This document shows positions 1 to 64,000 of a DNA stretch of 64,000 nt, piece by piece. The notes beneath the pieces are model-generated. The model made no database searches and was not told the DNA's origin. It saw nothing but the letters and a program-made list of their open reading frames with translations. The position numbers and the translations under genes were made by a program. The stretch spans positions 61,836 to 125,835 of the forward strand of contig NZ_LR588417.1 in the NCBI RefSeq assembly GCF_901447155.2, given 5' to 3'. This stretch comes from Peptoniphilus catoniae. Lineage in GTDB: Bacteria; Bacillota; Clostridia; Tissierellales; Peptoniphilaceae. Each line of letters opens with the position of its first letter. Position 1 is the first letter of the stretch.

Positions 1-248
1 GTGGAGAAAATATTTTAATTACTTCAAATTCTGAAATAGGTTCAGTTAAGGAAGAGGTAGCTGCTCAAATAGAAGGAGAAGATTTAAAAATAGCCTTTAA
101 TTCAAAATATCTTCTTGAAGGAATAAAAAATATGACAGGAGAAAATCTGACCTTCAATTTTACCGACTCAGTTAATCCATGCATAATAAAAGAAGATGAA
201 GATCCTGATTATATATATTTGGTTCTTCCTGTAAGACTTGCAAACTAG
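1..248 (+). CDS. dnaN: DNA polymerase III beta sliding clamp, C-terminal fragment
   Basis: The window opens inside this gene. The frame starting at base 3 gives about 81 residues and ends LVLPVRLAN before TAG at 246-248, which is the usual C-terminus of the beta clamp. The clamp is the ring that tethers DNA polymerase III to DNA. What is visible is the end of the third clamp domain. Position directly before yaaA-recF-gyrB-gyrA is the standard origin-proximal order in Bacillota and supports the call. The start and most of the protein lie outside the window. Confidence 0.9.
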   Translation, partial: GENILITSNSEIGSVKEEVAAQIEGEDLKIAFNSKYLLEGIKNMTGENLTFNFTDSVNPCIIKEDEDPDYIYLVLPVRLAN

Positions 249-256
249 GTGATAAA

Positions 257-448
257 GTGGAAAAAAGTTATATAAAATTGGGGGATTTTTTAAAAATAAA
301 CAATATAGCTCAAAGTGGCGGCGAAGCAAAGGTTTTAATTCAATCGGGATTTGTTAAAGTAAACGGAGACATTGAAACAAGAAGAGGAAAAAAACTTAAT
401 CCTGGAGATATAGTAAGTGTAAACAATCAGGAATTTAAAGTTAAATGA
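257..448 (+). CDS. yaaA: S4-domain RNA-binding protein YaaA
   Basis: A 63-residue protein that is essentially one S4 RNA-binding fold (motif SGGEAKVLIQSGFVKVNGDI). Proteins of this family sit between dnaN and recF in Bacillota and are linked to ribosome maturation, although the exact role is unsettled. The start is GTG at 257, preceded by AGGTGATAAA and only 8 bases after the dnaN stop. The stop overlaps the recF start by 4 bases (ATGA), so the two are probably translationally coupled. Size and position match the family. Confidence 0.9.
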   Translation: MEKSYIKLGDFLKINNIAQSGGEAKVLIQSGFVKVNGDIETRRGKKLNPGDIVSVNNQEFKVK

Positions 449-1554
449 AAATTTTAAATTTAGAAATTTTTAAATTTAGAAATTATCAATATTTAAAATT
501 TAAGGCTGATAGAAATCTAAACCTAATTTACGGAAAAAACGCCATGGGAAAAAGCAACTTTCTTGAAGCCATCTACACTATTACTGTAGGTAAACCCTTT
601 AGAAGTGCAAGAAGCAGCAATCTTATTAATTTAGAAAGCAGCAAGGCTCTTTTAAAGGCTGAAATTGAAAGCTTCGGCTATATTGACAAGGTTGAAATAG
701 AAATAAACAAGGATGGCAAAAATACCTATAAAATAAATAATGAAGACATAATATTAAAAGATTATAAAAAGGATTTCAGTTCAGTAATATTTTCTCCTGC
801 GGACTTAAATATGGTAAAACAGTCCCCAATTGAAAGAAGAAATTATATAGATAATTTGATTTGTCTTATTAATCCTGTATATGAACATAATTTATCAGCC
901 TATAAAAAAATAATTTTTCAAAGAAATAAACTTTTAAAAAATAATTTACACTATGATTTACTTAATGTATATAACTTTCAGCTTGCAAATTACGGAGTAA
1001 AAATTTTAAAAGATAGGCTGAGAACCATAAAAAAATTTGAAAAATTTGCCAAGGTTCATTTTGAAAGGTTATCCGGAGGAGATCATTTTAAAATAACTTA
1101 TTTAAGTACAATTCCCCTTTCAAATAGTGAAGAGGAAATTGAGGCTACCTTTAAAGATTCTTTAAAAGTTAATTTTAAAAGAGATATTGAAAGAAGATAC
1201 ACTTCTATAGGACCTCATAGAGATGATATAGATTTTAAAATAAATAATATGTCGGCTAAAAATTTTGCCTCTCAGGGAGAAATAAGAACAATAATATTGG
1301 CACTTAAATTATCTGAAATAGATTTAATTAGAGAATATAAAAAAAGCGATCCCATACTGCTTTTAGATGATGTTTTTTCAGAGCTTGATAAAAACAGATC
1401 TTCATATTTGTTAGACAGTATAGGACCTATACAAACCTTTATAACCTCAACCGATTATGATTTTGAAAATTTTAAAATTTTTAAAGGTAATTTTTATGAA
1501 GTTATAAATGGTAAATTAAAAAACAGATTAGGAGAAGATTATGACCAAGAATAA
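445..1554 (+). CDS. recF: DNA replication and repair protein RecF
   Basis: SMC-like ABC ATPase of 369 residues that binds gapped DNA and helps load RecA with RecO/RecR. Visible motifs are the Walker A GKNAMGKS (about residues 30-37), a signature-type region SQGEIRTIILALKL in the C-terminal third, and Walker B ILLLDDVFSELD. Length is typical. It overlaps yaaA by 4 bases and gyrB by 14 bases, so it is embedded in the dnaN-gyrA operon. Confidence 0.96.
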   Translation: MKILNLEIFKFRNYQYLKFKADRNLNLIYGKNAMGKSNFLEAIYTITVGKPFRSARSSNLINLESSKALLKAEIESFGYIDKVEIEINKDGKNTYKINNEDIILKDYKKDFSSVIFSPADLNMVKQSPIERRNYIDNLICLINPVYEHNLSAYKKIIFQRNKLLKNNLHYDLLNVYNFQLANYGVKILKDRLRTIKKFEKFAKVHFERLSGGDHFKITYLSTIPLSNSEEEIEATFKDSLKVNFKRDIERRYTSIGPHRDDIDFKINNMSAKNFASQGEIRTIILALKLSEIDLIREYKKSDPILLLDDVFSELDKNRSSYLLDSIGPIQTFITSTDYDFENFKIFKGNFYEVINGKLKNRLGEDYDQE

Positions 1555-3460
1555 TAAAAGACATTACGGTGTTGAAGATATTCAAGTTTTAACAGGTCTT
1601 GAGCCTGTTAGAAAAAGGCCGGGTATGTATATAGGCTCTACAGGACCAAGAGGACTTCATCACATGGTCTATGAAGTAATGGACAACTCTATAGATGAGG
1701 CTTTAGCAGGTATATGCGACCATATTAAAATTCAAATATATGAAGATGGAGCCGTTTCAGTTATAGATAACGGTTCAGGTATACCTACTGATATTCACCC
1801 TCAGACTAAAAAAAGTACTGTAGAAACTGTACTTACAATACTTCATGCCGGTGGTAAGTTTAACAATAAAGCCTACTCAGTTTCAGGAGGACTTCATGGT
1901 GTAGGTGTGTCTGTAGTAAATGCTTTGTCTATAGAGCTTGTTGCTACAGTAAAAAGAGAAGGCAAGATTTATGAACAAAAATTTTCAAGAGGTAAGCCTT
2001 TAACAGACCTTACAATAATAGGAAGTACAAATAATGATGAAACAGGAACTGAAATATATTTTAGGCCTGACCCTGAAATTTTTGATACTGTAGAATTTGA
2101 TTTTGAAACCCTATCTAAAAGATTTAGAGAAATGGCATTTTTAAATAAGGGAATAAAAATAGAATTTACAGACGAAAGAATCAATAAAAATGAAATTTAT
2201 CACTATGAAGGGGGAATTAAATCCTTTGTAGAATATATAAATAGAAAGAAAAAACCAATTCATGATGAAATAATTTATATAGATGAATTAAAGGAAAATA
2301 CATCTGTTGAGGTTGCCCTTCAATATACTGATTCTTACAGCGAAAATATCCTTACCTTTGCAAATAATATAAATACTGAAGAAGGTGGAACTCACCTTTC
2401 AGGCTTCAGATCTTCTCTAACAAGAAGTATTAATGATTATGGTAGAAAATATAATATTATTAAGGAAAAAGAAGAAAATCTTTCAGGTGAAGATGTAAGA
2501 GAAGGTCTTACAGGAGTAATATCGGTTAAACTTCCAAATCCGCAATTTGAAGGTCAAACCAAGGCAAAACTGGGAAATTCTGAAACAAGAGGAATTGTGG
2601 ATTCTATAATTTCAGAAAACTTGAATATATTTTTAGAAGAAAATCCAAAAGTTGCAAAGCTTATATTAGATAAGGCCCTTTCAGCAAGAAGAGCCAGAGA
2701 AGCTGCAAGAAAGGCAAGAGATTTATCAAGAAAAAGAAATGTACTTGATTCCATGGCACTTCCCGGTAAACTTGCAGACTGCCAAAATACCGACAATAAA
2801 AATACCGAAATATTTCTTGTGGAAGGTAATTCAGCCGGAGGTTCCGCTAAAGATGCAAGAGATTCAATTTATCAGGCCATTTTACCTTTAAGAGGCAAAA
2901 TTATGAATGTGGAGAAATCAAGACTTGATAAAATGCTTAATTCAGAAGAAATTAAAGCTATGATTACAGCCTTTGGAACAGGTATCGGGGAAGACTTTAA
3001 CATTGAAGATTTAAGATACAATAAAATTATAATAATGACAGATGCCGATATAGACGGAGCTCACATTATGACCCTTCTTTTAACCTTCTTCTTCAGATAT
3101 ATGAGACCTCTTATAGAAGGAGGACACGTTTATGTGGCAAAACCTCCACTATTCGGTATAGCTTATAGAAATAAAATAGTAAGATATTGTTATGATGAAG
3201 ATGAGCTTCAAAGTGCCCTAAAGGAAATGGGTAGAGATAAAAAATACGAGATAAAGAGGTATAAGGGTCTTGGAGAAATGAATGCGGAAGATTTGTGGGA
3301 GACTACTATGAATCCGGACCACAGAATACTTTTAAAAATAGAAATAGACGACTTAATATATGCAGACGAAACATTTTCCATGTTAATGGGTTCAGATGTA
3401 GAGCCGAGAAGGGAATTTATACAAGAAAATGCAATATATGTTGATTATATAGATGCATAG
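1541..3460 (+). CDS. gyrB: DNA gyrase subunit B
   Basis: ATPase subunit of the type II topoisomerase that introduces negative supercoils, 639 residues, the usual length for Gram-positive GyrB. The GHKL ATPase part shows DNSIDEALAG and GGLHGVGVSVVNALS. The TOPRIM part shows LVEGNSAGG and the metal-binding DADIDGAHI, and the tail has YKGLGEMNAEDLW. The start lies inside the recF 3' end and gyrA follows after 9 bases with a GGAGG site, giving one operon. Confidence 0.98.
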   Translation: MTKNNKRHYGVEDIQVLTGLEPVRKRPGMYIGSTGPRGLHHMVYEVMDNSIDEALAGICDHIKIQIYEDGAVSVIDNGSGIPTDIHPQTKKSTVETVLTILHAGGKFNNKAYSVSGGLHGVGVSVVNALSIELVATVKREGKIYEQKFSRGKPLTDLTIIGSTNNDETGTEIYFRPDPEIFDTVEFDFETLSKRFREMAFLNKGIKIEFTDERINKNEIYHYEGGIKSFVEYINRKKKPIHDEIIYIDELKENTSVEVALQYTDSYSENILTFANNINTEEGGTHLSGFRSSLTRSINDYGRKYNIIKEKEENLSGEDVREGLTGVISVKLPNPQFEGQTKAKLGNSETRGIVDSIISENLNIFLEENPKVAKLILDKALSARRAREAARKARDLSRKRNVLDSMALPGKLADCQNTDNKNTEIFLVEGNSAGGSAKDARDSIYQAILPLRGKIMNVEKSRLDKMLNSEEIKAMITAFGTGIGEDFNIEDLRYNKIIIMTDADIDGAHIMTLLLTFFFRYMRPLIEGGHVYVAKPPLFGIAYRNKIVRYCYDEDELQSALKEMGRDKKYEIKRYKGLGEMNAEDLWETTMNPDHRILLKIEIDDLIYADETFSMLMGSDVEPRREFIQENAIYVDYIDA

Positions 3461-3469
3461 GAGGAGATT

Positions 3470-5890
3470 ATGGACGAATTTGAAAACAATGGAATAGTAA
3501 ATGTAAAATTATCGGAGAAAATGAGAAAGTCCTACCTTGACTATTCCATGAGTGTAATAGTGTCTCGTGCTTTACCTGATGTAAAAGACGGACTGAAGCC
3601 TGTACATAGAAGAATAATATATGGAATGCAGGTTTTAGGATTAAATCCGGGAGGTCCCTACAGAAAATCAGCAAGACTTGTAGGAGATGTAATGGGTAAA
3701 TACCACCCCCACGGAGACTCTTCAATTTACGATGCAACAGTAAGACTGGCTCAACCCTTTAATACAAGATACCCTCTAGTAGATGGTCAAGGAAACTTCG
3801 GTAACATAGACGGAGACGAAGCTGCAGCTATGCGTTACACAGAGGTGAGAATGACAAAGCTTGCCCTGGAAATGCTTAGAGATATAAATAAAGATACTGT
3901 AGATATGCAGCCAAACTTTGATGAAGAGGAGCTTGAACCTACAGTTCTTCCTTCAAGATTTCCAAATCTTTTAGTAAACGGATCTGCAGGTATAGCGGTA
4001 GGTATGGCTACAAATATGCCACCTCACAACCTAAATGAAGTAATAGACGGAGTAATAGCCTTTATAGACAACGATGACATTACTGTTGAAGAGCTTATGA
4101 AAAGTATAAAAGGTCCTGATTTTCCAACAGGATCTTATATAATGGGCAAGAGCGGAATAAAGGAAGCCTACGAAACAGGCAGAGGCAAAATTCAAATAAG
4201 AGCTGTTGCAGATTTTGAAGAAGTAAAAAACAAAACCAGAATAGTAATTAAAGAAATACCTTATCAAGTTAACAAATCAAACTTAATAGTAAAAATTGCA
4301 CAGCTTGTAAGAGAAAAGATAATTGAAGGAATTTCAGCAATAAGAGATGAATCAACAAGAAAGGGAATAAGAATTGTACTTGAACTAAAAAGAGATGCAA
4401 ATCCAAACATAGTTCTTAATAAATTATACAAAAATACCCAAATGCAAATTACCTTCGGTATTATAAACCTTGCTCTTGTAAATGGTGTTCCTAAGGTTTT
4501 AACATTAAAAGAGCTTATTTCCAACTATGTTGATCACCAAATAGAAGTTGTAACAAGAAGAACTAAATTTGATTTAAACAAGTCAAAGGAAAGAGCTCAC
4601 ATAGTAGAAGGACTTAGAATAGCCCTTGACAATATTGATAGAATTATAGAAATAGTAAGATCATCAAAAGACGATGATGAAGCAAAAGAAAAATTTACAA
4701 AAGAATTCGGCTTAACAGACGTACAAGGTCAAGCCATACTTGACATGAGAATCAAAAGACTTACAGGTCTTGAAAGAGAAAAACTTGACAATGAATACGA
4801 GGAGCTTTTAAAAACTATTGCCGAGTTGACTGAAATTCTTGAAAATCACCATGTTTTAATGGAACTGATAAAAAAAGAATTAACTGAAATAAAGGAAAAA
4901 TTCGGAGATCTTAGAAGAACTGTAATAAAGGCATCAGAATCTGAAATAGATATAGAAGACATAATAAAAGAAGAAGACGTTGTAATTACCCTTACTAATT
5001 CAGGATATATAAAAAGAATGCCCGAAGGAACCTACAAACCTCAAAGAAGAGGGGGAAGAGGAATTTCAGCTCTAAGTACCAAGGACGGAGACTTTGTATG
5101 TGATCTTTTTGTAACATCAAGTCACGATTCAATTCTCTTCTTTACAAATCTTGGTAGAGTCTATATGCTTAAAGCCTATGAAATACCTGAAAGCTCAAGA
5201 CAAGCAAGAGGAACTGCGATAATTAATCTTTTAAGCTTGTCCCAGGATGAAAAAGTTCAATCTATAATTCATGTAGACGAATTTAACCCTGACCTTAACA
5301 TTCTAATGGCAACTAAAAAAGGAATAATAAAAAAGACTTCCTTTGAAGAATTTAGAAACATTAGAAAAACAGGTATAATTTCCATGAAATTAAGAGAAGA
5401 TGACTCAATAATATCAACTATTCTAACAACAGGGGAGAAAGATGTAATTCTTGCAACTAAAAAGGGAAAGAGCATAAGATTCTCTGAAAAAGATGTGAGA
5501 AACACAGCTAGAAACTCCATGGGAGTAAAATCAATAGAATTAGATGAAGATGATGAAGTTGTAGGCTGCGATATAGCAGCAGACAATAAATATTTCCTTG
5601 TAATATCAGAAAAAGGATTTGGAAAAATTACACCTATAGAAGAATATAGAACTCAGTCAAGAGCAGGAAAGGGTATAATAACCTACAAACCTAAAGAAAG
5701 AACAGGAGACCTTGTTTCATCAAAGGTAGTAGATAAAGAAGACGAAATAATGATAATAACATCAAAGGGAATAATAATAAGAATAGAAGTTGAAGGAATA
5801 TCATCAATGGGTAGAGCCACATCAGGAGTAAAACTTATGAACATTACCGATTCCAATGTAGTTGCTGTAGCTAAATATATTGGAGATTAA
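3470..5890 (+). CDS. gyrA: DNA gyrase subunit A
   Basis: DNA-cleaving subunit of gyrase, 806 residues. The catalytic tyrosine is in [11 protein letters not shown] (about residue 122). The C-terminal beta-pinwheel has the GyrA box QRRGGRG, which distinguishes it from ParC. The quinolone-resistance region reads [12 protein letters not shown], with Ser and Asp at the positions usually changed in resistant strains, so it looks wild-type there. The start is ATG after AGGAGGAG. A STAS-domain gene follows after 10 bases, so the sigma module is probably co-transcribed. Confidence 0.98.
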
Positions 5891-5900
5891 GGAGGCATAA

Positions 5901-6206
5901 ATGTTTGAAATAGAATATAAGGATGAAAAAGAGCTTATAATATATCCTAAAGGGGAACTTGATGTTTACACAACAGAAGAATTTAAAAATCAAGCAATAG
6001 ACATATATAACAAAGACAAAAAAGATATACTCATTGACGGAAAAGACTTGGAATATATAGACTCTACAGGACTTGGCACCTTTATGTATATTTTAAATCA
6101 AATAGAAAAAGACGGGAAGAAATTATCATTTATAAATATAAAGCCCGTAATAAGAAAGCTTTTCACTATAACAAAGCTTGATGATATATTTGAGATGAGG
6201 GACTGA
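5901..6206 (+). CDS. STAS-domain anti-sigma factor antagonist (SpoIIAA/RsbV type)
   Basis: A 101-residue single STAS domain. Such proteins release a sigma factor by binding its anti-sigma partner when unphosphorylated. The phosphoacceptor motif is intact: IDSTGLGT with Ser55. It is followed after 1 base by an anti-sigma-like gene and then a sigma-factor gene, the classic antagonist/anti-sigma/sigma order. It sits directly behind gyrA with a GGAGGC site. It could regulate either stress or another response; nothing in the window shows a sporulation role. Confidence 0.88.
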   Translation: MFEIEYKDEKELIIYPKGELDVYTTEEFKNQAIDIYNKDKKDILIDGKDLEYIDSTGLGTFMYILNQIEKDGKKLSFINIKPVIRKLFTITKLDDIFEMRD

Positions 6207-6207
6207 T

Positions 6208-6561
6208 ATGGAAAAAATAAATTTAAAAATTCCTTCAAAGGCTAAATATTTCAGCTCAGTAAGACTATTTTTATCAGGACTTTTAGCAAATATGGACTTT
6301 GATATAGAAACAGTTGAAGATTTAAAAATTGCAATTAGTGAGTGTTTAAACATAGCTTTAAAATTAGATTGCAAAGAAACAATCGACATAATTTTTGAAA
6401 TATCCGAAACTAAAATAAAAATAGAAATAGGAGAAATTTGCAGAGAAGATATAGAAAAAATAGAAGAGCTTTCACTATCTCTTACAATTTTAGAATGTTT
6501 GGTAGATGAAAGCAAAGTAGAAAACAATCACCTTCTTCTTACAGCAAATAGGAAAAAATAA
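6208..6561 (+). CDS. RsbW/SpoIIAB-like anti-sigma factor, degenerate ATP site
   Basis: A 117-residue protein at the anti-sigma position. The fold is recognisable: the N-box-like ISECLNIAL aligns to the family's SEA..TNA, and LSLSLTILECLVDESKV aligns to the GLGL-loop helix and following strand. However, the DxGxG loop is absent and GLGL reads LSLS, and the protein is shorter than the usual 140-160 residues. It probably binds the sigma factor encoded next to it, but its kinase activity is doubtful. Identification rests on weak sequence features plus gene order. Confidence 0.7.
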   Translation: MEKINLKIPSKAKYFSSVRLFLSGLLANMDFDIETVEDLKIAISECLNIALKLDCKETIDIIFEISETKIKIEIGEICREDIEKIEELSLSLTILECLVDESKVENNHLLLTANRKK

Positions 6562-6562
6562 G

Positions 6563-7351
6563 ATGAACGTTCAAGAATATTATAAGTTGGATAGAAAACT
6601 TACCAAAGAAGAACGCAAAGAACTTTTTAAAAAATACGAAGAAACAAAAGACCAGGAAATAAGAGATATTTTAATAAAGGAACACCTTTATATAGCTGAA
6701 ATTTTATCAAAGAAATATGCAGGCAGAGGAATAGACTATGACGATATATATCAAGTTGCATCAATAGGACTTATCTATGCAATAGAAAGATATGATTTGT
6801 CCAAGGGATATGAATTCTCATCCTTTGCAACACCTACAATAATAGGAGAAATAAAAAAATATTTCAGAGATAAAGGTTGGACAATAAGAGTGCCAAGAAG
6901 AATACAAGACCTTTCAAAAAAAATAAACACTGCAAGGACACAGCTTTCACAAGAATACCAAAAAACTCCTACAGTAAAAGATATAGCAGAGTATTTAAAC
7001 ACAAGCCCTGAAGAAATACTTGAAACCATAGAAGCAAGTAAAGTTTATTCTCCCCAATCCCTAGATGTAATTTATGATCTAAGCGGAGAAGATAAGGAAA
7101 TAAACCTTGGAGATTTAATAGGAGTAGACGAAAAATATTTTGAAAAAATAGAGCTTAAAGACTTTCTGGAAAAATCCATGGTCAACCTTAATGAAGTAGA
7201 AAAAACTATTCTTATAGAAAGATACTTTAACAGGAGCACACAAATATCAATAGCTAAAAAACTTGATATATCCCAAATGACAGTATCAAGAATAGAAAAA
7301 ATAGTATTAAACAAAATGAGAAAAGAAATGAAAAAATCTTTGGAGGTTTAA
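6563..7351 (+). CDS. Sigma-B/F/G-family RNA polymerase sigma factor
   Basis: A 262-residue sigma-70 group 3 factor. Region 2 shows DDIYQVASIGLIYAIERYD and the -10 recognition part EFSSFATPTIIGEIKKYFRD. Region 3 begins IRVPRRIQDLSKKI. Region 4 carries a helix-turn-helix, QISIAKKLDISQMTVSRIEK. This is the SigB/SigF/SigG architecture. It is the last regulatory member of the STAS/anti-sigma/sigma trio and starts one base after the anti-sigma gene. Which promoters it reads is not visible here. Confidence 0.92.
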   Translation: MNVQEYYKLDRKLTKEERKELFKKYEETKDQEIRDILIKEHLYIAEILSKKYAGRGIDYDDIYQVASIGLIYAIERYDLSKGYEFSSFATPTIIGEIKKYFRDKGWTIRVPRRIQDLSKKINTARTQLSQEYQKTPTVKDIAEYLNTSPEEILETIEASKVYSPQSLDVIYDLSGEDKEINLGDLIGVDEKYFEKIELKDFLEKSMVNLNEVEKTILIERYFNRSTQISIAKKLDISQMTVSRIEKIVLNKMRKEMKKSLEV

Positions 7352-7993
7352 ATGAATAGAAAAAAATTTATGCTATATTTAAGCAAACTGATTTATCTAT
7401 TTGAAATTCTTATTTCACTAATGCTGATAATAGGAATTTTAATCTCTATTCCTGATATTATTAAGTACTATATAAAAATTTTACAAAACGATGTAAAAGT
7501 AAGTGGAGCACTGTTTTCCGACTTTTTGTCCCACGTTCTTATGCTGGTAATAGCCATGGAGTTTATTATGCTTATGGTGGCACAAACAGATACAACTATA
7601 GTCCACCTTATAACCTTGGTAATTGCCAGAAAAATGCTGATAAAATCAGATGAAATGTCAGATATACTTCTTGGAGTAATATCAATAACAATACTATTTA
7701 TAACAAGAAAATTTTTATCAAAATCCCAAGGAGGAGTCGAAAGTTTAGCTTTAGGAGAAGACGTTATATTTTCCGCCGTCTCGAGAATAAAAGAAATAAA
7801 TATGCAGTACAACTATAAAATAGACCCTAAAGGATGCGAAACCATAGGAGGCCTTGTAGTTAAACTTCTCGAAGAAAATGGAGAAGAAATAGAAGAAAAT
7901 AAAATGATTGAGGACGAAAATTATATTTATGAAGTATATAAATATAACAACGGCCTTATAGAAGAAGTATCAATTACAAACAAAAATACCTAA
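7352..7993 (+). CDS. Membrane protein with a C-terminal CorC/HlyC-like domain
   Basis: 213 residues, function unknown. The N-terminal half has about four hydrophobic segments. The C-terminal part, including ETIGGLVVKLLEENGEEIEE and the following YEVYKYNNGLIEEVSI, resembles the transporter-associated domain of CorC/HlyC proteins. It begins directly after the sigma-factor stop behind GGAGGTTTAA and is the last gene before a strong terminator, so it may be a target or accessory of the sigma module. The domain call is by eye and moderate. Confidence 0.6.
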   Translation: MNRKKFMLYLSKLIYLFEILISLMLIIGILISIPDIIKYYIKILQNDVKVSGALFSDFLSHVLMLVIAMEFIMLMVAQTDTTIVHLITLVIARKMLIKSDEMSDILLGVISITILFITRKFLSKSQGGVESLALGEDVIFSAVSRIKEINMQYNYKIDPKGCETIGGLVVKLLEENGEEIEENKMIEDENYIYEVYKYNNGLIEEVSITNKNT

Positions 7994-7996
7994 TAA

Positions 7997-8025
7997 AAAA
8001 AGAAGCCCATCGGCTTCTTTTTTAT
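7997..8025 (+). terminator. Rho-independent terminator of the dnaN-gyrA-sigma operon
   Basis: AAAAGAAGCC, loop CATC, GGCTTCTTTT followed by T residues, 3 bases after the preceding stop. It also works as a terminator on the opposite strand for the converging FadR-type gene. Confidence 0.9.
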
Positions 8026-8078
8026 ACATCTAATAATTTTTTAAGAATAAGTGTACTTAATAATCTATAAAAAATTTA

Positions 8079-8786
8079 TTATTTCTGACCCATATTTTTA
8101 AATTCATCAAAAGCTTTAAGAGTAGCTTCAATGAAAAACAAGTGATCTCCCATTGCTTTCTCAGATCTTTCATAATCAGATTGTTCAATTCCGCTTATAA
8201 TTTCAAAATATTCTTTTCTAATATTTTCCAAACGTCCGGGATATTTTATTAAAGGGCTTCTAATTTCCCCAATCAATCCAATTAAAAATTCTAAAACAAG
8301 TTCAAAAAAAACATTATGAGTTGATTTTGCAATCGTCATATGGAATTTATAATCTATATCAGGATAATCCGCGTCACTTTTCATTATTTGATCGTACAAA
8401 TCCCATAAAATTTTTAAATCTTCATTAGTTTTATTTATACAAGCATATTTAATATTATTAAATTCAATTAATTTTCTAAATGTTATGTAATCATATATAA
8501 TATTTTCTTTTTTTATCTCATCCTTATTTATAAGCATAAGTAACGATTTAATTGAATTATAATCTTTTTGAACTATTTTTCTGTTACCGTCACTGGAAAT
8601 AACTCCTAGAAATTCAAGAATAGAAAAAGCTTCCCTTAAACTGCTTCTGCTTACATTTAATTGTTTAGCCAAGTCTCTTTCAGAATCTAAAATTTCTCCT
8701 ACTTTCATTTCCCCTTCTTTTAAAGAGTTAACAAATTCAGTTAATATAAGGTCGGTTATTTTAGGTTGTTGTTTTATTTCCTTCAC
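8079..8786 (-). CDS. FadR-subfamily GntR transcriptional regulator
   Basis: 235 residues: N-terminal winged helix with RDLAKQLNVSRSSLREAFSILE and a C-terminal helical FCD ligand domain. The start is GTG at 8786 with AGGGGCT upstream. It is divergent from the PanB-like/TRAP operon, and a perfect TGGTC-A-GACCA palindrome of FadR-operator type lies within that operon's promoter, so it is the likely regulator of the operon. The effector is probably the transported acid or its catabolite. Confidence 0.88.
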   Translation of the reverse strand: MKEIKQQPKITDLILTEFVNSLKEGEMKVGEILDSERDLAKQLNVSRSSLREAFSILEFLGVISSDGNRKIVQKDYNSIKSLLMLINKDEIKKENIIYDYITFRKLIEFNNIKYACINKTNEDLKILWDLYDQIMKSDADYPDIDYKFHMTIAKSTHNVFFELVLEFLIGLIGEIRSPLIKYPGRLENIRKEYFEIISGIEQSDYERSEKAMGDHLFFIEATLKAFDEFKNMGQK

Positions 8787-8811
8787 TTTTACAGCCCCTT
8801 TAATTAAAAAT

Positions 8812-8839
8812 AAGTAAAGATTTATAATAAACTTTACTT
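8812..8839. promoter_or_regulatory. Inverted repeat upstream of the FadR-type gene
   Basis: AAGTAAAG and CTTTACTT arms separated by 12 bases, 26 bases upstream of the regulator's GTG. On the minus strand the right arm lies just inside a TTGACT hexamer, so it may overlap the gene's promoter and serve autoregulation. No match to a known operator was verified. Confidence 0.4.
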
Positions 8840-8943
8840 AAGTCAAACTTTTAACAATACACTTACATTATATACTTTTTTTAGATTTAATGACAACGAT
8901 TTACAGATTTATTATAAAAAAATAAATATTTAATAAATAGTGG

Positions 8944-8972
8944 TTGATGGTCAGACCAAACTGTGTTATAGT
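8944..8972 (+). promoter_or_regulatory. Promoter with FadR-type operator in its spacer
   Basis: TTGATG (-35) at 8944-8949, a 17-base spacer, then TATAGT (-10) at 8967-8972. The perfect palindrome TGGTCAGACCA (8948-8958) starts in the -35 and fills the spacer. It matches the TGGTNNNACCA type of half-sites bound by FadR-like GntR proteins. Binding there would block RNA polymerase. The first gene starts at 9003. Confidence 0.7.
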
Positions 8973-9002
8973 TATATCAAACTAAAAAATAAGGAGAGGA
9001 TT

Positions 9003-9845
9003 ATGAAAAGGGAAAAGGTAACCATTAAATACATAATGGAGAAAAAAGCAAAAGGAGAAAAGTTGTCAAGGACTGCATTATATGATTATCCAATGGCACG
9101 TTTTGCAGAAGAAGCTGGAATAGAAATCATTAATATGGGTGACTCTATTGCCAATATTACTTTTGGACATGAATCTACTGTTAAGGCTGATTTAGACATA
9201 ATGATAGAGCATGCAAAAGCAGTAAGAAAAGGCGCGCCTTCAATATTTATTATGGGAGATATGCCCTTTATGAGTTATCAGGCTTCCATTGAGGATGCAA
9301 TAAGAAATGCAGGAAGATATATTAGAGAAGCTGATATGGATTGCGTAAAGGTTGAGGGCGGTATGGAAATCGTTCCCGTAATTGAAGCTTTAACAAAAGC
9401 AGGAATACCAACTATAGGACATACAGGCTTAACACCTCAAAGTGCAATAATGCTTGGGGGATTTAAGACACAAGCAAAAAGTGCTGAAGCTGCACTTAAG
9501 TTAATTGAGGTAGTGGAAGCTTTTGAAAAAGCCGGAGCAATAGCTGTACTTGTTGAAGCAGTGCCTAGAGAAGTTGCTGAAATTATATATGATAGAATTA
9601 CAGTACCTTTTTTGGGAACAGGTTGTGGAGATTGTTCAGACAGTCCAATGATTAACTTTTATGATTTACTGGGTTTCTTCGAAAAAAATCCTAAATTTGT
9701 AAAAAAATATGCAAATTTAAGAGAAGACATAATAAATGCTGCAAAACATTTTGTAGATGATGTAAAAACTGGAGAATATCCGAAAGATGAACACTCTTAT
9801 CACATGAGTGAAGAAGAATTAAAAAAATTAAAGGAAATGTTGTAA
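9003..9845 (+). CDS. PanB-family ketopantoate hydroxymethyltransferase-like protein
   Basis: 280 residues. PanB makes ketopantoate from 2-oxoisovalerate and methylene-tetrahydrofolate, reversibly. Equivalents of the E. coli active-site residues are all present: Asp47 (MGDS), Asp86 (MGDMPFM), Lys116 and Glu118 (VKVEGG), His140 in GHTGLTPQS, and Glu185 (LVEAVP). The frame is open from 8940, but GGAGAGG before ATG 9003 and the position of the promoter fix the start there. There is no panC or panD nearby. The neighbours are a TRAP transporter and a D-2-hydroxyacid dehydrogenase, so it may act in catabolism or salvage, or on a related substrate. Confidence 0.85.
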   Translation: MKREKVTIKYIMEKKAKGEKLSRTALYDYPMARFAEEAGIEIINMGDSIANITFGHESTVKADLDIMIEHAKAVRKGAPSIFIMGDMPFMSYQASIEDAIRNAGRYIREADMDCVKVEGGMEIVPVIEALTKAGIPTIGHTGLTPQSAIMLGGFKTQAKSAEAALKLIEVVEAFEKAGAIAVLVEAVPREVAEIIYDRITVPFLGTGCGDCSDSPMINFYDLLGFFEKNPKFVKKYANLREDIINAAKHFVDDVKTGEYPKDEHSYHMSEEELKKLKEML

Positions 9846-9864
9846 AACAAAAGGAGGTTTAATT

Positions 9865-10911
9865 ATGAAAAAATCTAAAATTTCCGCTATACTACTTGTA
9901 ATTTTATCACTTAGTATGATTTTAACATCTTGTGGAAATAAAAATAGTAGCTCTGGAGAAACAACAGAAGAAAATAAAACATCAAGCTCAGGAGAAGTTA
10001 AAAATATAACATGGGGTTCTGCAAGTTTAGGAGGATCTGCTCAAATGATGGTAACTGCAATTGGTACAGTTGTTCAAGAAAAAGATCCAAGTTTACACAT
10101 TACCGTACAATCTACAGGAGGATCCGCAGAAAATCCAAGACTTTTAAGAAATGGAAGCATCGATATAGGGCACACTACAGAAGCTTACAATGCCTATGTT
10201 GGTGAAGGAATCTTTGAAGGCGAAGGACCGATTGAAGATTTAATGGTTGTATTAAAAACATACGGAGTAGAAGCTCTTGTACTCACATTAGAAGATAGTC
10301 CTATTAAGTCAATGAATGATTTAGTAGGCAAAAAGGTTTGTATAGGTCCTCCAGGATCCGGAATAGCGCAAATGGCACAAGCAATTCTTGAAGCATATGA
10401 CATAACAGATAAAGTTACAATTTTAAATTTGGGTCACAATGAATCTGTAGATAGCTTAAAAGAAGGATCAATAGATGTATTGTTTTCATTTACAACAGGA
10501 GGAATGCCTGCTTCATATTTACAACAATTAGATTCCACATCAAAAATAAAGGCTATACCTTTAGATATGAATGTTTTACAAAAAGCCTTTGATAAATATA
10601 AAGACTATGCAGGAGAAACAATACCTGAAGGAGCAATTTCTTGCCTGGATAAACCTTACGAAACATTAGCTTCCTATGGTATACAAGTAACAAGAAAAAG
10701 TCTAACTGAAGATGAAGTTTATTCAATAGTTAAAAATACTTATGAAAATATTCCTGAATTGGAAAACTATATAAAATTGGCAAGTGCATTAAATATAAAA
10801 ACAGTTTTAAAGGGAGTTCCTAAAGAATTAAAAATTCACCCCGGTGCAGCAAAGTATTTTAAAGAGCAAGGAGTGTGGGATGATTCTTATACAATAGGCG
10901 AACTGGATTAA
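9865..10911 (+). CDS. TAXI-family TRAP transporter solute-binding lipoprotein
   Basis: 348 residues with a lipoprotein signal peptide ending LTSC (Cys23), followed by a low-complexity Ser/Glu linker. The body matches TAXI-type binding proteins (WGSASLGGSAQMM near the start, VGKKVCIGPPGSG in the middle). It captures an organic acid outside the membrane and delivers it to the fused permease encoded next. The start follows AAAGGAGGTTT. It is the second gene of the PanB-like operon. The substrate is unknown; pantoate or another branched hydroxy acid is an inference from the neighbours. Confidence 0.93.
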   Translation: MKKSKISAILLVILSLSMILTSCGNKNSSSGETTEENKTSSSGEVKNITWGSASLGGSAQMMVTAIGTVVQEKDPSLHITVQSTGGSAENPRLLRNGSIDIGHTTEAYNAYVGEGIFEGEGPIEDLMVVLKTYGVEALVLTLEDSPIKSMNDLVGKKVCIGPPGSGIAQMAQAILEAYDITDKVTILNLGHNESVDSLKEGSIDVLFSFTTGGMPASYLQQLDSTSKIKAIPLDMNVLQKAFDKYKDYAGETIPEGAISCLDKPYETLASYGIQVTRKSLTEDEVYSIVKNTYENIPELENYIKLASALNIKTVLKGVPKELKIHPGAAKYFKEQGVWDDSYTIGELD

Positions 10912-10921
10912 TGGTGATGAT

Positions 10922-12805
10922 ATGGAGAAAGTAGAAAATAATAAAATTCAAAATAAATTATTTTTAATAATTGCAGTTCTAATGTCTTTATATCACATTA
11001 GTTATGCTGTTCGACCTATATTTTCACCTACGGAAAATCAGGCACTTCATTTGTTTTTTTGTCTAGTACTTATATATATAGGTAGATATAAAAAGCAAGG
11101 TATAAAGAAATATATTGATTATGGGCTAGCTTTATTGTCTGCTTTTTCTACATTATATATAATGTTTCATTTTGAAAGATTAGTTAATGCAGCTGGAAAT
11201 TCTACGAAGATGGACATAATAGTTGGACTAATACTTTTAATAGTTCTTATTGAAGCCACTAGACGTGCTTTTGGAGCTATATTGACAGGATTACTTGTTT
11301 TAAGTTTATTGTATGCAAGGTATGGTTTTGTTTTTACAGGTCCACTTAACTTTTTTAATCATAGCGGTTATGTATGGGCAAGATTAATTCCTTCAGTTAC
11401 AGTTAACTTAGCTGGAATATTCGGGACAGTTCTGGAAGTATCTGCAACTTATATTGTATTATTTATGATATTTGGAGGACTTCTTGAGGTAAGTGGAGCC
11501 GGAGAGTTTTTTATAAATCTTGCTTTAGCTTTGGGAGGCAGGTCAAGATCAGGACCTGCCCAAGCTGCAGTAATAAGTAGTGGTTTAGTAGGCTCAATTA
11601 ACGGTAGTGCAGTTGCCAATGTTGCAACGACAGGTGTATTTACAATTCCTATGATGAAGGATAGAGGATATCCAGCTCCTTTTGCAGGAGCCGTAGAAAG
11701 TGTTGCCTCTACTGGAGGTATGATTATGCCACCTGTAATGGGTGCGGCGGCTTTTGTAATGAGTGGTATAACAGGAATTCCATATGCACAAATAGCTATA
11801 GCAGCTTTAGTTCCTGCACTTTTATATTATTTCACTACAAGTTGTACAGTTCACCTTAGAGCTTTAAAAATTGGTTTAAAACCATTACCTGAAGATGAAA
11901 TTCCTAATTTGAAAAAAGTTTTAAAGGATGGATGGTATTTTATACTACCTCTAATTACAATAATGATATTTATGTTTAAAGGGTATTCAGCTCTAAAGGC
12001 TGGGTTTTATGGAATATGTATATTATTACTTGTAGTTATAGTAGGAAATACAAAGAAAGATAAGACATATTTATTAAGTAAAGAGTTTAGAAAATTTATT
12101 TTTGATGGTCTTGTAGTTGGTGCAGAAAGTTCTATTTCTGTAGGTGCAGCTTGTGCAGCTATGGGTGTGGTATCTCAAACCTTTATAATGACAGGATTAG
12201 CCTTAAAAATAGTATTTTTTATAAAAAGATTTGCAGGAAATACTCCTTTTATAGGATTGGTTTTAACCATGATAATATCTATATTTTTTGGAATGGGAGT
12301 ACCTACAACTGCATCATATATATTGGTTGCTGTGTTAGGAGCACCTGTTTTAGTTGAACTTGGTTATCCTTTGCTATCTGTGCACCTATTTATTTACTAC
12401 TATGCTATATTAGCTAATATAACTCCACCGGTAGCATCTGCTGCATTAGTAGGCTCAAGAATAGCTTTCTCAGATTATTATGAAACATCTATACAAGCGG
12501 TTAAATTGGGACTTACAGGGTTTATTCTTCCGTTTATATTCATATATCATACAGAATTACTCTTACAGGGAAATTTCATTGATATATTTAAAGTGGTATT
12601 CTCTTGTGTATTAGGATTATTATCCATGTCGATATTTTTTGAAGGTTGGTTTATGAGAGGACTTTCAACAATAGAAAGGATCTTGTATGGGGTAGCCTTT
12701 ATATTGTTGGTTTATCCTGAATTTTACACAGATATTGCAGGTTATATATTATTTGTAGTTTTATTTATACTGCAAAAAAAGAACATAAAAAAGGAGATAA
12801 TATGA
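10922..12805 (+). CDS. TRAP transporter fused 4TM/12TM permease
   Basis: 627 residues, the typical length for a fused TRAP permease working with TAXI binding proteins. Many hydrophobic segments are visible, with the conserved region SSGLVGSINGSAVANVATTG and FGMGVPTTASYILVAVLGAP in the large subunit part. It uses an ion gradient for uptake, as known for the family. It lies 10 bases after the binding-protein gene and overlaps the dehydrogenase start by 4 bases (ATGA), so the four genes form one unit. Confidence 0.94.
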   Translation: MEKVENNKIQNKLFLIIAVLMSLYHISYAVRPIFSPTENQALHLFFCLVLIYIGRYKKQGIKKYIDYGLALLSAFSTLYIMFHFERLVNAAGNSTKMDIIVGLILLIVLIEATRRAFGAILTGLLVLSLLYARYGFVFTGPLNFFNHSGYVWARLIPSVTVNLAGIFGTVLEVSATYIVLFMIFGGLLEVSGAGEFFINLALALGGRSRSGPAQAAVISSGLVGSINGSAVANVATTGVFTIPMMKDRGYPAPFAGAVESVASTGGMIMPPVMGAAAFVMSGITGIPYAQIAIAALVPALLYYFTTSCTVHLRALKIGLKPLPEDEIPNLKKVLKDGWYFILPLITIMIFMFKGYSALKAGFYGICILLLVVIVGNTKKDKTYLLSKEFRKFIFDGLVVGAESSISVGAACAAMGVVSQTFIMTGLALKIVFFIKRFAGNTPFIGLVLTMIISIFFGMGVPTTASYILVAVLGAPVLVELGYPLLSVHLFIYYYAILANITPPVASAALVGSRIAFSDYYETSIQAVKLGLTGFILPFIFIYHTELLLQGNFIDIFKVVFSCVLGLLSMSIFFEGWFMRGLSTIERILYGVAFILLVYPEFYTDIAGYILFVVLFILQKKNIKKEII

Positions 12806-13743
12806 AGGCATTAGTTATAGATAAGGTATCTGAAAAAATACCTGCGGGTTTATCTGATTTAGGTTTTGATGTTACAATTAAAATTTTACCTACAAAAGAT
12901 CAGCTAAAAAAAATAATAAAGGATTTTGATTTGCTTGTTATGAGAGTGGATCCTTTTATAGATAAAGAAATTTTAGATGCTGCAGAAAATTTAAAATTAA
13001 TTGCTGTATCTTCTGTAGGTACAAATCATATTAATTTGGAATATGCTAAAGAAAAGGGAATTGATGTTAGAAATTCACCAGGCCTTAATTCAAATGCAGT
13101 TGCTGAGTTAACAATAGGAAAAATTTTTGAATTATACAGATTCTTAATAGAGGCAAACAATGAAGTAAAATATAAAAATAATTGGAATAAGTATAAGTGG
13201 GCAGGCAAGGAACTTAAAGGAGATACTCTAGGAATAATAGGCTTCGGCAAAATTGGAAAAAGAGTTGCAAAGCTTGCAAAGGCTTTGGAAATGAATGTTA
13301 TTGCAAATGATATTATATACGAACCTGGAGAAATAGTTGATGGCATTAAGATTGTCGATATTGATGAAATACTTTCCGATTCTGATGTTATAAGTTTGCA
13401 CTTACCTATTACAGATAAAAGTAAGCATCTTATTTCAAAAAAAGAAATAGAAAAAATGAAAGATGGTGTTTTCATAATAAATAATGCTCGTGGCGGAATA
13501 GTTAATGAAGAGGATTTGTATTTTTATCTTAAAAACAAAAAAGTAGCAGGTTATGGCTTAGATTGTTTGGAAGCAGAACTTGCAGGAGGAGGATTGCAAA
13601 CGGAGGATGTTCATATGGAATCTGACTTGTTTGAATTAGATAATGTTTATGTAAGTCCTCATATAGGAGGAAACACTAAAGATGCTTTTGATGCAATAGC
13701 AGACCTTGTACTTAAAAATGTTAAAGAAGTTTTTAATTTATAG
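12802..13743 (+). CDS. D-2-hydroxyacid dehydrogenase (NAD-dependent)
   Basis: 313 residues. The Rossmann domain shows GIIGFGKIGKRVAKLAK with an acidic residue at the end of the next strand (IANDI), which favours NAD. The catalytic Arg is in NNARGGIVNEEDL and the His in SPHIGGNT. It interconverts a D-2-hydroxy acid and a 2-keto acid. Some enzymes of this superfamily act as ketopantoate reductases, which would link it to the PanB-like protein in the same operon. The exact substrate cannot be read from the sequence. Confidence 0.9.
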   Translation: MKALVIDKVSEKIPAGLSDLGFDVTIKILPTKDQLKKIIKDFDLLVMRVDPFIDKEILDAAENLKLIAVSSVGTNHINLEYAKEKGIDVRNSPGLNSNAVAELTIGKIFELYRFLIEANNEVKYKNNWNKYKWAGKELKGDTLGIIGFGKIGKRVAKLAKALEMNVIANDIIYEPGEIVDGIKIVDIDEILSDSDVISLHLPITDKSKHLISKKEIEKMKDGVFIINNARGGIVNEEDLYFYLKNKKVAGYGLDCLEAELAGGGLQTEDVHMESDLFELDNVYVSPHIGGNTKDAFDAIADLVLKNVKEVFNL

Positions 13744-13795
13744 TTTAAAAAATTTATTTGATTTAGATTTTATCGAAAGAAAACCTTCTTACTTT

Positions 13796-13837
13796 AAGAA
13801 CCTTTTGAACACAAATTAGTGCTCATAAGGTTCTTTT
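13796..13837 (+). terminator. Terminator of the PanB-like/TRAP operon
   Basis: Long hairpin with AAGAACCTT and AAGGTTCTT arms plus inner TGA/TCA and CAC/GTG pairing, followed by TT, 52 bases after the dehydrogenase stop. Confidence 0.75.
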
Positions 13838-13872
13838 AAATAGAAGCAGTTATTGTATTATATAATAAAAAA

Positions 13873-13891
13873 CCACCGACCTAATCGGTGG
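13873..13891 (-). terminator. Terminator of the DUF975/chromate transporter genes
   Basis: CCACCGA and TCGGTGG arms. On the minus strand the stem is followed by a run of T residues (TTTTTTATT), just after the DUF975 stop. Confidence 0.85.
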
Positions 13892-13917
13892 ATATAAATT
13901 TATTTAACTGATTATCT

Positions 13918-14745
13918 TTATTTGTCAAAGTCGCTTGATCCCATGTTATCCTGCATATCTTGGAAAGCCTTCTTTTTTACTATATATAGTGAAGCTCTTG
14001 TTGCTTCCATATAAGGGTTTAATAATATAAAGCCTAGATTAAATGTAAGTGCTGATAAAAAAGCCCAACCTATAAAGGAAAATTCTAAAATAAATATATT
14101 AAACTTATCGTCTTTAGTAAGCTCTTTGCTTAAATTTATTGCATCCTCAAGGCTCATGTCGGGATTTTCAGCAAAGATATATTCTACAAAGTAATATTCA
14201 TAGCCTTTTATTATCCCGGGAATTACAAGAAGCAAACTCCAGAGAACAATATAAATGTTTTTAAGAACGATTTTGCCTGAAATTTTAAGGCTCTTCCCTT
14301 CTGCAAAGGGACTTATCAGGTATTTTATATTTGAATCGTACTTATAGCCTTTTATAAAGTATTTATTAAGCCCCACTTTAAGAGGACCTAAGACAAAAAT
14401 ATTTACAAGTAATGATATAAGGGAGAGGACAAAAAACATCTGGTCACTTACAACTAGCTTTTGTTCTGTAAAAGGGGATTTGGACATCCAAAAGCCATCG
14501 CCGAAAATATTCTTTGAATAGATAAAGGGACCTTTAAATACTTGTATATTATACTCTCTTCCTTCCTCCTGTCTGTATTCCTTCTTAAATTCATCCATAG
14601 TATAGACTCTCATGTTGTCAAAGGAATTGTCTGATCCGAATAGAGATGATAATAGATAAAAGATTAGGCAGACTACAATTGCATCTTTTAAATATCTTCT
14701 TAAAAATTCTTTTGCATTATCTTTTAAAAATTTTCTAGTCCACAT
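13918..14745 (-). CDS. DUF975-family integral membrane protein
   Basis: 275 residues with about five to six hydrophobic segments and the C-terminal PYMEATRASLYIVKKKAF typical of DUF975 proteins. Unlike many members it carries a large non-membrane loop near the N-terminus (roughly residues 40-125). Its function is unknown. The start is ATG after GAGGTAGTT. It follows the chromate-transporter genes by 7 bases on the same strand, so they are probably co-transcribed. Confidence 0.75.
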   Translation of the reverse strand: MWTRKFLKDNAKEFLRRYLKDAIVVCLIFYLLSSLFGSDNSFDNMRVYTMDEFKKEYRQEEGREYNIQVFKGPFIYSKNIFGDGFWMSKSPFTEQKLVVSDQMFFVLSLISLLVNIFVLGPLKVGLNKYFIKGYKYDSNIKYLISPFAEGKSLKISGKIVLKNIYIVLWSLLLVIPGIIKGYEYYFVEYIFAENPDMSLEDAINLSKELTKDDKFNIFILEFSFIGWAFLSALTFNLGFILLNPYMEATRASLYIVKKKAFQDMQDNMGSSDFDK

Positions 14746-14752
14746 AACTACC

Positions 14753-15319
14753 TCACATTAAAAATTTCATTGATATATTAATTACAAGTCCAAGTACGGC
14801 TCCACAAAAAACCATTTTAAAAAGGCTGTATTTTTTAAGATACATATATATTCCAAGGGCAAAGCAAATAGCTGCTGATATATTAAAGCTTGTAAAGCCT
14901 TGAGGAAATATACTTGCCTTAAAGAGTTTAATGGCACTTATAAAGATAAGGGACACTATCCCTGCCTTTATACCATTTAAAATCCAATCCAAAACTTTAA
15001 ATTTCTTGCCCTTAGAAAAGAGAAAGTAGCCAAGAATCATCATAAGGATAAGCTGGGGAGTAACAAAGCCAAGAGTTGCCACAACAGAACCTAAAAATCC
15101 CATTACCTTTTGACCTACAAAGGTCGCGGAGTTTATAGCTATAGGTCCGGGAGTCATTTGAGATATGGAAACTAAATCTCTAAATTCCAGCATGGTGATC
15201 CAGCTATTTTCTTCTACTATGTATTTTTCTATTAAGGGAATGGAAGCGTAGCCTCCACCGAAGGCAAGAATGCCGATTTTTGCAAAGATAAGATAAAGAT
15301 CCAAAAGTTTAGTCATCAT
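14753..15319 (-). CDS. Chromate transporter half-protein (ChrA/CHR family), second of a pair
   Basis: 188 residues, one CHR domain: FGGGYASIPLIEKYIVEE near the N-terminus and SQMTPGPIAINSATFVG in the conserved loop, with about five membrane segments. Short CHR proteins occur as adjacent pairs that stand in for the long fused ChrA. The start is ATG after GGAGGTCCGGTA and overlaps the 3' end of the other half by 11 bases. The physiological substrate is unproven; chromate efflux is the family annotation. Confidence 0.88.
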   Translation of the reverse strand: MMTKLLDLYLIFAKIGILAFGGGYASIPLIEKYIVEENSWITMLEFRDLVSISQMTPGPIAINSATFVGQKVMGFLGSVVATLGFVTPQLILMMILGYFLFSKGKKFKVLDWILNGIKAGIVSLIFISAIKLFKASIFPQGFTSFNISAAICFALGIYMYLKKYSLFKMVFCGAVLGLVINISMKFLM

Positions 15320-15875
15320 TACCGGACCTCCTATCTGCTAAGCCGAATACCAGTATACCTACTGCTGCACAAAATACTATTAAATACGCAGTTTTAACCT
15401 TTAAAAAATATCCCAGGACAAATATAAGTGCAACCATTATAAGAGTAAAGCCCGGATATTTCCTATAGGAATTTTTGCCCATATTATAAACTGTAAGAAG
15501 AAGTGCTGCCGTAACCATGCCGCTTATTCCGTCAAAGGCTGATCTGACAAAGAAGTTTTCTTTAAATTCATTGTAAAAAATCGAAACTAAGGACAAAATA
15601 ATTAAACAGGGCAAGCTTGATGCCACAAGGGCCACTATTCCGCCAATAGGACCTTTGAGTCTATAGCCGGTAAGAATTGATGTTGATATTGCCATAGCTC
15701 CGGGTCCTCCTTGGGCCAGGGCCAAGATATCAAGCATTTCTTCTTCAGAGAGAAGTTTAAGCTCGTCAACAAAGACGTCTTTAACTACAGTTACTATAGT
15801 GTAGCCGCCTCCAAAGGTAACGGAGTTTATTTTAAAAAACGTAATAAACAAATCTTTCATAGTAAACTTACTCAT
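15309..15875 (-). CDS. Chromate transporter half-protein (ChrA/CHR family), first of a pair
   Basis: 188 residues, the partner CHR domain: FGGGYTIVTVVKDVFVDE and AQGGPGAMAISTSILTGYR. It is the promoter-proximal gene of a minus-strand group with the second half and DUF975. The start ATG has AGGTGATTAA upstream. The two halves are of equal length but differ in sequence, as expected for an antiparallel two-gene CHR system rather than a recent duplication. Confidence 0.88.
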   Translation of the reverse strand: MSKFTMKDLFITFFKINSVTFGGGYTIVTVVKDVFVDELKLLSEEEMLDILALAQGGPGAMAISTSILTGYRLKGPIGGIVALVASSLPCLIILSLVSIFYNEFKENFFVRSAFDGISGMVTAALLLTVYNMGKNSYRKYPGFTLIMVALIFVLGYFLKVKTAYLIVFCAAVGILVFGLADRRSGNDD

Positions 15876-16066
15876 TTAATCACCTGCTTCATTATAATAT
15901 AATATCAAAATAAAAGAAACTTAACAGAAATTTCGGGTAAATATTTTGAATAAGAAAAGTATAAACTTCTATTTAAAGGCTAGCTTTAGGGGGATACAAG
16001 CTTTCATATTATTAATTTACTTTAAAAAAGCGTATCTTTGTGTAATAATATTATCAGGAGGTATTC

Positions 16067-16849
16067 ATGGATAAAATAGGAATAATTGGGATAGGCAACA
16101 TGGGAGGAGCTATAGCAAAGGCTCTTTGCGAAGAAAAAAAGAACCTTATTATCTATAACAGAACAGAGTCCGATATGGATGGATTTAAGGGTATAGATAA
16201 TGTAACAATAGCAAAATCCAATGTGGATTTGGTAAAACAGGCCAAGTATATAATAATAGCGGTAAAGCCTGTAGTATGTCCAACAGTTGCTAAGGAAATA
16301 AAAGACTATCTGACTGATGAAAGTGTAGTTATATCTATTGCGGCAAGTTACACTTTAGAGAAAATGGAAAGACTTTTCCCCGGCAGAAAGATTGTTATCG
16401 GTATGCCAAATATGCCGGCTATAGTTATGGAAGCCATGAGTGCAATTTGTCCAAATGATAGACTTAATGAAAATGAACTTAAAGATGTAATAGAAATATT
16501 TAGCTCTTTTGGTGAAGTAACAGAACTTGATGAAGATAAATTTGCAGCCTTTACGGCAGTTTGCGGTTCTCTTCCGGCATACATATATATGTTTATAGAA
16601 GCTGCGGCAGATGCTGCTGTATTAAACGGAATGAACAGGAAAGATAGCTATAGGTTTATTGCTCAGACCGTGCTTGGTTCCTCTAAGCTTATTCTAGAAG
16701 GAAAAGAACATCCCGCAAAGCTAAAGGATGATGTTACATCACCAAGCGGCACTACAATTGAGGGACTTAAGGTACTTGAAGCCCACGGTTTCAGGTCCGG
16801 AATTATAGAGGCTCTTAACGAGGCTGCTAAGAAGTATAGGGAAATGTGA
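16067..16849 (+). CDS. proC: Pyrroline-5-carboxylate reductase
   Basis: 260 residues. The last step of proline synthesis, reducing pyrroline-5-carboxylate with NAD(P)H. The nucleotide-binding start is IGIIGIGNMGGAIAKAL. The C-terminal signature region contains DVTSPSGTTIEGLKVLEAHG. The start has a strong CAGGAGG. It heads a plus-strand run with the DJ-1 and P1-peptidase genes, separated by only a few bases. Length is normal. Confidence 0.95.
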   Translation: MDKIGIIGIGNMGGAIAKALCEEKKNLIIYNRTESDMDGFKGIDNVTIAKSNVDLVKQAKYIIIAVKPVVCPTVAKEIKDYLTDESVVISIAASYTLEKMERLFPGRKIVIGMPNMPAIVMEAMSAICPNDRLNENELKDVIEIFSSFGEVTELDEDKFAAFTAVCGSLPAYIYMFIEAAADAAVLNGMNRKDSYRFIAQTVLGSSKLILEGKEHPAKLKDDVTSPSGTTIEGLKVLEAHGFRSGIIEALNEAAKKYREM

Positions 16850-16860
16850 AAGGAGTTACC

Positions 16861-17445
16861 ATGAAGGATCTATTAATTTTTTTAGCTGACGGTTTTGAAG
16901 ATATTGAGGCCTTAACTATCAGCGATTATTTAAGACGTGCAGATTTAACTGTGGATCTGGTAAGTATTAATGAGGGTAGAATGGTTGAGTCCGCTCATGG
17001 AGTTAAAATTGAAGCAGATCTTAGCTTTTCTGAAATAATTTTTGAAGACTATAGGGCAATATATATTCCTGGAGGACTTCCTGGAGCAACAAATCTTGCA
17101 GATGACAACAGAGTTATAGAATCCGTTGAAATGTATAGTCAAGAGGATAAGCTGGTAGCGGCAATTTGTGCAGGACCTGTTGTCCTTGACAGGGCAAAGC
17201 TTCTAAAAGATAATGAATTTACCTGTTTTCCGGGATATGAAGGAAATCTTAGCGTAAAGGGGAGAAAGGATCTTCCTATTTATGAAGCTGATAACATTGT
17301 TACAGCAATGGGACCTTCCTTTGCACAAGTTCTTGCCTTTAGACTTATAGAAATACTAAAGGACGAAGAAAGTGCCCAAAAGGTAAAGGAAGGAACTTTA
17401 TTTACAAATCTTGTAGATTTTATAAAAAAGGGACAAATAAAATAA
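16861..17445 (+). CDS. DJ-1/PfpI-family protein
   Basis: 194 residues. A DJ-1-like cysteine is present in VAAICAGPVVLDRA (nucleophile elbow), with an acidic residue near the N-terminus in DGFEDIEAL. Family members are deglycase, chaperone or unknown-function proteins. The frame is open from GTG 16846, but AAGGAG at 16850-16855 points to ATG 16861. The stop overlaps the start of the peptidase gene (TAATG). The biochemical role is not determined by sequence. Confidence 0.88.
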   Translation: MKDLLIFLADGFEDIEALTISDYLRRADLTVDLVSINEGRMVESAHGVKIEADLSFSEIIFEDYRAIYIPGGLPGATNLADDNRVIESVEMYSQEDKLVAAICAGPVVLDRAKLLKDNEFTCFPGYEGNLSVKGRKDLPIYEADNIVTAMGPSFAQVLAFRLIEILKDEESAQKVKEGTLFTNLVDFIKKGQIK

Positions 17446-18410
17446 TGTATAAGGGATATTTAACAGATATTGAAGGTATAAAATTAGGGCATTGCGAAGA
17501 CAGCAATGCCCTTACAGGTGTAAGTGCCGTTATTTGTGAAGAAGGAGCGGTTTGTGGAGTTGACGTAAGAGGATCGGCCCCGGGGACAAGAGAAACAGAT
17601 CTTTTAAAATCTGAAAATCTTGTTGAAAAGGTCCACGGTTTAATATTAGCAGGTGGATCAGCCTACGGACTTGATGCGGCATCAGGTGTAATGAAATTTC
17701 TTGAAGAAAAAGATATAGGCATGGATGTTACAGTTTGCAAGGTACCTATAGTTGTAGGAGCGGTACTTTTTGATTTAGCCCTGGGAGACCCTTTTGTAAG
17801 GCCGGACTTTAATATGGGATATAAGGCTGCTCAAAATGCTTCAGACCATGATAAGACTATGGGATGCTTGGGAGCAGGAACCGGAGCCAGCGTTGGAAAA
17901 ATTTTGGGAAATGATTACGCCATTAAGTCAGGTATAGGTCAAGCTTCAATTCAAATTGGATCTTTAAGAGTTGCGGCGATAACAGCCCTTAATGCCTTTG
18001 GAGATATTTATGATTATGAGGAGTCAAAGCTTATAGCGGCTCCCTATGACAAAAAAGAAAAGAAATTTTTAAATACTATGGAAATTTATGAAAAGAAGAC
18101 AGCTGACTACAATGCCTTTAACAAATCTACCAACACCACTATATCAATAGTTGCAACTAATGCTAAACTTAATAAGCCCGGCTGCAATAAGGTGGCTCAA
18201 ATGGCACATGACGGATATGCAAGGAGTATAGTGCCTGTTCACACCATGTTTGACGGAGATACGATTTTTGCCCTGGCAACAGGACAGGTTGATGCGGATA
18301 TATCCTTTGTAGGAGCTCTTGGAGCAAAAGTTATTTCAAGGGCAATAGCAAATGCAATTTATTCTTCCAAATCTATAGGTGGACTTATAGCCTATAGTGA
18401 TGTAGAATAG
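17445..18410 (+). CDS. P1-family peptidase (DmpA-like aminopeptidase)
   Basis: 321 residues of the N-terminal-nucleophile P1/DmpA family, which self-cleaves to create the catalytic residue and trims N-terminal or beta-amino acids. The family region around the cleavage site reads NTTISIVATNAKLNKPGC, and an upstream glycine-rich motif is LAGGSAYGLDAASGV. Length agrees with the family. It overlaps the DJ-1 stop by one base, so it belongs to the proC run. Confidence 0.88.
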   Translation: MYKGYLTDIEGIKLGHCEDSNALTGVSAVICEEGAVCGVDVRGSAPGTRETDLLKSENLVEKVHGLILAGGSAYGLDAASGVMKFLEEKDIGMDVTVCKVPIVVGAVLFDLALGDPFVRPDFNMGYKAAQNASDHDKTMGCLGAGTGASVGKILGNDYAIKSGIGQASIQIGSLRVAAITALNAFGDIYDYEESKLIAAPYDKKEKKFLNTMEIYEKKTADYNAFNKSTNTTISIVATNAKLNKPGCNKVAQMAHDGYARSIVPVHTMFDGDTIFALATGQVDADISFVGALGAKVISRAIANAIYSSKSIGGLIAYSDVE

Positions 18411-18462
18411 TAGAGGTTTAAAAATTGAAGGGTATCTATATGAACCCTATCAGGAGGTAAAA

Positions 18463-19218
18463 ATGAAAAATTTAAGAAACCGAAAGTTAGTTGTTGCATC
18501 AATGCTTGGAGCAATTACAATAGCACTTGGATTGACTCCGCTGGGATTCATACCCCTTGGCATAATAAATGCGACTACAATGCACATTCCTGTAATAATT
18601 GCAGGAATTTTAGAAGGACCTGTAGTAGGTATGGCTGTAGGACTTATATTTGGATTGTCCAGTCTATTTAATGCAGTTACAAAACCTACACCTATGTCAA
18701 TTGTATTTTATAATCCATTGATTTCGATCTTACCTAGAGTGCTTATAGGACTCACTTCCTATTATGCATATTCCTGGGCGAAAAAACTTGGATTTTTAAA
18801 TTCCAAAAAAGTCGCTTTTGGACTTTGGGGAGCAATTGTATTAGGACTAAGCTATCTTTTATACAAGAATATAAAAACTGGAGCAACTTCCCTGGTAATA
18901 GCCCTAAATGTAGTTCTAATAATAGTGTCCCTTGCTATGATTTACCTACTTAACAGAAGCGGTTCAAATTTAGAGGTAACAGTGGGGGCTTTTATAGGAT
19001 CCATGACCAATACCATTTTGGTAATGGGAGGTATTTATTTTCTATATGCTGCTGAGTATATGAAAATTTTAAAGAGACCTATTGGAGATGCCGGAGCAGC
19101 AGTACTTGGAGTAGTAGTTACATCAGGTATTCCCGAGGCAATAATAAGTGTAATAATAGCTACATCAGTTGTAAATGCTGTTAGACTGAGCAGGAGAGAA
19201 AATGCTACTAACAATTAG
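18463..19218 (+). CDS. ECF transporter S component, PanT-like
   Basis: 251 residues, about six or more membrane segments, with the N-terminal NRKLVVASMLGAITIALG common to S components that dock with a shared EcfT/EcfA energising module. No EcfA or EcfT is in the window. The next gene is CoaX-family (pantothenate kinase type III) and overlaps it by 17 bases, which points to pantothenate as substrate, as for PanT. The start has CAGGAGGT. Substrate assignment is by context. Confidence 0.8.
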   Translation: MKNLRNRKLVVASMLGAITIALGLTPLGFIPLGIINATTMHIPVIIAGILEGPVVGMAVGLIFGLSSLFNAVTKPTPMSIVFYNPLISILPRVLIGLTSYYAYSWAKKLGFLNSKKVAFGLWGAIVLGLSYLLYKNIKTGATSLVIALNVVLIIVSLAMIYLLNRSGSNLEVTVGAFIGSMTNTILVMGGIYFLYAAEYMKILKRPIGDAGAAVLGVVVTSGIPEAIISVIIATSVVNAVRLSRRENATNN

Positions 19219-19972
19219 TATTAGAAACAGAGATATCTGTTTTGGAGTTTTTGACGGGGAAAAATTGCTTAACAATTACAAAATTAAAAGCGATGTTTAC
19301 AAATCTCCTGAAGAAATTTATGTTCTTATGAAAATCTTAATAGGAGAAGATATAAGTTTAAAAAATGTAAAAAACCTTATAATTTCTTCAGTTGTGCCTG
19401 AACTTACAGACACCTTTAAGATAATAGGAAACCAATATTTTAAAATTAAACCTATTATAATAGGAGCAGGTGTAAAAACCGGCATAAATATAAAATATGA
19501 AAACCCTAAGGAGCTTGGATCAGATAGAATAGTAGATGCAGTTGCAGCCTCTGTAATTTATAAGGGACCTGCTATAGTTGTAAGTCTTGGAGATATTATA
19601 ACCTTCGATGTAATAGGTGGTAAAAACGACTATTTGGGGGGGCTTATCTTTCCGGGTATAGGTCTTGCAAAGTACGCCTTGGCAAACTTCAGTGCCAAGC
19701 TTCCTCAGGTCGAAGCTTTAAAACCTCAAAAGCTTATAGGAAACAGCACTGTTAAAGCAATTCAATCAGGTTTGTACTATTCCTATGTCAATCTCTTTGA
19801 TGGAAACATAAAAATGCTTTGCAAGGAGCTTGGACTTGAACCTAAGGATGTCAAAATAATAGTAACTGGCAAATATGCAGAATTTCTAACAGATCTTAGC
19901 AGCTATGATTTAATAATAAATGATAATCTAAGCCTGGAGGGTTTAAGAATTTTGTATGAAATGAATAAATAA
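19202..19972 (+). CDS. CoaX-family (type III pantothenate kinase) protein with lost phosphate-binding motifs
   Basis: 256 residues aligning along its whole length with type III pantothenate kinases: NPKELGSDRIVDAVAA (about 101-116), GGLIFPGI, the stretch AKLPQVEAL, and C-terminal LSLEGLRILYEMN. Two motifs needed for phosphoryl transfer are changed. The N-terminal D-x-G-N-T reads SIRNR (Ser6, Arg8, Arg10) and the DFGTATT motif reads SLGDIIT (Ser128). It is probably not an active kinase; a regulatory role in pantothenate uptake or coenzyme A sensing is possible. The reading frame is intact. Confidence 0.8.
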   Translation: MLLTISIRNRDICFGVFDGEKLLNNYKIKSDVYKSPEEIYVLMKILIGEDISLKNVKNLIISSVVPELTDTFKIIGNQYFKIKPIIIGAGVKTGINIKYENPKELGSDRIVDAVAASVIYKGPAIVVSLGDIITFDVIGGKNDYLGGLIFPGIGLAKYALANFSAKLPQVEALKPQKLIGNSTVKAIQSGLYYSYVNLFDGNIKMLCKELGLEPKDVKIIVTGKYAEFLTDLSSYDLIINDNLSLEGLRILYEMNK

Positions 19973-20036
19973 AACCTTACTTCTATAATCCTTAACCGTG
20001 GATAGGAAGTTAAAGACTTTATTATTAAAATAATAA

Positions 20037-20064
20037 AATCTCCTCTTAATTGAGGAGATTTTTT
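20037..20064 (+). terminator. Bidirectional terminator between the CoaX-like and DUF3048 genes
   Basis: AATCTCCTC, loop TTAATT, GAGGAGATT followed by a T run. A run of A residues precedes it, so it can serve both converging genes. Confidence 0.9.
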
Positions 20065-20087
20065 ATATATCTAAATTTATTATAATA

Positions 20088-21200
20088 CTACTTGTTATTG
20101 GAGCTTACATTCTCTTTTTCTGCTTCTAAACTAGCCTCACTATCTTCAGGAAGCACACTTACAAGGTCCTTTGAGTCTATTGTTTCTATAAAGGTAAGAC
20201 CCGGAGCTAGAATAAGCTTTTCTCCTGACATAGTTGTAAAAACCATGTCTGATGTCTCGCTTTCCTTGGACCATTTAATATCCATAAGCTTCCCCTTTGA
20301 AATAAACATTCCCTCTCCCTGGCCTATATTGTAAATGGTTAGGGTTCCATTAGGTCCTGTAACCTTTGAATCGGCAAAGACCACTATTATATTTTCTGCA
20401 TAAATATCTTCTCCGGTATCCTCATCAATAATATTTTCATCATTTCTAAGGGCAAGGTAGGATTTTTTGTCCTGATTATATTCAAAGGAAGTTTTATAAT
20501 TGGGAAAAAAGCTAAGATTAAGACTTGTGGCATCTTTTTCTTTTGACTGAGCCATTAATTTTTCAAGATTTTCACTTTGGTCAAAGACAAACTTAGGCTT
20601 TAGGCTTTCTGAATTTATATATTCAAGGTCTTTTGCTCTTTCATATAAAAGATTATAGGAGGTGTAACCGTCGTGGGGTCTTTTTTTATTTACTTCCTTA
20701 TTTCTATAGAAGGTGGAGCCTTCATAGATAATGGCGTCTATATCTTTAACATCATCTGAAGATATTTGAGCATAACCCGCCTCTGATCCTCCCCAGTGAA
20801 CGTATATTGCCTTGTATTCGGCTGCAGTATTTACAAAATATGGTCTTGCAGATCTTACGGGACCTATAACCTCAGGCTTGTTTTTTTGAAAAAGTCCTAA
20901 AAATCTTGTATATTCTCCTTCAACCTTATATTCGTAAATAAGGTCTGCAGATGCAAGCCCTGACTGAGGGGTTGCCTTTGGATGATTATCAAACATTATA
21001 GCAAAGACAGGTTCAGTTGATATGTCTTCTTGTGTTTTTGTTCCATTAAGGGGAGAAAAGTATTCTTTAGGCTCCTCTTTTTTTATTGGAAGAGACTTAT
21101 TTTCACTGCCCTCATTTAATTCTGATATTTCTCTTTGAGCTGAGCAGGCTGTTAATATAAAAATAAAAGCTGTAATTATTAAGTAAAAAGGTTTTTTCAT
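20088..21200 (-). CDS. DUF3048-family lipoprotein (YerB-like)
   Basis: 370 residues. The signal peptide ends in a lipobox LTAC (Cys19), so the protein is probably anchored on the outer face of the membrane. The DUF3048 core shows FAIMFDNHPKATPQSGL and IGPVRSARPYFVNTAAEY. Family function is unknown. An upstream TTG in frame at 21212 lies on the ribosome-binding site, and GGAG nine bases before ATG 21200 favours the ATG start. It is a single gene. Confidence 0.85.
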   Translation of the reverse strand: MKKPFYLIITAFIFILTACSAQREISELNEGSENKSLPIKKEEPKEYFSPLNGTKTQEDISTEPVFAIMFDNHPKATPQSGLASADLIYEYKVEGEYTRFLGLFQKNKPEVIGPVRSARPYFVNTAAEYKAIYVHWGGSEAGYAQISSDDVKDIDAIIYEGSTFYRNKEVNKKRPHDGYTSYNLLYERAKDLEYINSESLKPKFVFDQSENLEKLMAQSKEKDATSLNLSFFPNYKTSFEYNQDKKSYLALRNDENIIDEDTGEDIYAENIIVVFADSKVTGPNGTLTIYNIGQGEGMFISKGKLMDIKWSKESETSDMVFTTMSGEKLILAPGLTFIETIDSKDLVSVLPEDSEASLEAEKENVSSNNK

Positions 21201-21326
21201 TTCTATCTCCAATCAATTTATTTGTTTTATTATAAGCTATAAAAATTCAACTGTAACTATTATAATAGTATTATTGCTTCTTTGCTATGATATAATAAAT
21301 AGAAGAACAGAAGGAAGGCGATATAG

Positions 21327-22709
21327 TTGAAGTTTAATTTAAAAAAATTAAAAAATAAAGACAATATTAATTTAACTGAGGGATCAATTCTTTCCGGAAT
21401 TATATATTTTGCCATTCCTATTCTTTTAACCAACTTTTTGCAACAGGGCTATAATACTGCAGACCTTATGATTATAGGTAAGTTTGCAGGTAAAAACCCT
21501 ATGGCAGCTGTCGGCGCAACAGGCTCCATATCAAATCTTTTAATAGGCTTGTTTTTAGGTCTTACTACAGGCGCATCAGTTATTGTTTCTCAGTTTTATG
21601 GGGCAAATGACAGACAAAGGCTTCACGATTCAGTACATAATGCCTTTGCCATTGCCATAAGCGGGGGGATTTTGCTTTCTATTATAGGAATTATATCTGC
21701 TCCCAAGCTGCTTGAAATGTTAAATACACCTGATGAAATACTTCCTGATGCCATAGTCTATATGAGGATATTTTTTTTAGGGATAACTCCTCTTTTAGTC
21801 TATAATATGGGAGCTGCAATACTAAGGTCAGTAGGAGATTCTAAAAGACCTTTTAACTTTCTTTGCGTATCAGCTGTAATTAATGTAACCTTGGACTTTG
21901 TTTTTGTTGCTTGGTTTAAAATGTCTGTTATAGGAGCAGGCACTGCTACCCTTATAGCTCAAATAGCTGCGGCATTTTTAGTTACCTACAGCTTAATGAA
22001 GTCTGAAAGAAATTTTAAATTGATTTTAAAGGAAATTAATTTTTATAAAAGCACTTTTTCAAAAATTGTTAAAATCGGAGTACCTACAGGGATACAAAGT
22101 TCATTAATATCCCTTTCCAACGTTCTTATACAATCTAAGGTAAATCTTTTTGGGGCAAGTACCATGGCGGGCTTTGCCGCTCAGGAGAAAATTGACGGCT
22201 TTATTTTTATGTCGCTAAATGCTATAGCCCTTGCTTCAACAACTTATGCAGGGCAAAATATAGGAGCGAGAAAATTTGAAAGACTAAAAGAAGGCATAAA
22301 AATGTCCATGCTGGTATCAGTAGTTGTCTGCCTAAGCTTGTCTATTTTAGGTAGGATTTTTATCCACGATTTAATGGGAATCTTCTCTAATGATGAAGAG
22401 GTAATAGAGGTTGGAGTTAAGGGCTTCAGATACCTTTCAACAGCCTATTTTATCTTCGGTATGAGTGAGGTTTTCGGGGCCTATGTAAGAGGAGCGGGCT
22501 ATGCAGTTCCTCCTATGGTAATGTCCATGATAGGTATGTGTGTACTTAGAATTATTTGGGTCTATGTAAGCTTGTCCATGTATTTTAAAATAGAAATGAT
22601 ATTTATATCCTATCCTCTGTCCTGGTGTATTACCTTTGTACTAAATGGACTTTATTACAAGTTCGGAAGCTGGAGAAAATCTGTGGAAAAACTTGAGTAT
22701 CAGCAATAA
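21327..22709 (+). CDS. MATE-family efflux transporter
   Basis: 460 residues, about twelve membrane segments in two similar halves, the usual length for MATE pumps that export drugs or metabolites using Na+ or H+ gradients. Motifs include YNTADLMIIGKFAGKN in the first half and the polar GAAILRSVGDSKRP. The start is TTG at 21327 behind GGAAGG; no nearer ATG is in frame. Monocistronic, ending at a terminator. Substrate unknown. Confidence 0.92.
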   Translation: MKFNLKKLKNKDNINLTEGSILSGIIYFAIPILLTNFLQQGYNTADLMIIGKFAGKNPMAAVGATGSISNLLIGLFLGLTTGASVIVSQFYGANDRQRLHDSVHNAFAIAISGGILLSIIGIISAPKLLEMLNTPDEILPDAIVYMRIFFLGITPLLVYNMGAAILRSVGDSKRPFNFLCVSAVINVTLDFVFVAWFKMSVIGAGTATLIAQIAAAFLVTYSLMKSERNFKLILKEINFYKSTFSKIVKIGVPTGIQSSLISLSNVLIQSKVNLFGASTMAGFAAQEKIDGFIFMSLNAIALASTTYAGQNIGARKFERLKEGIKMSMLVSVVVCLSLSILGRIFIHDLMGIFSNDEEVIEVGVKGFRYLSTAYFIFGMSEVFGAYVRGAGYAVPPMVMSMIGMCVLRIIWVYVSLSMYFKIEMIFISYPLSWCITFVLNGLYYKFGSWRKSVEKLEYQQ

Positions 22710-22736
22710 AGAGACATTTAAGTCTCTTTGTTTTTT
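22708..22736 (+). terminator. Terminator of the MATE gene
   Basis: AAAGAGAC, loop ATTTA, GTCTCTTT followed by GTTTTTT. It overlaps the end of the MATE stop codon. Confidence 0.85.
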
Positions 22737-22747
22737 AAGGTGATGGT

Positions 22748-23350
22748 ATGATTTACAGCAAAAGATTAAGCTACAGGCTAATGAGCCCTGAGGATGTAAA
22801 TGCCTTTAAAAATTGGGGTAGGCATAAGAGTAGTCTTTATGACGATTACAATTTTTATGAAGAAAGTCCTGAGGAGATACTTAACTGGTACAGCTGGAAA
22901 ACTGCAAGGGGCAAGTACTTTACAGTTTTCTTAAAGGGAGATCCAATAGGATACATAAGTTTTAAAAACATAAGAAGACTTACAGGAAGTTCAGTTTTGG
23001 GACTGGTATTTAACCCGGACCTTATAGGCAAAGCCTATGGGGAAGAGACCCTGGTAACTATGCTTGATAATTATTTTAATAAGTGGAGATTTAAAAAAAT
23101 TTACCTAAGAGTTGCAACTTATAATAAAAGGGCCTTGGCACTTTATAAAAAATTAGGATTTTCCAAGTATGCTTCTTTTATGCAATCCTATCCAAATGAT
23201 GAACCGGATCCCTATGATCCTGAGTATTTGGAAAACAAGGAGAGCTTTTTTAAAATTTTCGGAAAAACATTTTTTTATGGAGATAAAATGATTTTAGATA
23301 AAGATACCTTTAATGAGGTGGTAAAATGTATTTCAAACTACAAAATTTAA
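22748..23350 (+). CDS. GNAT-family N-acetyltransferase
   Basis: 200 residues. The acetyl-CoA binding region is LVFNPDLIGKAYGEETLVTM, followed by LRVATYNKRALALYKKLGF, the typical RimJ/RimL-like ending of a GNAT fold. The acceptor is unknown. The C-terminal 45 residues extend past the core. It overlaps the following DnaD gene by 25 bases, so the GNAT, DnaD and DnaI-like genes are probably one transcript. Confidence 0.85.
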   Translation: MIYSKRLSYRLMSPEDVNAFKNWGRHKSSLYDDYNFYEESPEEILNWYSWKTARGKYFTVFLKGDPIGYISFKNIRRLTGSSVLGLVFNPDLIGKAYGEETLVTMLDNYFNKWRFKKIYLRVATYNKRALALYKKLGFSKYASFMQSYPNDEPDPYDPEYLENKESFFKIFGKTFFYGDKMILDKDTFNEVVKCISNYKI

Positions 23351-24327
23351 CAATGGATCTTGGGGACACACCTGTTGAAAATATATTTTTAAACGACTAT
23401 ATGCCTCAAGCTGACGGAAATTTTGTCAAAATTTATCTTCTAGGCTACAAATTCGCCAAGGAGTCAAGAGGTCTTAAGGCTTTTGATTTTGGAATAATAG
23501 CGGATCTTTTAGGACTTATAGAGTCGGATCTTCTAAGGGCGTGGGATTACTGGGAAAAGGCTGGAATTATAAAAAAAGAGTATAATGAAGACGGATCCTT
23601 CAATATAATTTTTTTAAATCTTAAACAATTATATATAGAGAATATTTATTCAGCCTCCAAGGAAGAAAAGGTTGCGGATAGAAATGAAATTTTAGATGAC
23701 AAAAATATAGCCAATCTTCTTTCAGTTGCCGACTATTATATGAGAAGACCTTTAAGTATTGCTCAAAAGCAAAACATTGCAAGCTGGAGAGATACTTATA
23801 ATATGCCTACTGATCTTATAGAAGAAGCCTTTTGGTATTCCACAGAAGTTATGAAAAAGGACTCTGTAGATTATGTGGAGGCTGTAGTGAGAAATTGGGC
23901 AAAGGATAATATAAGAAGTAAAGAGGACATAGAAAAATCCTACAAGGAATATGACGACAACCGCTACAGGCTTATGAAAGTAAAAAATAGAATAGGTCTT
24001 TCTTACAAGGGCTTTAATCAAGTAGATTTTGATAAGGTTAACTCATGGTTTAACGATTTGGGATTTAATATGGATATAGTTATGGCAGCCTGTGATAGGT
24101 GTATTAATACCAATAATCCAAATATAGGATATGTAGATTCAATTCTTAAAGATTGGAAAGAAAAGGGAATTACTGAGGTTGAGGATATAGACAAACTTGA
24201 TAAGACAGCTAGAATACCTAAAACCAAATTCCACAACTTTAAGGAGCAGTCTGACAACTACTCTAAAGAAGACCTGGACGAGTTAGCTAAGAAGAAAAGA
24301 GATGCCTTTTTTAAGAAATTAAGGTGA
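23326..24327 (+). CDS. DnaD-domain replication protein
   Basis: 333 residues. The N-terminal winged-helix part has DLLGLIESDLLRAWDYWEKA. Two DnaD/DnaB C-terminal-type domains follow, with DYYMRRPLSIAQKQNIASW and YVEAVVRNWAKDN in the first and VDSILKDWKEKGI in the second. This suits a primosome protein that helps load the helicase. It precedes a DnaI-like ATPase gene by 4 bases, so the pair resembles the DnaD/DnaI loader system. The start has GAGGTGG at 23314-23320. Confidence 0.88.
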   Translation: MYFKLQNLTMDLGDTPVENIFLNDYMPQADGNFVKIYLLGYKFAKESRGLKAFDFGIIADLLGLIESDLLRAWDYWEKAGIIKKEYNEDGSFNIIFLNLKQLYIENIYSASKEEKVADRNEILDDKNIANLLSVADYYMRRPLSIAQKQNIASWRDTYNMPTDLIEEAFWYSTEVMKKDSVDYVEAVVRNWAKDNIRSKEDIEKSYKEYDDNRYRLMKVKNRIGLSYKGFNQVDFDKVNSWFNDLGFNMDIVMAACDRCINTNNPNIGYVDSILKDWKEKGITEVEDIDKLDKTARIPKTKFHNFKEQSDNYSKEDLDELAKKKRDAFFKKLR

Positions 24328-24331
24328 TTTA

Positions 24332-25303
24332 ATGAAAGAAGTTTATAGAAAAATTGAAAAAGAATACGAAATGACCAGGGACTCTGAAAGGGATGCTTTG
24401 GAAGAGAGAAAAGCGGAGATTTATGAAAAGATCCCACAAATAAAAAAAATCGATGAACTAATAGTAAATCTTGCCCTATCAGGATCTAAGGAGCAGATAA
24501 AGGCACCTTCAAGTGAAAGCCTTTTAAAGATAAATCAAGATCTTTACGAACTTAGAGAAGAAAAATTAAAAATTTTGCAAAAATATGGTTATTCTAAAGA
24601 TTATTTAGATATAAGGTATAAGTGTTTAGAGTGTAGGGATACGGGTTATCTTGAAAATGGACAAAAATGCGACTGTATGAAGGTAAAGTTAAGCAAAGAA
24701 TTATATGAAATGAGTAATATTTCTTATATATTGGGCAAGGAAAACTTCGATACTTTTGACCTTGGAATTTTTTCCAGGGAAGTTAAAGAAAGTGAAGGTA
24801 TATCCCCAAGAGAAAACATGGAGCTTATCCTAAAGGCGGTAAGGAAGTTTATTTACGGCTTTAATGAGAAAAATGACATGAATCTTCTTTTTTACGGTCC
24901 TACAGGACAGGGAAAAACCTTTTTGCTTAACTGTATAGCTAAGGAACTTATAGATAAAAATTTTGGTGTAATTTATCAAACTGCATTTAACTTACTAGAT
25001 GTTATGGAGGATAGAAAATTCAGAAGAAGTGAAATAACGCAAGCTAAATACGACCTACTTTTTTCTTGCGATCTTTTAGCAATTGACGATTTAGGAATTG
25101 AGCTTGTAAATTCATTTTCGGCATCGGAGATATTTAATGTAGTAAATACCAGGATACTTAGAGGAAAGAAGACACTTATATCTACCAATCTTTCTCCGGA
25201 CGAGCTTTCAAGGACCTATACTAATAGAGTTTTTTCAAGGGTTTATCAAAGATTTGTTCCTTTGAAGTTTTTCGGTGATGATTTGAGATTAAAAATTAAC
25301 TAG
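24332..25303 (+). CDS. DnaI/DnaC-type helicase loader ATPase
   Basis: 323 residues. An N-terminal coiled-coil region is followed by a cysteine cluster CLECRDTGY...CDCMK (about residues 97-115, probably Zn-binding). The AAA+ core has Walker A FYGPTGQGKT (about residue 192) and Walker B LLAIDDLGIE. It loads the replicative helicase onto DNA with the DnaD-domain protein encoded just upstream. The start has AAGGTGA. Confidence 0.9.
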   Translation: MKEVYRKIEKEYEMTRDSERDALEERKAEIYEKIPQIKKIDELIVNLALSGSKEQIKAPSSESLLKINQDLYELREEKLKILQKYGYSKDYLDIRYKCLECRDTGYLENGQKCDCMKVKLSKELYEMSNISYILGKENFDTFDLGIFSREVKESEGISPRENMELILKAVRKFIYGFNEKNDMNLLFYGPTGQGKTFLLNCIAKELIDKNFGVIYQTAFNLLDVMEDRKFRRSEITQAKYDLLFSCDLLAIDDLGIELVNSFSASEIFNVVNTRILRGKKTLISTNLSPDELSRTYTNRVFSRVYQRFVPLKFFGDDLRLKIN

Positions 25304-25312
25304 AGGTGGAAG

Positions 25313-26509
25313 ATGAATATTTCAACAAGAATACAAGAAGTGCCATATTCAGCAATAAGAATCTTAACATCTTATGCTGATGAGGCAATTAAAAGGGGAA
25401 AAAAGATATATCATTTAAATATAGGAGCACCGGATATAAGTGTGCCTGATGAGTTCTTTAAGGCTATATCGGAAATTAAGTCCCATGTTTTACCCTATGA
25501 ATCATCTAAGGGGTATCCAGATTTAATTAAACAAATTTCCCTCTACTATAAATCCAAGAACATAGATATAGATCCTGAAGATATTGTAATAACTAATGGG
25601 GCAAGTGAAGCCTTAATCTTTGCTATAATGACAATTACAGATTTGGGAGATACTATACTTACATCAGATCCTTTTTACACCAATTACCTAACTGCATTTA
25701 GACAATGTGGAATTAAACCTAGAGTATTTGAAACATCTGTAGAAAACGGATACAGACTTCCTAGCTATGAAGATATAATTTCCAGGGTGGATAAAAGTAC
25801 CAAGGCAATTTTACTTTCTAATCCTTCCAATCCTACCGGTGTGGTTTATAGCAAGGAAGAAGTTGAATTAATAGCAAGAATAGCTATAGAAAAAGATCTT
25901 TTTATAATTGCAGATGAAGTCTATAGAGAATTTGTATTTGATGGAAAAAAATTCCATTCTTTCGGAGAAGTTAAAGGAATTGAGGACAGACTTATATTAG
26001 TTGATTCAATTTCTAAAAGATTTGGGGCTTGTGGAGCAAGAATAGGTTCTCTTGCAACTAAAAACAAGGATCTTTATAAGGAGTTTGTAAAGCTTTGTTC
26101 AACAAGGCTTGCAGTATCTACAGTTGACCAAATAGGCGCAACTGAACTTTATAATGTAGATAAAAAATACTTTGAAGATGTAAATAAAGAATATAAAAGG
26201 AGAAGGGACTTAATTTGCAAAGAGCTTGAAGAAATTCACGATATAAAGGTATATAAACCTCAAGGAGCCTTTTATATAATGCCGGAAATTCCTGTAGATA
26301 ATGCCTTTGACTTTTCCAAATGGTTATTGACAGATTTTTCCAAGGACAACAAAACAGTTATGCTTGCTCCCGGAGAAGGTTTTTATTATGGAAGCGACAA
26401 AGGAAAAAAACAAGTAAGAATTGCCTATGTTATAAATACTGAAGACCTTCATGATTCAATTTTAATTCTTAGAGAGGCTATTGACGAGTACAATAGAATA
26501 GAAAAATGA
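25313..26509 (+). CDS. Class I PLP-dependent aminotransferase (aspartate aminotransferase-like)
   Basis: 398 residues, fold type I. The PLP lysine is in VDSISKRFGACGARIG and the upstream cofactor motif is LLSNPSNPTGVVYSKEE. ITNGASEALIFA carries the phosphate-binding part. Sequence resembles the AspC-like branch used for aspartate or aromatic amino acids, but exact specificity is open. The start has GAGGTGGAAG, 9 bases after the DnaI-like stop. It overlaps a small membrane protein gene by 4 bases. Confidence 0.92.
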   Translation: MNISTRIQEVPYSAIRILTSYADEAIKRGKKIYHLNIGAPDISVPDEFFKAISEIKSHVLPYESSKGYPDLIKQISLYYKSKNIDIDPEDIVITNGASEALIFAIMTITDLGDTILTSDPFYTNYLTAFRQCGIKPRVFETSVENGYRLPSYEDIISRVDKSTKAILLSNPSNPTGVVYSKEEVELIARIAIEKDLFIIADEVYREFVFDGKKFHSFGEVKGIEDRLILVDSISKRFGACGARIGSLATKNKDLYKEFVKLCSTRLAVSTVDQIGATELYNVDKKYFEDVNKEYKRRRDLICKELEEIHDIKVYKPQGAFYIMPEIPVDNAFDFSKWLLTDFSKDNKTVMLAPGEGFYYGSDKGKKQVRIAYVINTEDLHDSILILREAIDEYNRIEK

Positions 26510-26769
26510 AAAAAGAAAACTTACAAAAAGTTCTTATAGCCATGGTAACAATTTTTGTTATCTTTCAGTTTTTAACAAGTAAAAATAAATTTAGTAAAGA
26601 GCTTGCCTTAAAATTTGAAATAATAAAATATGTATTATTTGCAGCTATTATTGTAATAAGTTTAATTTATGCAAAAAAAGAAAGCTCGTCACTTTTTTCC
26701 ACTTTGATAAAAGTATATCTGCTTTTAATTCCCCTCTACGGACTCTTTAAGTTTAGAGGAGTAATATAA
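26506..26769 (+). CDS. Small membrane protein, function unknown
   Basis: 87 residues with about three hydrophobic stretches (VLIAMVTIFVIFQFL, YVLFAAIIVISLIYA, LIKVYLLLIPLYGLF). It is not recognised. It starts on the ATGA overlap with the aminotransferase stop and ends at a terminator, so it is probably translated from the same message. Coding potential is supported by the overlap and operon position only. Confidence 0.6.
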   Translation: MKKENLQKVLIAMVTIFVIFQFLTSKNKFSKELALKFEIIKYVLFAAIIVISLIYAKKESSSLFSTLIKVYLLLIPLYGLFKFRGVI

Positions 26770-26772
26770 AAT

Positions 26773-26808
26773 AATCCCCTTAAGGCTCATAGCTTAAGGG
26801 GATTTTTA
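26773..26808 (+). terminator. Bidirectional terminator
   Basis: AATCCCCTTAAG, loop, CTTAAGGGGATT followed by TTT. It sits between converging genes and is symmetrical. Confidence 0.9.
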
Positions 26809-26817
26809 TCTTTTAAG

Positions 26818-27990
26818 TTATCTTTTAAATCTTTTTCCTATGGCCCAAAGGAAAAAATGTATTCCCGGCATAGGATCATCAAGGGCCCATGTTGATGAAA
26901 CTTTTTTAAATCTATAATCTGAAATTATATCCTTAAGACTCATTTGACCTGTAGACAAATATTTTCTAATTGCAGAAAGATCTTCATATTTATACTTCCA
27001 ATAAACCTCGTGATCTTCTTTAATTTCAGGTCCGGAAAAATCCTCGCCTATAGAGTCTAAAAAGTACATCATAGGCGTATTCATACCCATGTAGCATTGA
27101 AGCTCGGTAAAGTTTACAAATCTTACATTAACCTCAACGAGATAGATGTTTTTTGTTTTCTCATCACGTTTAAGCTCCACTTCGGCAAAGCCTCTATATC
27201 CTGTGGATTTAAAAAGGGGAACACATATGTCATAAAGCTCCGGTATATAAATTTGCTTGGCATAGGTGCTGGCACCGAAGTTAATAGGCCACTGCCTTAT
27301 TTTGTGAGTGGTCATATAACTAACAACCTTTTGATTTTTATCCATGTAAACATCAAAGGAATAGCAGTTTGTTTCAGGACCCTTTATAATTCTTTGAACG
27401 AAAACTTCCTGAGAATCCCTTTTACACATTTCTATTTTTTCCTTAAGCTCTTCTTCATTTTTTATCATAAAGACCTTGGACCTGTATTTATTTACAAAAG
27501 GCATAGAGTCCTTAGGCTTAACTATACATGGATAACCGAGTTCCTCAGTAACCTTTTTATATAAGTTATCAGCATCCATGGGAATTATTTCGGGAGTTCT
27601 TATTCCTAGGGGCTTTGTAAATTCAAGTAGGGACTCCTTGTCCATAAGTTTTCTTAAAAGACCTTTTTTTTCATTGGGCCAAAGGTAATATTTCTTAAGG
27701 GAATCAAAATTGTCTTCCATAAATTCAACATAAAGGTCCGCTGTAGGGAAAAGCACAGGTTTTTCTTCCTGTTTTTTTGCATAATCTATGAGAAATTCCA
27801 CTAATTTTTTTTCTTCCTTTTTATAATGAGGGCCGATTAATTTTTCTTTTACATATTTGGAGCAGCCGTAGTGATGGTTATCATAGTCTACAGTAGTTAC
27901 ACTTACACCGCTTCTACCTAAATTTCTCACTACTGAAAGACCTATGTAGTAGTTTGTACCAAGTACTACCGCCTTGTGTTTATATTCCAT
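26818..27990 (-). CDS. ATP-grasp carboxylate-amine ligase-like protein
   Basis: 390 residues. An N-terminal nucleotide-sugar-like domain (VVLGTNYYIGLSVVRNLGRS) is followed by an ATP-grasp core with YPCIVKPKDSMPF and a metal-binding ending LVEVNVRF. Such enzymes join a carboxylate to an amine with ATP. D-aspartate ligase of peptidoglycan cross-bridges belongs to this broad group, but no specific substrate can be given. The frame opens at GTG 27999, yet AAGGAG leads to ATG 27990. No partner genes are adjacent. Confidence 0.75.
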   Translation of the reverse strand: MEYKHKAVVLGTNYYIGLSVVRNLGRSGVSVTTVDYDNHHYGCSKYVKEKLIGPHYKKEEKKLVEFLIDYAKKQEEKPVLFPTADLYVEFMEDNFDSLKKYYLWPNEKKGLLRKLMDKESLLEFTKPLGIRTPEIIPMDADNLYKKVTEELGYPCIVKPKDSMPFVNKYRSKVFMIKNEEELKEKIEMCKRDSQEVFVQRIIKGPETNCYSFDVYMDKNQKVVSYMTTHKIRQWPINFGASTYAKQIYIPELYDICVPLFKSTGYRGFAEVELKRDEKTKNIYLVEVNVRFVNFTELQCYMGMNTPMMYFLDSIGEDFSGPEIKEDHEVYWKYKYEDLSAIRKYLSTGQMSLKDIISDYRFKKVSSTWALDDPMPGIHFFLWAIGKRFKR

Positions 27991-28103
27991 TGTTTTCACT
28001 CCTTTCGGGATATTATATCATTTTTTCATAGAAAAGTTATTTTTTATCATAAATGGATATTAATATTATGACGATATTACTAGTGATTAATGGAGGTATA
28101 ATT

Positions 28104-28604
28104 ATGAATATAAAGTTCGGTGGACAAGAAATGCATCTTGAAGGTAGTCATGTAAAGGTTGGAGATAAGGCACCTGAGTTTAAGGCGGTAAAAAATGACC
28201 TGTCAGAATTTAACTCAGAGGAGCATAAGGGTAAAATAAGAATTTATTCAGTAGTGCCGTCAATTGATACCGGGGTTTGCTCTCTTCAGACTAAAAGCTT
28301 TAACGAAGAAGCATCAAAGCTTGGGGATAATGTTTATATAATTACAATTTCCAATGACTTGCCCTTTGCTCAACAAAGATTTTGCGGAGCTGAAGGTATA
28401 GATAAGTCTATAATAGTTTCAGACTACAGGGATCATGAATTTGGGGAAAAGTACGGTTTTCTAATTAAGGAGCTTAAACTTTTAAGTCGTGGAGTTGTAA
28501 TAGTTGATAAAGATGGCAAGGTTGCCTATGTGGAATATGTAAATGAGGTTACTCACGAGGTTGACTTTGAGGCAGCTCTTAATGCAGTTAAAGAGCTTGT
28601 TTAA
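28104..28604 (+). CDS. tpx: Thiol peroxidase (atypical 2-Cys peroxiredoxin)
   Basis: 166 residues, standard for Tpx. The peroxidatic Cys59 is in PSIDTGVCSLQT and the resolving Cys94 in FAQQRFCGAEGI, both at the expected positions. It reduces peroxides using thioredoxin. The frame is open from 28053, but GGAGG directly upstream of ATG 28104 and the family length fix the start. The stop overlaps the rlmH start (TAATG). Confidence 0.96.
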   Translation: MNIKFGGQEMHLEGSHVKVGDKAPEFKAVKNDLSEFNSEEHKGKIRIYSVVPSIDTGVCSLQTKSFNEEASKLGDNVYIITISNDLPFAQQRFCGAEGIDKSIIVSDYRDHEFGEKYGFLIKELKLLSRGVVIVDKDGKVAYVEYVNEVTHEVDFEAALNAVKELV

Positions 28605-29080
28605 TGAATATAAATATAATAGGGGTAGGTAAGGTAAAGGAAGATTATATAAAAGAAGGGGTAAAGGAGTTTACCAAAAGGCTGTCCTCTCACGCCAAGG
28701 TGGAAATAATAGAAGTTCCCGACGAAGCTGCAGGGGAAAATTTATCTGAAAAGGATAAGCAGATAGTAATTGAAGCTGAGGGGGAAAGACTCAAAAGGCA
28801 TATAAAATCAGGCTATACCATAGCCCTTGATATAAAAGGAAAAAAGCTTAGTTCTGAAGCTTTTGCAGAAAAGCTCAAGGATATAATGCTTGAAGGCAAC
28901 TCCACCATTAATTTTCTAATAGGAGGATCTTTAGGTCTTAGTGAGGAAATTTTAAAGGAGGCCGATTTTAGACTTTCCTTTTCAGATATGACCTTTCCTC
29001 ACCAGCTTATGAGACTGATACTTTTGGAACAGGTCTATAGATGCTTCAGAATAATAAATAACTATCCCTACCACAAATAA
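28604..29080 (+). CDS. rlmH: 23S rRNA (pseudouridine1915-N3)-methyltransferase RlmH
   Basis: 158 residues, a SPOUT methyltransferase that modifies helix 69 of 23S rRNA. Motifs: NFLIGGSLGLSEEIL and the knot region PHQLMRLILLEQVYRCFRI near the C-terminus, ending YPYHK as is usual. It overlaps tpx by one base. RlmH genes are often near the origin in Bacillota, fitting the rest of the window. Confidence 0.97.
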   Translation: MNINIIGVGKVKEDYIKEGVKEFTKRLSSHAKVEIIEVPDEAAGENLSEKDKQIVIEAEGERLKRHIKSGYTIALDIKGKKLSSEAFAEKLKDIMLEGNSTINFLIGGSLGLSEEILKEADFRLSFSDMTFPHQLMRLILLEQVYRCFRIINNYPYHK

Positions 29081-29085
29081 AAAAT

Positions 29086-29124
29086 AACCGCTCAAGATCA
29101 ATTAAAGCTTGGGCGGTTTTTTGA
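29086..29124 (+). terminator. Terminator of tpx-rlmH
   Basis: AACCGCTCAAG and CTTGGGCGGTT arms with one wobble, followed by TTTT, starting 6 bases after the rlmH stop. Confidence 0.85.
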
Positions 29125-29149
29125 TTAACTAATATTAATTTATAAGTGT

Positions 29150-30325
29150 TTAAGACTTTTTAACTATACAATCTGCCTGTGTAAGGGCAAACTTTGCAAG
29201 TAAGGGTCCGAAAAGCTCATAAACAATTGTAGCTCCCAAGATAACTGTCCTTATCATTGAACCATGAGGTTCGGGTATTTCTTGACTGGCTATTAAGCTT
29301 AGACCTATGGCAACACCCGCTTGTGGTACAAGGGTAAGTCCCAAATATCTTTGGACTTTTTTAGACATACCTGTAATTTTTGATGAAGAAAAGGCTCCAA
29401 GATACTTTCCTAAAACTCTTCCGAAGATATAGAAGACTCCTATAAGACCTACACTTTTAAGACCTGCAAGGTTTAAGTCTGCTCCTGAAAGTACAAAGAA
29501 ACACATAAATATAGGTGGTGTTATTCTATCAACTATATCAAAGTATCTTCTTGGGCTTACAGATATATTTGAAATTAAAACACTGGCACTCATTAGGGTT
29601 AAAAGACCTGAGAGGCCGAGCATATCAGCAAGAGATGCCAACATAAAAACAGTTGCTATTATTAAGGACAAAAGCTCATTTTCAGTTTTAACCCTTTTGG
29701 CAACAAGGGAATATAAAAATCCTCCTACCAAACCTATAACAATTGAAAGAACAATATCTAAAATAGGTTCCACTAGCATGGAAGCCATACCCATATCTGA
29801 GCCTTTTAGCATATTAACCGCCAAAGAAGAACAGATACCGAAGGCTATAATACACACTGCGTCATCAAGGGCAACTACAGGCAGAAGCACATCTACCAGC
29901 TCTCCCTTGGCTCGATACTCTCTAATTACCATAAGAGTTGCAGCAGGTGCAGTGGCACAGGCTATACTTGCCAGGGTAATTGAAAAGGGGAAGTCCATTT
30001 TAAAGATAAAAAGACATCCCAACAAAACTACTACAAGGGCACCTAGGGCTTCAAAAACAGTTATAAGAGCAATTTTACTTCCAAGCTTTTTTAAAACTGA
30101 AAGCTTCATTTCAGCACCTATTGAAAAGGCTATAAAGCTTAAGGCAACATTACTTAAAATCTCAAGAGACTTTACACCGTCCTTAGGTATCAGATTTAAA
30201 ACCGAAGGGCCTATAATTATTCCGGCAATTAAAAATCCCGTAACCTCGGGAAATTTAATCTTTGAAAAGAGGCGGGCAAAAATCATTCCGCCAAACAACA
30301 AAATCGCTATATAAAACATACTCAT
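29150..30325 (-). CDS. Cation:proton antiporter (CPA2/Kef family membrane domain)
   Basis: 391 residues, about twelve hydrophobic segments with GFLIAGIIIGPSVLNLIP near the N-terminus, the CPA2 style. There is no cytoplasmic RCK domain, unlike Kef. It exchanges Na+ or K+ for protons. It starts on the TAATG overlap with the PII-like gene, so the small protein may be its regulatory partner. Confidence 0.9.
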   Translation of the reverse strand: MSMFYIAILLFGGMIFARLFSKIKFPEVTGFLIAGIIIGPSVLNLIPKDGVKSLEILSNVALSFIAFSIGAEMKLSVLKKLGSKIALITVFEALGALVVVLLGCLFIFKMDFPFSITLASIACATAPAATLMVIREYRAKGELVDVLLPVVALDDAVCIIAFGICSSLAVNMLKGSDMGMASMLVEPILDIVLSIVIGLVGGFLYSLVAKRVKTENELLSLIIATVFMLASLADMLGLSGLLTLMSASVLISNISVSPRRYFDIVDRITPPIFMCFFVLSGADLNLAGLKSVGLIGVFYIFGRVLGKYLGAFSSSKITGMSKKVQRYLGLTLVPQAGVAIGLSLIASQEIPEPHGSMIRTVILGATIVYELFGPLLAKFALTQADCIVKKS

Positions 30326-30660
30326 TACTTGGTCAATCCCTCTACATTGCTAATAGGGAAGTCAAACATTATCCCTACATTTTCTTTGTTTAAATTTCCA
30401 ACTATCTTTCTTACACAGTCCTTTGCAATTTCAAGTTTTTTTTCATCAAGAATCAAAAACATGGTTTTATTATAAGGCCTGCCTCCACTAAGCATGGTAC
30501 GAAGATAATTATAGCTTACACCTATGGAGTGCTCCACCATAGTTTGTCCCATGCCCTGGCTATCCAATATAGTGCCGCCTTTAATACCGTTTTTATCAAA
30601 CTCAATTAAAAGTTCATCTATATGGGCATCACTGTTTAAAACTATAAATAACATATTCAT
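30325..30660 (-). CDS. PII-like small signalling protein
   Basis: 111 residues with an alpha/beta pattern like PII-type trimers: MLFIVLNSDAHIDELLIEFD, a glycine-containing loop around KGGTILDSQGMGQ, and a C-terminal strand VGIMFDFPIS. It lacks the uridylylated T-loop tyrosine context of GlnB. Coupled by overlap to the antiporter gene. A regulator of ion transport by a nucleotide ligand is a reasonable inference. The start is ATG behind GGGAGG. Confidence 0.65.
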   Translation of the reverse strand: MNMLFIVLNSDAHIDELLIEFDKNGIKGGTILDSQGMGQTMVEHSIGVSYNYLRTMLSGGRPYNKTMFLILDEKKLEIAKDCVRKIVGNLNKENVGIMFDFPISNVEGLTK

Positions 30661-30730
30661 AATTATTCCTCCCTTATTCGAGTATACTCTTTAAGAGTTT
30701 AAAGACAAGAAAAAATTTATTCTTTTTGTC

Positions 30731-31330
30731 TTAATTAAACTCTATTGTATAAGAGTCTTCTCCCGTATTATATATGGATAGGATTTCTTCAATGGCTTTT
30801 TGTGCAGCTTCTTTTGAATTTGCAAGAAGATTTTTTGACAGGGCCTTTTTCTCCATAAGGGCCTTTTGATCCTTATAGAAGCCTGAGTAGTCTTCAAGGT
30901 TAATAGGATTAAAAACAGAATTCTTTTCGTCAAAAATAGTAATTGAAGAATCATTTATTTCGTGAGAAAGAATCTTAGCATCAGGCATTTTGATTTTTAT
31001 AATCTTTTTTTCCTTATCAAGACTTAAATCAAGCTTTGAAAGATCTACTCCCGCAGATATAATACCGTCATAGGATAAGATAAATTTCTTTTGAGTAAAG
31101 GGTATTTTAAAACCGTAAAATTCATTTTGATTTTCAAAGGACGCCATATTGGTGTAGTAGTATTTAGTAACGGTAAGTTCCTTTGAATCCTTAATTTGGT
31201 TGGTTAAAAGCTCCGATGTAATAACAGGCTCCTTGTCCAAGGCCCCCTGATTCTTTCCATAGAAGAAGGCACCGATAACAAGGGCTGATAAAATCAAACA
31301 AACTATTATTAAATTTTTAACTTTTTTCAT
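30731..31330 (-). CDS. DUF4230-family membrane-anchored protein
   Basis: 199 residues, one N-terminal membrane anchor (VKNLIIVCLILSALVIGAFF) and an extracellular beta-rich domain of DUF4230 type with LTVTKYYYTNMASF. The C-terminal third is charged and helical. No function is known. The start has AGGAGATAGT. It stands alone between the PII-like and flavodiiron genes; the 70-base gap before the PII-like gene contains AT-rich inverted repeats. Confidence 0.8.
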   Translation of the reverse strand: MKKVKNLIIVCLILSALVIGAFFYGKNQGALDKEPVITSELLTNQIKDSKELTVTKYYYTNMASFENQNEFYGFKIPFTQKKFILSYDGIISAGVDLSKLDLSLDKEKKIIKIKMPDAKILSHEINDSSITIFDEKNSVFNPINLEDYSGFYKDQKALMEKKALSKNLLANSKEAAQKAIEEILSIYNTGEDSYTIEFN

Positions 31331-31426
31331 ACTATCTCCTTTTTTATAAACTGTCCTTTATTATAGGACAAAAAGAATTAATATGGCAAGCTATAAGAAT
31401 ATTTTAGCTTAAAAAAATTTCAGATT

Positions 31427-31468
31427 AAAAAGGCTCCCTAATCCAAGGGCTACTTGTAATTAGAGAGC
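31427..31468 (-). terminator. Terminator of the flavodiiron protein gene
   Basis: On the minus strand GCTCTCTAAT pairs with ATTAGGGAGC, followed by CTTTTTAAT, just after the stop at 31476. Confidence 0.75.
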
Positions 31469-31475
31469 TCTAAAT

Positions 31476-32690
31476 TTATTTTTCTTCAGATGCCTTTAAA
31501 ATTCTTCTTGCAACTTCTCTTCCAAGTTCCTTTAGCTCCTCAGCTTCTTTAGGATTTGCAGCACCTTGAATTTCAGGAATGGTTTCGATATAGTTAAGCT
31601 TTTCTTCTTCAAGGAAGCCCTTTAATCTTTTGACAGCTCCCCCTGACCATGAGAAGGAACCGAAAGCTCCCCAAATATTGTTTTTCATCTTTTGGTGACT
31701 AAGATCTGAAAGTAGATATCCCATAGGAGGGAAGATATTATTGTCATAGGAGCAGGATCCTAAAATTACTCCCTTATATTTCCAGGTGTCTGAAAGAATA
31801 TAGGACATATCAACCTTGGTAATATCACTAACCTTAACTACACCTATACCACCTTCAACAACTCCCTGTGCAACAAGCTCAGCCATTTGCTCTGTATTGC
31901 CGTACATGGAACCATATACTATTAAAACTCCGTCAACAGTTTCCTGCTTGGCAAGAGATGTGTAAAGGTTTAGTATTTTTGAAGGATCCTTTCTCCAAAT
32001 AGGACCATGGTCCGGACAAATCATTTTAATATCCAGGTGAGACAATTTGTTAAGAGCGGCAAGAGCCTGTTTTGAATATTTACCGACTATATTAATGTAA
32101 TACCTTCTGGTTTCGTCAAGATATTGGGAGTCAAAGTCGATTTGATCGTCAAATATAGCGCCATCAAGAGTGCCGAAGCCTCCAAATATATCTTGAGAAA
32201 ATAGGATTTTATCATCTTCATCATAACAAACCATGGACTCAGGCCAGTGAACCATAGGCGTGGTATAAAAGGTGTATCTTTTATCTCCAAGGGTGATAGT
32301 TTCTTTATCCTTTACCACTATAATATTATCTTCAATATTGTAATAATTTTTTAAAAAGGGTAGAGTCCTTTTGTTACATACTATTTTAGTATTAGGGTAG
32401 TTATCCATAATAGTAGTAAGTCCGGAGCTGTGATCCGGTTCAATATGGTCTATTATAATGTAGTCTAAATCCTCTCCCTCCAGGGCGTCATAAAGTCTTT
32501 CAAGAAATACCGTAATTCTGTTAAGTTTAACGGAATCTATAAGGATGTTGGCCTTTCCCTTTACCAAATAGGAATTGTAGGCAACTCCATTGGGAATGGG
32601 CCACATGCCTTCAAACTTATGAGTGATACGGTCATTAACCCCGATGTAATAAAAATTATCGTCGATTTTTTGGCTTAGTAAATGTTCCAT
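31476..32690 (-). CDS. FprA-family A-type flavodiiron protein
   Basis: 404 residues. An N-terminal diiron beta-lactamase fold with HIEPDHSSGL (the H-x-E-x-D-H motif) and later HWPESMVCYD; the C-terminal flavodoxin domain begins LIVYGSMYGNTEQMAEL. These enzymes reduce O2 or NO to water or N2O in anaerobes. An in-frame ATG at 32705 precedes it, but GGAGAAAGC favours ATG 32690. Flavodiiron proteins of this length are normal. It is divergent from the ZIP transporter. Confidence 0.95.
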   Translation of the reverse strand: MEHLLSQKIDDNFYYIGVNDRITHKFEGMWPIPNGVAYNSYLVKGKANILIDSVKLNRITVFLERLYDALEGEDLDYIIIDHIEPDHSSGLTTIMDNYPNTKIVCNKRTLPFLKNYYNIEDNIIVVKDKETITLGDKRYTFYTTPMVHWPESMVCYDEDDKILFSQDIFGGFGTLDGAIFDDQIDFDSQYLDETRRYYINIVGKYSKQALAALNKLSHLDIKMICPDHGPIWRKDPSKILNLYTSLAKQETVDGVLIVYGSMYGNTEQMAELVAQGVVEGGIGVVKVSDITKVDMSYILSDTWKYKGVILGSCSYDNNIFPPMGYLLSDLSHQKMKNNIWGAFGSFSWSGGAVKRLKGFLEEEKLNYIETIPEIQGAANPKEAEELKELGREVARRILKASEEK

Positions 32691-32891
32691 GCTTTCTCCT
32701 TTCATTTAACAGTTGTGTTTATGATAACAATTAAGCTTATTCAAGCTAAACTATTTTATATTAATTTGTTATAAATTAATTTAATTATAACATTGACTTA
32801 TAAAAAACAGAAGTCATCTTAATTATTTGAAATTTAAGAGGGTTAATATTTTTAAATTTATGTATGATATCTATATAAAAGGAGATGAGAA

Positions 32892-33665
32892 ATGAATAAT
32901 TTAAATCCAAAAATTATAATTATATTAGGCTGCATATTACCCGGTTTATTTACTGGTGTCGGAGCCTTGCCTATATTTTCTACAAAAAGTGTATCTCAAA
33001 AGATTCTTGACTCTTTACTTGGAGCTGCAGCCGGAGTAATGCTTGCTGCAACCTGCTTTTCTCTAATTTTACCCAGCATTGAAATTGGTGGAGGAGGAAT
33101 AGGAGCTGTAACAGTGACATCTATGGGAATATTCTTGGGAGGAGTTATGATTGACTTAATTGACAGATATGCTCCCCATGAACATTTAATTACTAAGAAA
33201 GTCGAAGGAAAAAACGCTGAAAGTTTAAAAAAGATTTGGCTTTTTATTATAGCCATTACAATTCATAATTTTCCTGAAGGTCTTGCTACAGGTGTAGGCT
33301 TCGGAACTGAAGATATAAACAACGGAATAGCTATAGCCTTAGGTATAGGTTTGCAAAACATGCCGGAAGGACTTGCAGTGGCATTATCCCTTGTAAGGGA
33401 AAATTATTCTACTAAGGAAGCCTTTATAATTGCCGGCTTAACAGGTCTTGTTGAACCTGTCGGAGCCTTTTTGGGCTATGGACTGGTATCTGTTTTCCAA
33501 CCTATTATAGGTTTTATACTTGCCCTTGCAGGAGGAGCCATGCTTTTTGTAATAAGTGATGAAATTATTCCTGAAACCCATTCCAACGGCTATGAAAGAC
33601 AGGCTACCTACGGAATAATAGTGGGCTTTATAGTAATGATGTTTTTAGATATACTTTTAGGTTAA
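32892..33665 (+). CDS. ZIP-family divalent metal transporter
   Basis: 257 residues, about eight membrane segments. The metal-binding motifs are HNFPEGLATGVGFG (segment 4) and NMPEGLAVALSL (segment 5), with Asn in place of the first His in the second motif. A short loop with HEH lies before segment 4. It imports Zn, Fe or Mn. The start has AAAGGAGATGAG. Monocistronic, ends at a terminator. Confidence 0.92.
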   Translation: MNNLNPKIIIILGCILPGLFTGVGALPIFSTKSVSQKILDSLLGAAAGVMLAATCFSLILPSIEIGGGGIGAVTVTSMGIFLGGVMIDLIDRYAPHEHLITKKVEGKNAESLKKIWLFIIAITIHNFPEGLATGVGFGTEDINNGIAIALGIGLQNMPEGLAVALSLVRENYSTKEAFIIAGLTGLVEPVGAFLGYGLVSVFQPIIGFILALAGGAMLFVISDEIIPETHSNGYERQATYGIIVGFIVMMFLDILLG

Positions 33666-33677
33666 ATAGATAAAATA

Positions 33678-33706
33678 AAGGCAGGTGGTTTTGCCCATCT
33701 GCCTTA
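33678..33706 (+). terminator. Bidirectional terminator
   Basis: AAGGCAGGTGG and CCATCTGCCTT arms between two converging genes, with T residues after it and A residues before it. Confidence 0.7.
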
Positions 33707-33709
33707 TAT

Positions 33710-34594
33710 TTATTCTTTTATAAAATTGTAAACTTCTTGGTAAACCTCTATATTATTATCCTCGTTTAATATCTCATGACTCATATTTGCAAAAAACTTC
33801 ATGTCAACCTTATATCCCAAGTCCTTGTAAAGCTTATAGACTTTTTTAACTCCCTTGGTCTTATCTCCTACAGGGTCTTCTTTACCTGAAAGAAGGAGTA
33901 GGCTTGTATCCTTATCTGTCTTTGAAACAACATCCTTATCAATGATTTTTTTAAGAAGTCGTGAAAGTCCCAGGTATCCGTTGTCTGTAAAGGAGAAGCT
34001 GCAATACTTATCTTCTTTTCTTCTTTGGAGGTTGTCCTTATTAAAGCTGATCCAACTTTCTCCCAAAGGAGCCTTTATTTGATAAGCACCAAGACTTAAT
34101 AAGAGGAGAAGCTTAGATTTGTAATTTTCTCCAAACACCTTAATTGATGCTTTGGATAAGTTATTTAAAAGCTTTACCTCGCCTTGTGATATATAACCTG
34201 TCCCAATAAGAATAACTTTTTTACTTTTATACTTACTTATTAAATATCTTGTTATAAAAGATCCCATAGAATGTCCCAGGTAGTATAGGGGCAGATTGTA
34301 TTTTTCTTTAAGATAGTTGCTTAAGCTATAAACATCCTCTATTAAATAATCCTCTACAGGGCCTTCTCCGAAGTAGCCGAGCTTTCTTGCAGTGGGCCCA
34401 TGCCCCAAGTGATTGTTTCCTGCAACAAGTATGTTTTTTGAGTTTAAAAATTTTGCAAAGTCATCATACCTGTCAATATGTTCAACCATTCCATGAGAGA
34501 TTTGCAAAATACAGCTAGGATTTTCGCAGTCCCAAATCCTTGCATAAATATTATCCTCGCCGTTAGATGATTTGTAATTTATAGTGTAGCTCAT
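33710..34594 (-). CDS. Alpha/beta hydrolase, lysophospholipase/monoacylglycerol lipase type
   Basis: 294 residues, S33-like fold. Nucleophile elbow GHSMGSF, upstream NHLGHGPTARKLG and a catalytic His in NMSHEILNE. It resembles bacterial monoacylglycerol lipases and PldB-like enzymes. No signal peptide, so it is cytoplasmic. It starts on an ATGA overlap with the 98-residue membrane gene, which overlaps surE likewise. Confidence 0.88.
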   Translation of the reverse strand: MSYTINYKSSNGEDNIYARIWDCENPSCILQISHGMVEHIDRYDDFAKFLNSKNILVAGNNHLGHGPTARKLGYFGEGPVEDYLIEDVYSLSNYLKEKYNLPLYYLGHSMGSFITRYLISKYKSKKVILIGTGYISQGEVKLLNNLSKASIKVFGENYKSKLLLLLSLGAYQIKAPLGESWISFNKDNLQRRKEDKYCSFSFTDNGYLGLSRLLKKIIDKDVVSKTDKDTSLLLLSGKEDPVGDKTKGVKKVYKLYKDLGYKVDMKFFANMSHEILNEDNNIEVYQEVYNFIKE

Positions 34595-34887
34595 TTGAAT
34601 TTTGACTTAAACCAAAATAAATAGCTTAAAACTACAAGCATCAGGATATTTAAAACGGCGCTTGTTATTTTCCTTCCGCTATAGTTTTTAGACTCAATTA
34701 TACTCATAATGTTGGTGCCTACAAGGACCAAAAGAGTGGAAGCTGTAAGCCCTGTTGCAAGATATTTTAAAGGCACAAGCTCCAATTGAAAGTTTGATAC
34801 AAAAGCAAGGATAGAGGTTAATACAATTGTTATTAAAAATATTTTTGCAGATAAGTTTTCTCTTGTCTGCCATTTTTTAGATTTCAT
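34591..34887 (-). CDS. Hypothetical membrane protein
   Basis: 98 residues with three hydrophobic segments (KIFLITIVLTSILAFV, LATGLTASTLLVLVG, VLNILMLVVLSYLFWF). It is not recognised. It is joined to surE and the lipase-like gene by 4-base overlaps, which is good support that it is translated. Confidence 0.65.
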   Translation of the reverse strand: MKSKKWQTRENLSAKIFLITIVLTSILAFVSNFQLELVPLKYLATGLTASTLLVLVGTNIMSIIESKNYSGRKITSAVLNILMLVVLSYLFWFKSKFK

Positions 34888-35624
34888 ATTTCATCACTTA
34901 ATTTTTCTATTAATTTTTTATTGTTAAGATCATAAACCAAAGGAGTGAGAGTGGCATAGCCTTTGGACAGATAAAATCTGTCTGAGCTTGGAATATCATC
35001 TTCATCAGGTCTTGGACCCAGCTTTAAAAGGTAACTGTCGTCATTTTTAGTAATTTTATAATTATCCGGAACGGATCCGCCTATCATACAAACCTTAACT
35101 CCTTTAAGGTCTTCGTATTTAAGATTAGGCACATTTATATTTAGGACTTGCAGCCTGTCAAGTTTATTGTGTAATTTATTAAAGACCTCTATGGCAATTT
35201 TAGCAGCTGAGCTGAACTTGGTTTTTTCACGAGCGTATTGAGCTGAGATAGCAATTGAATTTAAGCCGAAGACGTTGGCTTCTATAGCTGCTGAAACAGT
35301 GCCTGAATAAAGAATATCCATGCCTGCATTGTAGCCCAGGTTAACTCCTGAAAAGCAGTAATCAAAGCTATCAAAAAGTTTAAGTGCAGCCCTTACTGAG
35401 TCTGCAGGTGTACCTGAAACGCTATAGCATTCACAGTCAAGGTCTTTAATTTTAACAGGATGAACTACAAGCTCCTCCATTAGTGTTATTGAATGGCTTT
35501 TGCCTGAATTTTCAAATTCGGGAGCCACCATTATCACCTCATGACCTTCAGCTAAAAGTGCCTTGGCCATTGCCTTTATACCGGGGGCAAAGAATCCGTC
35601 GTCATTTGTAAGAAGTATTTTCAT
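34884..35624 (-). CDS. surE: 5'/3'-nucleotidase SurE
   Basis: 246 residues, a metal-dependent phosphatase of nucleoside monophosphates. The metal site is LLTNDDGFFAPGI near the N-terminus, with GTPADSVRAAL and NLGYNAGMDILYSGTVSAA (Asn for metal). Length typical. The start has GGAGGATAT. It is just downstream of yycJ by 8 bases. Confidence 0.95.
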   Translation of the reverse strand: MKILLTNDDGFFAPGIKAMAKALLAEGHEVIMVAPEFENSGKSHSITLMEELVVHPVKIKDLDCECYSVSGTPADSVRAALKLFDSFDYCFSGVNLGYNAGMDILYSGTVSAAIEANVFGLNSIAISAQYAREKTKFSSAAKIAIEVFNKLHNKLDRLQVLNINVPNLKYEDLKGVKVCMIGGSVPDNYKITKNDDSYLLKLGPRPDEDDIPSSDRFYLSKGYATLTPLVYDLNNKKLIEKLSDEI

Positions 35625-35632
35625 ATATCCTC

Positions 35633-36418
35633 CTATAAGTCGTAAATAGTTGAAACTGAATCTCTAGGTGAGACCTCCATTATATAATCGATACCCTCTC
35701 TGATGTTTTTATTTGTTAGGGAATCTCTTACTGTTCTTACGGCAAGCTTAGGGTCGTTGTTGTCCCTGGAAAGGTGGGACAGCATTACTATTTCCTCGCT
35801 TTTAGATAAAAGCCTTTCTAAAATTTTAGCCGCATTATCATTGGAAAGATGGCCTCTTGTTGACATAATCCTTTGTTTTGTGGACCAGGGATAGCTGCCT
35901 TGAATCAGCATATCGCTGTCGTGGTTGGATTCAAGGTAGTAAAGGGAGGACCCTTTAATTCTCTCCATCATTTCAGGACTTACCATGCCTGTATCGGTAA
36001 CTATTGATATCTTTTTGTTGCCAATTATACTGTAGCAAGTTCCCTTAACACAATCGTGAAAGGAATCCATAGGATCTATATAAAGATCCTTAAAGTTGAA
36101 AGCTTTATTATTTTGGAAAAAATATATATTTTCGCCACTTATTTCTTTAGTTATAGGCAACATGGCCTTAAAGGTTTCCTCAGTTGTAAATATCTTCATA
36201 TTGTGTCGCCTGGATAAGACTCCCGCTCCCTTAACATGATCTATATGTTCATGGGTTAAAAAAATCGCATCTATTGAATCTATATCCACGTTTATATCCT
36301 TTAGAAGATTTTCTATTTTTTTACCTGAAAGACCGGCATCTATAAGTATTTTGGTGTTTTTATATTCCAGGTACTGACAGTTACCTGAAGAGCCGCTTGA
36401 TAGTGAGCAGAATTTCAT
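35633..36418 (-). CDS. yycJ: MBL-fold hydrolase YycJ/WalJ
   Basis: 261 residues. Metallo-beta-lactamase fold with FLTHEHIDHVKGAG, further ligands in SHDCVKGTCYS and the C-terminal VMLSHLSRDNN. This is the YycJ family usually found beside walRK. The frame is open to 36448, but GGAGG sets ATG 36418. It is separated from yycI by about 130 bases, including a terminator, so it is probably transcribed separately from walRK here. Confidence 0.93.
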   Translation of the reverse strand: MKFCSLSSGSSGNCQYLEYKNTKILIDAGLSGKKIENLLKDINVDIDSIDAIFLTHEHIDHVKGAGVLSRRHNMKIFTTEETFKAMLPITKEISGENIYFFQNNKAFNFKDLYIDPMDSFHDCVKGTCYSIIGNKKISIVTDTGMVSPEMMERIKGSSLYYLESNHDSDMLIQGSYPWSTKQRIMSTRGHLSNDNAAKILERLLSKSEEIVMLSHLSRDNNDPKLAVRTVRDSLTNKNIREGIDYIMEVSPRDSVSTIYDL

Positions 36419-36536
36419 CTTAAAACCTCCGATAAGTAATTCTACCACAATAATTATTCAAGGGCAAAGGATTAAGCCTTGAGCCTAAATTATAAAGCAT
36501 AAATTTAAAAAGTAAGTTTATTTCTTGTAAATAATA

Positions 36537-36561
36537 AAAGGGCGGATTAAAAACTATCCGC
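36537..36561 (-). terminator. Terminator overlapping the end of yycI
   Basis: On the minus strand GGCGGAT pairs with ATCCGCC around a short loop and is followed by CTTTT. The stem lies across the yycI stop codon (36547-36549). Confidence 0.8.
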
Positions 36562-37398
36562 CACTGTATTTGTTCCGTCATTAAATTGTATTTTCCAAGC
36601 AGGTATTGCTCTACCTTGAGTTACTCTTGTAATATCATCTACATAGCCTTGACTTTCCGGGTCAAAGTAATAGCATTGGTCAATGTCTGTAACGGTTTTG
36701 CCATAGTAGTCGGAGCTGTCATCTAAAAGTCTTAAAAGGGACTTTGCAGCAGAGCTTAAATAGATTTCATTTTCAGACTGATCCTTTACGTTTATCCAAA
36801 GTCTGTCCATGGAGGTTACCACTCCGTTATCTATGGTAAAGTTCGTATAGGAACGCTCTATACTTACACCCTTGTAGAGCTTTGAAAAGGTCATTTGATA
36901 AACTCCATCCTCTTCTTTAAAGTAGCTGCACTGCATATTTGATGTGTCAAAGCCTCTATCCATAAGAAAAATTGTTGCAAGCTCCTCAGCTCTGTTAAAG
37001 TCTATTTTTTGCTTTTGTGTTATGTTCATAGTATTTTCATAAATAAGTCTTCTGGTATTAATTATACTTAGACTTTCCTTGTTAAAGGTTATTTTTGTAA
37101 CTTCCTTGTTGGGAGTTTCAATTTCGCCGTTACCGTTAAAAAATTTTTTGTTAATATAATCCTTATCATAGCTTTCAAATTCTACCAGAAGGGAGGGTAA
37201 CTTAGTCTTGTTTGTAGGGATATAAGAATCCACTTCTATACCCTCATCTTTTAACATGGATATGGTTTCTTTTATAAACTCGGGTGAAGAGGAGCTGTCT
37301 TTTTTAATAAGGTTGTTATTTAAAATATAGGCAAATAAAATACAGTTGGTTATTATCAGAGCAACTATTAAAATTATTTTTGATTTAGACCAATCCAT
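36547..37398 (-). CDS. yycI: WalK regulatory protein YycI
   Basis: 283 residues with one N-terminal membrane anchor (IILIVALIITNCILFAYIL) and an extracytoplasmic domain. YycI and YycH restrain or tune the WalK kinase at the membrane. Identification rests on the operon walR-walK-yycH-yycI and on the family pattern, since sequence is divergent; the C-terminal domain ends PAWKIQFNDG. The start has GGAGAG. Confidence 0.85.
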   Translation of the reverse strand: MDWSKSKIILIVALIITNCILFAYILNNNLIKKDSSSSPEFIKETISMLKDEGIEVDSYIPTNKTKLPSLLVEFESYDKDYINKKFFNGNGEIETPNKEVTKITFNKESLSIINTRRLIYENTMNITQKQKIDFNRAEELATIFLMDRGFDTSNMQCSYFKEEDGVYQMTFSKLYKGVSIERSYTNFTIDNGVVTSMDRLWINVKDQSENEIYLSSAAKSLLRLLDDSSDYYGKTVTDIDQCYYFDPESQGYVDDITRVTQGRAIPAWKIQFNDGTNTVADSF

Positions 37399-37399
37399 A

Positions 37400-38755
37400 C
37401 TATCTCTCCATTATAAAGTTTCCATTTTTAAGTTGAAAGAAAAGCTCCCTGCCTTGATAATTTACCTTTAAGCACAACTTTAGTCTGGAAGGCTCAAGGT
37501 CTGTATCATCAAGGTAAACTTTACTTACAGAGTCAATATTTGAAAGCACATTTAAAACAGATTTGCTTTCTTCCTTACTTCCTTTTGTAAAAATGTACAA
37601 GTTTTTGATAATTATCCTTTCAAAGGAAAGGGAGTTTACGGCAGTGTAATTTACAGCAGGCGAGTCTTCAGCCTTTCGATAGATTTGCTTAAAAGATCTA
37701 ACGTGATTTGAAAAGACTTCAAGCTCTATAAAGTTGGAAGCTTCTTTCTCTCCCGGATAGACTGTAAAATTGTCCTCTATATAATTAAAGGAGATTTTAT
37801 ATCCTAATTTGTTTTCTTCGTTAATTTCTTCTATTTTAACAACGTTTAGGTTCTCAATGGTTCCCAGTTTTGAAGAAATAAAATAAACTGCATAATCCAA
37901 AGATGTATAAAGATTAAGATTATTTGAAGAAAAGTCTTCTGTATTTTTATATTCTATAATACCCTTATTATTAAATTTAAGGTACTGTTGACCAAAGGCA
38001 TACACAGTTTCCTCAGGTTGGGTAATTTGGTTTATATAATCTATATTCATGCCTAGGAATCTCTCTACAAGACTGGTTTTGTAAACAGGATCCATATTTT
38101 CCATGTTACTTACATAGGAAATATTTCTATAATCAAAAGAATTATCTGCAGGAACAAAAACATTTTTATTTATATCGTATCTTTCTTTAAAGTTAAGGTA
38201 GATTGGGTAACCACTGCTTTTAACAAAATCAAGATCGGATTTAATTTCTTCTATAGGTTCAGTTTCAATAAGATAGTTGTTTGTGCCATCAGATAGGGCA
38301 AGCTTGTTATAAGAGAGGTAAATCTCCTTTACTTTAAGAATTTTGTCAGAATCTTTTTGATAACCAAGGGTATTGGCATATATACTTCCGTCTATATTTG
38401 AGCTGAATTGAAATACAATTGAGCCTGTGTTCATAAGATTCAGGTAGTCTTCTTGACTTATAGACTTAAGGTCATCCTCAGACAGGTCCTTTAATCTGTT
38501 GGAAATAATAATTTTATATTTTTCATAAAGTCCGTCGGAATCATAGGCAATTGTATGGTTGTATTTTGAAAAGTTAAAGACTGTTTTTTCAGGTCTTAAG
38601 ATTCTCTTAAATAGGTCTTCCCTGTCAAGGTTTTCTTCCTTAGCTATGTGTCTATTAAAGGATGGTGTTCTTATCCATAAAATCCCTGCTTGAAATATAG
38701 TTAGGATTATTAAAGTTACCATTATAATATTTAAGCTTATATCTCTTTTTTTCAT
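37400..38755 (-). CDS. yycH: WalK regulatory protein YycH
   Basis: 451 residues: an N-terminal anchor (ISLNIIMVTLIILTIFQAG) and a large extracytoplasmic region, as in YycH. It works with YycI on the WalK kinase. The frame opens at GTG 38767 inside walK's end, but the ATG at 38755 gives a better MKKR membrane start just after the walK stop (38760). Start choice is moderate. Confidence 0.85.
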   Translation of the reverse strand: MKKRDISLNIIMVTLIILTIFQAGILWIRTPSFNRHIAKEENLDREDLFKRILRPEKTVFNFSKYNHTIAYDSDGLYEKYKIIISNRLKDLSEDDLKSISQEDYLNLMNTGSIVFQFSSNIDGSIYANTLGYQKDSDKILKVKEIYLSYNKLALSDGTNNYLIETEPIEEIKSDLDFVKSSGYPIYLNFKERYDINKNVFVPADNSFDYRNISYVSNMENMDPVYKTSLVERFLGMNIDYINQITQPEETVYAFGQQYLKFNNKGIIEYKNTEDFSSNNLNLYTSLDYAVYFISSKLGTIENLNVVKIEEINEENKLGYKISFNYIEDNFTVYPGEKEASNFIELEVFSNHVRSFKQIYRKAEDSPAVNYTAVNSLSFERIIIKNLYIFTKGSKEESKSVLNVLSNIDSVSKVYLDDTDLEPSRLKLCLKVNYQGRELFFQLKNGNFIMER

Positions 38756-38759
38756 AAAA

Positions 38760-40538
38760 TCACCCACATGCCTTCAGGGTAATTTTAACTGCCGTTCCCT
38801 TACCATAGTCCGAGTCAAGTTCAAGAGAGCCGCCCATGGACTCTGCAAGGTTTTTTGATATAGATAGACCCAGACCTGTGCCGCCCATTTCCCTTGAGCG
38901 AGATTTTTCAACTCTGTAGAACCTTTCGAAAATTCGAGGCATATCTTCCTTTGGTATACCTATACCGTTATCCTTTACAACTATACAAACCTTATTATCA
39001 TCAGAGTAGGCTGATATTTCCACTTTGCCAAACTTATCTGTATATTTTATGGCATTTGAGATAATGTTAATTAAAATTCTGTCGGCACTGTTTCTGTCTG
39101 CTGAAATATCTTTTATATCCATGGGAATGTCTAAAACTATCTTGTGTTTTTTCTCTTTAATAAGAAGCTCCAAGTGATCTAAGGTTGAGCTTATAAGATC
39201 ATAGGTGTCAATTCTTTCAAACTTCGGCTTATAGGACTTATAGTCCAAATCAGACAGCTCCAAAAGATCCGTAACAAGAGAAGACATTCTGTTACTTTCG
39301 TTATTTATAACTTCAAGAAATTTTCTTTCTCTGGGATTTAAGTTTTTAGACATAAGAAGGGTCTCTCCATAGGACTTAATGGAAGTAATAGGTGTTTTAA
39401 GCTCGTGGGACACATTTGCAACAAAGTCCTTACGCATGGAGTCAAGGGCGTGTTCCTTGGTCATATCCTGTAAAACAACTATAATACCCAGGTCATAGAG
39501 GCTCTTTAACATAAAGGGAGCATACTTGATTTTGTAAAACCTGTCCTTTATTTCCACTTCACTTTCCCCTTCAAGGGAAGAGAGGTCGTTATAGTCAACC
39601 TTAATGTTAAGTGTGGACAAATCAAAAAATCTGTCTACATAATCGGTATCAATATTTAAAATTTTTCTTGCTATGGGATTTGCCTGAATTAAAAGTCCTT
39701 TTCTGTTAATTGCAACAACACCTTCAGTCATGTGATTAAAAATAGTGTTAAGCTTGGACTTTTCAAGCTCCATTTTTGAGATGGTAACATTAAGCTCGTC
39801 AGTAAGGTAGTTAAACATATGACCTAGATTTCCAATTTCGTCATTGGATTTTACATCGACCTTTTGACTGAAGTCGCCCTTTGCCATAAGAGAGGCTTTT
39901 TTAGTTACAGTACGAATAGGCTCTGTAATGGACTTGGCAATTATATAACCTAAAATCGTAGTAATAAGCAAAGCTATACCTGTAGCATAGGTAAGTATGG
40001 ACCTTGCCTTGTCAACAACATCATATACCTCAGACAGATTTGATGTCATATAAAGAATACCTCTTATTTTTCCTTCAGGGGAAAATATAGGTTTCGCTAT
40101 GTGTTTGGAGTTAAGGTTATCGATTTCTCCTATAACTATAGTTTCAGCCTCATCGCCCTTTAAGGCCTTGAGGATTAAACTCGGCTCCAAGGACTTGTGG
40201 GAAAGGGCTGATTTTCCTGAAACCTCAGCATTTGATGTTGAGGTTATTATAGTAGGCACATCTTTTGATGCTGATATGGCGTAAATAGTATCGTTTTGAG
40301 AAATACGCCAGGATGAAAGACTTTTATGAATTTCCTTTTCCTTGTCATCCCAAACATCAGTTGCCAAATAACCTGATGTATTTTCTATAGACATAAGAGT
40401 CCTATTCATTTCCTTGCCGGCACTTTCAATTTGTACCACCTCAAGTCTGTTAATAATAAAGGCTCCAACTATGGCCATACAAATAAGAACCAGTACAAAA
40501 TATATAGTTATAAATCTATATCTGATACTGCTGAACAT
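38760..40538 (-). CDS. walK: Sensor histidine kinase WalK
   Basis: 592 residues. An N-terminal membrane segment, an extracytoplasmic sensor domain of roughly 140 residues, a second membrane segment near 185-200, HAMP, PAS (about 260-360), HisKA with the H-box His378 in VSHELKTPITSIKSYGE, and a HATPase domain with IISNAIKYTD and GTGLGLSISKNL. This is the WalK/VicK architecture controlling cell-wall metabolism. The ribosome-binding site GGAGG lies over the walR stop. Confidence 0.96.
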   Translation of the reverse strand: MFSSIRYRFITIYFVLVLICMAIVGAFIINRLEVVQIESAGKEMNRTLMSIENTSGYLATDVWDDKEKEIHKSLSSWRISQNDTIYAISASKDVPTIITSTSNAEVSGKSALSHKSLEPSLILKALKGDEAETIVIGEIDNLNSKHIAKPIFSPEGKIRGILYMTSNLSEVYDVVDKARSILTYATGIALLITTILGYIIAKSITEPIRTVTKKASLMAKGDFSQKVDVKSNDEIGNLGHMFNYLTDELNVTISKMELEKSKLNTIFNHMTEGVVAINRKGLLIQANPIARKILNIDTDYVDRFFDLSTLNIKVDYNDLSSLEGESEVEIKDRFYKIKYAPFMLKSLYDLGIIVVLQDMTKEHALDSMRKDFVANVSHELKTPITSIKSYGETLLMSKNLNPRERKFLEVINNESNRMSSLVTDLLELSDLDYKSYKPKFERIDTYDLISSTLDHLELLIKEKKHKIVLDIPMDIKDISADRNSADRILINIISNAIKYTDKFGKVEISAYSDDNKVCIVVKDNGIGIPKEDMPRIFERFYRVEKSRSREMGGTGLGLSISKNLAESMGGSLELDSDYGKGTAVKITLKACG

Positions 40539-40539
40539 T

Positions 40540-41229
40540 TTATCCTCCGAAATAGTAACCTACACCGCGCTTTGTAAGAATGTATCTATAATCCTTGCCC
40601 TTGTCCTCAATTTTTTCTCTAAGTCTTCTTACTGTTACATCCACCGTTCTAATATCTCCGTAATATTCATAGTCCCAAACCTTATCAAGAAGTTCTTCCC
40701 TTGATACAACCTGACCGGATTGCTCAATAAGGTATTTTAAAAGTTCGTATTCACGAAGGGTTAGATTAATTTCCTTGCCCTTCTTTTTAATTTCATACTT
40801 GTCAAGATCAATAACAAGATCCCCGGCTTCAATTACATTTGAATCTAAGGACTCTTCACTTTCCAAACCGTTTCTTCTTAAGATGGCCTTAACTCTTGCG
40901 GTAAGTTCCCTCATGGAAAATGGTTTTACCACATAGTCATCAGCGCCAAGTTCAAGACCCAGGACCTTATCCACTTCTTCCTGTTTAGCAGTAAGCATAA
41001 TTACAGGCACACTTGAAGTTTTTCTAACTTCTCTAAGGACAGAGAAGCCGTCAAGCTTAGGCATCATAACATCTAATATTATAAGATCGAATTTTTTATT
41101 TTTAAAAACATCAAGGCACTCTTTTCCGTCAAAGGCCTTGGTAATTTCATAACCTTCCTGATCTAAGTTGTATTCAATTATTTCAGCTATAGCCTTTTCA
41201 TCATCTACAACTAAAATTTTTCCCATCAT
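40540..41229 (-). CDS. walR: Response regulator WalR
   Basis: 229 residues, OmpR/PhoB type. The phosphoacceptor is in LIILDVMMPKLDG (Asp53 counted from this start), receiver end VIMLTAK, and the C-terminal winged helix ends VRRLREKIEDKG. In the window it heads walR-walK-yycH-yycI. The frame is open to 41268, but GGAGG upstream of ATG 41229 decides the start. WalR is typically essential in low-GC Gram-positives. Confidence 0.96.
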   Translation of the reverse strand: MMGKILVVDDEKAIAEIIEYNLDQEGYEITKAFDGKECLDVFKNKKFDLIILDVMMPKLDGFSVLREVRKTSSVPVIMLTAKQEEVDKVLGLELGADDYVVKPFSMRELTARVKAILRRNGLESEESLDSNVIEAGDLVIDLDKYEIKKKGKEINLTLREYELLKYLIEQSGQVVSREELLDKVWDYEYYGDIRTVDVTVRRLREKIEDKGKDYRYILTKRGVGYYFGG

Positions 41230-41308
41230 AACTATTCCTCCTAATGGGTATATTATATCAGAGTTCAAAAAAATTTTTTAGTAGAGACTTTCAGGCGGGA
41301 GTGATTAG

Positions 41309-42028
41309 GTGAAAAGAGTTCATTATATAGATACATTAAGAGGCTTTACAATAATATCCATGATTTTCTATCACCTGTTTTATGATTTAGTTTATATTTT
41401 CGGAAGGGACATAGAATTTTATACAATAGAAAAAGTAAGACCTTGGCAAATTTCAATAGCTGTCAGTTTCTTTATAATATCAGGAATAAGCTCTTATCTT
41501 ACAAAAGGGGATAAGCTTATAAAGAAAGGTCTTATAGTAAGTCTTTTAGGTCTTCTTATAAGTTTGGTAACTTATATTTTTATTAGAAATGAGCTTATAA
41601 TTTTCGGCGTTTTAAATGGTCTTGGCGGATCCATGATTATTTGCGGCTTTTTAAAGGAAAGGCTCAACAAAATAAACATCTTTTGGATGATTGTCTTCAT
41701 CTTGCTCTTTATAATTTTTTATAATATTGATGCAGGCTACTTGAATCTATTTATCTATAAAATAAAAGTACCGGAGTTTTTATACAGAATGAATTTATTT
41801 ATTTTGGGATTTCCTAAGGAAACTTTTAGATCATCAGACTACTTTCCTCTAATACCCTGGATATTTATTTATCTTTTCGGGTATGGACTTGGTAAACTTT
41901 TAAAGGAAAAAGACTTTTTCGGATACTACGGCAGCAAAAATATTTTATCCCTGGTAGGCAAAAACTCCCTTAAGATTTATTTGCTACATCAACTTGTAAT
42001 CTATGGACTTTTAGAACTTATATTTTAA
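41309..42028 (+). CDS. DUF1624-family membrane protein
   Basis: 239 residues, about seven membrane segments, opening RVHYIDTLRGFTIISMIFYH, the signature of the DUF1624/heparan-acetyltransferase-like clan. A transmembrane acyl transfer is suspected for the clan but not shown for this protein. The start is GTG at 41309 with GGGAG upstream. It is divergent from walR. Confidence 0.8.
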   Translation: MKRVHYIDTLRGFTIISMIFYHLFYDLVYIFGRDIEFYTIEKVRPWQISIAVSFFIISGISSYLTKGDKLIKKGLIVSLLGLLISLVTYIFIRNELIIFGVLNGLGGSMIICGFLKERLNKINIFWMIVFILLFIIFYNIDAGYLNLFIYKIKVPEFLYRMNLFILGFPKETFRSSDYFPLIPWIFIYLFGYGLGKLLKEKDFFGYYGSKNILSLVGKNSLKIYLLHQLVIYGLLELIF

Positions 42029-42057
42029 AAAATTCTACAATTTAATAATTCCTAATA

Positions 42058-42087
42058 AAAGATTCACAAATTAATGTGGGTCTTTTT
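42058..42087 (+). terminator. Terminator of the DUF1624 gene
   Basis: AAAGATTCACA and TGTGGGTCTTT arms with two wobble pairs, then TT, 30 bases after the stop. Confidence 0.75.
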
Positions 42088-42214
42088 CATATTTACATTA
42101 TTTATTCTTATTTAAAGCTAAGCTAATAACCTCAAGGTGGCTTTTACAGATTTTACATAAATTTTAAAATTCAGATATTTTTTCTATACATATGCTCTAT
42201 AGATTATAGAAGAG

Positions 42215-43000
42215 GTGATTGATATAGAGAGAATTTTTATTTCATCTTCTCTTATGTGGGATTTTTCTGAGGAGGAAATTTTTGACTGTGCCTGTGTAAA
42301 CAATTTATCAGGTATAGAATTTTGGTCTCAACAAATCGAAAATAAAAATCTTTCTTCTGAAAAGATAAGGGATTTAGCAAAGGAGTTTAATCTGAATCTT
42401 ACTCTTCACGCAAAGAGTTGGGATTTAAACTTAGCATCAATTAACAAAAAGGTCAGGGACTTAAGTCTAAGGGAAACCTTAGCTGATATAGACCTGGCAA
42501 GTAAAATCGGAGCAGGAGAAATTACCATCCATCCGGGGAGATTTTCTGTAGGATTTAAAGAAGAATTTTATTACGATCTTTTAAGGGAAAGCTTTAGTGC
42601 TATTCTCAACTATTCTCTAAAGAAAAAAGTTAAGGTGTCTATAGAGATAATGGAAAAAATAAAAAAGGAATTTATTATAGATCTTTATTCTTTAAAAAAG
42701 CTTACAGGCAGTAGTTACGAGGATTTTTTATACACCCTTGATGTTGCTCATTGTGACAACCTGGATGAAATATACTTTAACCTTAACAATTTAAAAAATA
42801 TTTCTAAGGTTCATATAAGCAACAGGCTTAGGGATAAGTATCATACTGAACTTGATAGGGGAATGTTTCCTATGGAAGAGATTATAGAAAAGATAGGAGA
42901 AAAAAATCTTCCCATGGTAGTCGAAGGAATGGAAATAGGTAGAACAACTTTTATTTTAGATAGGAATTTAAAATTTTTAAAGGAGAGAAAAATAATATGA
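42215..43000 (+). CDS. TIM-barrel sugar phosphate isomerase/epimerase-like protein
   Basis: 261 residues of the AP-endonuclease-2 TIM-barrel clan. Motifs include TLHAKSWDLNLAS, EITIHPGRFS and LDVAHCDNLDE, with Glu/Asp/His metal ligands spread along the barrel. The substrate is unknown. The only in-frame start near the beginning is GTG 42215 immediately behind GAAGAG, so the exact start is uncertain. It overlaps the binding-protein gene by 4 bases and forms one unit with the ABC transporter and PHP genes. Confidence 0.75.
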   Translation: MIDIERIFISSSLMWDFSEEEIFDCACVNNLSGIEFWSQQIENKNLSSEKIRDLAKEFNLNLTLHAKSWDLNLASINKKVRDLSLRETLADIDLASKIGAGEITIHPGRFSVGFKEEFYYDLLRESFSAILNYSLKKKVKVSIEIMEKIKKEFIIDLYSLKKLTGSSYEDFLYTLDVAHCDNLDEIYFNLNNLKNISKVHISNRLRDKYHTELDRGMFPMEEIIEKIGEKNLPMVVEGMEIGRTTFILDRNLKFLKERKII

Positions 43001-44064
43001 AAAGATTGTTGGCTATAATATTAATGACATTTGCTCTTGTAGCTTGCTCATCAGGTGGAAATGAAAAGGCAGGCACGGGAAATACAGAGAACACTCAAAA
43101 TACAAAAGAGGCAAATACTACTGTAAGTGAACAAACTGAAGGTAAAAAAGCAAAGGGAACAATAACTTTATATACCTCTCAACCTGAAGAGGATGCTAAA
43201 AAGTTGGTAGATGGTTTTAAAAAAGTTTACCCTGAAGCTGATGTAGTAGTATTCAGATCAGGAACAGAGGAACTTGTTTCAAAAATTTTATCTGAAAAAG
43301 AGGTTAATGCTCTTCAGGCTGATGTAGTTTTAGTTGCAGACACTGTTACCTTTGAAATCTTAAAGGAAAAAGACATACTTGACAAGTATGTTTCCCCTGA
43401 GCTTGACGGACTTAATGAAAAATTTTACGACAAGGAAAACTATTATGCCGGAACAAAGATAATTTCCACAGGTATAATTCAAAATACTGATATTTATTCA
43501 GGTGAGGTAAAGGGGTTTAAAGATTTAATAAGTCCTGAAACAAAATCTCAAACAATTATGCCTTCACCCTTGTATTCAGGAGCTGCTGCCTATAATCTTT
43601 CACTTTTAACCAGAACTGACGGTATAGGCTGGGACTTTTATAAGGGTCTAAAAGACAACGACATTTTAGTGGACAAGGGAAATGGTGCAGTTCAAAAATC
43701 AGTAGTTTCCGGACAAAAGGGACTTGGAATAATTGTTGACTATATGGCTAATCGTTCAAAGAAAGAAGGGGCACCTGTTGAATTTATTTACCCTGAAGAA
43801 GGATCACCTATAGTTACTGAACCAGTAGGTATTGTAAAAGGAAGTAAAAACCTTGAAGCTGCACAAGCCTTTTATGACTATATAATTTCAAAGGAAGGTC
43901 AAGAGCTTGCAGCATCTATGGGCTACACTCCTATTAGAGAAGATATAGAAGCACCTGAAGGATTAAAGTCTGCCAAGGAACTAAATATCCTGTCAGGAGA
44001 TGACAAAGTCCTATTGGAAAACAGGGAAGCCGATAAAGAAGAATTTTCAAAAATATTCCAATAA
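42997..44064 (+). CDS. ABC transporter substrate-binding lipoprotein (family 6/13 type)
   Basis: 355 residues. A lipoprotein signal ends VACSS (Cys17). The mature protein resembles Fbp/AepX-like binding proteins; PSPLYSGAAAYNLSLL is a likely anion-binding loop (SGAA). A tandem Tyr pair as in ferric-binding proteins is not obvious, so a phosphonate or organophosphate ligand is at least as plausible as iron. Co-transcribed with the permease and ATPase. Confidence 0.85.
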   Translation: MKRLLAIILMTFALVACSSGGNEKAGTGNTENTQNTKEANTTVSEQTEGKKAKGTITLYTSQPEEDAKKLVDGFKKVYPEADVVVFRSGTEELVSKILSEKEVNALQADVVLVADTVTFEILKEKDILDKYVSPELDGLNEKFYDKENYYAGTKIISTGIIQNTDIYSGEVKGFKDLISPETKSQTIMPSPLYSGAAAYNLSLLTRTDGIGWDFYKGLKDNDILVDKGNGAVQKSVVSGQKGLGIIVDYMANRSKKEGAPVEFIYPEEGSPIVTEPVGIVKGSKNLEAAQAFYDYIISKEGQELAASMGYTPIREDIEAPEGLKSAKELNILSGDDKVLLENREADKEEFSKIFQ

Positions 44065-44076
44065 GAGGGATCTAAT

Positions 44077-45738
44077 TTGAAAAGAGATAAGCTGCTAGAT
44101 TATTTAATTGCTATAGTAGTTGTATTTATATTTGTCATCCCCTTTATAAAGCTTTTTATAAGAAGCTTTCAAGGGGATGGACTTATAATAAACTACAGTA
44201 AAATATTTTCAGATAAAAGGGTTATTAAAGGAATAATAAATACCTTTATTATAGGTATATCATCTTCCTTTATAACCCTTATTGTAGGCTCTTACCTGGC
44301 CTTTATAATAGCCTATACAAATATAAGATTTAAAGGACTTTTAAAGGTTTTAGTTTATCTGCCCTTTATTGTGCCAAGCTATATTATGACTCTTGCTTGG
44401 ACCAACATAACATCCAATGTAGGTATAGTTACAAAACTTCTTAAGTCAGTAGGACTTAAGCCTATTAACCTATATTCAATAGGGGGGATAGTTTTTCTTA
44501 TGCTGGTTTGCTATACTCCCTTTGTTTATTTAAGTGTTTATAGGAGCCTTATAAAGGTGCCCTTAAGCAATGAACATGCTTCCAAACTATTGAATTATGG
44601 AAGCTTTGAAACCTTTAGAAATATAAATTTAAGACAGATTACGCCTACTCTTGTAAGCACCTTTGTCCTTGTATTTTTATCAAGCTTGGACAACTTTTCC
44701 ATTCCGGCTTTTTTAGGAGTGCCTGCAGGGATTTCAGTTCTGTCTACCTTAATTTATGAAAAGACGATTTCTATATCAACAGGAGGATTTACAGACCCGG
44801 CTGTTTTGTCGGCACTTCTGTTTATAATCTCTGTATCTGTATCCGGAATTGAGTCGTCAATAATTAAAAGATCAAGAACAGGTAAGGACTCATCTGAGGA
44901 CACACAAATAAGATACTCTTTTAAGCCGAAAACAAGAAGTTTTATTGAAGTATTGACCTTTTTAGTATTTATCTTTATAAATATTGTGCCTATAGGCTTT
45001 ATGATATATTCATCTCTTGTAGGCAACTATGTAGATGGATTTTCTTTTTCAAATTTAAGCCTTGATAACTATAGGTCTTTATTTTCAATATCTTCTATAA
45101 AAATGTCCATTACCAACAGTTTAACCTACGCTTTAATAACTGTTATAATATGTGCTTTTTTATCTATAATCTATGCTTATTTTAAATGGAAGAAAAAGTT
45201 TGATTTAAGTATTTCCATTCTTGAAAAGGCTACAAGTATTTCCTATTCTTTACCTGGAATGGTACTTGCTTTGTGTATGATATTTCATTGGGCAAAGCCT
45301 ATACCAGGACTTAATATAGGGTTTTATGCAAGCTCCGTAATTATTTTAATAGCCTATGTCAGCAGGTTTTTAATTATAGACATGAAGTCGGCCTATCAAG
45401 GGTTTTCTTCAATATCAACAAGCCTTGAGTATGCGGCGGTTTTGTCTAACAGGTCAAGTTTAAAAAAGTGGACTGAAATCTTTCTACCTTTAATTTATAA
45501 ATATGTTTTAACATCCAGTCTACTTATTTTTGTCTATTCCCTGTCGGAGCTTAGCCTTTCAGCCATACTGTCAGGGCCCTTTACAAAAACAATAGGGCTT
45601 TTTATTTTCAACCTACAACAGGCAGGGGACTATAATCTGGCCTATGCCATGTCTACCTTGGTTTTAATAGTGCTTTTAGCTATGTATATATTAATGGAAA
45701 AAATAAATAGTGGAGGAAAAAATGAGTTTAGTAATTAA
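44077..45738 (+). CDS. ABC transporter fused permease
   Basis: 553 residues with two consecutive permease domains, about twelve membrane segments, the fused FbpB-like form. The EAA-type loops are EHASKLLNYGSFETFRNINL in the first half and EYAAVLSNRSSLKKWTEI in the second. The start is TTG at 44077 behind GAGGG. It overlaps the ATPase gene by 17 bases at its end. Confidence 0.92.
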   Translation: MKRDKLLDYLIAIVVVFIFVIPFIKLFIRSFQGDGLIINYSKIFSDKRVIKGIINTFIIGISSSFITLIVGSYLAFIIAYTNIRFKGLLKVLVYLPFIVPSYIMTLAWTNITSNVGIVTKLLKSVGLKPINLYSIGGIVFLMLVCYTPFVYLSVYRSLIKVPLSNEHASKLLNYGSFETFRNINLRQITPTLVSTFVLVFLSSLDNFSIPAFLGVPAGISVLSTLIYEKTISISTGGFTDPAVLSALLFIISVSVSGIESSIIKRSRTGKDSSEDTQIRYSFKPKTRSFIEVLTFLVFIFINIVPIGFMIYSSLVGNYVDGFSFSNLSLDNYRSLFSISSIKMSITNSLTYALITVIICAFLSIIYAYFKWKKKFDLSISILEKATSISYSLPGMVLALCMIFHWAKPIPGLNIGFYASSVIILIAYVSRFLIIDMKSAYQGFSSISTSLEYAAVLSNRSSLKKWTEIFLPLIYKYVLTSSLLIFVYSLSELSLSAILSGPFTKTIGLFIFNLQQAGDYNLAYAMSTLVLIVLLAMYILMEKINSGGKNEFSN

Positions 45739-46756
45739 AAATTTGTATAAGAGTTTTGGAGATAAGGCCGTTTTAAAAGATATAAATTTAGAAATAAAGG
45801 AAGGAGAATTTATTTCCCTTTTAGGGGCCAGTGGTTGTGGGAAAACTACACTTTTAAAAATAATTGCCGGCTTTGAAGGAATAGATTCAGGAGAGGTTAT
45901 AAAAGACGGCAGGATTTTTGTAAAAAACAATGAAGTTTTTCTTCCTCCTCAAGACAGAAACCTTAATATGGTTTTTCAACAGTTTGCTCTTTGGCCACAT
46001 ATGAATGTAAAAGAACACTTGGAGTATGCCGTTAAAGGAAGGAATAAAAAGTCCAATGCTGATGAAGAAATAAATCGCATGATTGATATAGTTGGACTTA
46101 AAGGATTTGAAAAGTCTTATCCTGATGATCTTTCAGGAGGACAAAAGCAAAGAGTTGCATTGGCAAGGGCGCTTATAACAAGACCTGAAATTATTCTTAT
46201 GGACGAACCTTTATCCGCTCTTGATGCAAACTTGAGAATTGAAATGCGTAAGTTTATAAAGGAGATCCATGACAAGTTTAAGTCCACAATAATTTATGTA
46301 ACTCATGATCAAGGCGAGGCCCTGGCAATGAGCGACAGAATAGTTATTTTAAAAAACGGCATTATTGAACAGGAGGGAAGCCCCTTTGAAATTTATGAAA
46401 GTCCTAAAACCGAATATGTTGCAAAATTTGTAGGAAAGTCAAATCTTATAAGAGGAAGCTGGCAAGGAGATTTATTTGAGGTTGAGGGCTGTGATATTAC
46501 CTTTAAGGATAAAGCGGTTAAGGCAAATTTCGCAAATCAAAACCTCTACCCTGTAAAGCCTGAGGATTTGTCTATATCAAAGGGAAACTCAGGCATAAGC
46601 GCCAAGGTAATATCAATAGAATATATGGGAACCGGATTTGAGTACAAACTTCAGTCTAATCAAGGTATAATAAATGTACACAGTAAAAAAGCCGGTTATA
46701 GACCGGGAGAGGATGTAAAGGTAATTAAGGAGGAGTTTTATAGAGATGCTATGTGA
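45722..46756 (+). CDS. ABC transporter ATP-binding protein
   Basis: 344 residues. Walker A LLGASGCGKTTLL, signature LSGGQKQRVALARAL, Walker B IILMDEPLSALD, and a C-terminal TOBE-like domain (about 280-344). This belongs to the FbpC/PotA-type importers. The frame is open from GTG 45710, but GGAGG at 45712-45716 sets ATG 45722. It overlaps the PHP gene by 11 bases. Confidence 0.93.
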   Translation: MSLVIKNLYKSFGDKAVLKDINLEIKEGEFISLLGASGCGKTTLLKIIAGFEGIDSGEVIKDGRIFVKNNEVFLPPQDRNLNMVFQQFALWPHMNVKEHLEYAVKGRNKKSNADEEINRMIDIVGLKGFEKSYPDDLSGGQKQRVALARALITRPEIILMDEPLSALDANLRIEMRKFIKEIHDKFKSTIIYVTHDQGEALAMSDRIVILKNGIIEQEGSPFEIYESPKTEYVAKFVGKSNLIRGSWQGDLFEVEGCDITFKDKAVKANFANQNLYPVKPEDLSISKGNSGISAKVISIEYMGTGFEYKLQSNQGIINVHSKKAGYRPGEDVKVIKEEFYRDAM

Positions 46757-47483
46757 TCTTCACACACATACAATAGTTAGTGGACATGCCTACTCAACTC
46801 TTAAGGAAAATATTGAAGAGGCTAAGAAAAAAGGACTTAAATTTATAGGAACCAGTGAACACTCTGAACAAATGCCGGGAACATGTAATAATGTATATTT
46901 TTACAATATGAAGATTCTAAAGAGGAATTTTGACGGCATATATTTAATAAGGGGAGCCGAGGCAAATATTATAGACTATTGTGGAAGACTTGACTTGACA
47001 GAAGACAAGCACCTTAGAAATTTGGATTATCTAATAGCTTCACTTCATTCAGCCTGTATAAAGGATGGAGGACTTACAAATAATACCGAAGCCTTAATAA
47101 AGGCCATGGACATGAAGAAGGTAAGAATAATAGGACACCCTGATGATGACAGATACCCTATAGACAAAGAGGAGCTTGTACTTGCAGCTAAGAAAAAGGG
47201 CATATTAATTGAGCTTAATAATTCTTCATTGACTAAGGAAACCTCAAGGATAAATGCAAAATCAAATAACATTGAAATTTTAAAGCTTTGTAAGGATTAT
47301 AAGGTGGATATAATAATTAATTCAGATGCCCATGTTGATTATCAGGTGGGAGATTTTAAAAAAGCCCTTAAGCTTATTGAAGAAGTTAGCTTTCCAAAAG
47401 AAAGAGTTGTAAATTTTGATGAGAATGAAGATAGGCTTTTTGACTATTTGAAGATAAATAAGGAAAAATTTTACCAAGATTAA
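46746..47483 (+). CDS. PHP-domain phosphatase (YcdX-like)
   Basis: 245 residues. Metal-binding DLHTHTIVSGHAYST at the N-terminus, TSEHSEQMPG, and SLHSACI plus GHPDDD farther on, the PHP trinuclear-metal pattern of YcdX-type phosphatases. Placed after a transporter of likely anionic ligands, it may hydrolyse the imported phosphoester. It overlaps the ATPase stop by 11 bases and ends the module before a bidirectional terminator. Confidence 0.88.
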   Translation: MLCDLHTHTIVSGHAYSTLKENIEEAKKKGLKFIGTSEHSEQMPGTCNNVYFYNMKILKRNFDGIYLIRGAEANIIDYCGRLDLTEDKHLRNLDYLIASLHSACIKDGGLTNNTEALIKAMDMKKVRIIGHPDDDRYPIDKEELVLAAKKKGILIELNNSSLTKETSRINAKSNNIEILKLCKDYKVDIIINSDAHVDYQVGDFKKALKLIEEVSFPKERVVNFDENEDRLFDYLKINKEKFYQD

Positions 47484-47522
47484 AAAATGACCCGGGAAGG
47501 ACAACTTCTCAGGTCATTTTTA
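47484..47522 (+). terminator. Bidirectional terminator
   Basis: AAAATGACC and GGTCATTTT arms with an inner GGGAAG/CTTCTC stem, directly after the PHP stop, serving both converging units. Confidence 0.88.
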
Positions 47523-47543
47523 TTTTAATAGGCTTTATTTAAT

Positions 47544-48764
47544 TTAAGCCTCTTCAGTTTCTTTAGGTATAGGCTTTTTAAGTATGTTCTTGTAGTAGAA
47601 TTTTTCTACTGACATGGAAATAGCATTATCTCCTGTTACATTTGCTGCAGTACCGAAAGAGTCCTGAGTAATGTAAAGGGATATAAGAATTGTAGCCAAA
47701 GGACTTTCTGTAGCTATTCCAACAACAGGTAGGAAGGGAAGGGCTGACATAACAGCACCGCCCGGTGCTCCCGGAGCTGCAACCATGGTAATTCCTAAAA
47801 TTGCTATAAACTTAATTATAAGAGCATAGCTGTGAGGCATGCTATACATACAAAGAAGTGTATAGACACAGGCTGTAAGTGTAATCATTGATCCTGGCAT
47901 ATGGCAGGTAGCACATAGTGGGATTACAAATTCTCTTATTTGCTTTGTTACTCCTATATTTTTGTTACAATTTACGTTTACAGGAATTGTAGCGGCACTT
48001 GATTGAGTACCTACTGCAGTAACATAAGCCGGAAGAGCTTTTCTAAAGGATTTAATAGGATTCTTTCCTGAATAGGTACCTGAAATTAGGAACATTGCAA
48101 GAAGATACAATATGTGAAGGACTATAATGCAGCCGAATATTTTTATGAAAATTGATAGTATTGCGAAAACTGAACCTGAATAGCTCATACTTGCAAAGTT
48201 ACAAAAAATATAAAAAGGTAGTGCCGGAATAATTGCTTTTGAAAGTACAAGGACTATTATTTCATTAAATTCAGATATTAAATTATAGAAAGCTTGACCT
48301 TGGTTCTTAGATCTTAAAATGGAAACAGTAAGGCCCAGCATAAAGGCAAGTACCAAAGCTGATGTAACTTCTAGAATAGGGTTTAAGGGAATAGTAAAGA
48401 AGGGCTCAAGGCCTTCAATATTTTTAACCTTTTCAGCCATTTCAGCTGAGATAAAGCTAGGAAAAATATTTGAAGCCATGGTATAGGACAAAGTACCTGC
48501 TATAAGAGTTGAGCCATAGGAAAGGATTAAGGTAATTCCAAGTAATTTTCCCGCTCCCTCTGAAAGGTCTGCTATACCCTTAGCTACAAAGGCAACAATC
48601 ATAAGAGGGATTACAAAGTTTAAGAACTTTCCGAAGAGCCCTCCAATAGTAACAATTACTCTAATTGCAGTTTCAGGTAAAAAGCCTCCTAAAATTACAC
48701 CTATAATAATTGCGATAATAAGTTTGGGTATTAAGCCCAAGGTAAATTTTTTTGACTCAGTCAT
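47544..48764 (-). CDS. DAACS-family dicarboxylate/amino-acid:cation symporter (SstT-like)
   Basis: 406 residues, GltP/SstT fold, about eight membrane segments plus re-entrant loops. The serine-rich motif is in TAVGTQSSAATIPVNVN and the conserved GAPGGAVMSALPFLPVV follows. It co-transports an amino acid with Na+ or H+. It overlaps the serine dehydratase alpha gene by 8 bases, so serine uptake is the likely role. Confidence 0.9.
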   Translation of the reverse strand: MTESKKFTLGLIPKLIIAIIIGVILGGFLPETAIRVIVTIGGLFGKFLNFVIPLMIVAFVAKGIADLSEGAGKLLGITLILSYGSTLIAGTLSYTMASNIFPSFISAEMAEKVKNIEGLEPFFTIPLNPILEVTSALVLAFMLGLTVSILRSKNQGQAFYNLISEFNEIIVLVLSKAIIPALPFYIFCNFASMSYSGSVFAILSIFIKIFGCIIVLHILYLLAMFLISGTYSGKNPIKSFRKALPAYVTAVGTQSSAATIPVNVNCNKNIGVTKQIREFVIPLCATCHMPGSMITLTACVYTLLCMYSMPHSYALIIKFIAILGITMVAAPGAPGGAVMSALPFLPVVGIATESPLATILISLYITQDSFGTAANVTGDNAISMSVEKFYYKNILKKPIPKETEEA

Positions 48765-49644
48765 TTTTTTCCTCCAAATTTAAAAAATTTTTTCTAATGG
48801 CTTGTCCGGTTTTGGTTCCGGCAAGACCTCCAAGTCCCGTTTCTCTAAGACCCTCGTCCAAGCTTGTTCCAACTTCAGACATGGCTTGTACCACCTCTTC
48901 AAAGGGGACTATAGATTTCACCCCTGCAAGGGCAAGATCGGCTGCTATAAATGCATTAATAACACCGGATGCGTTTCTAAAGGTGCAGGGATACTGAACA
49001 AGTCCTGCAATAGGATCGCATACAAGTCCTAAAACATTTATCAAGGTAATTGAAGCGGCATTTAAAATTTCCTCAGGGCTGCCGCCAAGCATTTCTACAA
49101 GAGCGGATGTAGCCATCGCAGAGGCCGAACCGCACTCTGCCTGACAGCCTCCCTCTGCACCGGCAAAGGTTGCGTATTTTCCTATAATCTGTCCTATACC
49201 TACAGATGTAAGAAAACCGTTTTGTAATGTTTCTTTGTCAAAATTATATCTTTCAGAAGCTGCTACTAACATGGCGGGCATAATACCTGATGAACCTGCT
49301 GTAGGAGCCGCTATAATTTTACCCATGGCGGCATTAACCTCTGAAGTTGAAAAAGCCATTGCCATAGCCTTTGCTGCGAACCTTCCTATAATAGGCTCCT
49401 TGTCTGTGGCATATTTATAGGTTATTTTAGAAAAGCCGTCAATCATTTTAAATCTGGTTTCGTCGGACTTGGTAAGGTTTGACTTTGCTGAGTCCTTCAT
49501 AACCTCTATAACCTTATCTACATAGGCCCTTAGCTCTTCTTCAGTCATTTTAAGGGTCTTGCACTCATTTTCAATAACCAGATCATAAATATGACAGTTT
49601 TTTTCTCTACATAGGTCTATAATTTCCTGTGCCTTGTTTAACAT
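48757..49644 (-). CDS. sdaAA: L-serine dehydratase, iron-sulfur-dependent, alpha subunit
   Basis: 295 residues. Together with the beta subunit it deaminates L-serine to pyruvate. The cysteines expected for the Fe-S cluster are in CGSASAMATSALVEML, LVCDPIAGLVQYPC and near the C-terminal half. Length is standard for the split clostridial enzyme. The gene is 2 bases after sdaAB and is followed by the symporter. Confidence 0.95.
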   Translation of the reverse strand: MLNKAQEIIDLCREKNCHIYDLVIENECKTLKMTEEELRAYVDKVIEVMKDSAKSNLTKSDETRFKMIDGFSKITYKYATDKEPIIGRFAAKAMAMAFSTSEVNAAMGKIIAAPTAGSSGIMPAMLVAASERYNFDKETLQNGFLTSVGIGQIIGKYATFAGAEGGCQAECGSASAMATSALVEMLGGSPEEILNAASITLINVLGLVCDPIAGLVQYPCTFRNASGVINAFIAADLALAGVKSIVPFEEVVQAMSEVGTSLDEGLRETGLGGLAGTKTGQAIRKNFLNLEEKND

Positions 49645-49646
49645 TG

Positions 49647-50312
49647 TTACACCTCCACATACTTGGCGAAAATAAATCTTTCCGATTCAAGAATCTCAGA
49701 TTTTAAGTCTTCAGCCAGAGGTTGATCCAACTCTATAGTAAGAGTAACTATATTGCTTATATTGTCCTTGTCGGTGTTCATGGATTCTATATTGTAATTC
49801 CTGCCGAAAAGCAGTGATGAAACATAGGCTATAACACCCTTTTGTTCGTGGTACTGAAGAAGTATTACAGGGAACTCTCCTCTAAAGCTTAGGCTGACTC
49901 CGTTAATATTAACTATTTCAATTGCACCGCCGCCAATGGAGCTGCCGATTATATACTCCTGTCTGTCCTTGTAGAAAAAATTAATTTTAACTGTATTAGG
50001 GTGATAAGCTTCTCCTAAGTTTTCAGTTTTAAATATGTAGTTAAGCTTCTTTTTCTCGGCTATTTCAAAAGATCTTCTAAGTCTGTCATCATAGGTTGAA
50101 AATCCCATTATGCCACCGATCAAAGCCTTGTCGGTGCCATGACCTTTGTAGGTTGCTGCAAAGGAACCATGAAGGATAAACTCCACCTTTTCAAAATCCT
50201 CTCCGCATATTTTAAGAGCCACATTTGCAATTCTGCAAGCTCCTGCAGTATGGGAGGAGCTTGGACCTACCATTACAGGTCCTAAAATGTCCAACATATT
50301 GTAATCAGCCAT
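49647..50312 (-). CDS. sdaAB: L-serine dehydratase, iron-sulfur-dependent, beta subunit
   Basis: 221 residues. The N-terminal MLDILGPVMVGPSSSHTAGA is diagnostic, and the C-terminal region carries an ACT-like domain (YNIESMNTDKDNISNIVTLT). It is the first gene of the minus-strand group sdaAB-sdaAA-symporter. The start has GGAGGCGAAC. A promoter is probably in the 200-base gap upstream. Confidence 0.95.
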   Translation of the reverse strand: MADYNMLDILGPVMVGPSSSHTAGACRIANVALKICGEDFEKVEFILHGSFAATYKGHGTDKALIGGIMGFSTYDDRLRRSFEIAEKKKLNYIFKTENLGEAYHPNTVKINFFYKDRQEYIIGSSIGGGAIEIVNINGVSLSFRGEFPVILLQYHEQKGVIAYVSSLLFGRNYNIESMNTDKDNISNIVTLTIELDQPLAEDLKSEILESERFIFAKYVEV

Positions 50313-50517
50313 ATTGTTCGCCTCCTAACAGTATTGGAAAAAGTTATTTACAAATAAACTTTAAATAATACTATAATAATAGATACCTTTAGTATTTTGA
50401 CAAATATTACAATAAAAAGCTACCATAAATGACTTTCAAATTCAATATAATAAGGTAGATTTCAAAAAAGTAGTTAGCGAGGAAACTGATTATTCAGCTA
50501 AAGCAGGGAGGTAAAGT

Positions 50518-51774
50518 ATGTTAATAAAACAAGTAAGACTTATGGATCCTGAATCGGGAACTGATAAGGTTTGTGACATCCTAATTAAAGACGGACTTAT
50601 AAGGGAAATAGGGCAGATTGACATAGGTGATGAGGAAACAATTAATGGCAAGGACCTAGTGGCAGCTCCGGGCTTTGTAGATATTCATGTCCATTTTAGA
50701 GATCCGGGATTTACTTATAAGGAAGATTTGACCTCAGGATCGGAAGCCGCAGCTTGTGGAGGCTATACATCAGTTGTATGTATGGCAAATACCAAACCCG
50801 TTATGGATAATGTAAAAACCTTAAGGGAGTTTATAAAAAGGGCCGAGGAGTCAAAAATAAATATTTATACAGTTTCAGCTTTAACCCTTGGAATGAAGGG
50901 TGAGGAGCTTGTTAATATGGAAGCCATGATAAAGGAGGGAGCCGTAGGATTTTCAGATGACGGCATACCCAACACAAGGACGGATATTATAGTTGAGGCA
51001 ATGGAAAGAGCAAAAAATCTTGATGTACCTATATCCTTTCATGAAGAAGACCCGTCCCTTAACAGGCAAAACGGAATAAATCATGGGAGGGTTTCAGATG
51101 CCTTAGGAGTTTATGGAGCTCCGGCTATTTCAGAAGAGGTATTTGTTGCAAGAGACGGTCTTTTGTCTTTAAGGACGGGAGCAAAAGTTGATATACAACA
51201 CATATCATCAGGTGGAACTGTAGACCTTATGAGATACTACAAAAAAATGGGAGCCAAGCTCTATGGAGAGGTTACTCCTCACCACTTTTCATCAACAGAG
51301 GACCTGGTTTTTGAAAAGGGAAGCCTTGCAAAAATGAATCCCCCCCTTAGAAGAGAAGAGGACAGGCAAAAAATAATAGAAGGATTAAAGGACAATACAA
51401 TTTCAATAATAGCAACGGACCATGCTCCTCATAGTAAGGAAGAAAAGGAAAGGAAACTTTTAAAAGCCCCATCAGGTATTATAGGACTTGAAACTGCCCT
51501 TGGTCTTGGTAATAAAAATTTAGTTAAAAAAGGTCACTTGAGCCTTATGGAACTAATAGAAAAAATGACAATAAACCCGGCAAAGCTTTTTAATTTAAAG
51601 GCGGGAAGAATTTTTAAGGGAGGACCTGCAGATATAGTAATCTTTAATCCCAATGAGGAGTATATAGTAAAGGACTTTAAATCAAAATCAGACAATTCTC
51701 CCTACCTGGGGGAAAAATTAATAGGCAAGGTTAAATACACCATTTGTCGAGGTAAAATAGTATATAAAAATTAA
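50518..51774 (+). CDS. Dihydroorotase/hydantoinase-type amidohydrolase
   Basis: 418 residues, class I PyrC-like. Metal ligands and motifs: HVHFRDPGFTYKED, FHEEDP, DIQHISSGGT, TPHHFS and IATDHAPHSKEE; a bridging Asp is in VGFSDDGIP. Dihydroorotases cyclise carbamoyl aspartate; hydantoinases of the same superfamily open related rings. No pyrB, pyrD, pyrE or pyrF is nearby, while a molybdenum hydroxylase and a HAL-family lyase are. It could therefore be a catabolic hydantoinase. Sequence alone favours the PyrC annotation. Confidence 0.85.
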   Translation: MLIKQVRLMDPESGTDKVCDILIKDGLIREIGQIDIGDEETINGKDLVAAPGFVDIHVHFRDPGFTYKEDLTSGSEAAACGGYTSVVCMANTKPVMDNVKTLREFIKRAEESKINIYTVSALTLGMKGEELVNMEAMIKEGAVGFSDDGIPNTRTDIIVEAMERAKNLDVPISFHEEDPSLNRQNGINHGRVSDALGVYGAPAISEEVFVARDGLLSLRTGAKVDIQHISSGGTVDLMRYYKKMGAKLYGEVTPHHFSSTEDLVFEKGSLAKMNPPLRREEDRQKIIEGLKDNTISIIATDHAPHSKEEKERKLLKAPSGIIGLETALGLGNKNLVKKGHLSLMELIEKMTINPAKLFNLKAGRIFKGGPADIVIFNPNEEYIVKDFKSKSDNSPYLGEKLIGKVKYTICRGKIVYKN

Positions 51775-51803
51775 AAGAGAGCCGCCGAGAGGGCTCTCTT
51801 TTT
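51774..51803 (+). terminator. Terminator of the dihydroorotase-type gene
   Basis: AAAGAGAGCC and GGCTCTCTTT arms followed by TTT, overlapping the stop by one base. Confidence 0.9.
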
Positions 51804-51846
51804 AATAAATTATCTATTTATCTAAATAAATAGATAATTTATTAAA
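51801..51846. repeat. 46-base near-perfect palindrome
   Basis: Arms of 21 bases (51801-51821 and 51826-51846) are exact reverse complements around the loop CTAA; the stem includes AATTATCTATTTAT. It abuts the T-tail of the preceding terminator and is 58 bases before the next gene. It may be an operator or a hairpin in the leader. Confidence 0.75.
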
Positions 51847-51904
51847 TCAGGGGTAATAGATAGGCAAGACGTAAGGTTGTGGTTTATATGAAGGGAGGAA
51901 GATT

Positions 51905-52513
51905 ATGGACAGTAGGGTAACAGTTAGACCAAGTGTTATAGTAAATGCAGCACCTGCCACGACATTTATTTATTGTTGTCTATGCTTCAGCTTTGCAGCT
52001 ATGCTTTTAGGAGTGGTTAATGAAGGGGCGGCACTTGCTGTAGGGGTTTTACAACTTAGCGTATTTATAGGCTACACCATAGGATCAGTATTTATTTTAA
52101 AATCAGGATCCGGCATAGGAGGAAATACCTTCTTTATTTTTGCAACTATATTCGGTTGCACAGGAGGAAGCCTTACTATAGCAAATGAAATAGCAAAAGC
52201 TAAAGGAATAGCATTTTCTACTCAAATAGCAAGCGTAATTTACATAGTAAGTGGACTTATGCTTTTTGTTATTCTTTATGCCAACAGAGTAAGTCCGAAA
52301 ACCGACTTTTTTATTATTCTGTTTGCGGCAATAGGTGTCAGTTCAGTTGGCTGGTCAGGATTTGTCCTTGAAGAACTTCTTACCAAAGTAGCAGGCATTG
52401 CATTATTAATAGACGGTATTATAGTTTTTTATACATCATCTATAGGATTTATTGAAATGTCCGGAAACAAGGTAAACTATGGAAGGCCTTTTGTAGACAA
52501 AAAATCAGCTTAA
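51905..52513 (+). CDS. GPR1/FUN34/YaaH-family-like transporter
   Basis: 202 residues with six hydrophobic segments. The N-terminal VNAAPATTFIYCCLCFSFA resembles the NPAPLGL motif region of acetate/succinate transporters of the YaaH family, but the motif is degenerate. It probably moves a small carboxylate or other small solute. It sits 21 bases before the molybdenum hydroxylase gene, likely in one transcript. The start has AAGGGAGG. Confidence 0.65.
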   Translation: MDSRVTVRPSVIVNAAPATTFIYCCLCFSFAAMLLGVVNEGAALAVGVLQLSVFIGYTIGSVFILKSGSGIGGNTFFIFATIFGCTGGSLTIANEIAKAKGIAFSTQIASVIYIVSGLMLFVILYANRVSPKTDFFIILFAAIGVSSVGWSGFVLEELLTKVAGIALLIDGIIVFYTSSIGFIEMSGNKVNYGRPFVDKKSA

Positions 52514-52534
52514 ATAAGATGGAGGGGAAGATTT

Positions 52535-55306
52535 ATGACGGTAACTATGAAAATTAACGGTAAAGAAGTAAAAACCGAAGAAACCAAAAAAACCTTGCTT
52601 CGTTTTTTAAGAGAAGACATGGGGTTGGTAGGAACTAAGGATGGTTGCAGTCAAGCTCAATGCGGAACCTGTACTGTAATTATAGATAAGAAGGCTGTTA
52701 AATCATGTACCAAAAGGCTTGATAAGCTTGACGGAGCACAGATAACTACAATTGAAGGTCTTGCTTCCAATGGAGAGCTTGATCCGATTCAAACGGCATT
52801 TTTAATAAGACACGGATTTCAATGCGGCTACTGCACTCCGGGAGTAATACTTGCGGTAAAGGCTCTATTAGATGAAAATCCTCATCCCAGCGATGAAGAA
52901 ATTAAAAATCAGTTAAAAGAAAATATATGTAGGTGCACAGGCTATCAACAAATAATTGAATCTGTACATACTGCTATAGATATAATTGACGGGAAGATCC
53001 CCAACAAAATTGAAAATAAAAAAGGATGGGTTGGAGAAAGCCCTGCAAGTAAGCATGGAATTGAAAGGGTAACGGGAGCTACATTATTTGTGGACGATTT
53101 TCCTTTTAAAGGAGCCCTTGAAGGCAGATTAAGATTTACCGATTATCCTCATGCAAATATAAAAAATATAGACTACTCAGAGGCTGAAAAAATGCCGGGA
53201 GTTGAAAAAATTATAATAAGTAAGGACATACCGGGAAAGAAGACCTTTGTTGAAGACGTATATCCTCAAGATATACTTGCCGTAAATAAGGTTCACTTTA
53301 TAGGAGACCCCATTGCTTTAGTATTTGCAGATACAGTTGAAAATGCAGACAAGGCTGCCAAGGCTATAAAAATAGACTATGAAGTTTTAGATGTAATAGA
53401 TACAGCTGAAAAAGGACTTGATCCCAACTCTGAAAGAGTTCACCCAGAATACCCTAATGCCTACCATGTTTCAAAGGCTAAAAAAGGAAACGTTGAACGT
53501 GGCTTTGCTGAATCCGATGTAATTGTTGAACAGGAATTTGTAACTCAAAGAGTTGAACACGGAATCCTTGAACTTAATGCCAGCCTTGCAAGATATGATG
53601 AAAATGGTAGAATGGAGCTTTATGGAACAGGACAAAACCCTACTAAAATAAAGGGAGATGTATGTAAGGCCTTAAATCTTAAGGATGAAGAGTTAAGGTA
53701 TGTAAACAGACCTGCAGGTGGAGCTTTTGGAGGACTTGAAGATTTAACTTTACAAATTTTTGCAGCCCTTGGAACCTACTATACTAAAAAACCTGTAAGA
53801 GTTACTATATCTCGTAGACAGGTACAAGCCTTGACACCTAAACGTCATCCTATTCATTTTAAATATAAGACAGGGGTTAAATATGACGGAAGTTTGATGG
53901 CAATTCAAGGTAGAGCCCTAATAGATTCAGGAGCCTACAACAGCTTGGGAGATTTTCTTGCAACCTGTACAGCAGCTATGGGTTCAGGACCTTACTCAGT
54001 ACCAAATACCGATTTTGAATCCACAATAGTCTTTACAAATAACACCTATGGAGGATGCTTTAGAGGTTACGGAAGTACTCAAGTAACGGTATGTAATGAA
54101 ACCCTTTTGGATAAGGCTGCAGAAGCTATAGGAATGGATCCTTTTGAGTTCAGAATGAAAAACGGACTTGAAATAGGTAAACAAACTCCAAGCGGACAAA
54201 TTATAGATTATAGCTGTGGCTTTAAAGATTGTCTAAAAGCAATTCATGAAGCTTTTGAAAAAGAAGGGCTACCTGAGCCGTCAGGCCCCGATAAAAAAGT
54301 AGGCTACGGAATAGCAGGAGCCTTTAAAAACGGCGGATATGGAAACGGAATGGAAGACGGAGCCGGAACTAAAATTGAGCTTACCGATGACGGAAAGTTT
54401 TTAATTCATACAGGAGCAGTTGAATGCGGCCAAGGCGTTGACACCGTAGTATGTCAAATAGCAGCCCAAACCTTAGGAGTAGATTATGACGATGTAAATA
54501 TAGGCCCTGTAGATAACGATGTATCACCATATTCAACAGGAAGTACCAGTGCATCCCGTGCAACTTACGGCTTCGGAAACTCAGCCAAGGCAGTTTGCAC
54601 TATGTTTAAGGAAGCTCTTTTAAACTATGTTGCTGATAAGAAGAAAAGAAATGCATCACTTTTAGATATGAACGAAAAGGGAGTATATGACTTAAAGGAT
54701 GATTTCTCCATGACCTATAAGGAAATAGCAAAAATGCTAAAGGAAAATGGGGACAAGCTGGTAAAAGAATACTATTATGTTGATAAAATCGTACTTCCTC
54801 TTCAAGATGACGGAAACAATATAAACAACGATCCCGACAGAAAGGTTTATACAACCTATATATATTCCGCACAAATTGCAGTAGTTGAAGTTGATACAAA
54901 GACAGGGGAAGTAAAGGTATTAAAGGTTTACGCAGCAAGCGATGTAGGAAGAACCATTAATCCTGATCTTGTAGATGGTCAGCTTATAGGAAGCGTAGTA
55001 ATGGGCATGGGCTATGCTCTTGGAGAAAACTTCGAACAGGAAAAAGGTCAAATAGTAAGGAAGAACTACAAGGATCTTCACGTTCCTACAATTTTAGAAG
55101 CACCTGAAGTTGAAACTTTTAGAATAGAAGAAACTCACCCCTTTGGTCCATATCAAGCAAAGGGATTGGGAGAGGGTGCCTTAAACCCTGTAGCACCTGC
55201 AATTTTAAATGCAATTTACAATGCGGTAGGGGTAAGGATAGACAGACTCCCTGTAGACAAAGATAAACTTGCAGAGGCAATAAAAGGAGATAAAATTTAT
55301 AAATAA
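52535..55306 (+). CDS. Molybdenum hydroxylase, Mop-type aldehyde oxidoreductase/xanthine dehydrogenase family
   Basis: 923 residues in one chain. Two [2Fe-2S] domains: the plant-type CSQAQCGTC and the second CGYCTPGV with CRCTGYQQ. The large cofactor domain contains GGAFGG, SASRATYGFGNSAK and the catalytic Glu in KGLGEGAL. There is no FAD domain, so ferredoxin or flavodoxin would be the electron partner. The gene hydroxylates an aldehyde or heterocycle; the neighbours suggest a heterocycle of the histidine pathway, but the substrate is unproven. Confidence 0.92.
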   Translation: MTVTMKINGKEVKTEETKKTLLRFLREDMGLVGTKDGCSQAQCGTCTVIIDKKAVKSCTKRLDKLDGAQITTIEGLASNGELDPIQTAFLIRHGFQCGYCTPGVILAVKALLDENPHPSDEEIKNQLKENICRCTGYQQIIESVHTAIDIIDGKIPNKIENKKGWVGESPASKHGIERVTGATLFVDDFPFKGALEGRLRFTDYPHANIKNIDYSEAEKMPGVEKIIISKDIPGKKTFVEDVYPQDILAVNKVHFIGDPIALVFADTVENADKAAKAIKIDYEVLDVIDTAEKGLDPNSERVHPEYPNAYHVSKAKKGNVERGFAESDVIVEQEFVTQRVEHGILELNASLARYDENGRMELYGTGQNPTKIKGDVCKALNLKDEELRYVNRPAGGAFGGLEDLTLQIFAALGTYYTKKPVRVTISRRQVQALTPKRHPIHFKYKTGVKYDGSLMAIQGRALIDSGAYNSLGDFLATCTAAMGSGPYSVPNTDFESTIVFTNNTYGGCFRGYGSTQVTVCNETLLDKAAEAIGMDPFEFRMKNGLEIGKQTPSGQIIDYSCGFKDCLKAIHEAFEKEGLPEPSGPDKKVGYGIAGAFKNGGYGNGMEDGAGTKIELTDDGKFLIHTGAVECGQGVDTVVCQIAAQTLGVDYDDVNIGPVDNDVSPYSTGSTSASRATYGFGNSAKAVCTMFKEALLNYVADKKKRNASLLDMNEKGVYDLKDDFSMTYKEIAKMLKENGDKLVKEYYYVDKIVLPLQDDGNNINNDPDRKVYTTYIYSAQIAVVEVDTKTGEVKVLKVYAASDVGRTINPDLVDGQLIGSVVMGMGYALGENFEQEKGQIVRKNYKDLHVPTILEAPEVETFRIEETHPFGPYQAKGLGEGALNPVAPAILNAIYNAVGVRIDRLPVDKDKLAEAIKGDKIYK

Positions 55307-55376
55307 TTTAGTTTAGACTATAAAATAAAATCTTATCTCTTATCTAGTTAAACAAGTAAATTATAATTAGATATTA

Positions 55377-55426
55377 GAAAAGGGCGGGTGTCCATTTATA
55401 AATTATATGTGGCATCCGCTTTTTCT
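55377..55426 (+). terminator. Probable terminator of the molybdenum hydroxylase gene
   Basis: AAAAGGGCGGGTGTCC pairs imperfectly, with G-U pairs, with GGCATCCGCTTTTT around a 17-base loop, 70 bases after the stop, followed by a T run. Confidence 0.7.
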
Positions 55427-55584
55427 ATTTATTTCTAATAAAATAATAAATTTCTCATATAGGGGATGTACTTTATATTGTTAAGAAACACTTTATCTTA
55501 TATAAAAATTCAAAGTAAAAACAAAATTAAAACTATAGAGTAAATTAGCTGAAATTATTTAGAGGATAAGAATTAATTAAAGTG

Positions 55585-55613
55585 TTGACACTATAACTAT
55601 AAAGTAATATTAT
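55585..55613 (+). promoter_or_regulatory. Promoter for the lyase-BCCT operon
   Basis: TTGACA at 55585-55590, a 17-base spacer and TATTAT at 55608-55613, a good vegetative promoter. The leader to the lyase start would be about 400 bases, unusually long. Confidence 0.6.
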
Positions 55614-55738
55614 TATAGCATGAGTGGTAGAATGTTAGCGCACAAAAGCGTGCACAATGCATATAAGATGCTTTTCAAGTGTTGACAAATTTTTTATGCC
55701 CTGGAGGAAGTAATTAATAGGCGTAAAAAACACGTAAG

Positions 55739-55761
55739 ATTTAATCTCTCTAAGAGATTAA
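55739..55761. repeat. 23-base palindrome in the lyase leader
   Basis: TTTAATCTCT, CTA, AGAGATTAAA; perfect arms. No T run follows, so an operator is more likely than a terminator. The GntR regulator encoded at 59196 is a candidate binder. Confidence 0.5.
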
Positions 55762-55912
55762 AAATAATTAACTACAAACTTAAAACTCCGGTTTTTCTTA
55801 AACAAGTCATTAATGTGTAAGGTTTTTCTAAGGTTAGAGACTACAAAAATAAATTTAAAGGGACAATTCATATAATAAAAGGGAGAGGAATTTTTTATAA
55901 AAAATTCTTTTC

Positions 55913-56017
55913 TATGGAATAATAAATGCTATTAATAGTGCCCTGTATGCAAAGGTTAACCTTGGAAGAACCGTCAATAATATAGATGCATTAAATGAAA
56001 AAAATAAAGAGAGGTGA
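55913..56017 (+). pseudogene. Possible 3' remnant of a second molybdenum hydroxylase gene
   Basis: The frame ending TGA 56015-56017 has no start codon and reads YGIINAINSALYAKVNLGRT, then VNNIDALNEKNKER. This resembles the C-terminus of xanthine dehydrogenase-type proteins (AI-NAI--A----LP-TPE-VL-AL-EK), including the molybdenum hydroxylase upstream. It could be the decayed end of a deleted paralogue. The match is short, so the call is tentative. Confidence 0.35.
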
Positions 56018-56021
56018 GTAG

Positions 56022-57518
56022 ATGGAAAAATTAATTTTAACAGGCAAACCTTTAAGCCTTCAAGATGTTTATGAAGTGGCATTTGAAAATCGCTTAGTTG
56101 ATATTTCAGATGATGCGAAAAATCGCGTTAAGGCTGCAAGGCAAATTTTATTTGATATGGCGGCTGAAGGAAAACCTGTATATGGACTGAACAGAGGGGT
56201 AGGTTGGAACAAGGACAAGGAATTTGACGAAGATTTTTTTGCTCAATACAATAGGAACCTTTTAAATTCTCACTGTTTAGGAGTAGGCCCCTATCACACA
56301 GATGAACAGGTAAGGGCAATTCTACTAATTAGACTTAATAAGGCCCTTGCAGGTTGCACAGGTCTTAGCTTGGATTTGGCAGACCATTACAAAAGTTTTT
56401 TGAATTACAGAATCCATCCAAGAATTCCCATGAGGTCCTCTGTAGGTGAAGCCGACATTACGACACTTTCACATATAGGCTTGGCCTTTATTGGAGAAGA
56501 GGATGTAAGCTTTAATGGTGAAATTGTAAATTCTAAAATCGCCATGGACAAGGTAGGGCTTGAACCGGTAAAGCTTGGACCTAAGGATGGACTTAGCATT
56601 GTTTCTTCCAACGCTCAGGGAGAGGCTATGACCGCTATTATACTTAAAGAGATTAAAGATCTTGTAAAAATGGCCAACCTTGTTTTCTGTATGAGTTTGG
56701 AAGGACTTAACGGAGTTACTGAACAACTTAGAGAAGACGTAAATGCCCTTAGAGGAATTAAGGGTCAAATAGAAGCTGCAAGTATGTGTAGAGAATTTTT
56801 AAAGGGCAGCTACCTTTATGAGTATGACCCTAAAAGAGCTCTTCAAGACCCATTAAGTTTTCGTTGTGCACATTCAGTAAACGGAGCTTTATATGATGCC
56901 CTTAAATATGTTGAGGAACAACTTAACATATCCATGAATTCAACAGACGATAATCCTTGCATAATTATTGATGAACAATCATCTTTTGTAAGTTCCAACT
57001 TCGAGGTTACTTCCCTTGCTATAGGAGTTGAGATGTTGGCTGTTGGTCTTAGTCACTTATCAAAGTCATCCTGCTACAGAATGATTAAACTTGCAGATCC
57101 GGCTTTCACAGGTTTAACCCGTTTCTTAACACCTAAAGAAGTTACAACAATTGCCTTTGGTACAATTCAAAAAACATATACAATGCTTGATACTCAAAAT
57201 CGAGGACTTGCAAATCCTTCTTCAATGGACTTTTATGCAATGGCAGGAGGAATTGAGGATCATGCAAGTAATTTGCCTCTAGCTTGCTATAAGATAATGC
57301 AAATGCTGGACAATATTTATTACATATTAGGAATTGAAGCAATGCATGCTGCACAAGCCATAGACCTAAGAGGAGATATTAAGTTAGGTCGAGGCACTTC
57401 AAAAGCTTATAAGATTTTTAGAGAGTATGTTAAGTTCTATGACAAGGATAGAAATCTTTCCAGAGACATACAAAAAGCTTATGAGTGTATTAAATCAAAG
57501 AAATTCATAAATATCTGA
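56022..57518 (+). CDS. MIO-less histidine ammonia-lyase homologue, candidate ergothionase
   Basis: 498 residues, full-length HAL/PAL fold: YGLNRGVG, NLLNSHCLGVG, STDDNPCIII, EDHAS. The Ala-Ser-Gly triad that forms the MIO cofactor (residues 142-144 of Pseudomonas HAL) is missing; the aligned stretch is SVGEADITTLSH (Glu143-Ala144-Asp145). Tyr of YSLR is Leu (QDPLSFR) and NFHG is NFEV. Canonical histidine deamination is therefore unlikely. Ergothionase, which releases trimethylamine from ergothioneine, is a HAL homologue reported to lack MIO. The BCCT transporter gene 8 bases downstream supports a betaine substrate. The start has GAGGTGA. Confidence 0.8.
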   Translation: MEKLILTGKPLSLQDVYEVAFENRLVDISDDAKNRVKAARQILFDMAAEGKPVYGLNRGVGWNKDKEFDEDFFAQYNRNLLNSHCLGVGPYHTDEQVRAILLIRLNKALAGCTGLSLDLADHYKSFLNYRIHPRIPMRSSVGEADITTLSHIGLAFIGEEDVSFNGEIVNSKIAMDKVGLEPVKLGPKDGLSIVSSNAQGEAMTAIILKEIKDLVKMANLVFCMSLEGLNGVTEQLREDVNALRGIKGQIEAASMCREFLKGSYLYEYDPKRALQDPLSFRCAHSVNGALYDALKYVEEQLNISMNSTDDNPCIIIDEQSSFVSSNFEVTSLAIGVEMLAVGLSHLSKSSCYRMIKLADPAFTGLTRFLTPKEVTTIAFGTIQKTYTMLDTQNRGLANPSSMDFYAMAGGIEDHASNLPLACYKIMQMLDNIYYILGIEAMHAAQAIDLRGDIKLGRGTSKAYKIFREYVKFYDKDRNLSRDIQKAYECIKSKKFINI

Positions 57519-57526
57519 GGTGGAAC

Positions 57527-59077
57527 ATGGAAAAGAAAAAAATTGATAAAAAAGAAGTTCGTTGGGGAGTCTTTATCCCTGGATTTATATTAATGTTTAC
57601 TGCCGCTATAATCGGAATTGTAAATAACCAAGCTCTATCAACTATATCAAATAATATATTTAAGTGGTCCTTGGACAATTTCGGATGGCTATACCAAATT
57701 ATTACGATTTTTGTTTTAATTTTAACCTTAACTATTATGTTTTCCAAGGTAGGAAGTATTCGTCTGGGAGGAAAGGACGCCAAACCTCGTTTTTCATTTA
57801 TGACTTGGTTTGCCATGACTCTAACAGGTGGAGTTGCTACAGGTATTGTTACCTGGGGTGTTAACGAACCTATTATTTATTATGGTAATGTTTGGGGAGA
57901 GCTGGACAAGCTTGGAATAGAACCTTTTTCAGAGGAAGCTCTACGCTTTGCCATGGGAAGATGTTTCTACAACTGGACCTTCCCTCCCTATGCAATATAT
58001 GCTTTAATGGGTGTTTTAACAGCCTATGTATACTTTAATAAAAAACAACAGCTTTCAGTTACATCAACTCTTACACCTTTATTTGGAGAAAAAATCAAGA
58101 ACTCAAAAGCATCAACTGTAATTGACGTTTTATCCATGCTGGGAGTAGCTATTGGACTTTCTTCAGGATTTACAGTTTGCCTTGTACTTTTAACAACAGG
58201 TTTAAAATCAGGCTATGGTATTGAATCAACTATGCCTTTATTTATAGGCTTAGGTCTTTTAATTGTAGTTTTGTTCTCAGCATCTTCTTATGTAGGACTT
58301 GATAAAGGCTTGGCAAAGGTGGGTAACTTAAATGCTTACTTCTACTATGGACTGTTAATTTTCTTATTTGTTGTAGGACCGACTTTGTTTATTTTAAGAA
58401 ATACTACAGCAGGTATGGCTGAGTGGTTACATAACTTCTGGAGATGGGGACTTGATCCTATTGATATAGGTGGAGAAGCCTTAGTTCGTTCATGGACCCT
58501 ATTTGACTTTTCCGTTTGGATTGCCTATGCTCCTGTAACGGGAATTTTCTTGGCACAAATTTCTTATGGAAGAACAATTAGAGAATTTTTAACTATAAAC
58601 CTTTTGTTACCGGCTATTTTCGGTATCATTTGGTTCGGAGTTTGGGGAAACAATGCTTTATTTATGCAAATGACAGGAGAATTGGATTTAGTAAACGCAA
58701 TTCAAAATACCAATGCAACTATGGCTCTCTTTGAATTTATCAAGAGTCTGCCTCTGTCAGCTATTATTATCCCGATTAATCTTTTTATAATTCTAATGTC
58801 CTTTGTAACAGCTGCTGATGCTACATCAACATCAATTGCATCTATGTGCATGAAAAATATTCCTATAGGATCTGAGGCTCCCGGACCTATGAAAATTATC
58901 TGGGGTGCAACTATTGCTTGTATAGCTATAGTTATGGCAGCCTTTGGCGGAGGAGAACAGGGAGTTCAAGGAGTTAAGGACTTGGCTGCTGCAGGTGGAT
59001 TTGTAGTATTGTTTATCTTTATACTTCAAGTTATCTCAGCAATAAAAACCTTCTTCTTTGATAAGCTTGAAGAATAA
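57527..59077 (+). CDS. BCCT-family betaine/carnitine/choline-type transporter
   Basis: 516 residues, about twelve membrane segments. The Trp-rich signature region reads FSVWIAYAPVTGIFLAQISY followed by GRTIREF. The third-helix motif, usually G-M-G-I-G, is G-V-A-T-G here (GGVATGIVTWGVNEP), so coupling or substrate specificity may differ. It moves quaternary ammonium compounds. It directly follows the MIO-less lyase gene, which suggests ergothioneine or a similar histidine betaine as substrate. The start has GAGGTGG. Confidence 0.92.
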   Translation: MEKKKIDKKEVRWGVFIPGFILMFTAAIIGIVNNQALSTISNNIFKWSLDNFGWLYQIITIFVLILTLTIMFSKVGSIRLGGKDAKPRFSFMTWFAMTLTGGVATGIVTWGVNEPIIYYGNVWGELDKLGIEPFSEEALRFAMGRCFYNWTFPPYAIYALMGVLTAYVYFNKKQQLSVTSTLTPLFGEKIKNSKASTVIDVLSMLGVAIGLSSGFTVCLVLLTTGLKSGYGIESTMPLFIGLGLLIVVLFSASSYVGLDKGLAKVGNLNAYFYYGLLIFLFVVGPTLFILRNTTAGMAEWLHNFWRWGLDPIDIGGEALVRSWTLFDFSVWIAYAPVTGIFLAQISYGRTIREFLTINLLLPAIFGIIWFGVWGNNALFMQMTGELDLVNAIQNTNATMALFEFIKSLPLSAIIIPINLFIILMSFVTAADATSTSIASMCMKNIPIGSEAPGPMKIIWGATIACIAIVMAAFGGGEQGVQGVKDLAAAGGFVVLFIFILQVISAIKTFFFDKLEE

Positions 59078-59135
59078 AAAATTTATAGCATTTGAAATAA
59101 TTTAATGATTATAATAGAATACTCATTGGGTATAT

Positions 59136-59167
59136 AAAGAGCGGCAGATTTATAGCTGCTCTTTATT
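59136..59167 (+). terminator. Terminator of the lyase-BCCT operon
   Basis: AAAGAGCGGC and GCTGCTCTTT arms with a G-U pair, followed by ATT. Confidence 0.75.
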
Positions 59168-59195
59168 AATTTATAATGGAAGATGTGAAGATTCT

Positions 59196-59837
59196 ATGCG
59201 TATTAAAAGGATAAGTATTAAAGGACAGGTATTTGATTTAATTAAGGAGAAAATTCTAAAAAAGGAATATAAGCTTGGAGAATATATAAATATTCAGGAG
59301 CTTACAAGGCAACTTTCTGTTAGCAATACTCCTATTAGAGAAGCTTTGTCCTCATTGGAGGCGGAGGGTTTAATTGAATTATCCGACAACTCTAAATACA
59401 AGGTTATTGACTTATCTGAAAAGGAAATTGTCGACTTAAATGAGAGTATTTTAATTCTACTCCTAGGCTCTCTTAACCTGATAAGGCAAAAGAATAGGGT
59501 GGCTATTTTAGAAGATCTTCTTGAGAAAGCATACTTGGACCATTTAAAAATATATGAAATGAAAAAAGCCTTTGATTATGAATACATTAAAACATCCCTT
59601 AACTTTGACAGGCAATTTGTTGTTGCAACGGATAATGTCTATATGGGTAGAGAGTTTGACAGTTTAGTAAATCTTTTACTTTTAACATCAATTTACAATA
59701 AAAGTGCCTATAAAGATATACACTTTGAGGAACACCGCCTTATGTTTGAAGCTATAAAGAAAAGAGATTTTGATGAAATAGAAAACATTTTAAAAAGGCA
59801 TTTTAATAAAAAAGAAAGTGATATGGATTACAGTTAA
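59196..59837 (+). CDS. GntR-family regulator with FCD-like domain
   Basis: 213 residues. N-terminal winged helix with ELTRQLSVSNTPIREALSSLE; C-terminal helical domain with His/Asp positions typical of FCD metal sites (NFDRQF, FEEHRL, KRHFNKK). It is the gene after the lyase and BCCT transporter and is a probable local regulator. It has its own terminator. The start ATG 59196 has only a weak ribosome-binding site. Confidence 0.88.
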   Translation: MRIKRISIKGQVFDLIKEKILKKEYKLGEYINIQELTRQLSVSNTPIREALSSLEAEGLIELSDNSKYKVIDLSEKEIVDLNESILILLLGSLNLIRQKNRVAILEDLLEKAYLDHLKIYEMKKAFDYEYIKTSLNFDRQFVVATDNVYMGREFDSLVNLLLLTSIYNKSAYKDIHFEEHRLMFEAIKKRDFDEIENILKRHFNKKESDMDYS

Positions 59838-59869
59838 GTTTGTGATTAAAAGTCAAATAGAAATAAGAA

Positions 59870-59906
59870 AAAGGACCTACTTGTTTATAGAGTAGGTCCT
59901 TTTTTA
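59870..59906 (+). terminator. Bidirectional terminator after the GntR gene
   Basis: AAAGGACCTACT and AGTAGGTCCTTT arms with T runs on both strands. It also ends the tRNA transcript on the minus strand. Confidence 0.88.
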
Positions 59907-59923
59907 TAGTATAAAAATTTTTA

Positions 59924-60000
59924 TGGTGCACACAAGAGGAATTGAACCCCCGGCCTAGGCTTTAGGAGAGCCTCGCTCTATCCTACTGAGCTATGTGTGC
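59924..60000 (-). tRNA. tRNA-Arg (anticodon CCT)
   Basis: On the minus strand a full cloverleaf is visible: acceptor GCACACA with TGTGTGC, D-arm GCTC...GAGC, anticodon stem AGGCT/AGCCT with loop CTCCTAA (anticodon CCT, reading AGG), T-arm with TTCAATT, and an encoded 3' ACCA. Length is 77 bases including CCA. The T-stem has wobble pairs. Confidence 0.93.
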
Positions 60001-60113
60001 ATTAAATAAATTTTATTATAAGTTAAAGAATATGTCAATTATTTGAAAAATTTTGTAGAAGTTCATATAAATTAAGAACTATAAAATGTTTATCTTAAAT
60101 ATAAGAACATAAA

Positions 60114-60136
60114 AAAGGGCGGCAATCCCGCCCTTT
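60114..60136 (-). terminator. Terminator of hutI
   Basis: AAAGGGCGG, loop CAATC, CCGCCCTTT; on the minus strand it is followed by TTT, 10 bases after the hutI stop. Confidence 0.88.
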
Positions 60137-60146
60137 AATTTAAAAA

Positions 60147-61412
60147 TTATTTAAGTCTTTGTCTGTTTTCTACTACTAACTCACCTTTTTTATAAACTTG
60201 TGAGCATAGGTTTGTAGCAAAGAAGTATAAAGTATAGTCAAGGTTAGGTGCGTCAAATATAGTTATATCTGCATCCTTTCCTTCATCAAAGCTTCCGATT
60301 TTGTCCGCTCTTGCAACTGAATAAGCAGCGTTAATAGTAACTGCATTATATACTTCAATTGGTGTAAGCTTCATAGCCAAGCAGCCTAATTGCATAATGA
60401 ATTGTAGGTTTGCTGTTGGACATGAACCTGGATTACAGTCTGTAGTAAGAGTAATTGCCATACCTGCATCAAGCATCTTTCTTGCAGGAGCAAAAGTATC
60501 AGCCATTAAAGAGAAAGTTGTTCCGGGAAGAAGATTTCCTATAACTCCTGCCTCAGCAAGTTTTTTAATATCTTCATCAGTTATAACCATAAGGTGTTCT
60601 GCTGATGTAGTTTTAAGTTCAGCCGCTACACTTGATCCGCCAATAGATTCAATTTCATCAGCATGGATTCTGGTTTTAAGTCCGGCCTCTTGAGCAGCCT
60701 TTAAGATTCTTCTTGATTGATCCGCTGTAAATACTCCCTTTTCGCAGAAAACATCACAAAATTCAGCCAAGTTTTCTTCAACAACCTTAGGCATCATTTC
60801 TATAACTTGATCTACAAACTTATCAGGATTGTCTTTAAGATCTGTAGGTATTGCATGAGCTGCCATAAAAGTTGATACAAGATCTATAGGAAGGTCCTTG
60901 TCAAGCTTTTTAACAACCTCCATTTGTCTTTTTTCAGTTTCCCAGTTAAGACCGTAGCCTGATTTAGCTTCAACAGTAGTAACTCCATGTACCATCATAT
61001 GATCAAGAAGCTTTTCGGTTTTATTGTAAAGGTCTTCAAAAGAAGCTTCTCTTGTAGCTCTTTGAGTAGAAAGAATGCCACCGCCTTGTTCAAGAATTTC
61101 AAGATAGGTTACTCCGTTTAACTTCTTTGAAAATTCATGTTCACGGCTACCGCCATACACAAGGTGAGTGTGGGCATCTATAAGACCTGGAGCTGCGGTT
61201 TTGCCTTTAAGGTCAACCATTTTAGTTTTGTCGGACTTTAGTTCCTCAGGCACACTGCCTTCTCCAACTTTTAAAATTTTGCCGTCGGCTATAGCTATAT
61301 ATCCGTTCTTTAAAACTGTAGCCTTGTTCATCTCATCTCCACGTAGTGGATGTCCCGGGTCATTAGGGACAAAGATTTCATTAAGATTGTATAAAATTTT
61401 ATCTGCAGTCAT
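60147..61412 (-). CDS. hutI: Imidazolonepropionase
   Basis: 421 residues, amidohydrolase fold. Metal site [14 protein letters not shown], further ligands in [20 protein letters not shown] and a conserved Asp in [13 protein letters not shown]. It opens imidazolone propionate to formiminoglutamate in histidine breakdown. The frame is open to 61439, but GGAGG sets ATG 61412. It is divergent from hutU with a shared intergenic region. Confidence 0.95.
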
Positions 61413-61682
61413 AATTACCTCCATTATTAAAAATATCAAATCCTTTTACAATGTTGTCTGTATGGTTTATAATTGTTATTGGAAACGTACATATATTAGT
61501 ATAATATACTAATTAAATTAAATCTACCATGGGTCTAATTAACATCTAAGGGGCCAAGACCGAATAGTTGGGCAAATTTTCAAGTGGAGATTGTAACGTT
61601 TTCTCGACGTTGACTTTTTAAAGACGAAAAAAGCATAATATATCTTTCAGAAAGTTTATATTTTATTTAAGGAGGAATAAAA
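61413..61682. promoter_or_regulatory. Divergent hutI-hutU control region
   Basis: The 270-base gap contains a palindrome ATTAGTAT-AAT-ATACTAAT at 61495-61513, an inverted repeat AACGT/ACGTT at about 61596-61611, a near-match to a catabolite-response element around 61480-61493 (TGGAAACGTACATA), and a hutU promoter TTGACT (61610-61615), 18-base spacer, CATAAT (61634-61639). Confidence 0.6.
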
Positions 61683-63710
61683 ATGCTAAACAATAATGAT
61701 ATTGCAGGAGCAATGAAGATTAAGTTAGAGTTCGACGAACTTCCTGAACTTCCTAAGTTTAAAGAAGGAATTCGTAGAGCACCTGACAGAGGATTTAGAT
61801 TATCTCAAGCTCAAACTGAATTGGCACTTAAAAACGCACTAAGATACATCCCTGAAAAATTCCATGAACAATTAATTCCTGAGTTCTTAGAAGAACTTAC
61901 AACTAGAGGAAGAATCTACGGATACAGATTTAGACCTGAAGGAAGACTTTACGGTAAGCCAATTGATGAGTACAAAGGTAACTGTATTGAAGGTAAAGCT
62001 TGCCAAGTAATGATTGAAAACAACCTTGACTTTGACGTAGCTTTATATCCTTACGAATTAGTAACTTACGGTGAAACAGGATCTGTATGTCACAACTGGA
62101 TGCAATACAGACTTATTAAAAAGTACCTTGAAGTAATGACTGATGAACAAACACTAGTTGTTGAATCAGGTCACCCACTAGGACTTTTCGCATCAAGAAA
62201 GAACTCTCCAAGAGTTATAATCACTAACGGTCTATTAGTTGGCGAATATGACAACCATGATGACTGGGAAATCGCAGAAGAAATGGGAGTTACCAACTAC
62301 GGACAAATGACAGCAGGCGGCTGGATGTACATTGGACCTCAAGGTATAGTTCACGGTACATTTAACACTATCCTAAACGCAGGTAGATTAAAATTAGGTC
62401 TTAAGGCTGAAGACGACTTAAGAGGAAAACTATTTGTAACATCAGGACTAGGCGGAATGAGTGGTGCTCAAGGTAAAGCAGCAGAAATCGCTCACGCTGT
62501 AGGTGTTGTTGCAGAAGTTGACTACTCAAGAATTGAAACAAGACTTGAACAAGGTTGGGTTTCAAAAGTAGCTGAAACTCCAGAAGAAACAATGAAACTT
62601 GCTAAAGAATATCTAGAAAAAGAAGAAGCAATGTCAATCGCTTATCACGGAAACATTGTAGATCTTCTACATTACATTGACAAAAACAATATTCACGTTG
62701 ACCTACTTTCTGACCAAACTTCATGCCACAACGCATATGATGGTGGATATTGTCCAGTAGGAATTTCTTTCGAAGAAAGAACAAGACTACTTGCTGAAGA
62801 TCATGACAAATTCGTTAAACTTGTTAACGATACATTAAGACAACACTTTGAAGTTATCAAAGCATTAGTTGCTAAGGGAACTTACTTCTTTGACTATGGT
62901 AACTCATTTATGAAAGCTGTATATGATGCAGGCGTTAAAGAAATATCTAAGAACGGCGTAGACGACAAAGACGGATTCATTTGGCCAAGCTACGTTGAAG
63001 ATATTATGGGACCACTTCTATTTGACTACGGATATGGACCATTCAGATGGGTATGCTTAAGCCGTAAGCACGAAGACCTAATCCAAACAGATAAGGCAGC
63101 TATGGAAGCTATCGATCCTAACAGAAGATACCAAGACAGAGATAACTACAACTGGATTAGAGACGCTGAAAAGAACAAGCTAGTAGTAGGTACAGAAGCA
63201 AGAATTCTTTACCAAGACGAAGAAGGAAGAGTTAGAATAGCTCTAGCATTTAACAAACTAGTACGTGAAGGCAAGATTGGTCCTGTAATGATGGGCCGTG
63301 ACCACCATGACGTATCAGGCGTTGACTCTCCATTCAGAGAAACCTCAAACATCAGAGACGGTTCAAACGTATGTGCAGACATGGCAGTACAATGCTACGC
63401 AGGTAACGCAGCAAGAGGTATGTCAGTTATAGCTCTTCACAACGGTGGCGGTGTTGGTATAGGTAAATCTATTAATGGTGGATTCGGACTAGTTCTTGAC
63501 GGATCAGAAAGAGTAGACGAAATTATTAAACTATCTCTAAGCTGGGACGTTATGGGCGGAGTTGCTAGAAGAAACTGGGCTAGAAACGAACACGCTATTG
63601 AAACTGCAGTAGAATTTAACAAGAATCGTAGTGACGGACACATCACTATTCCTTACCTAGCAGACGACAAAAAGGTTAAGGATGCAGTTGCTAAAATCTT
63701 TAACAAATAA
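61683..63710 (+). CDS. hutU: Urocanate hydratase (long form)
   Basis: 675 residues, close to the about 676-residue form known from eukaryotes and some anaerobes, longer than the about 550-residue Pseudomonas type. It uses tightly bound NAD to hydrate urocanate. Visible motifs: GETGSVCHNWMQYRLIKKYL, TSGLGGMSGAQGKA, DQTSCHNAYDGGYCPVG and the catalytic Cys in GPFRWVCLS. The codon choice is richer in AAC, TAC, GAC and CAC than the neighbours, a sign of strong expression. In this context it could also act on thiourocanate. Confidence 0.95.
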   Translation: MLNNNDIAGAMKIKLEFDELPELPKFKEGIRRAPDRGFRLSQAQTELALKNALRYIPEKFHEQLIPEFLEELTTRGRIYGYRFRPEGRLYGKPIDEYKGNCIEGKACQVMIENNLDFDVALYPYELVTYGETGSVCHNWMQYRLIKKYLEVMTDEQTLVVESGHPLGLFASRKNSPRVIITNGLLVGEYDNHDDWEIAEEMGVTNYGQMTAGGWMYIGPQGIVHGTFNTILNAGRLKLGLKAEDDLRGKLFVTSGLGGMSGAQGKAAEIAHAVGVVAEVDYSRIETRLEQGWVSKVAETPEETMKLAKEYLEKEEAMSIAYHGNIVDLLHYIDKNNIHVDLLSDQTSCHNAYDGGYCPVGISFEERTRLLAEDHDKFVKLVNDTLRQHFEVIKALVAKGTYFFDYGNSFMKAVYDAGVKEISKNGVDDKDGFIWPSYVEDIMGPLLFDYGYGPFRWVCLSRKHEDLIQTDKAAMEAIDPNRRYQDRDNYNWIRDAEKNKLVVGTEARILYQDEEGRVRIALAFNKLVREGKIGPVMMGRDHHDVSGVDSPFRETSNIRDGSNVCADMAVQCYAGNAARGMSVIALHNGGGVGIGKSINGGFGLVLDGSERVDEIIKLSLSWDVMGGVARRNWARNEHAIETAVEFNKNRSDGHITIPYLADDKKVKDAVAKIFNK

Positions 63711-63734
63711 GTTTAAGAAAAATAAATAAAAATA

Positions 63735-63775
63735 AAAACATAAGCCTTTCATATAAGAAGGGCTTATGTTTTTTA
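63735..63775 (+). terminator. Terminator of hutU
   Basis: AAAACATAAGCC and GGCTTATGTTTT arms around a 14-base loop, followed by TT, 25 bases after the stop. Confidence 0.88.
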
Positions 63776-63827
63776 TTCATTAAGAAACATTACATTTAAA
63801 ATAAAATAAAAAAAGTAAAAAAATCCC

Positions 63828-63857
63828 TTGACAAAACAAAACGAGGCAATATATAAT
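63828..63857 (+). promoter_or_regulatory. rRNA operon promoter
   Basis: TTGACA at 63828-63833, an 18-base spacer and TATAAT at 63852-63857, preceded by an A/T-rich stretch like an UP element. The leader of about 115 bases ends at the 16S gene. Confidence 0.85.
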
Positions 63858-63975
63858 AGACAAGCTACCTCAAAAAAGGCAGCAAGAACCAAGATAATTA
63901 AATAGTGTAAGAAATCATAAGCAAAGAAGCTTAGCGGAAAAAGTCAGTAAAAAGAACTGAAGCTAAGGACAAATT

Positions 63976-64000
63976 ACAATCGAGAGTTTGATCCTGGCTC
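63976..64000 (+). rRNA. 16S ribosomal RNA, 5' end
   Basis: The window ends AGAGTTTGATCCTGGCTC, the conserved start of 16S rRNA (E. coli position 8 onward; here 63983-64000). Position 1 falls near 63976. Only the first bases are present. An rRNA operon near the origin fits the rest of the window. Confidence 0.95.

Follow-up and report, generated by a model that had tools for sequence, protein, structure and literature searches.

Does the genome of Peptoniphilus catoniae encode a pathway for the breakdown of ergothioneine, and which of the genes around its MIO-less lyase would belong to it? This antioxidant comes from the diet, and bacteria that degrade it release trimethylamine and, where the route is a desulfurating one, also sulfide. 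A sequence-only reading of the window, i.e. the whole stretch of 64,000 nucleotides that was analysed, had listed within 13 kb a HAL homologue without the MIO triad, a BCCT carrier, a GntR regulator, a hydantoinase/dihydroorotase-type enzyme, a molybdenum hydroxylase, hutI and hutU, and had treated them as one ergothioneine degradation locus. All the listed genes are indeed present (Table 1).

Table 1. Features discussed in the text; positions refer to the window unless a contig is named
Feature	Position	Strand	Basis or remark
pyrC, dihydroorotase	50518..51774	+	NF006839, 608.9 (cut-off 576)
Island missing from G149	~51775..59905	.	G149 lacks the island and keeps both flanks; adjoins the tRNA-Arg 3' end
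YaaH/GPR1-like membrane protein (presumed)	51905..52513	+	missing between pyrC and tRNA-Arg in L248
Fused [2Fe-2S]-molybdenum hydroxylase, 923 aa	52535..55306	+	kin of fused XDH-like enzymes
Promoter-like site, 11/12 consensus match	55585..55613	+	consensus scan; ~400 nt 5' of ergothionase
Probable relic of a lost xanthine-oxidase-type large subunit (final ~32 codons with stop)	55910..56017	+	ends just 5' of ergothionase
Ergothionase (ergothioneine trimethylamine-lyase), 498 aa	56022..57518	+	homology; MIO-less HAL family
BCCT-family carrier, likely ergothioneine importer	57527..59077	+	Pfam BCCT, 384.4 bits
GntR/FCD regulator	59196..59837	+	Pfam GntR and FCD
tRNA-Arg(cct), right island border	59924..60000	-	ARAGORN and Rfam
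hutI, imidazolonepropionase	60147..61439	-	TIGR01224, 459.2 bits (cut-off 298)
hutU, urocanate hydratase	61683..63710	+	TIGR01228, 435.6 (cut-off 375)
Three-subunit xanthine-oxidase-type molybdenum enzyme	contig C1, about 259.0-262.7 kb		beside molybdate uptake and molybdenum-cofactor genes
GYLS lyase, own copy	G000:C3 8597-10081		second MIO-less lyase family

The lyase is well supported as an ergothionase on grounds of homology. Its best PDB match (phmmer) was the Treponema denticola ergothionase (6s7j/6s7q), aligned end to end with E 3.7e-274 and with 912.8 bits to 6s7j vs 251.5 to the next chain, 7tqr (E 1.4e-73), and 400 of the 496 aligned residues (81%) are identical between the two proteins. 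It belongs to the aromatic amino acid lyase family (Pfam PF00221, 429.7 bits), scored 350.3 with the HutH model, under the cut-off of 539, and lacks the MIO-forming Ala-Ser-Gly, GEAD replacing GASGD (SSVGEADITT vs GASGDLAP in the genome's own HutH). The earlier assignment, as a HAL homologue without the MIO triad, is borne out at the level of sequence, and the lyase lies nearer to a solved ergothionase than to HutH. These data would also be compatible with a lyase acting mainly on another imidazole betaine, e.g. hercynine or selenoneine, but the end-to-end identity to a solved ergothionase and the molybdenum partner enzyme found in many relatives make this very unlikely.

The ergothionase, the BCCT carrier and the GntR regulator form a tight unit, with 8 bases between the end of the lyase gene and the start of the carrier gene. 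Both neighbours had been placed there by the sequence-only reading, which took them for a betaine-type carrier and a regulator, and the Pfam families found (BCCT, GntR, FCD) agree with it. In a survey of ergothionase loci, 77 of 78 were counted, because L118 has no called lyase ORF; these 77 include L115 and L117 (39-40% identity), which may not be ergothionases, and Dethiosulfatibacter, Maledivibacter and Paenibacillus agri genomes appear twice each. A BCCT gene is present in 48 of the 77 loci, at most 300 nt away in 32, and a GntR regulator (63-64% identity) occupies the same place after the BCCT gene in L026 and L027, a gene order also found in L046 and L047. By its position the carrier is likely the ergothioneine importer, and the GntR/FCD protein is a probable regulator of the ergothionase-BCCT unit. 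The promoter-like site upstream is weak evidence, since 57 such sites were found in the region vs 43.9 expected.

How far the locus extends could be judged from a genome of the same genus, G149 (locus L248), in which sdaAB, pyrC, tRNA-Arg, hutI and hutU stand in the same order as in the window, and in which no ergothionase, BCCT, GntR, YaaH-like or molybdenum-enzyme gene was found in the interval between pyrC and the tRNA. Since G149 has the flanks without the intervening genes, the ca. 8.1 kb that hold the YaaH-like, fused molybdenum enzyme, ergothionase, BCCT and GntR genes constitute an island absent there. This empty site rules out the 13 kb as one functional locus: the comparison of gene order showed that the ergothionase-BCCT(-GntR) order is kept in relatives, whereas pyrC, hutI and hutU, which had been treated as parts of the same unit, lie outside the island and are kept in G149 (PyrC and HutI being 67% and 82% identical there), and hutU is present in 4 of 4 genus genomes. 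No clear direct repeats were found at the island ends, just AT-rich 10-mers, and base composition does not set the island apart (0.356 vs 0.343 for the window). Its first gene encodes what we take to be a YaaH/GPR1-like protein, for which no Pfam or NCBIfam match was found. The tRNA-Arg(cct) gene, also found in L248, L249 and L250, was not in the list of the sequence-only reading.

Two of the flanking genes had been given catabolic roles, HutU or a paralogue hydrating thiourocanate and the amidohydrolase opening a (thio)hydantoin, and neither role is supported. HutU passes the urocanase model, but with the thiourocanate hydratase model (NF058530) it scored 303.8 and 304.1, far under the cut-off of 930, and a search of the genome with this model gave no match besides HutU and none reaching the curated cut-off. 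As for the amidohydrolase, it passes the dihydroorotase model, scored 187.6 with the model of ErtD (hydantoin-5-propionate amidohydrolase, NF058539, cut-off 650), lies outside the island, and is accompanied in the genome by pyrimidine genes grouped on contig C2 (pyrB, pyrI and pyrK by curated cut-off, pyrD by Pfam cut-off); by these measures it is a biosynthetic dihydroorotase with no part in the ergothioneine pathway.

The surveyed loci point to other enzymes for the fate of thiourocanate. A xanthine-oxidase-type molybdenum subunit lies near the ergothionase in 53 of the 77 loci (at most 300 nt away in 32), and the thiohydantoin desulfurase family occurs in 16, of whose members two were scanned and both pass the model (NF058529). 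None of these 16 loci holds the molybdenum subunit as well (0/16), which suggests two alternative routes. Nine of the 22 urocanase-family proteins in the named loci were scanned: the four beside molybdenum subunits all pass urocanase and fail thiourocanate hydratase, and the five without an adjoining molybdenum subunit all pass thiourocanate hydratase. Seven of the 77 loci lack both a molybdenum subunit and a urocanase; one of them, L098, has the other two molybdenum-enzyme subunits at the locus edge, and in two others, L092 and L108, the thiohydantoin desulfurase family is present. The route first proposed, through thiourocanate hydratase, thiohydantoin desulfurase and hydantoin-propionate hydrolase, could draw on contig C6, where a hydantoinase/allantoinase-like gene adjoins an M20 carbamoylase-type gene, and the ErtD cut-off is strict, as the ErtD-type genes of two real ergothioneine loci (L105 and L110, from Bacillus/Paenibacillus) fall short of it as well, with 491 and 494. 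However, the C6 pair scored 335.4 with ErtD and 310.9 with ErtE, vs 491-494 and 541.6 for the Bacillus/Paenibacillus genes, and with HutU so far under the hydratase cut-off, no second copy in the genome and the mutual exclusion described above, this route is scarcely credible here.

The sequence-only reading had noted that no desulfhydrase was seen. This holds for the operon, but such an enzyme most likely exists elsewhere in the genome, as the three-subunit xanthine-oxidase-type enzyme on C1. In a 56-row tree, from which molybdenum subunits of up to 600 aa were left out (L061, 560 aa; L062, 423 aa), the C1 enzyme falls into a clade (100/100) with five enzymes encoded beside an ergothionase, to which it is 46-50% identical, and this group (again with support 100 in a wider tree) is nested in a set of 48 rows, all but one of them (47) ergothionase neighbours; identity to the large group is 31-38%. 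Five further ergothionase neighbours (group C) fall outside this linked clade, and its sister in the wider tree consists of three enzymes from genomes without a called ergothionase. The ergothionase-neighbouring molybdenum enzymes form at least three groups, A and B being linked to the reaction by adjacency alone. Among the 249 genomes of the order, a C1-like enzyme (E<=1e-100) is found in 20 of 20 ergothionase genomes vs 8 of 229 others, counts uncorrected for kinship. No ergothionase or hut gene was found beside the C1 enzyme in the surrounding 20 kb; a similar separation is seen in G161, with the C1-like enzyme on C11 and the ergothionase on C28. Of its neighbours, moaA, moaC, modA and modB pass their cut-offs, the XdhC-, MocA- and ModC-like proteins fall under theirs, and the MoeA-like one gave no match at 1e-20. 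In L169, from a genome with no called ergothionase, such an enzyme lies between hutI and hutU, which fits urocanate as its product. A gut bacterial ergothioneine pathway with a xanthine-oxidase-type thiourocanate desulfhydrase was, according to citing papers, reportedly described by Feng et al. 2025 (JACS, doi 10.1021/jacs.4c09350). PMC12771579 and PMC13405746 cite reductive cleavage of the C-S bond by a gut xanthine oxidase homologue during ergothioneine breakdown, and H2S release by a thiourocanate desulfhydrase. Phylogeny and co-occurrence indicate that the C1 enzyme is most likely a desulfhydrase of this kind.

It might be argued instead that the fused 923-aa molybdenum enzyme of the window desulfurates thiourocanate, having replaced a lost enzyme in place. 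Its gene precedes that of the ergothionase in the same orientation, and both belong to the island that G149 lacks; enzymes of its type show a weak co-occurrence with ergothionase (uncorrected p 0.019; 3 of 20 ergothionase genomes vs 5 of the 229 others); and in L062, some kb 5' of the ergothionase there, fragments of a second molybdenum enzyme are 35-36% identical to the fused enzyme over part of its length. Against this, 715 nt separate it from the ergothionase, its identity to the ergothionase-linked rows of the 56-row tree does not exceed 31%, it is an outlier in that tree, on a long branch outside their clade, and in the wider tree it groups (support 98) with three fused XDH-like proteins. 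These are among its closer kin (38-44% identity), which have the SsnA-like amidohydrolase family in 9 of 10 contexts, the SsnA-like and purine-type labels being our own reading and not the result of a family search. With the model of selenium-dependent xanthine dehydrogenase (TIGR03311) it scored 593.7, under the cut-off of 830. We reject it as the likely desulfurase; such a role is unlikely, and the enzyme probably has no part in ergothioneine breakdown. The likelihoods given here to the different explanations are not mutually exclusive.

Directly upstream of the ergothionase, a short stretch probably represents a relic of a lost molybdenum enzyme, the evidence being modest. It was picked by eye in translation and scored afterwards: it aligns with the C-termini of the enzyme found directly upstream of the ergothionase in relatives with a score of 52, reached by 0 of 1000 shuffles against the C-termini and by 2 of 300 against whole proteins, and the best of 681 other proteins scored 48. 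It was not among the best 8 rows of a tblastn search with the intergenic stretch.

The route that we consider probable would thus begin with import of ergothioneine by the BCCT carrier and its cleavage by ergothionase, both encoded with the GntR regulator in the island, to trimethylamine and thiourocanate. The latter would most likely be converted to urocanate and sulfide by the C1 enzyme, and urocanate would enter the histidine pathway through HutU and HutI, encoded in the window outside the island, and FtcD on C4, assigned by family matches (FtcD and formate-THF ligase pass their cut-offs). Peptoniphilus relatives have a molybdenum enzyme directly 5' of the ergothionase; an older enzyme in this position was probably lost here, leaving its 3' end. 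It is also conceivable that the lyase step alone is carried out here and that thiourocanate is exported for use by other bacteria: the operon itself holds no desulfurase of the linked clade, and PMC13405746 cites cross-feeding among gut bacteria by way of thiourocanate. With the linked-clade C1 enzyme, HutU, HutI and FtcD all in the genome, such export appears rather unlikely.

A new lead is provided by a second lyase family, GYLS, which co-occurs with ergothionase and has no matching NCBIfam equivalog above cut-off. Both families have lost the MIO triad, and two more residues, at positions that we take, from presumed HAL residue numbers, to contact the MIO, are replaced in the same way in both. 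Among the 15 papers listed, of 45 matched in a search for MIO-less lyases, one belongs to this enzyme class, PMC3903478, on a phenylalanine ammonia-lyase. It may tentatively be proposed, as a joint reading, that anaerobic ergothioneine metabolism drew its reductive C-S lyases from xanthine-oxidase-type enzymes on more than one occasion (groups A, B and C), that this genome swapped one for another and kept a relic, and that the substrate of GYLS is another imidazole onium compound (e.g. hercynine, S-methyl-ergothioneine or selenoneine). Should GYLS turn out to use another betaine, one more group of lyases without MIO could be tested directly.

The ergothionase locus is of a known kind. In PMC13405746 (2026), a BLAST search with the Burkholderia sequence reportedly gave only ammonia-lyases, and ergothionase was concluded to be limited to a few genera; here, relatives of the window ergothionase (E<=1e-150) are found in 20 of 249 genomes of a single order, with 49-84% identity besides the own copy. 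No closer ergothionase was found in the plasmid collection, all 857 matching records being under 60% identity. Compared with the Treponema denticola enzyme, the window ergothionase is of nearly equal length and has lost the MIO triad at the same place. Peptoniphilus faecalis (L047, on the same contig as L027) has the ergothionase (84% identity), BCCT (89%) and GntR (64%) genes in the same order, but only there is a three-subunit molybdenum enzyme found directly 5' and molybdenum-cofactor genes, so labelled by our own reading and not by family search, 3'. The Bacillus/Paenibacillus loci (e.g. L105 and L110) have the ergothionase in common with the window; in L105, thiourocanate hydratase, ErtE and thiohydantoin desulfurase all pass their cut-offs, an ErtD-like gene stays under its own, and an ABC-type importer by label is present where the window has a BCCT carrier, whereas no gene of this genome reached the cut-off for thiourocanate hydratase, and the amidohydrolases of the window and of C6 stayed under that for ErtD. 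With respect to the pathway of Feng et al., as far as the citing papers convey it, the candidate desulfhydrase is here encoded away from the ergothionase, on a different contig, and what is probably a relic remains at the old place.

Gene calls and family searches recovered in the window every gene that the sequence-only reading had listed, and its identification of the lyase held when compared with characterised ergothionases: the T. denticola enzyme matched over the full length at 912.8 bits, as against 251.5 for the next solved chain, and the two proteins have the same residue at 400 of 496 aligned positions. The ergothionase gene is separated by 8 bases from that of the BCCT carrier, with a further 118 to the GntR gene. 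A promoter-like site precedes ergothionase by ca. 400 nt, and this interval (window 55614-56021) gave no Rfam match at the gathering threshold.

That reading had also taken 13 kb as one locus, which gene order within the genus does not uphold. In Peptoniphilus genome G149 the sstT-like gene, sdaAA, sdaAB, pyrC, tRNA-Arg, hutI and hutU are ordered as in the window, except for a 167-aa ORF between tRNA-Arg and hutI, and no island gene lies between pyrC and tRNA-Arg. This conserved order therefore indicates that ca. 8.1 kb (window 51.8-59.9 kb) were gained in the window genome or lost in G149, and that pyrC, hutI and hutU lie outside this island. The pyrC frame of G149 as called stops before the DNA homology ends, possibly through a frameshift or assembly error. 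In the two other genus-mates tRNA-Arg and hutU are still together, with a different other flank. HutU is present in all four genus genomes; ergothionase (E<=1e-150), relatives of the fused molybdenum hydroxylase of the island (1e-150), relatives of the three-subunit molybdenum enzyme of contig C1 (1e-100) and the GYLS lyase, of a second MIO-less family (1e-120), were absent from the three genus-mates, one of which is only 84% complete.

In the Peptoniphilus and Anaerosphaera loci the molybdenum subunit ends no more than a few bases from ergothionase. The window codons from 55910 to the stop ending at 56017 resemble the C-terminus of that subunit (IINAINSAL against IINAINHAL in locus L046). This stretch, chosen by eye before scoring, gave an alignment score of 52, reached by none of 1000 shuffles against C-termini and by 2 of 300 against whole proteins, the best among 681 other proteins being 48. 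It is probably, though not provenly, a relic of the subunit.

Thiourocanate could be processed by a hydratase and a thiohydantoin desulfurase, or by reductive C-S cleavage by a molybdenum enzyme, yielding urocanate and sulfide. A scan of genome contigs rendered 78 ergothionase loci, 77 with a called lyase, contig-end loci being included in the counts. Among these 77, a xanthine-oxidase-type molybdenum subunit was found in 53, 32 of which have it at most 300 nt from the lyase gene, a BCCT carrier in 48, a urocanase-family protein in 21, four of them also with the molybdenum subunit, and neither subunit nor urocanase in seven. The thiohydantoin desulfurase family occurred in 16, none with a molybdenum subunit; of these 16, L090 and L105 were scanned, and both passed its model. 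Nine of the 22 urocanase-family proteins in the 78 loci were scanned against models: the four adjoining a molybdenum subunit (L084, L097, L103, L116) passed urocanase and failed thiourocanate hydratase, the latter being passed by L085, L088, L105, L120 and L118.

The window genome holds two molybdenum enzymes. In a tree of 56 rows, 52 from ergothionase loci, the C1 enzyme grouped (100/100) with those of L057, L058, L059, L060 and L111, within 48 rows of which 47 are ergothionase-neighbouring enzymes; five such enzymes fell outside (L063, L071, L078, L087, L101). The window enzyme was a long-branched outlier with at most 31% identity. A second, quick-method tree of 56 rows, with purine-type and other enzymes added, retained the C1 group at 100, joined the window enzyme to three fused XDH-like proteins at 98, and placed as sister of the linked clade the enzymes of L171, L175 and L176, from genomes without a called ergothionase. 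Across the order (249 genomes), a C1-like enzyme (E<=1e-100) occurred in 20/20 ergothionase genomes and 8/229 others (Fisher 2e-23, kinship ignored). Among these eight, L168 adjoins two GYLS lyases; L169 lies between hutI and hutU, with a urocanase adjoining the molybdenum enzyme; L171, L172, L175 and L176 resemble purine-type enzymes on visual reading; and L173 and L174 lie on short contigs with a BTAD-type regulator, in genomes 71% and 82% complete. In G161 ergothionase (C28) and the C1-like enzyme (C11) are on separate contigs, and therefore the split arrangement is not unique to the window genome. Adjoining the C1 enzyme, moaA, moaC, modA and modB passed their cut-offs. Kin of the window enzyme (E<=1e-180) occurred in 24/398 phylum genomes, the best at 44% besides its own copy, and an amidohydrolase family, SsnA-like by our reading, in 9 of the ten of their contexts that were read.

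Features located in the window genome and in other loci
Feature	Position	Remark
Window	G000:C5:61836-125835	contig end; genome 1.73 Mb, 15 contigs
GYLS lyase, third lyase of the genome	G000:C3:8597-10081 (L003, L126)	GSVGYLS with gap at MIO site
FtcD to formate-THF ligase	own C4, L218:4851-8118	
Symporter-like to M20 enzyme	G000:C6, L221:39-4057	
1006-aa protein	own C8, L125:13153-16173	near hutH
Paired HAL-like ORFs	L076:8668-11463; L086:15011-17844; L087:156-2475	
pyrC of G149, as called	L248:12759-14017	

The GYLS lyase falls under the HutH cut-off (427.6 vs 539) and is 69% identical to lyases adjoining ergothionase in Anaerosphaera (L050, L051). The family has 16 matches, all with GSVGYL, in 14/249 genomes, ten of which belong to the 20 with ergothionase (Fisher 7.5e-10, kinship ignored), and six of the 78 named ergothionase loci include a member of it (L050, L051, L052, L062, L095, L116). 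We aligned 18 GYLS, 76 ergothionase and 4 HutH rows, with residue numbering and roles, MIO contact included, that we take to be those of HAL. Y280 is replaced by Leu in all GYLS and ergothionase rows and N195 by Ser in 18/18 and 74/76, respectively, whereas Y53, Q277, R283 and E414 are unchanged in 98/98 rows and H83 in 97; both families thus share replacements at two predicted MIO-contacting sites. The GYLS family is a lead deserving assay. Paired shorter HAL-like ORFs lie near ergothionase or its molybdenum enzyme in three loci; one partner reads GSTGL-SDL, the full Ala-Ser-Gly being likewise absent.

Ergothionase, urocanase, imidazolonepropionase, FtcD and the neighbouring formate-THF ligase are identified by homology. 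The BCCT carrier would import ergothioneine, GntR would control the unit, and the C1 enzyme would carry out desulfuration. On C4, FtcD and formate-THF ligase score above cut-off, with a cyclohydrolase-like gene between them (177.9, cut-off 275); this cluster might close the pathway with a step that yields ATP. On C6 a sodium-symporter-like gene, an allantoinase/hydantoinase-like enzyme (358.5 against AllB, cut-off 357.85) and an M20 carbamoylase-type enzyme adjoin one another. The 1006-aa protein of C8 shares 25% identity over 1009 positions (E 1e-104) with the BTAD/TPR regulator of L058, whose family occurs in 30 of the 78 loci. We do not claim the desulfurating route as new. The ergothionase island is of a known kind, with its downstream chemistry corrected.
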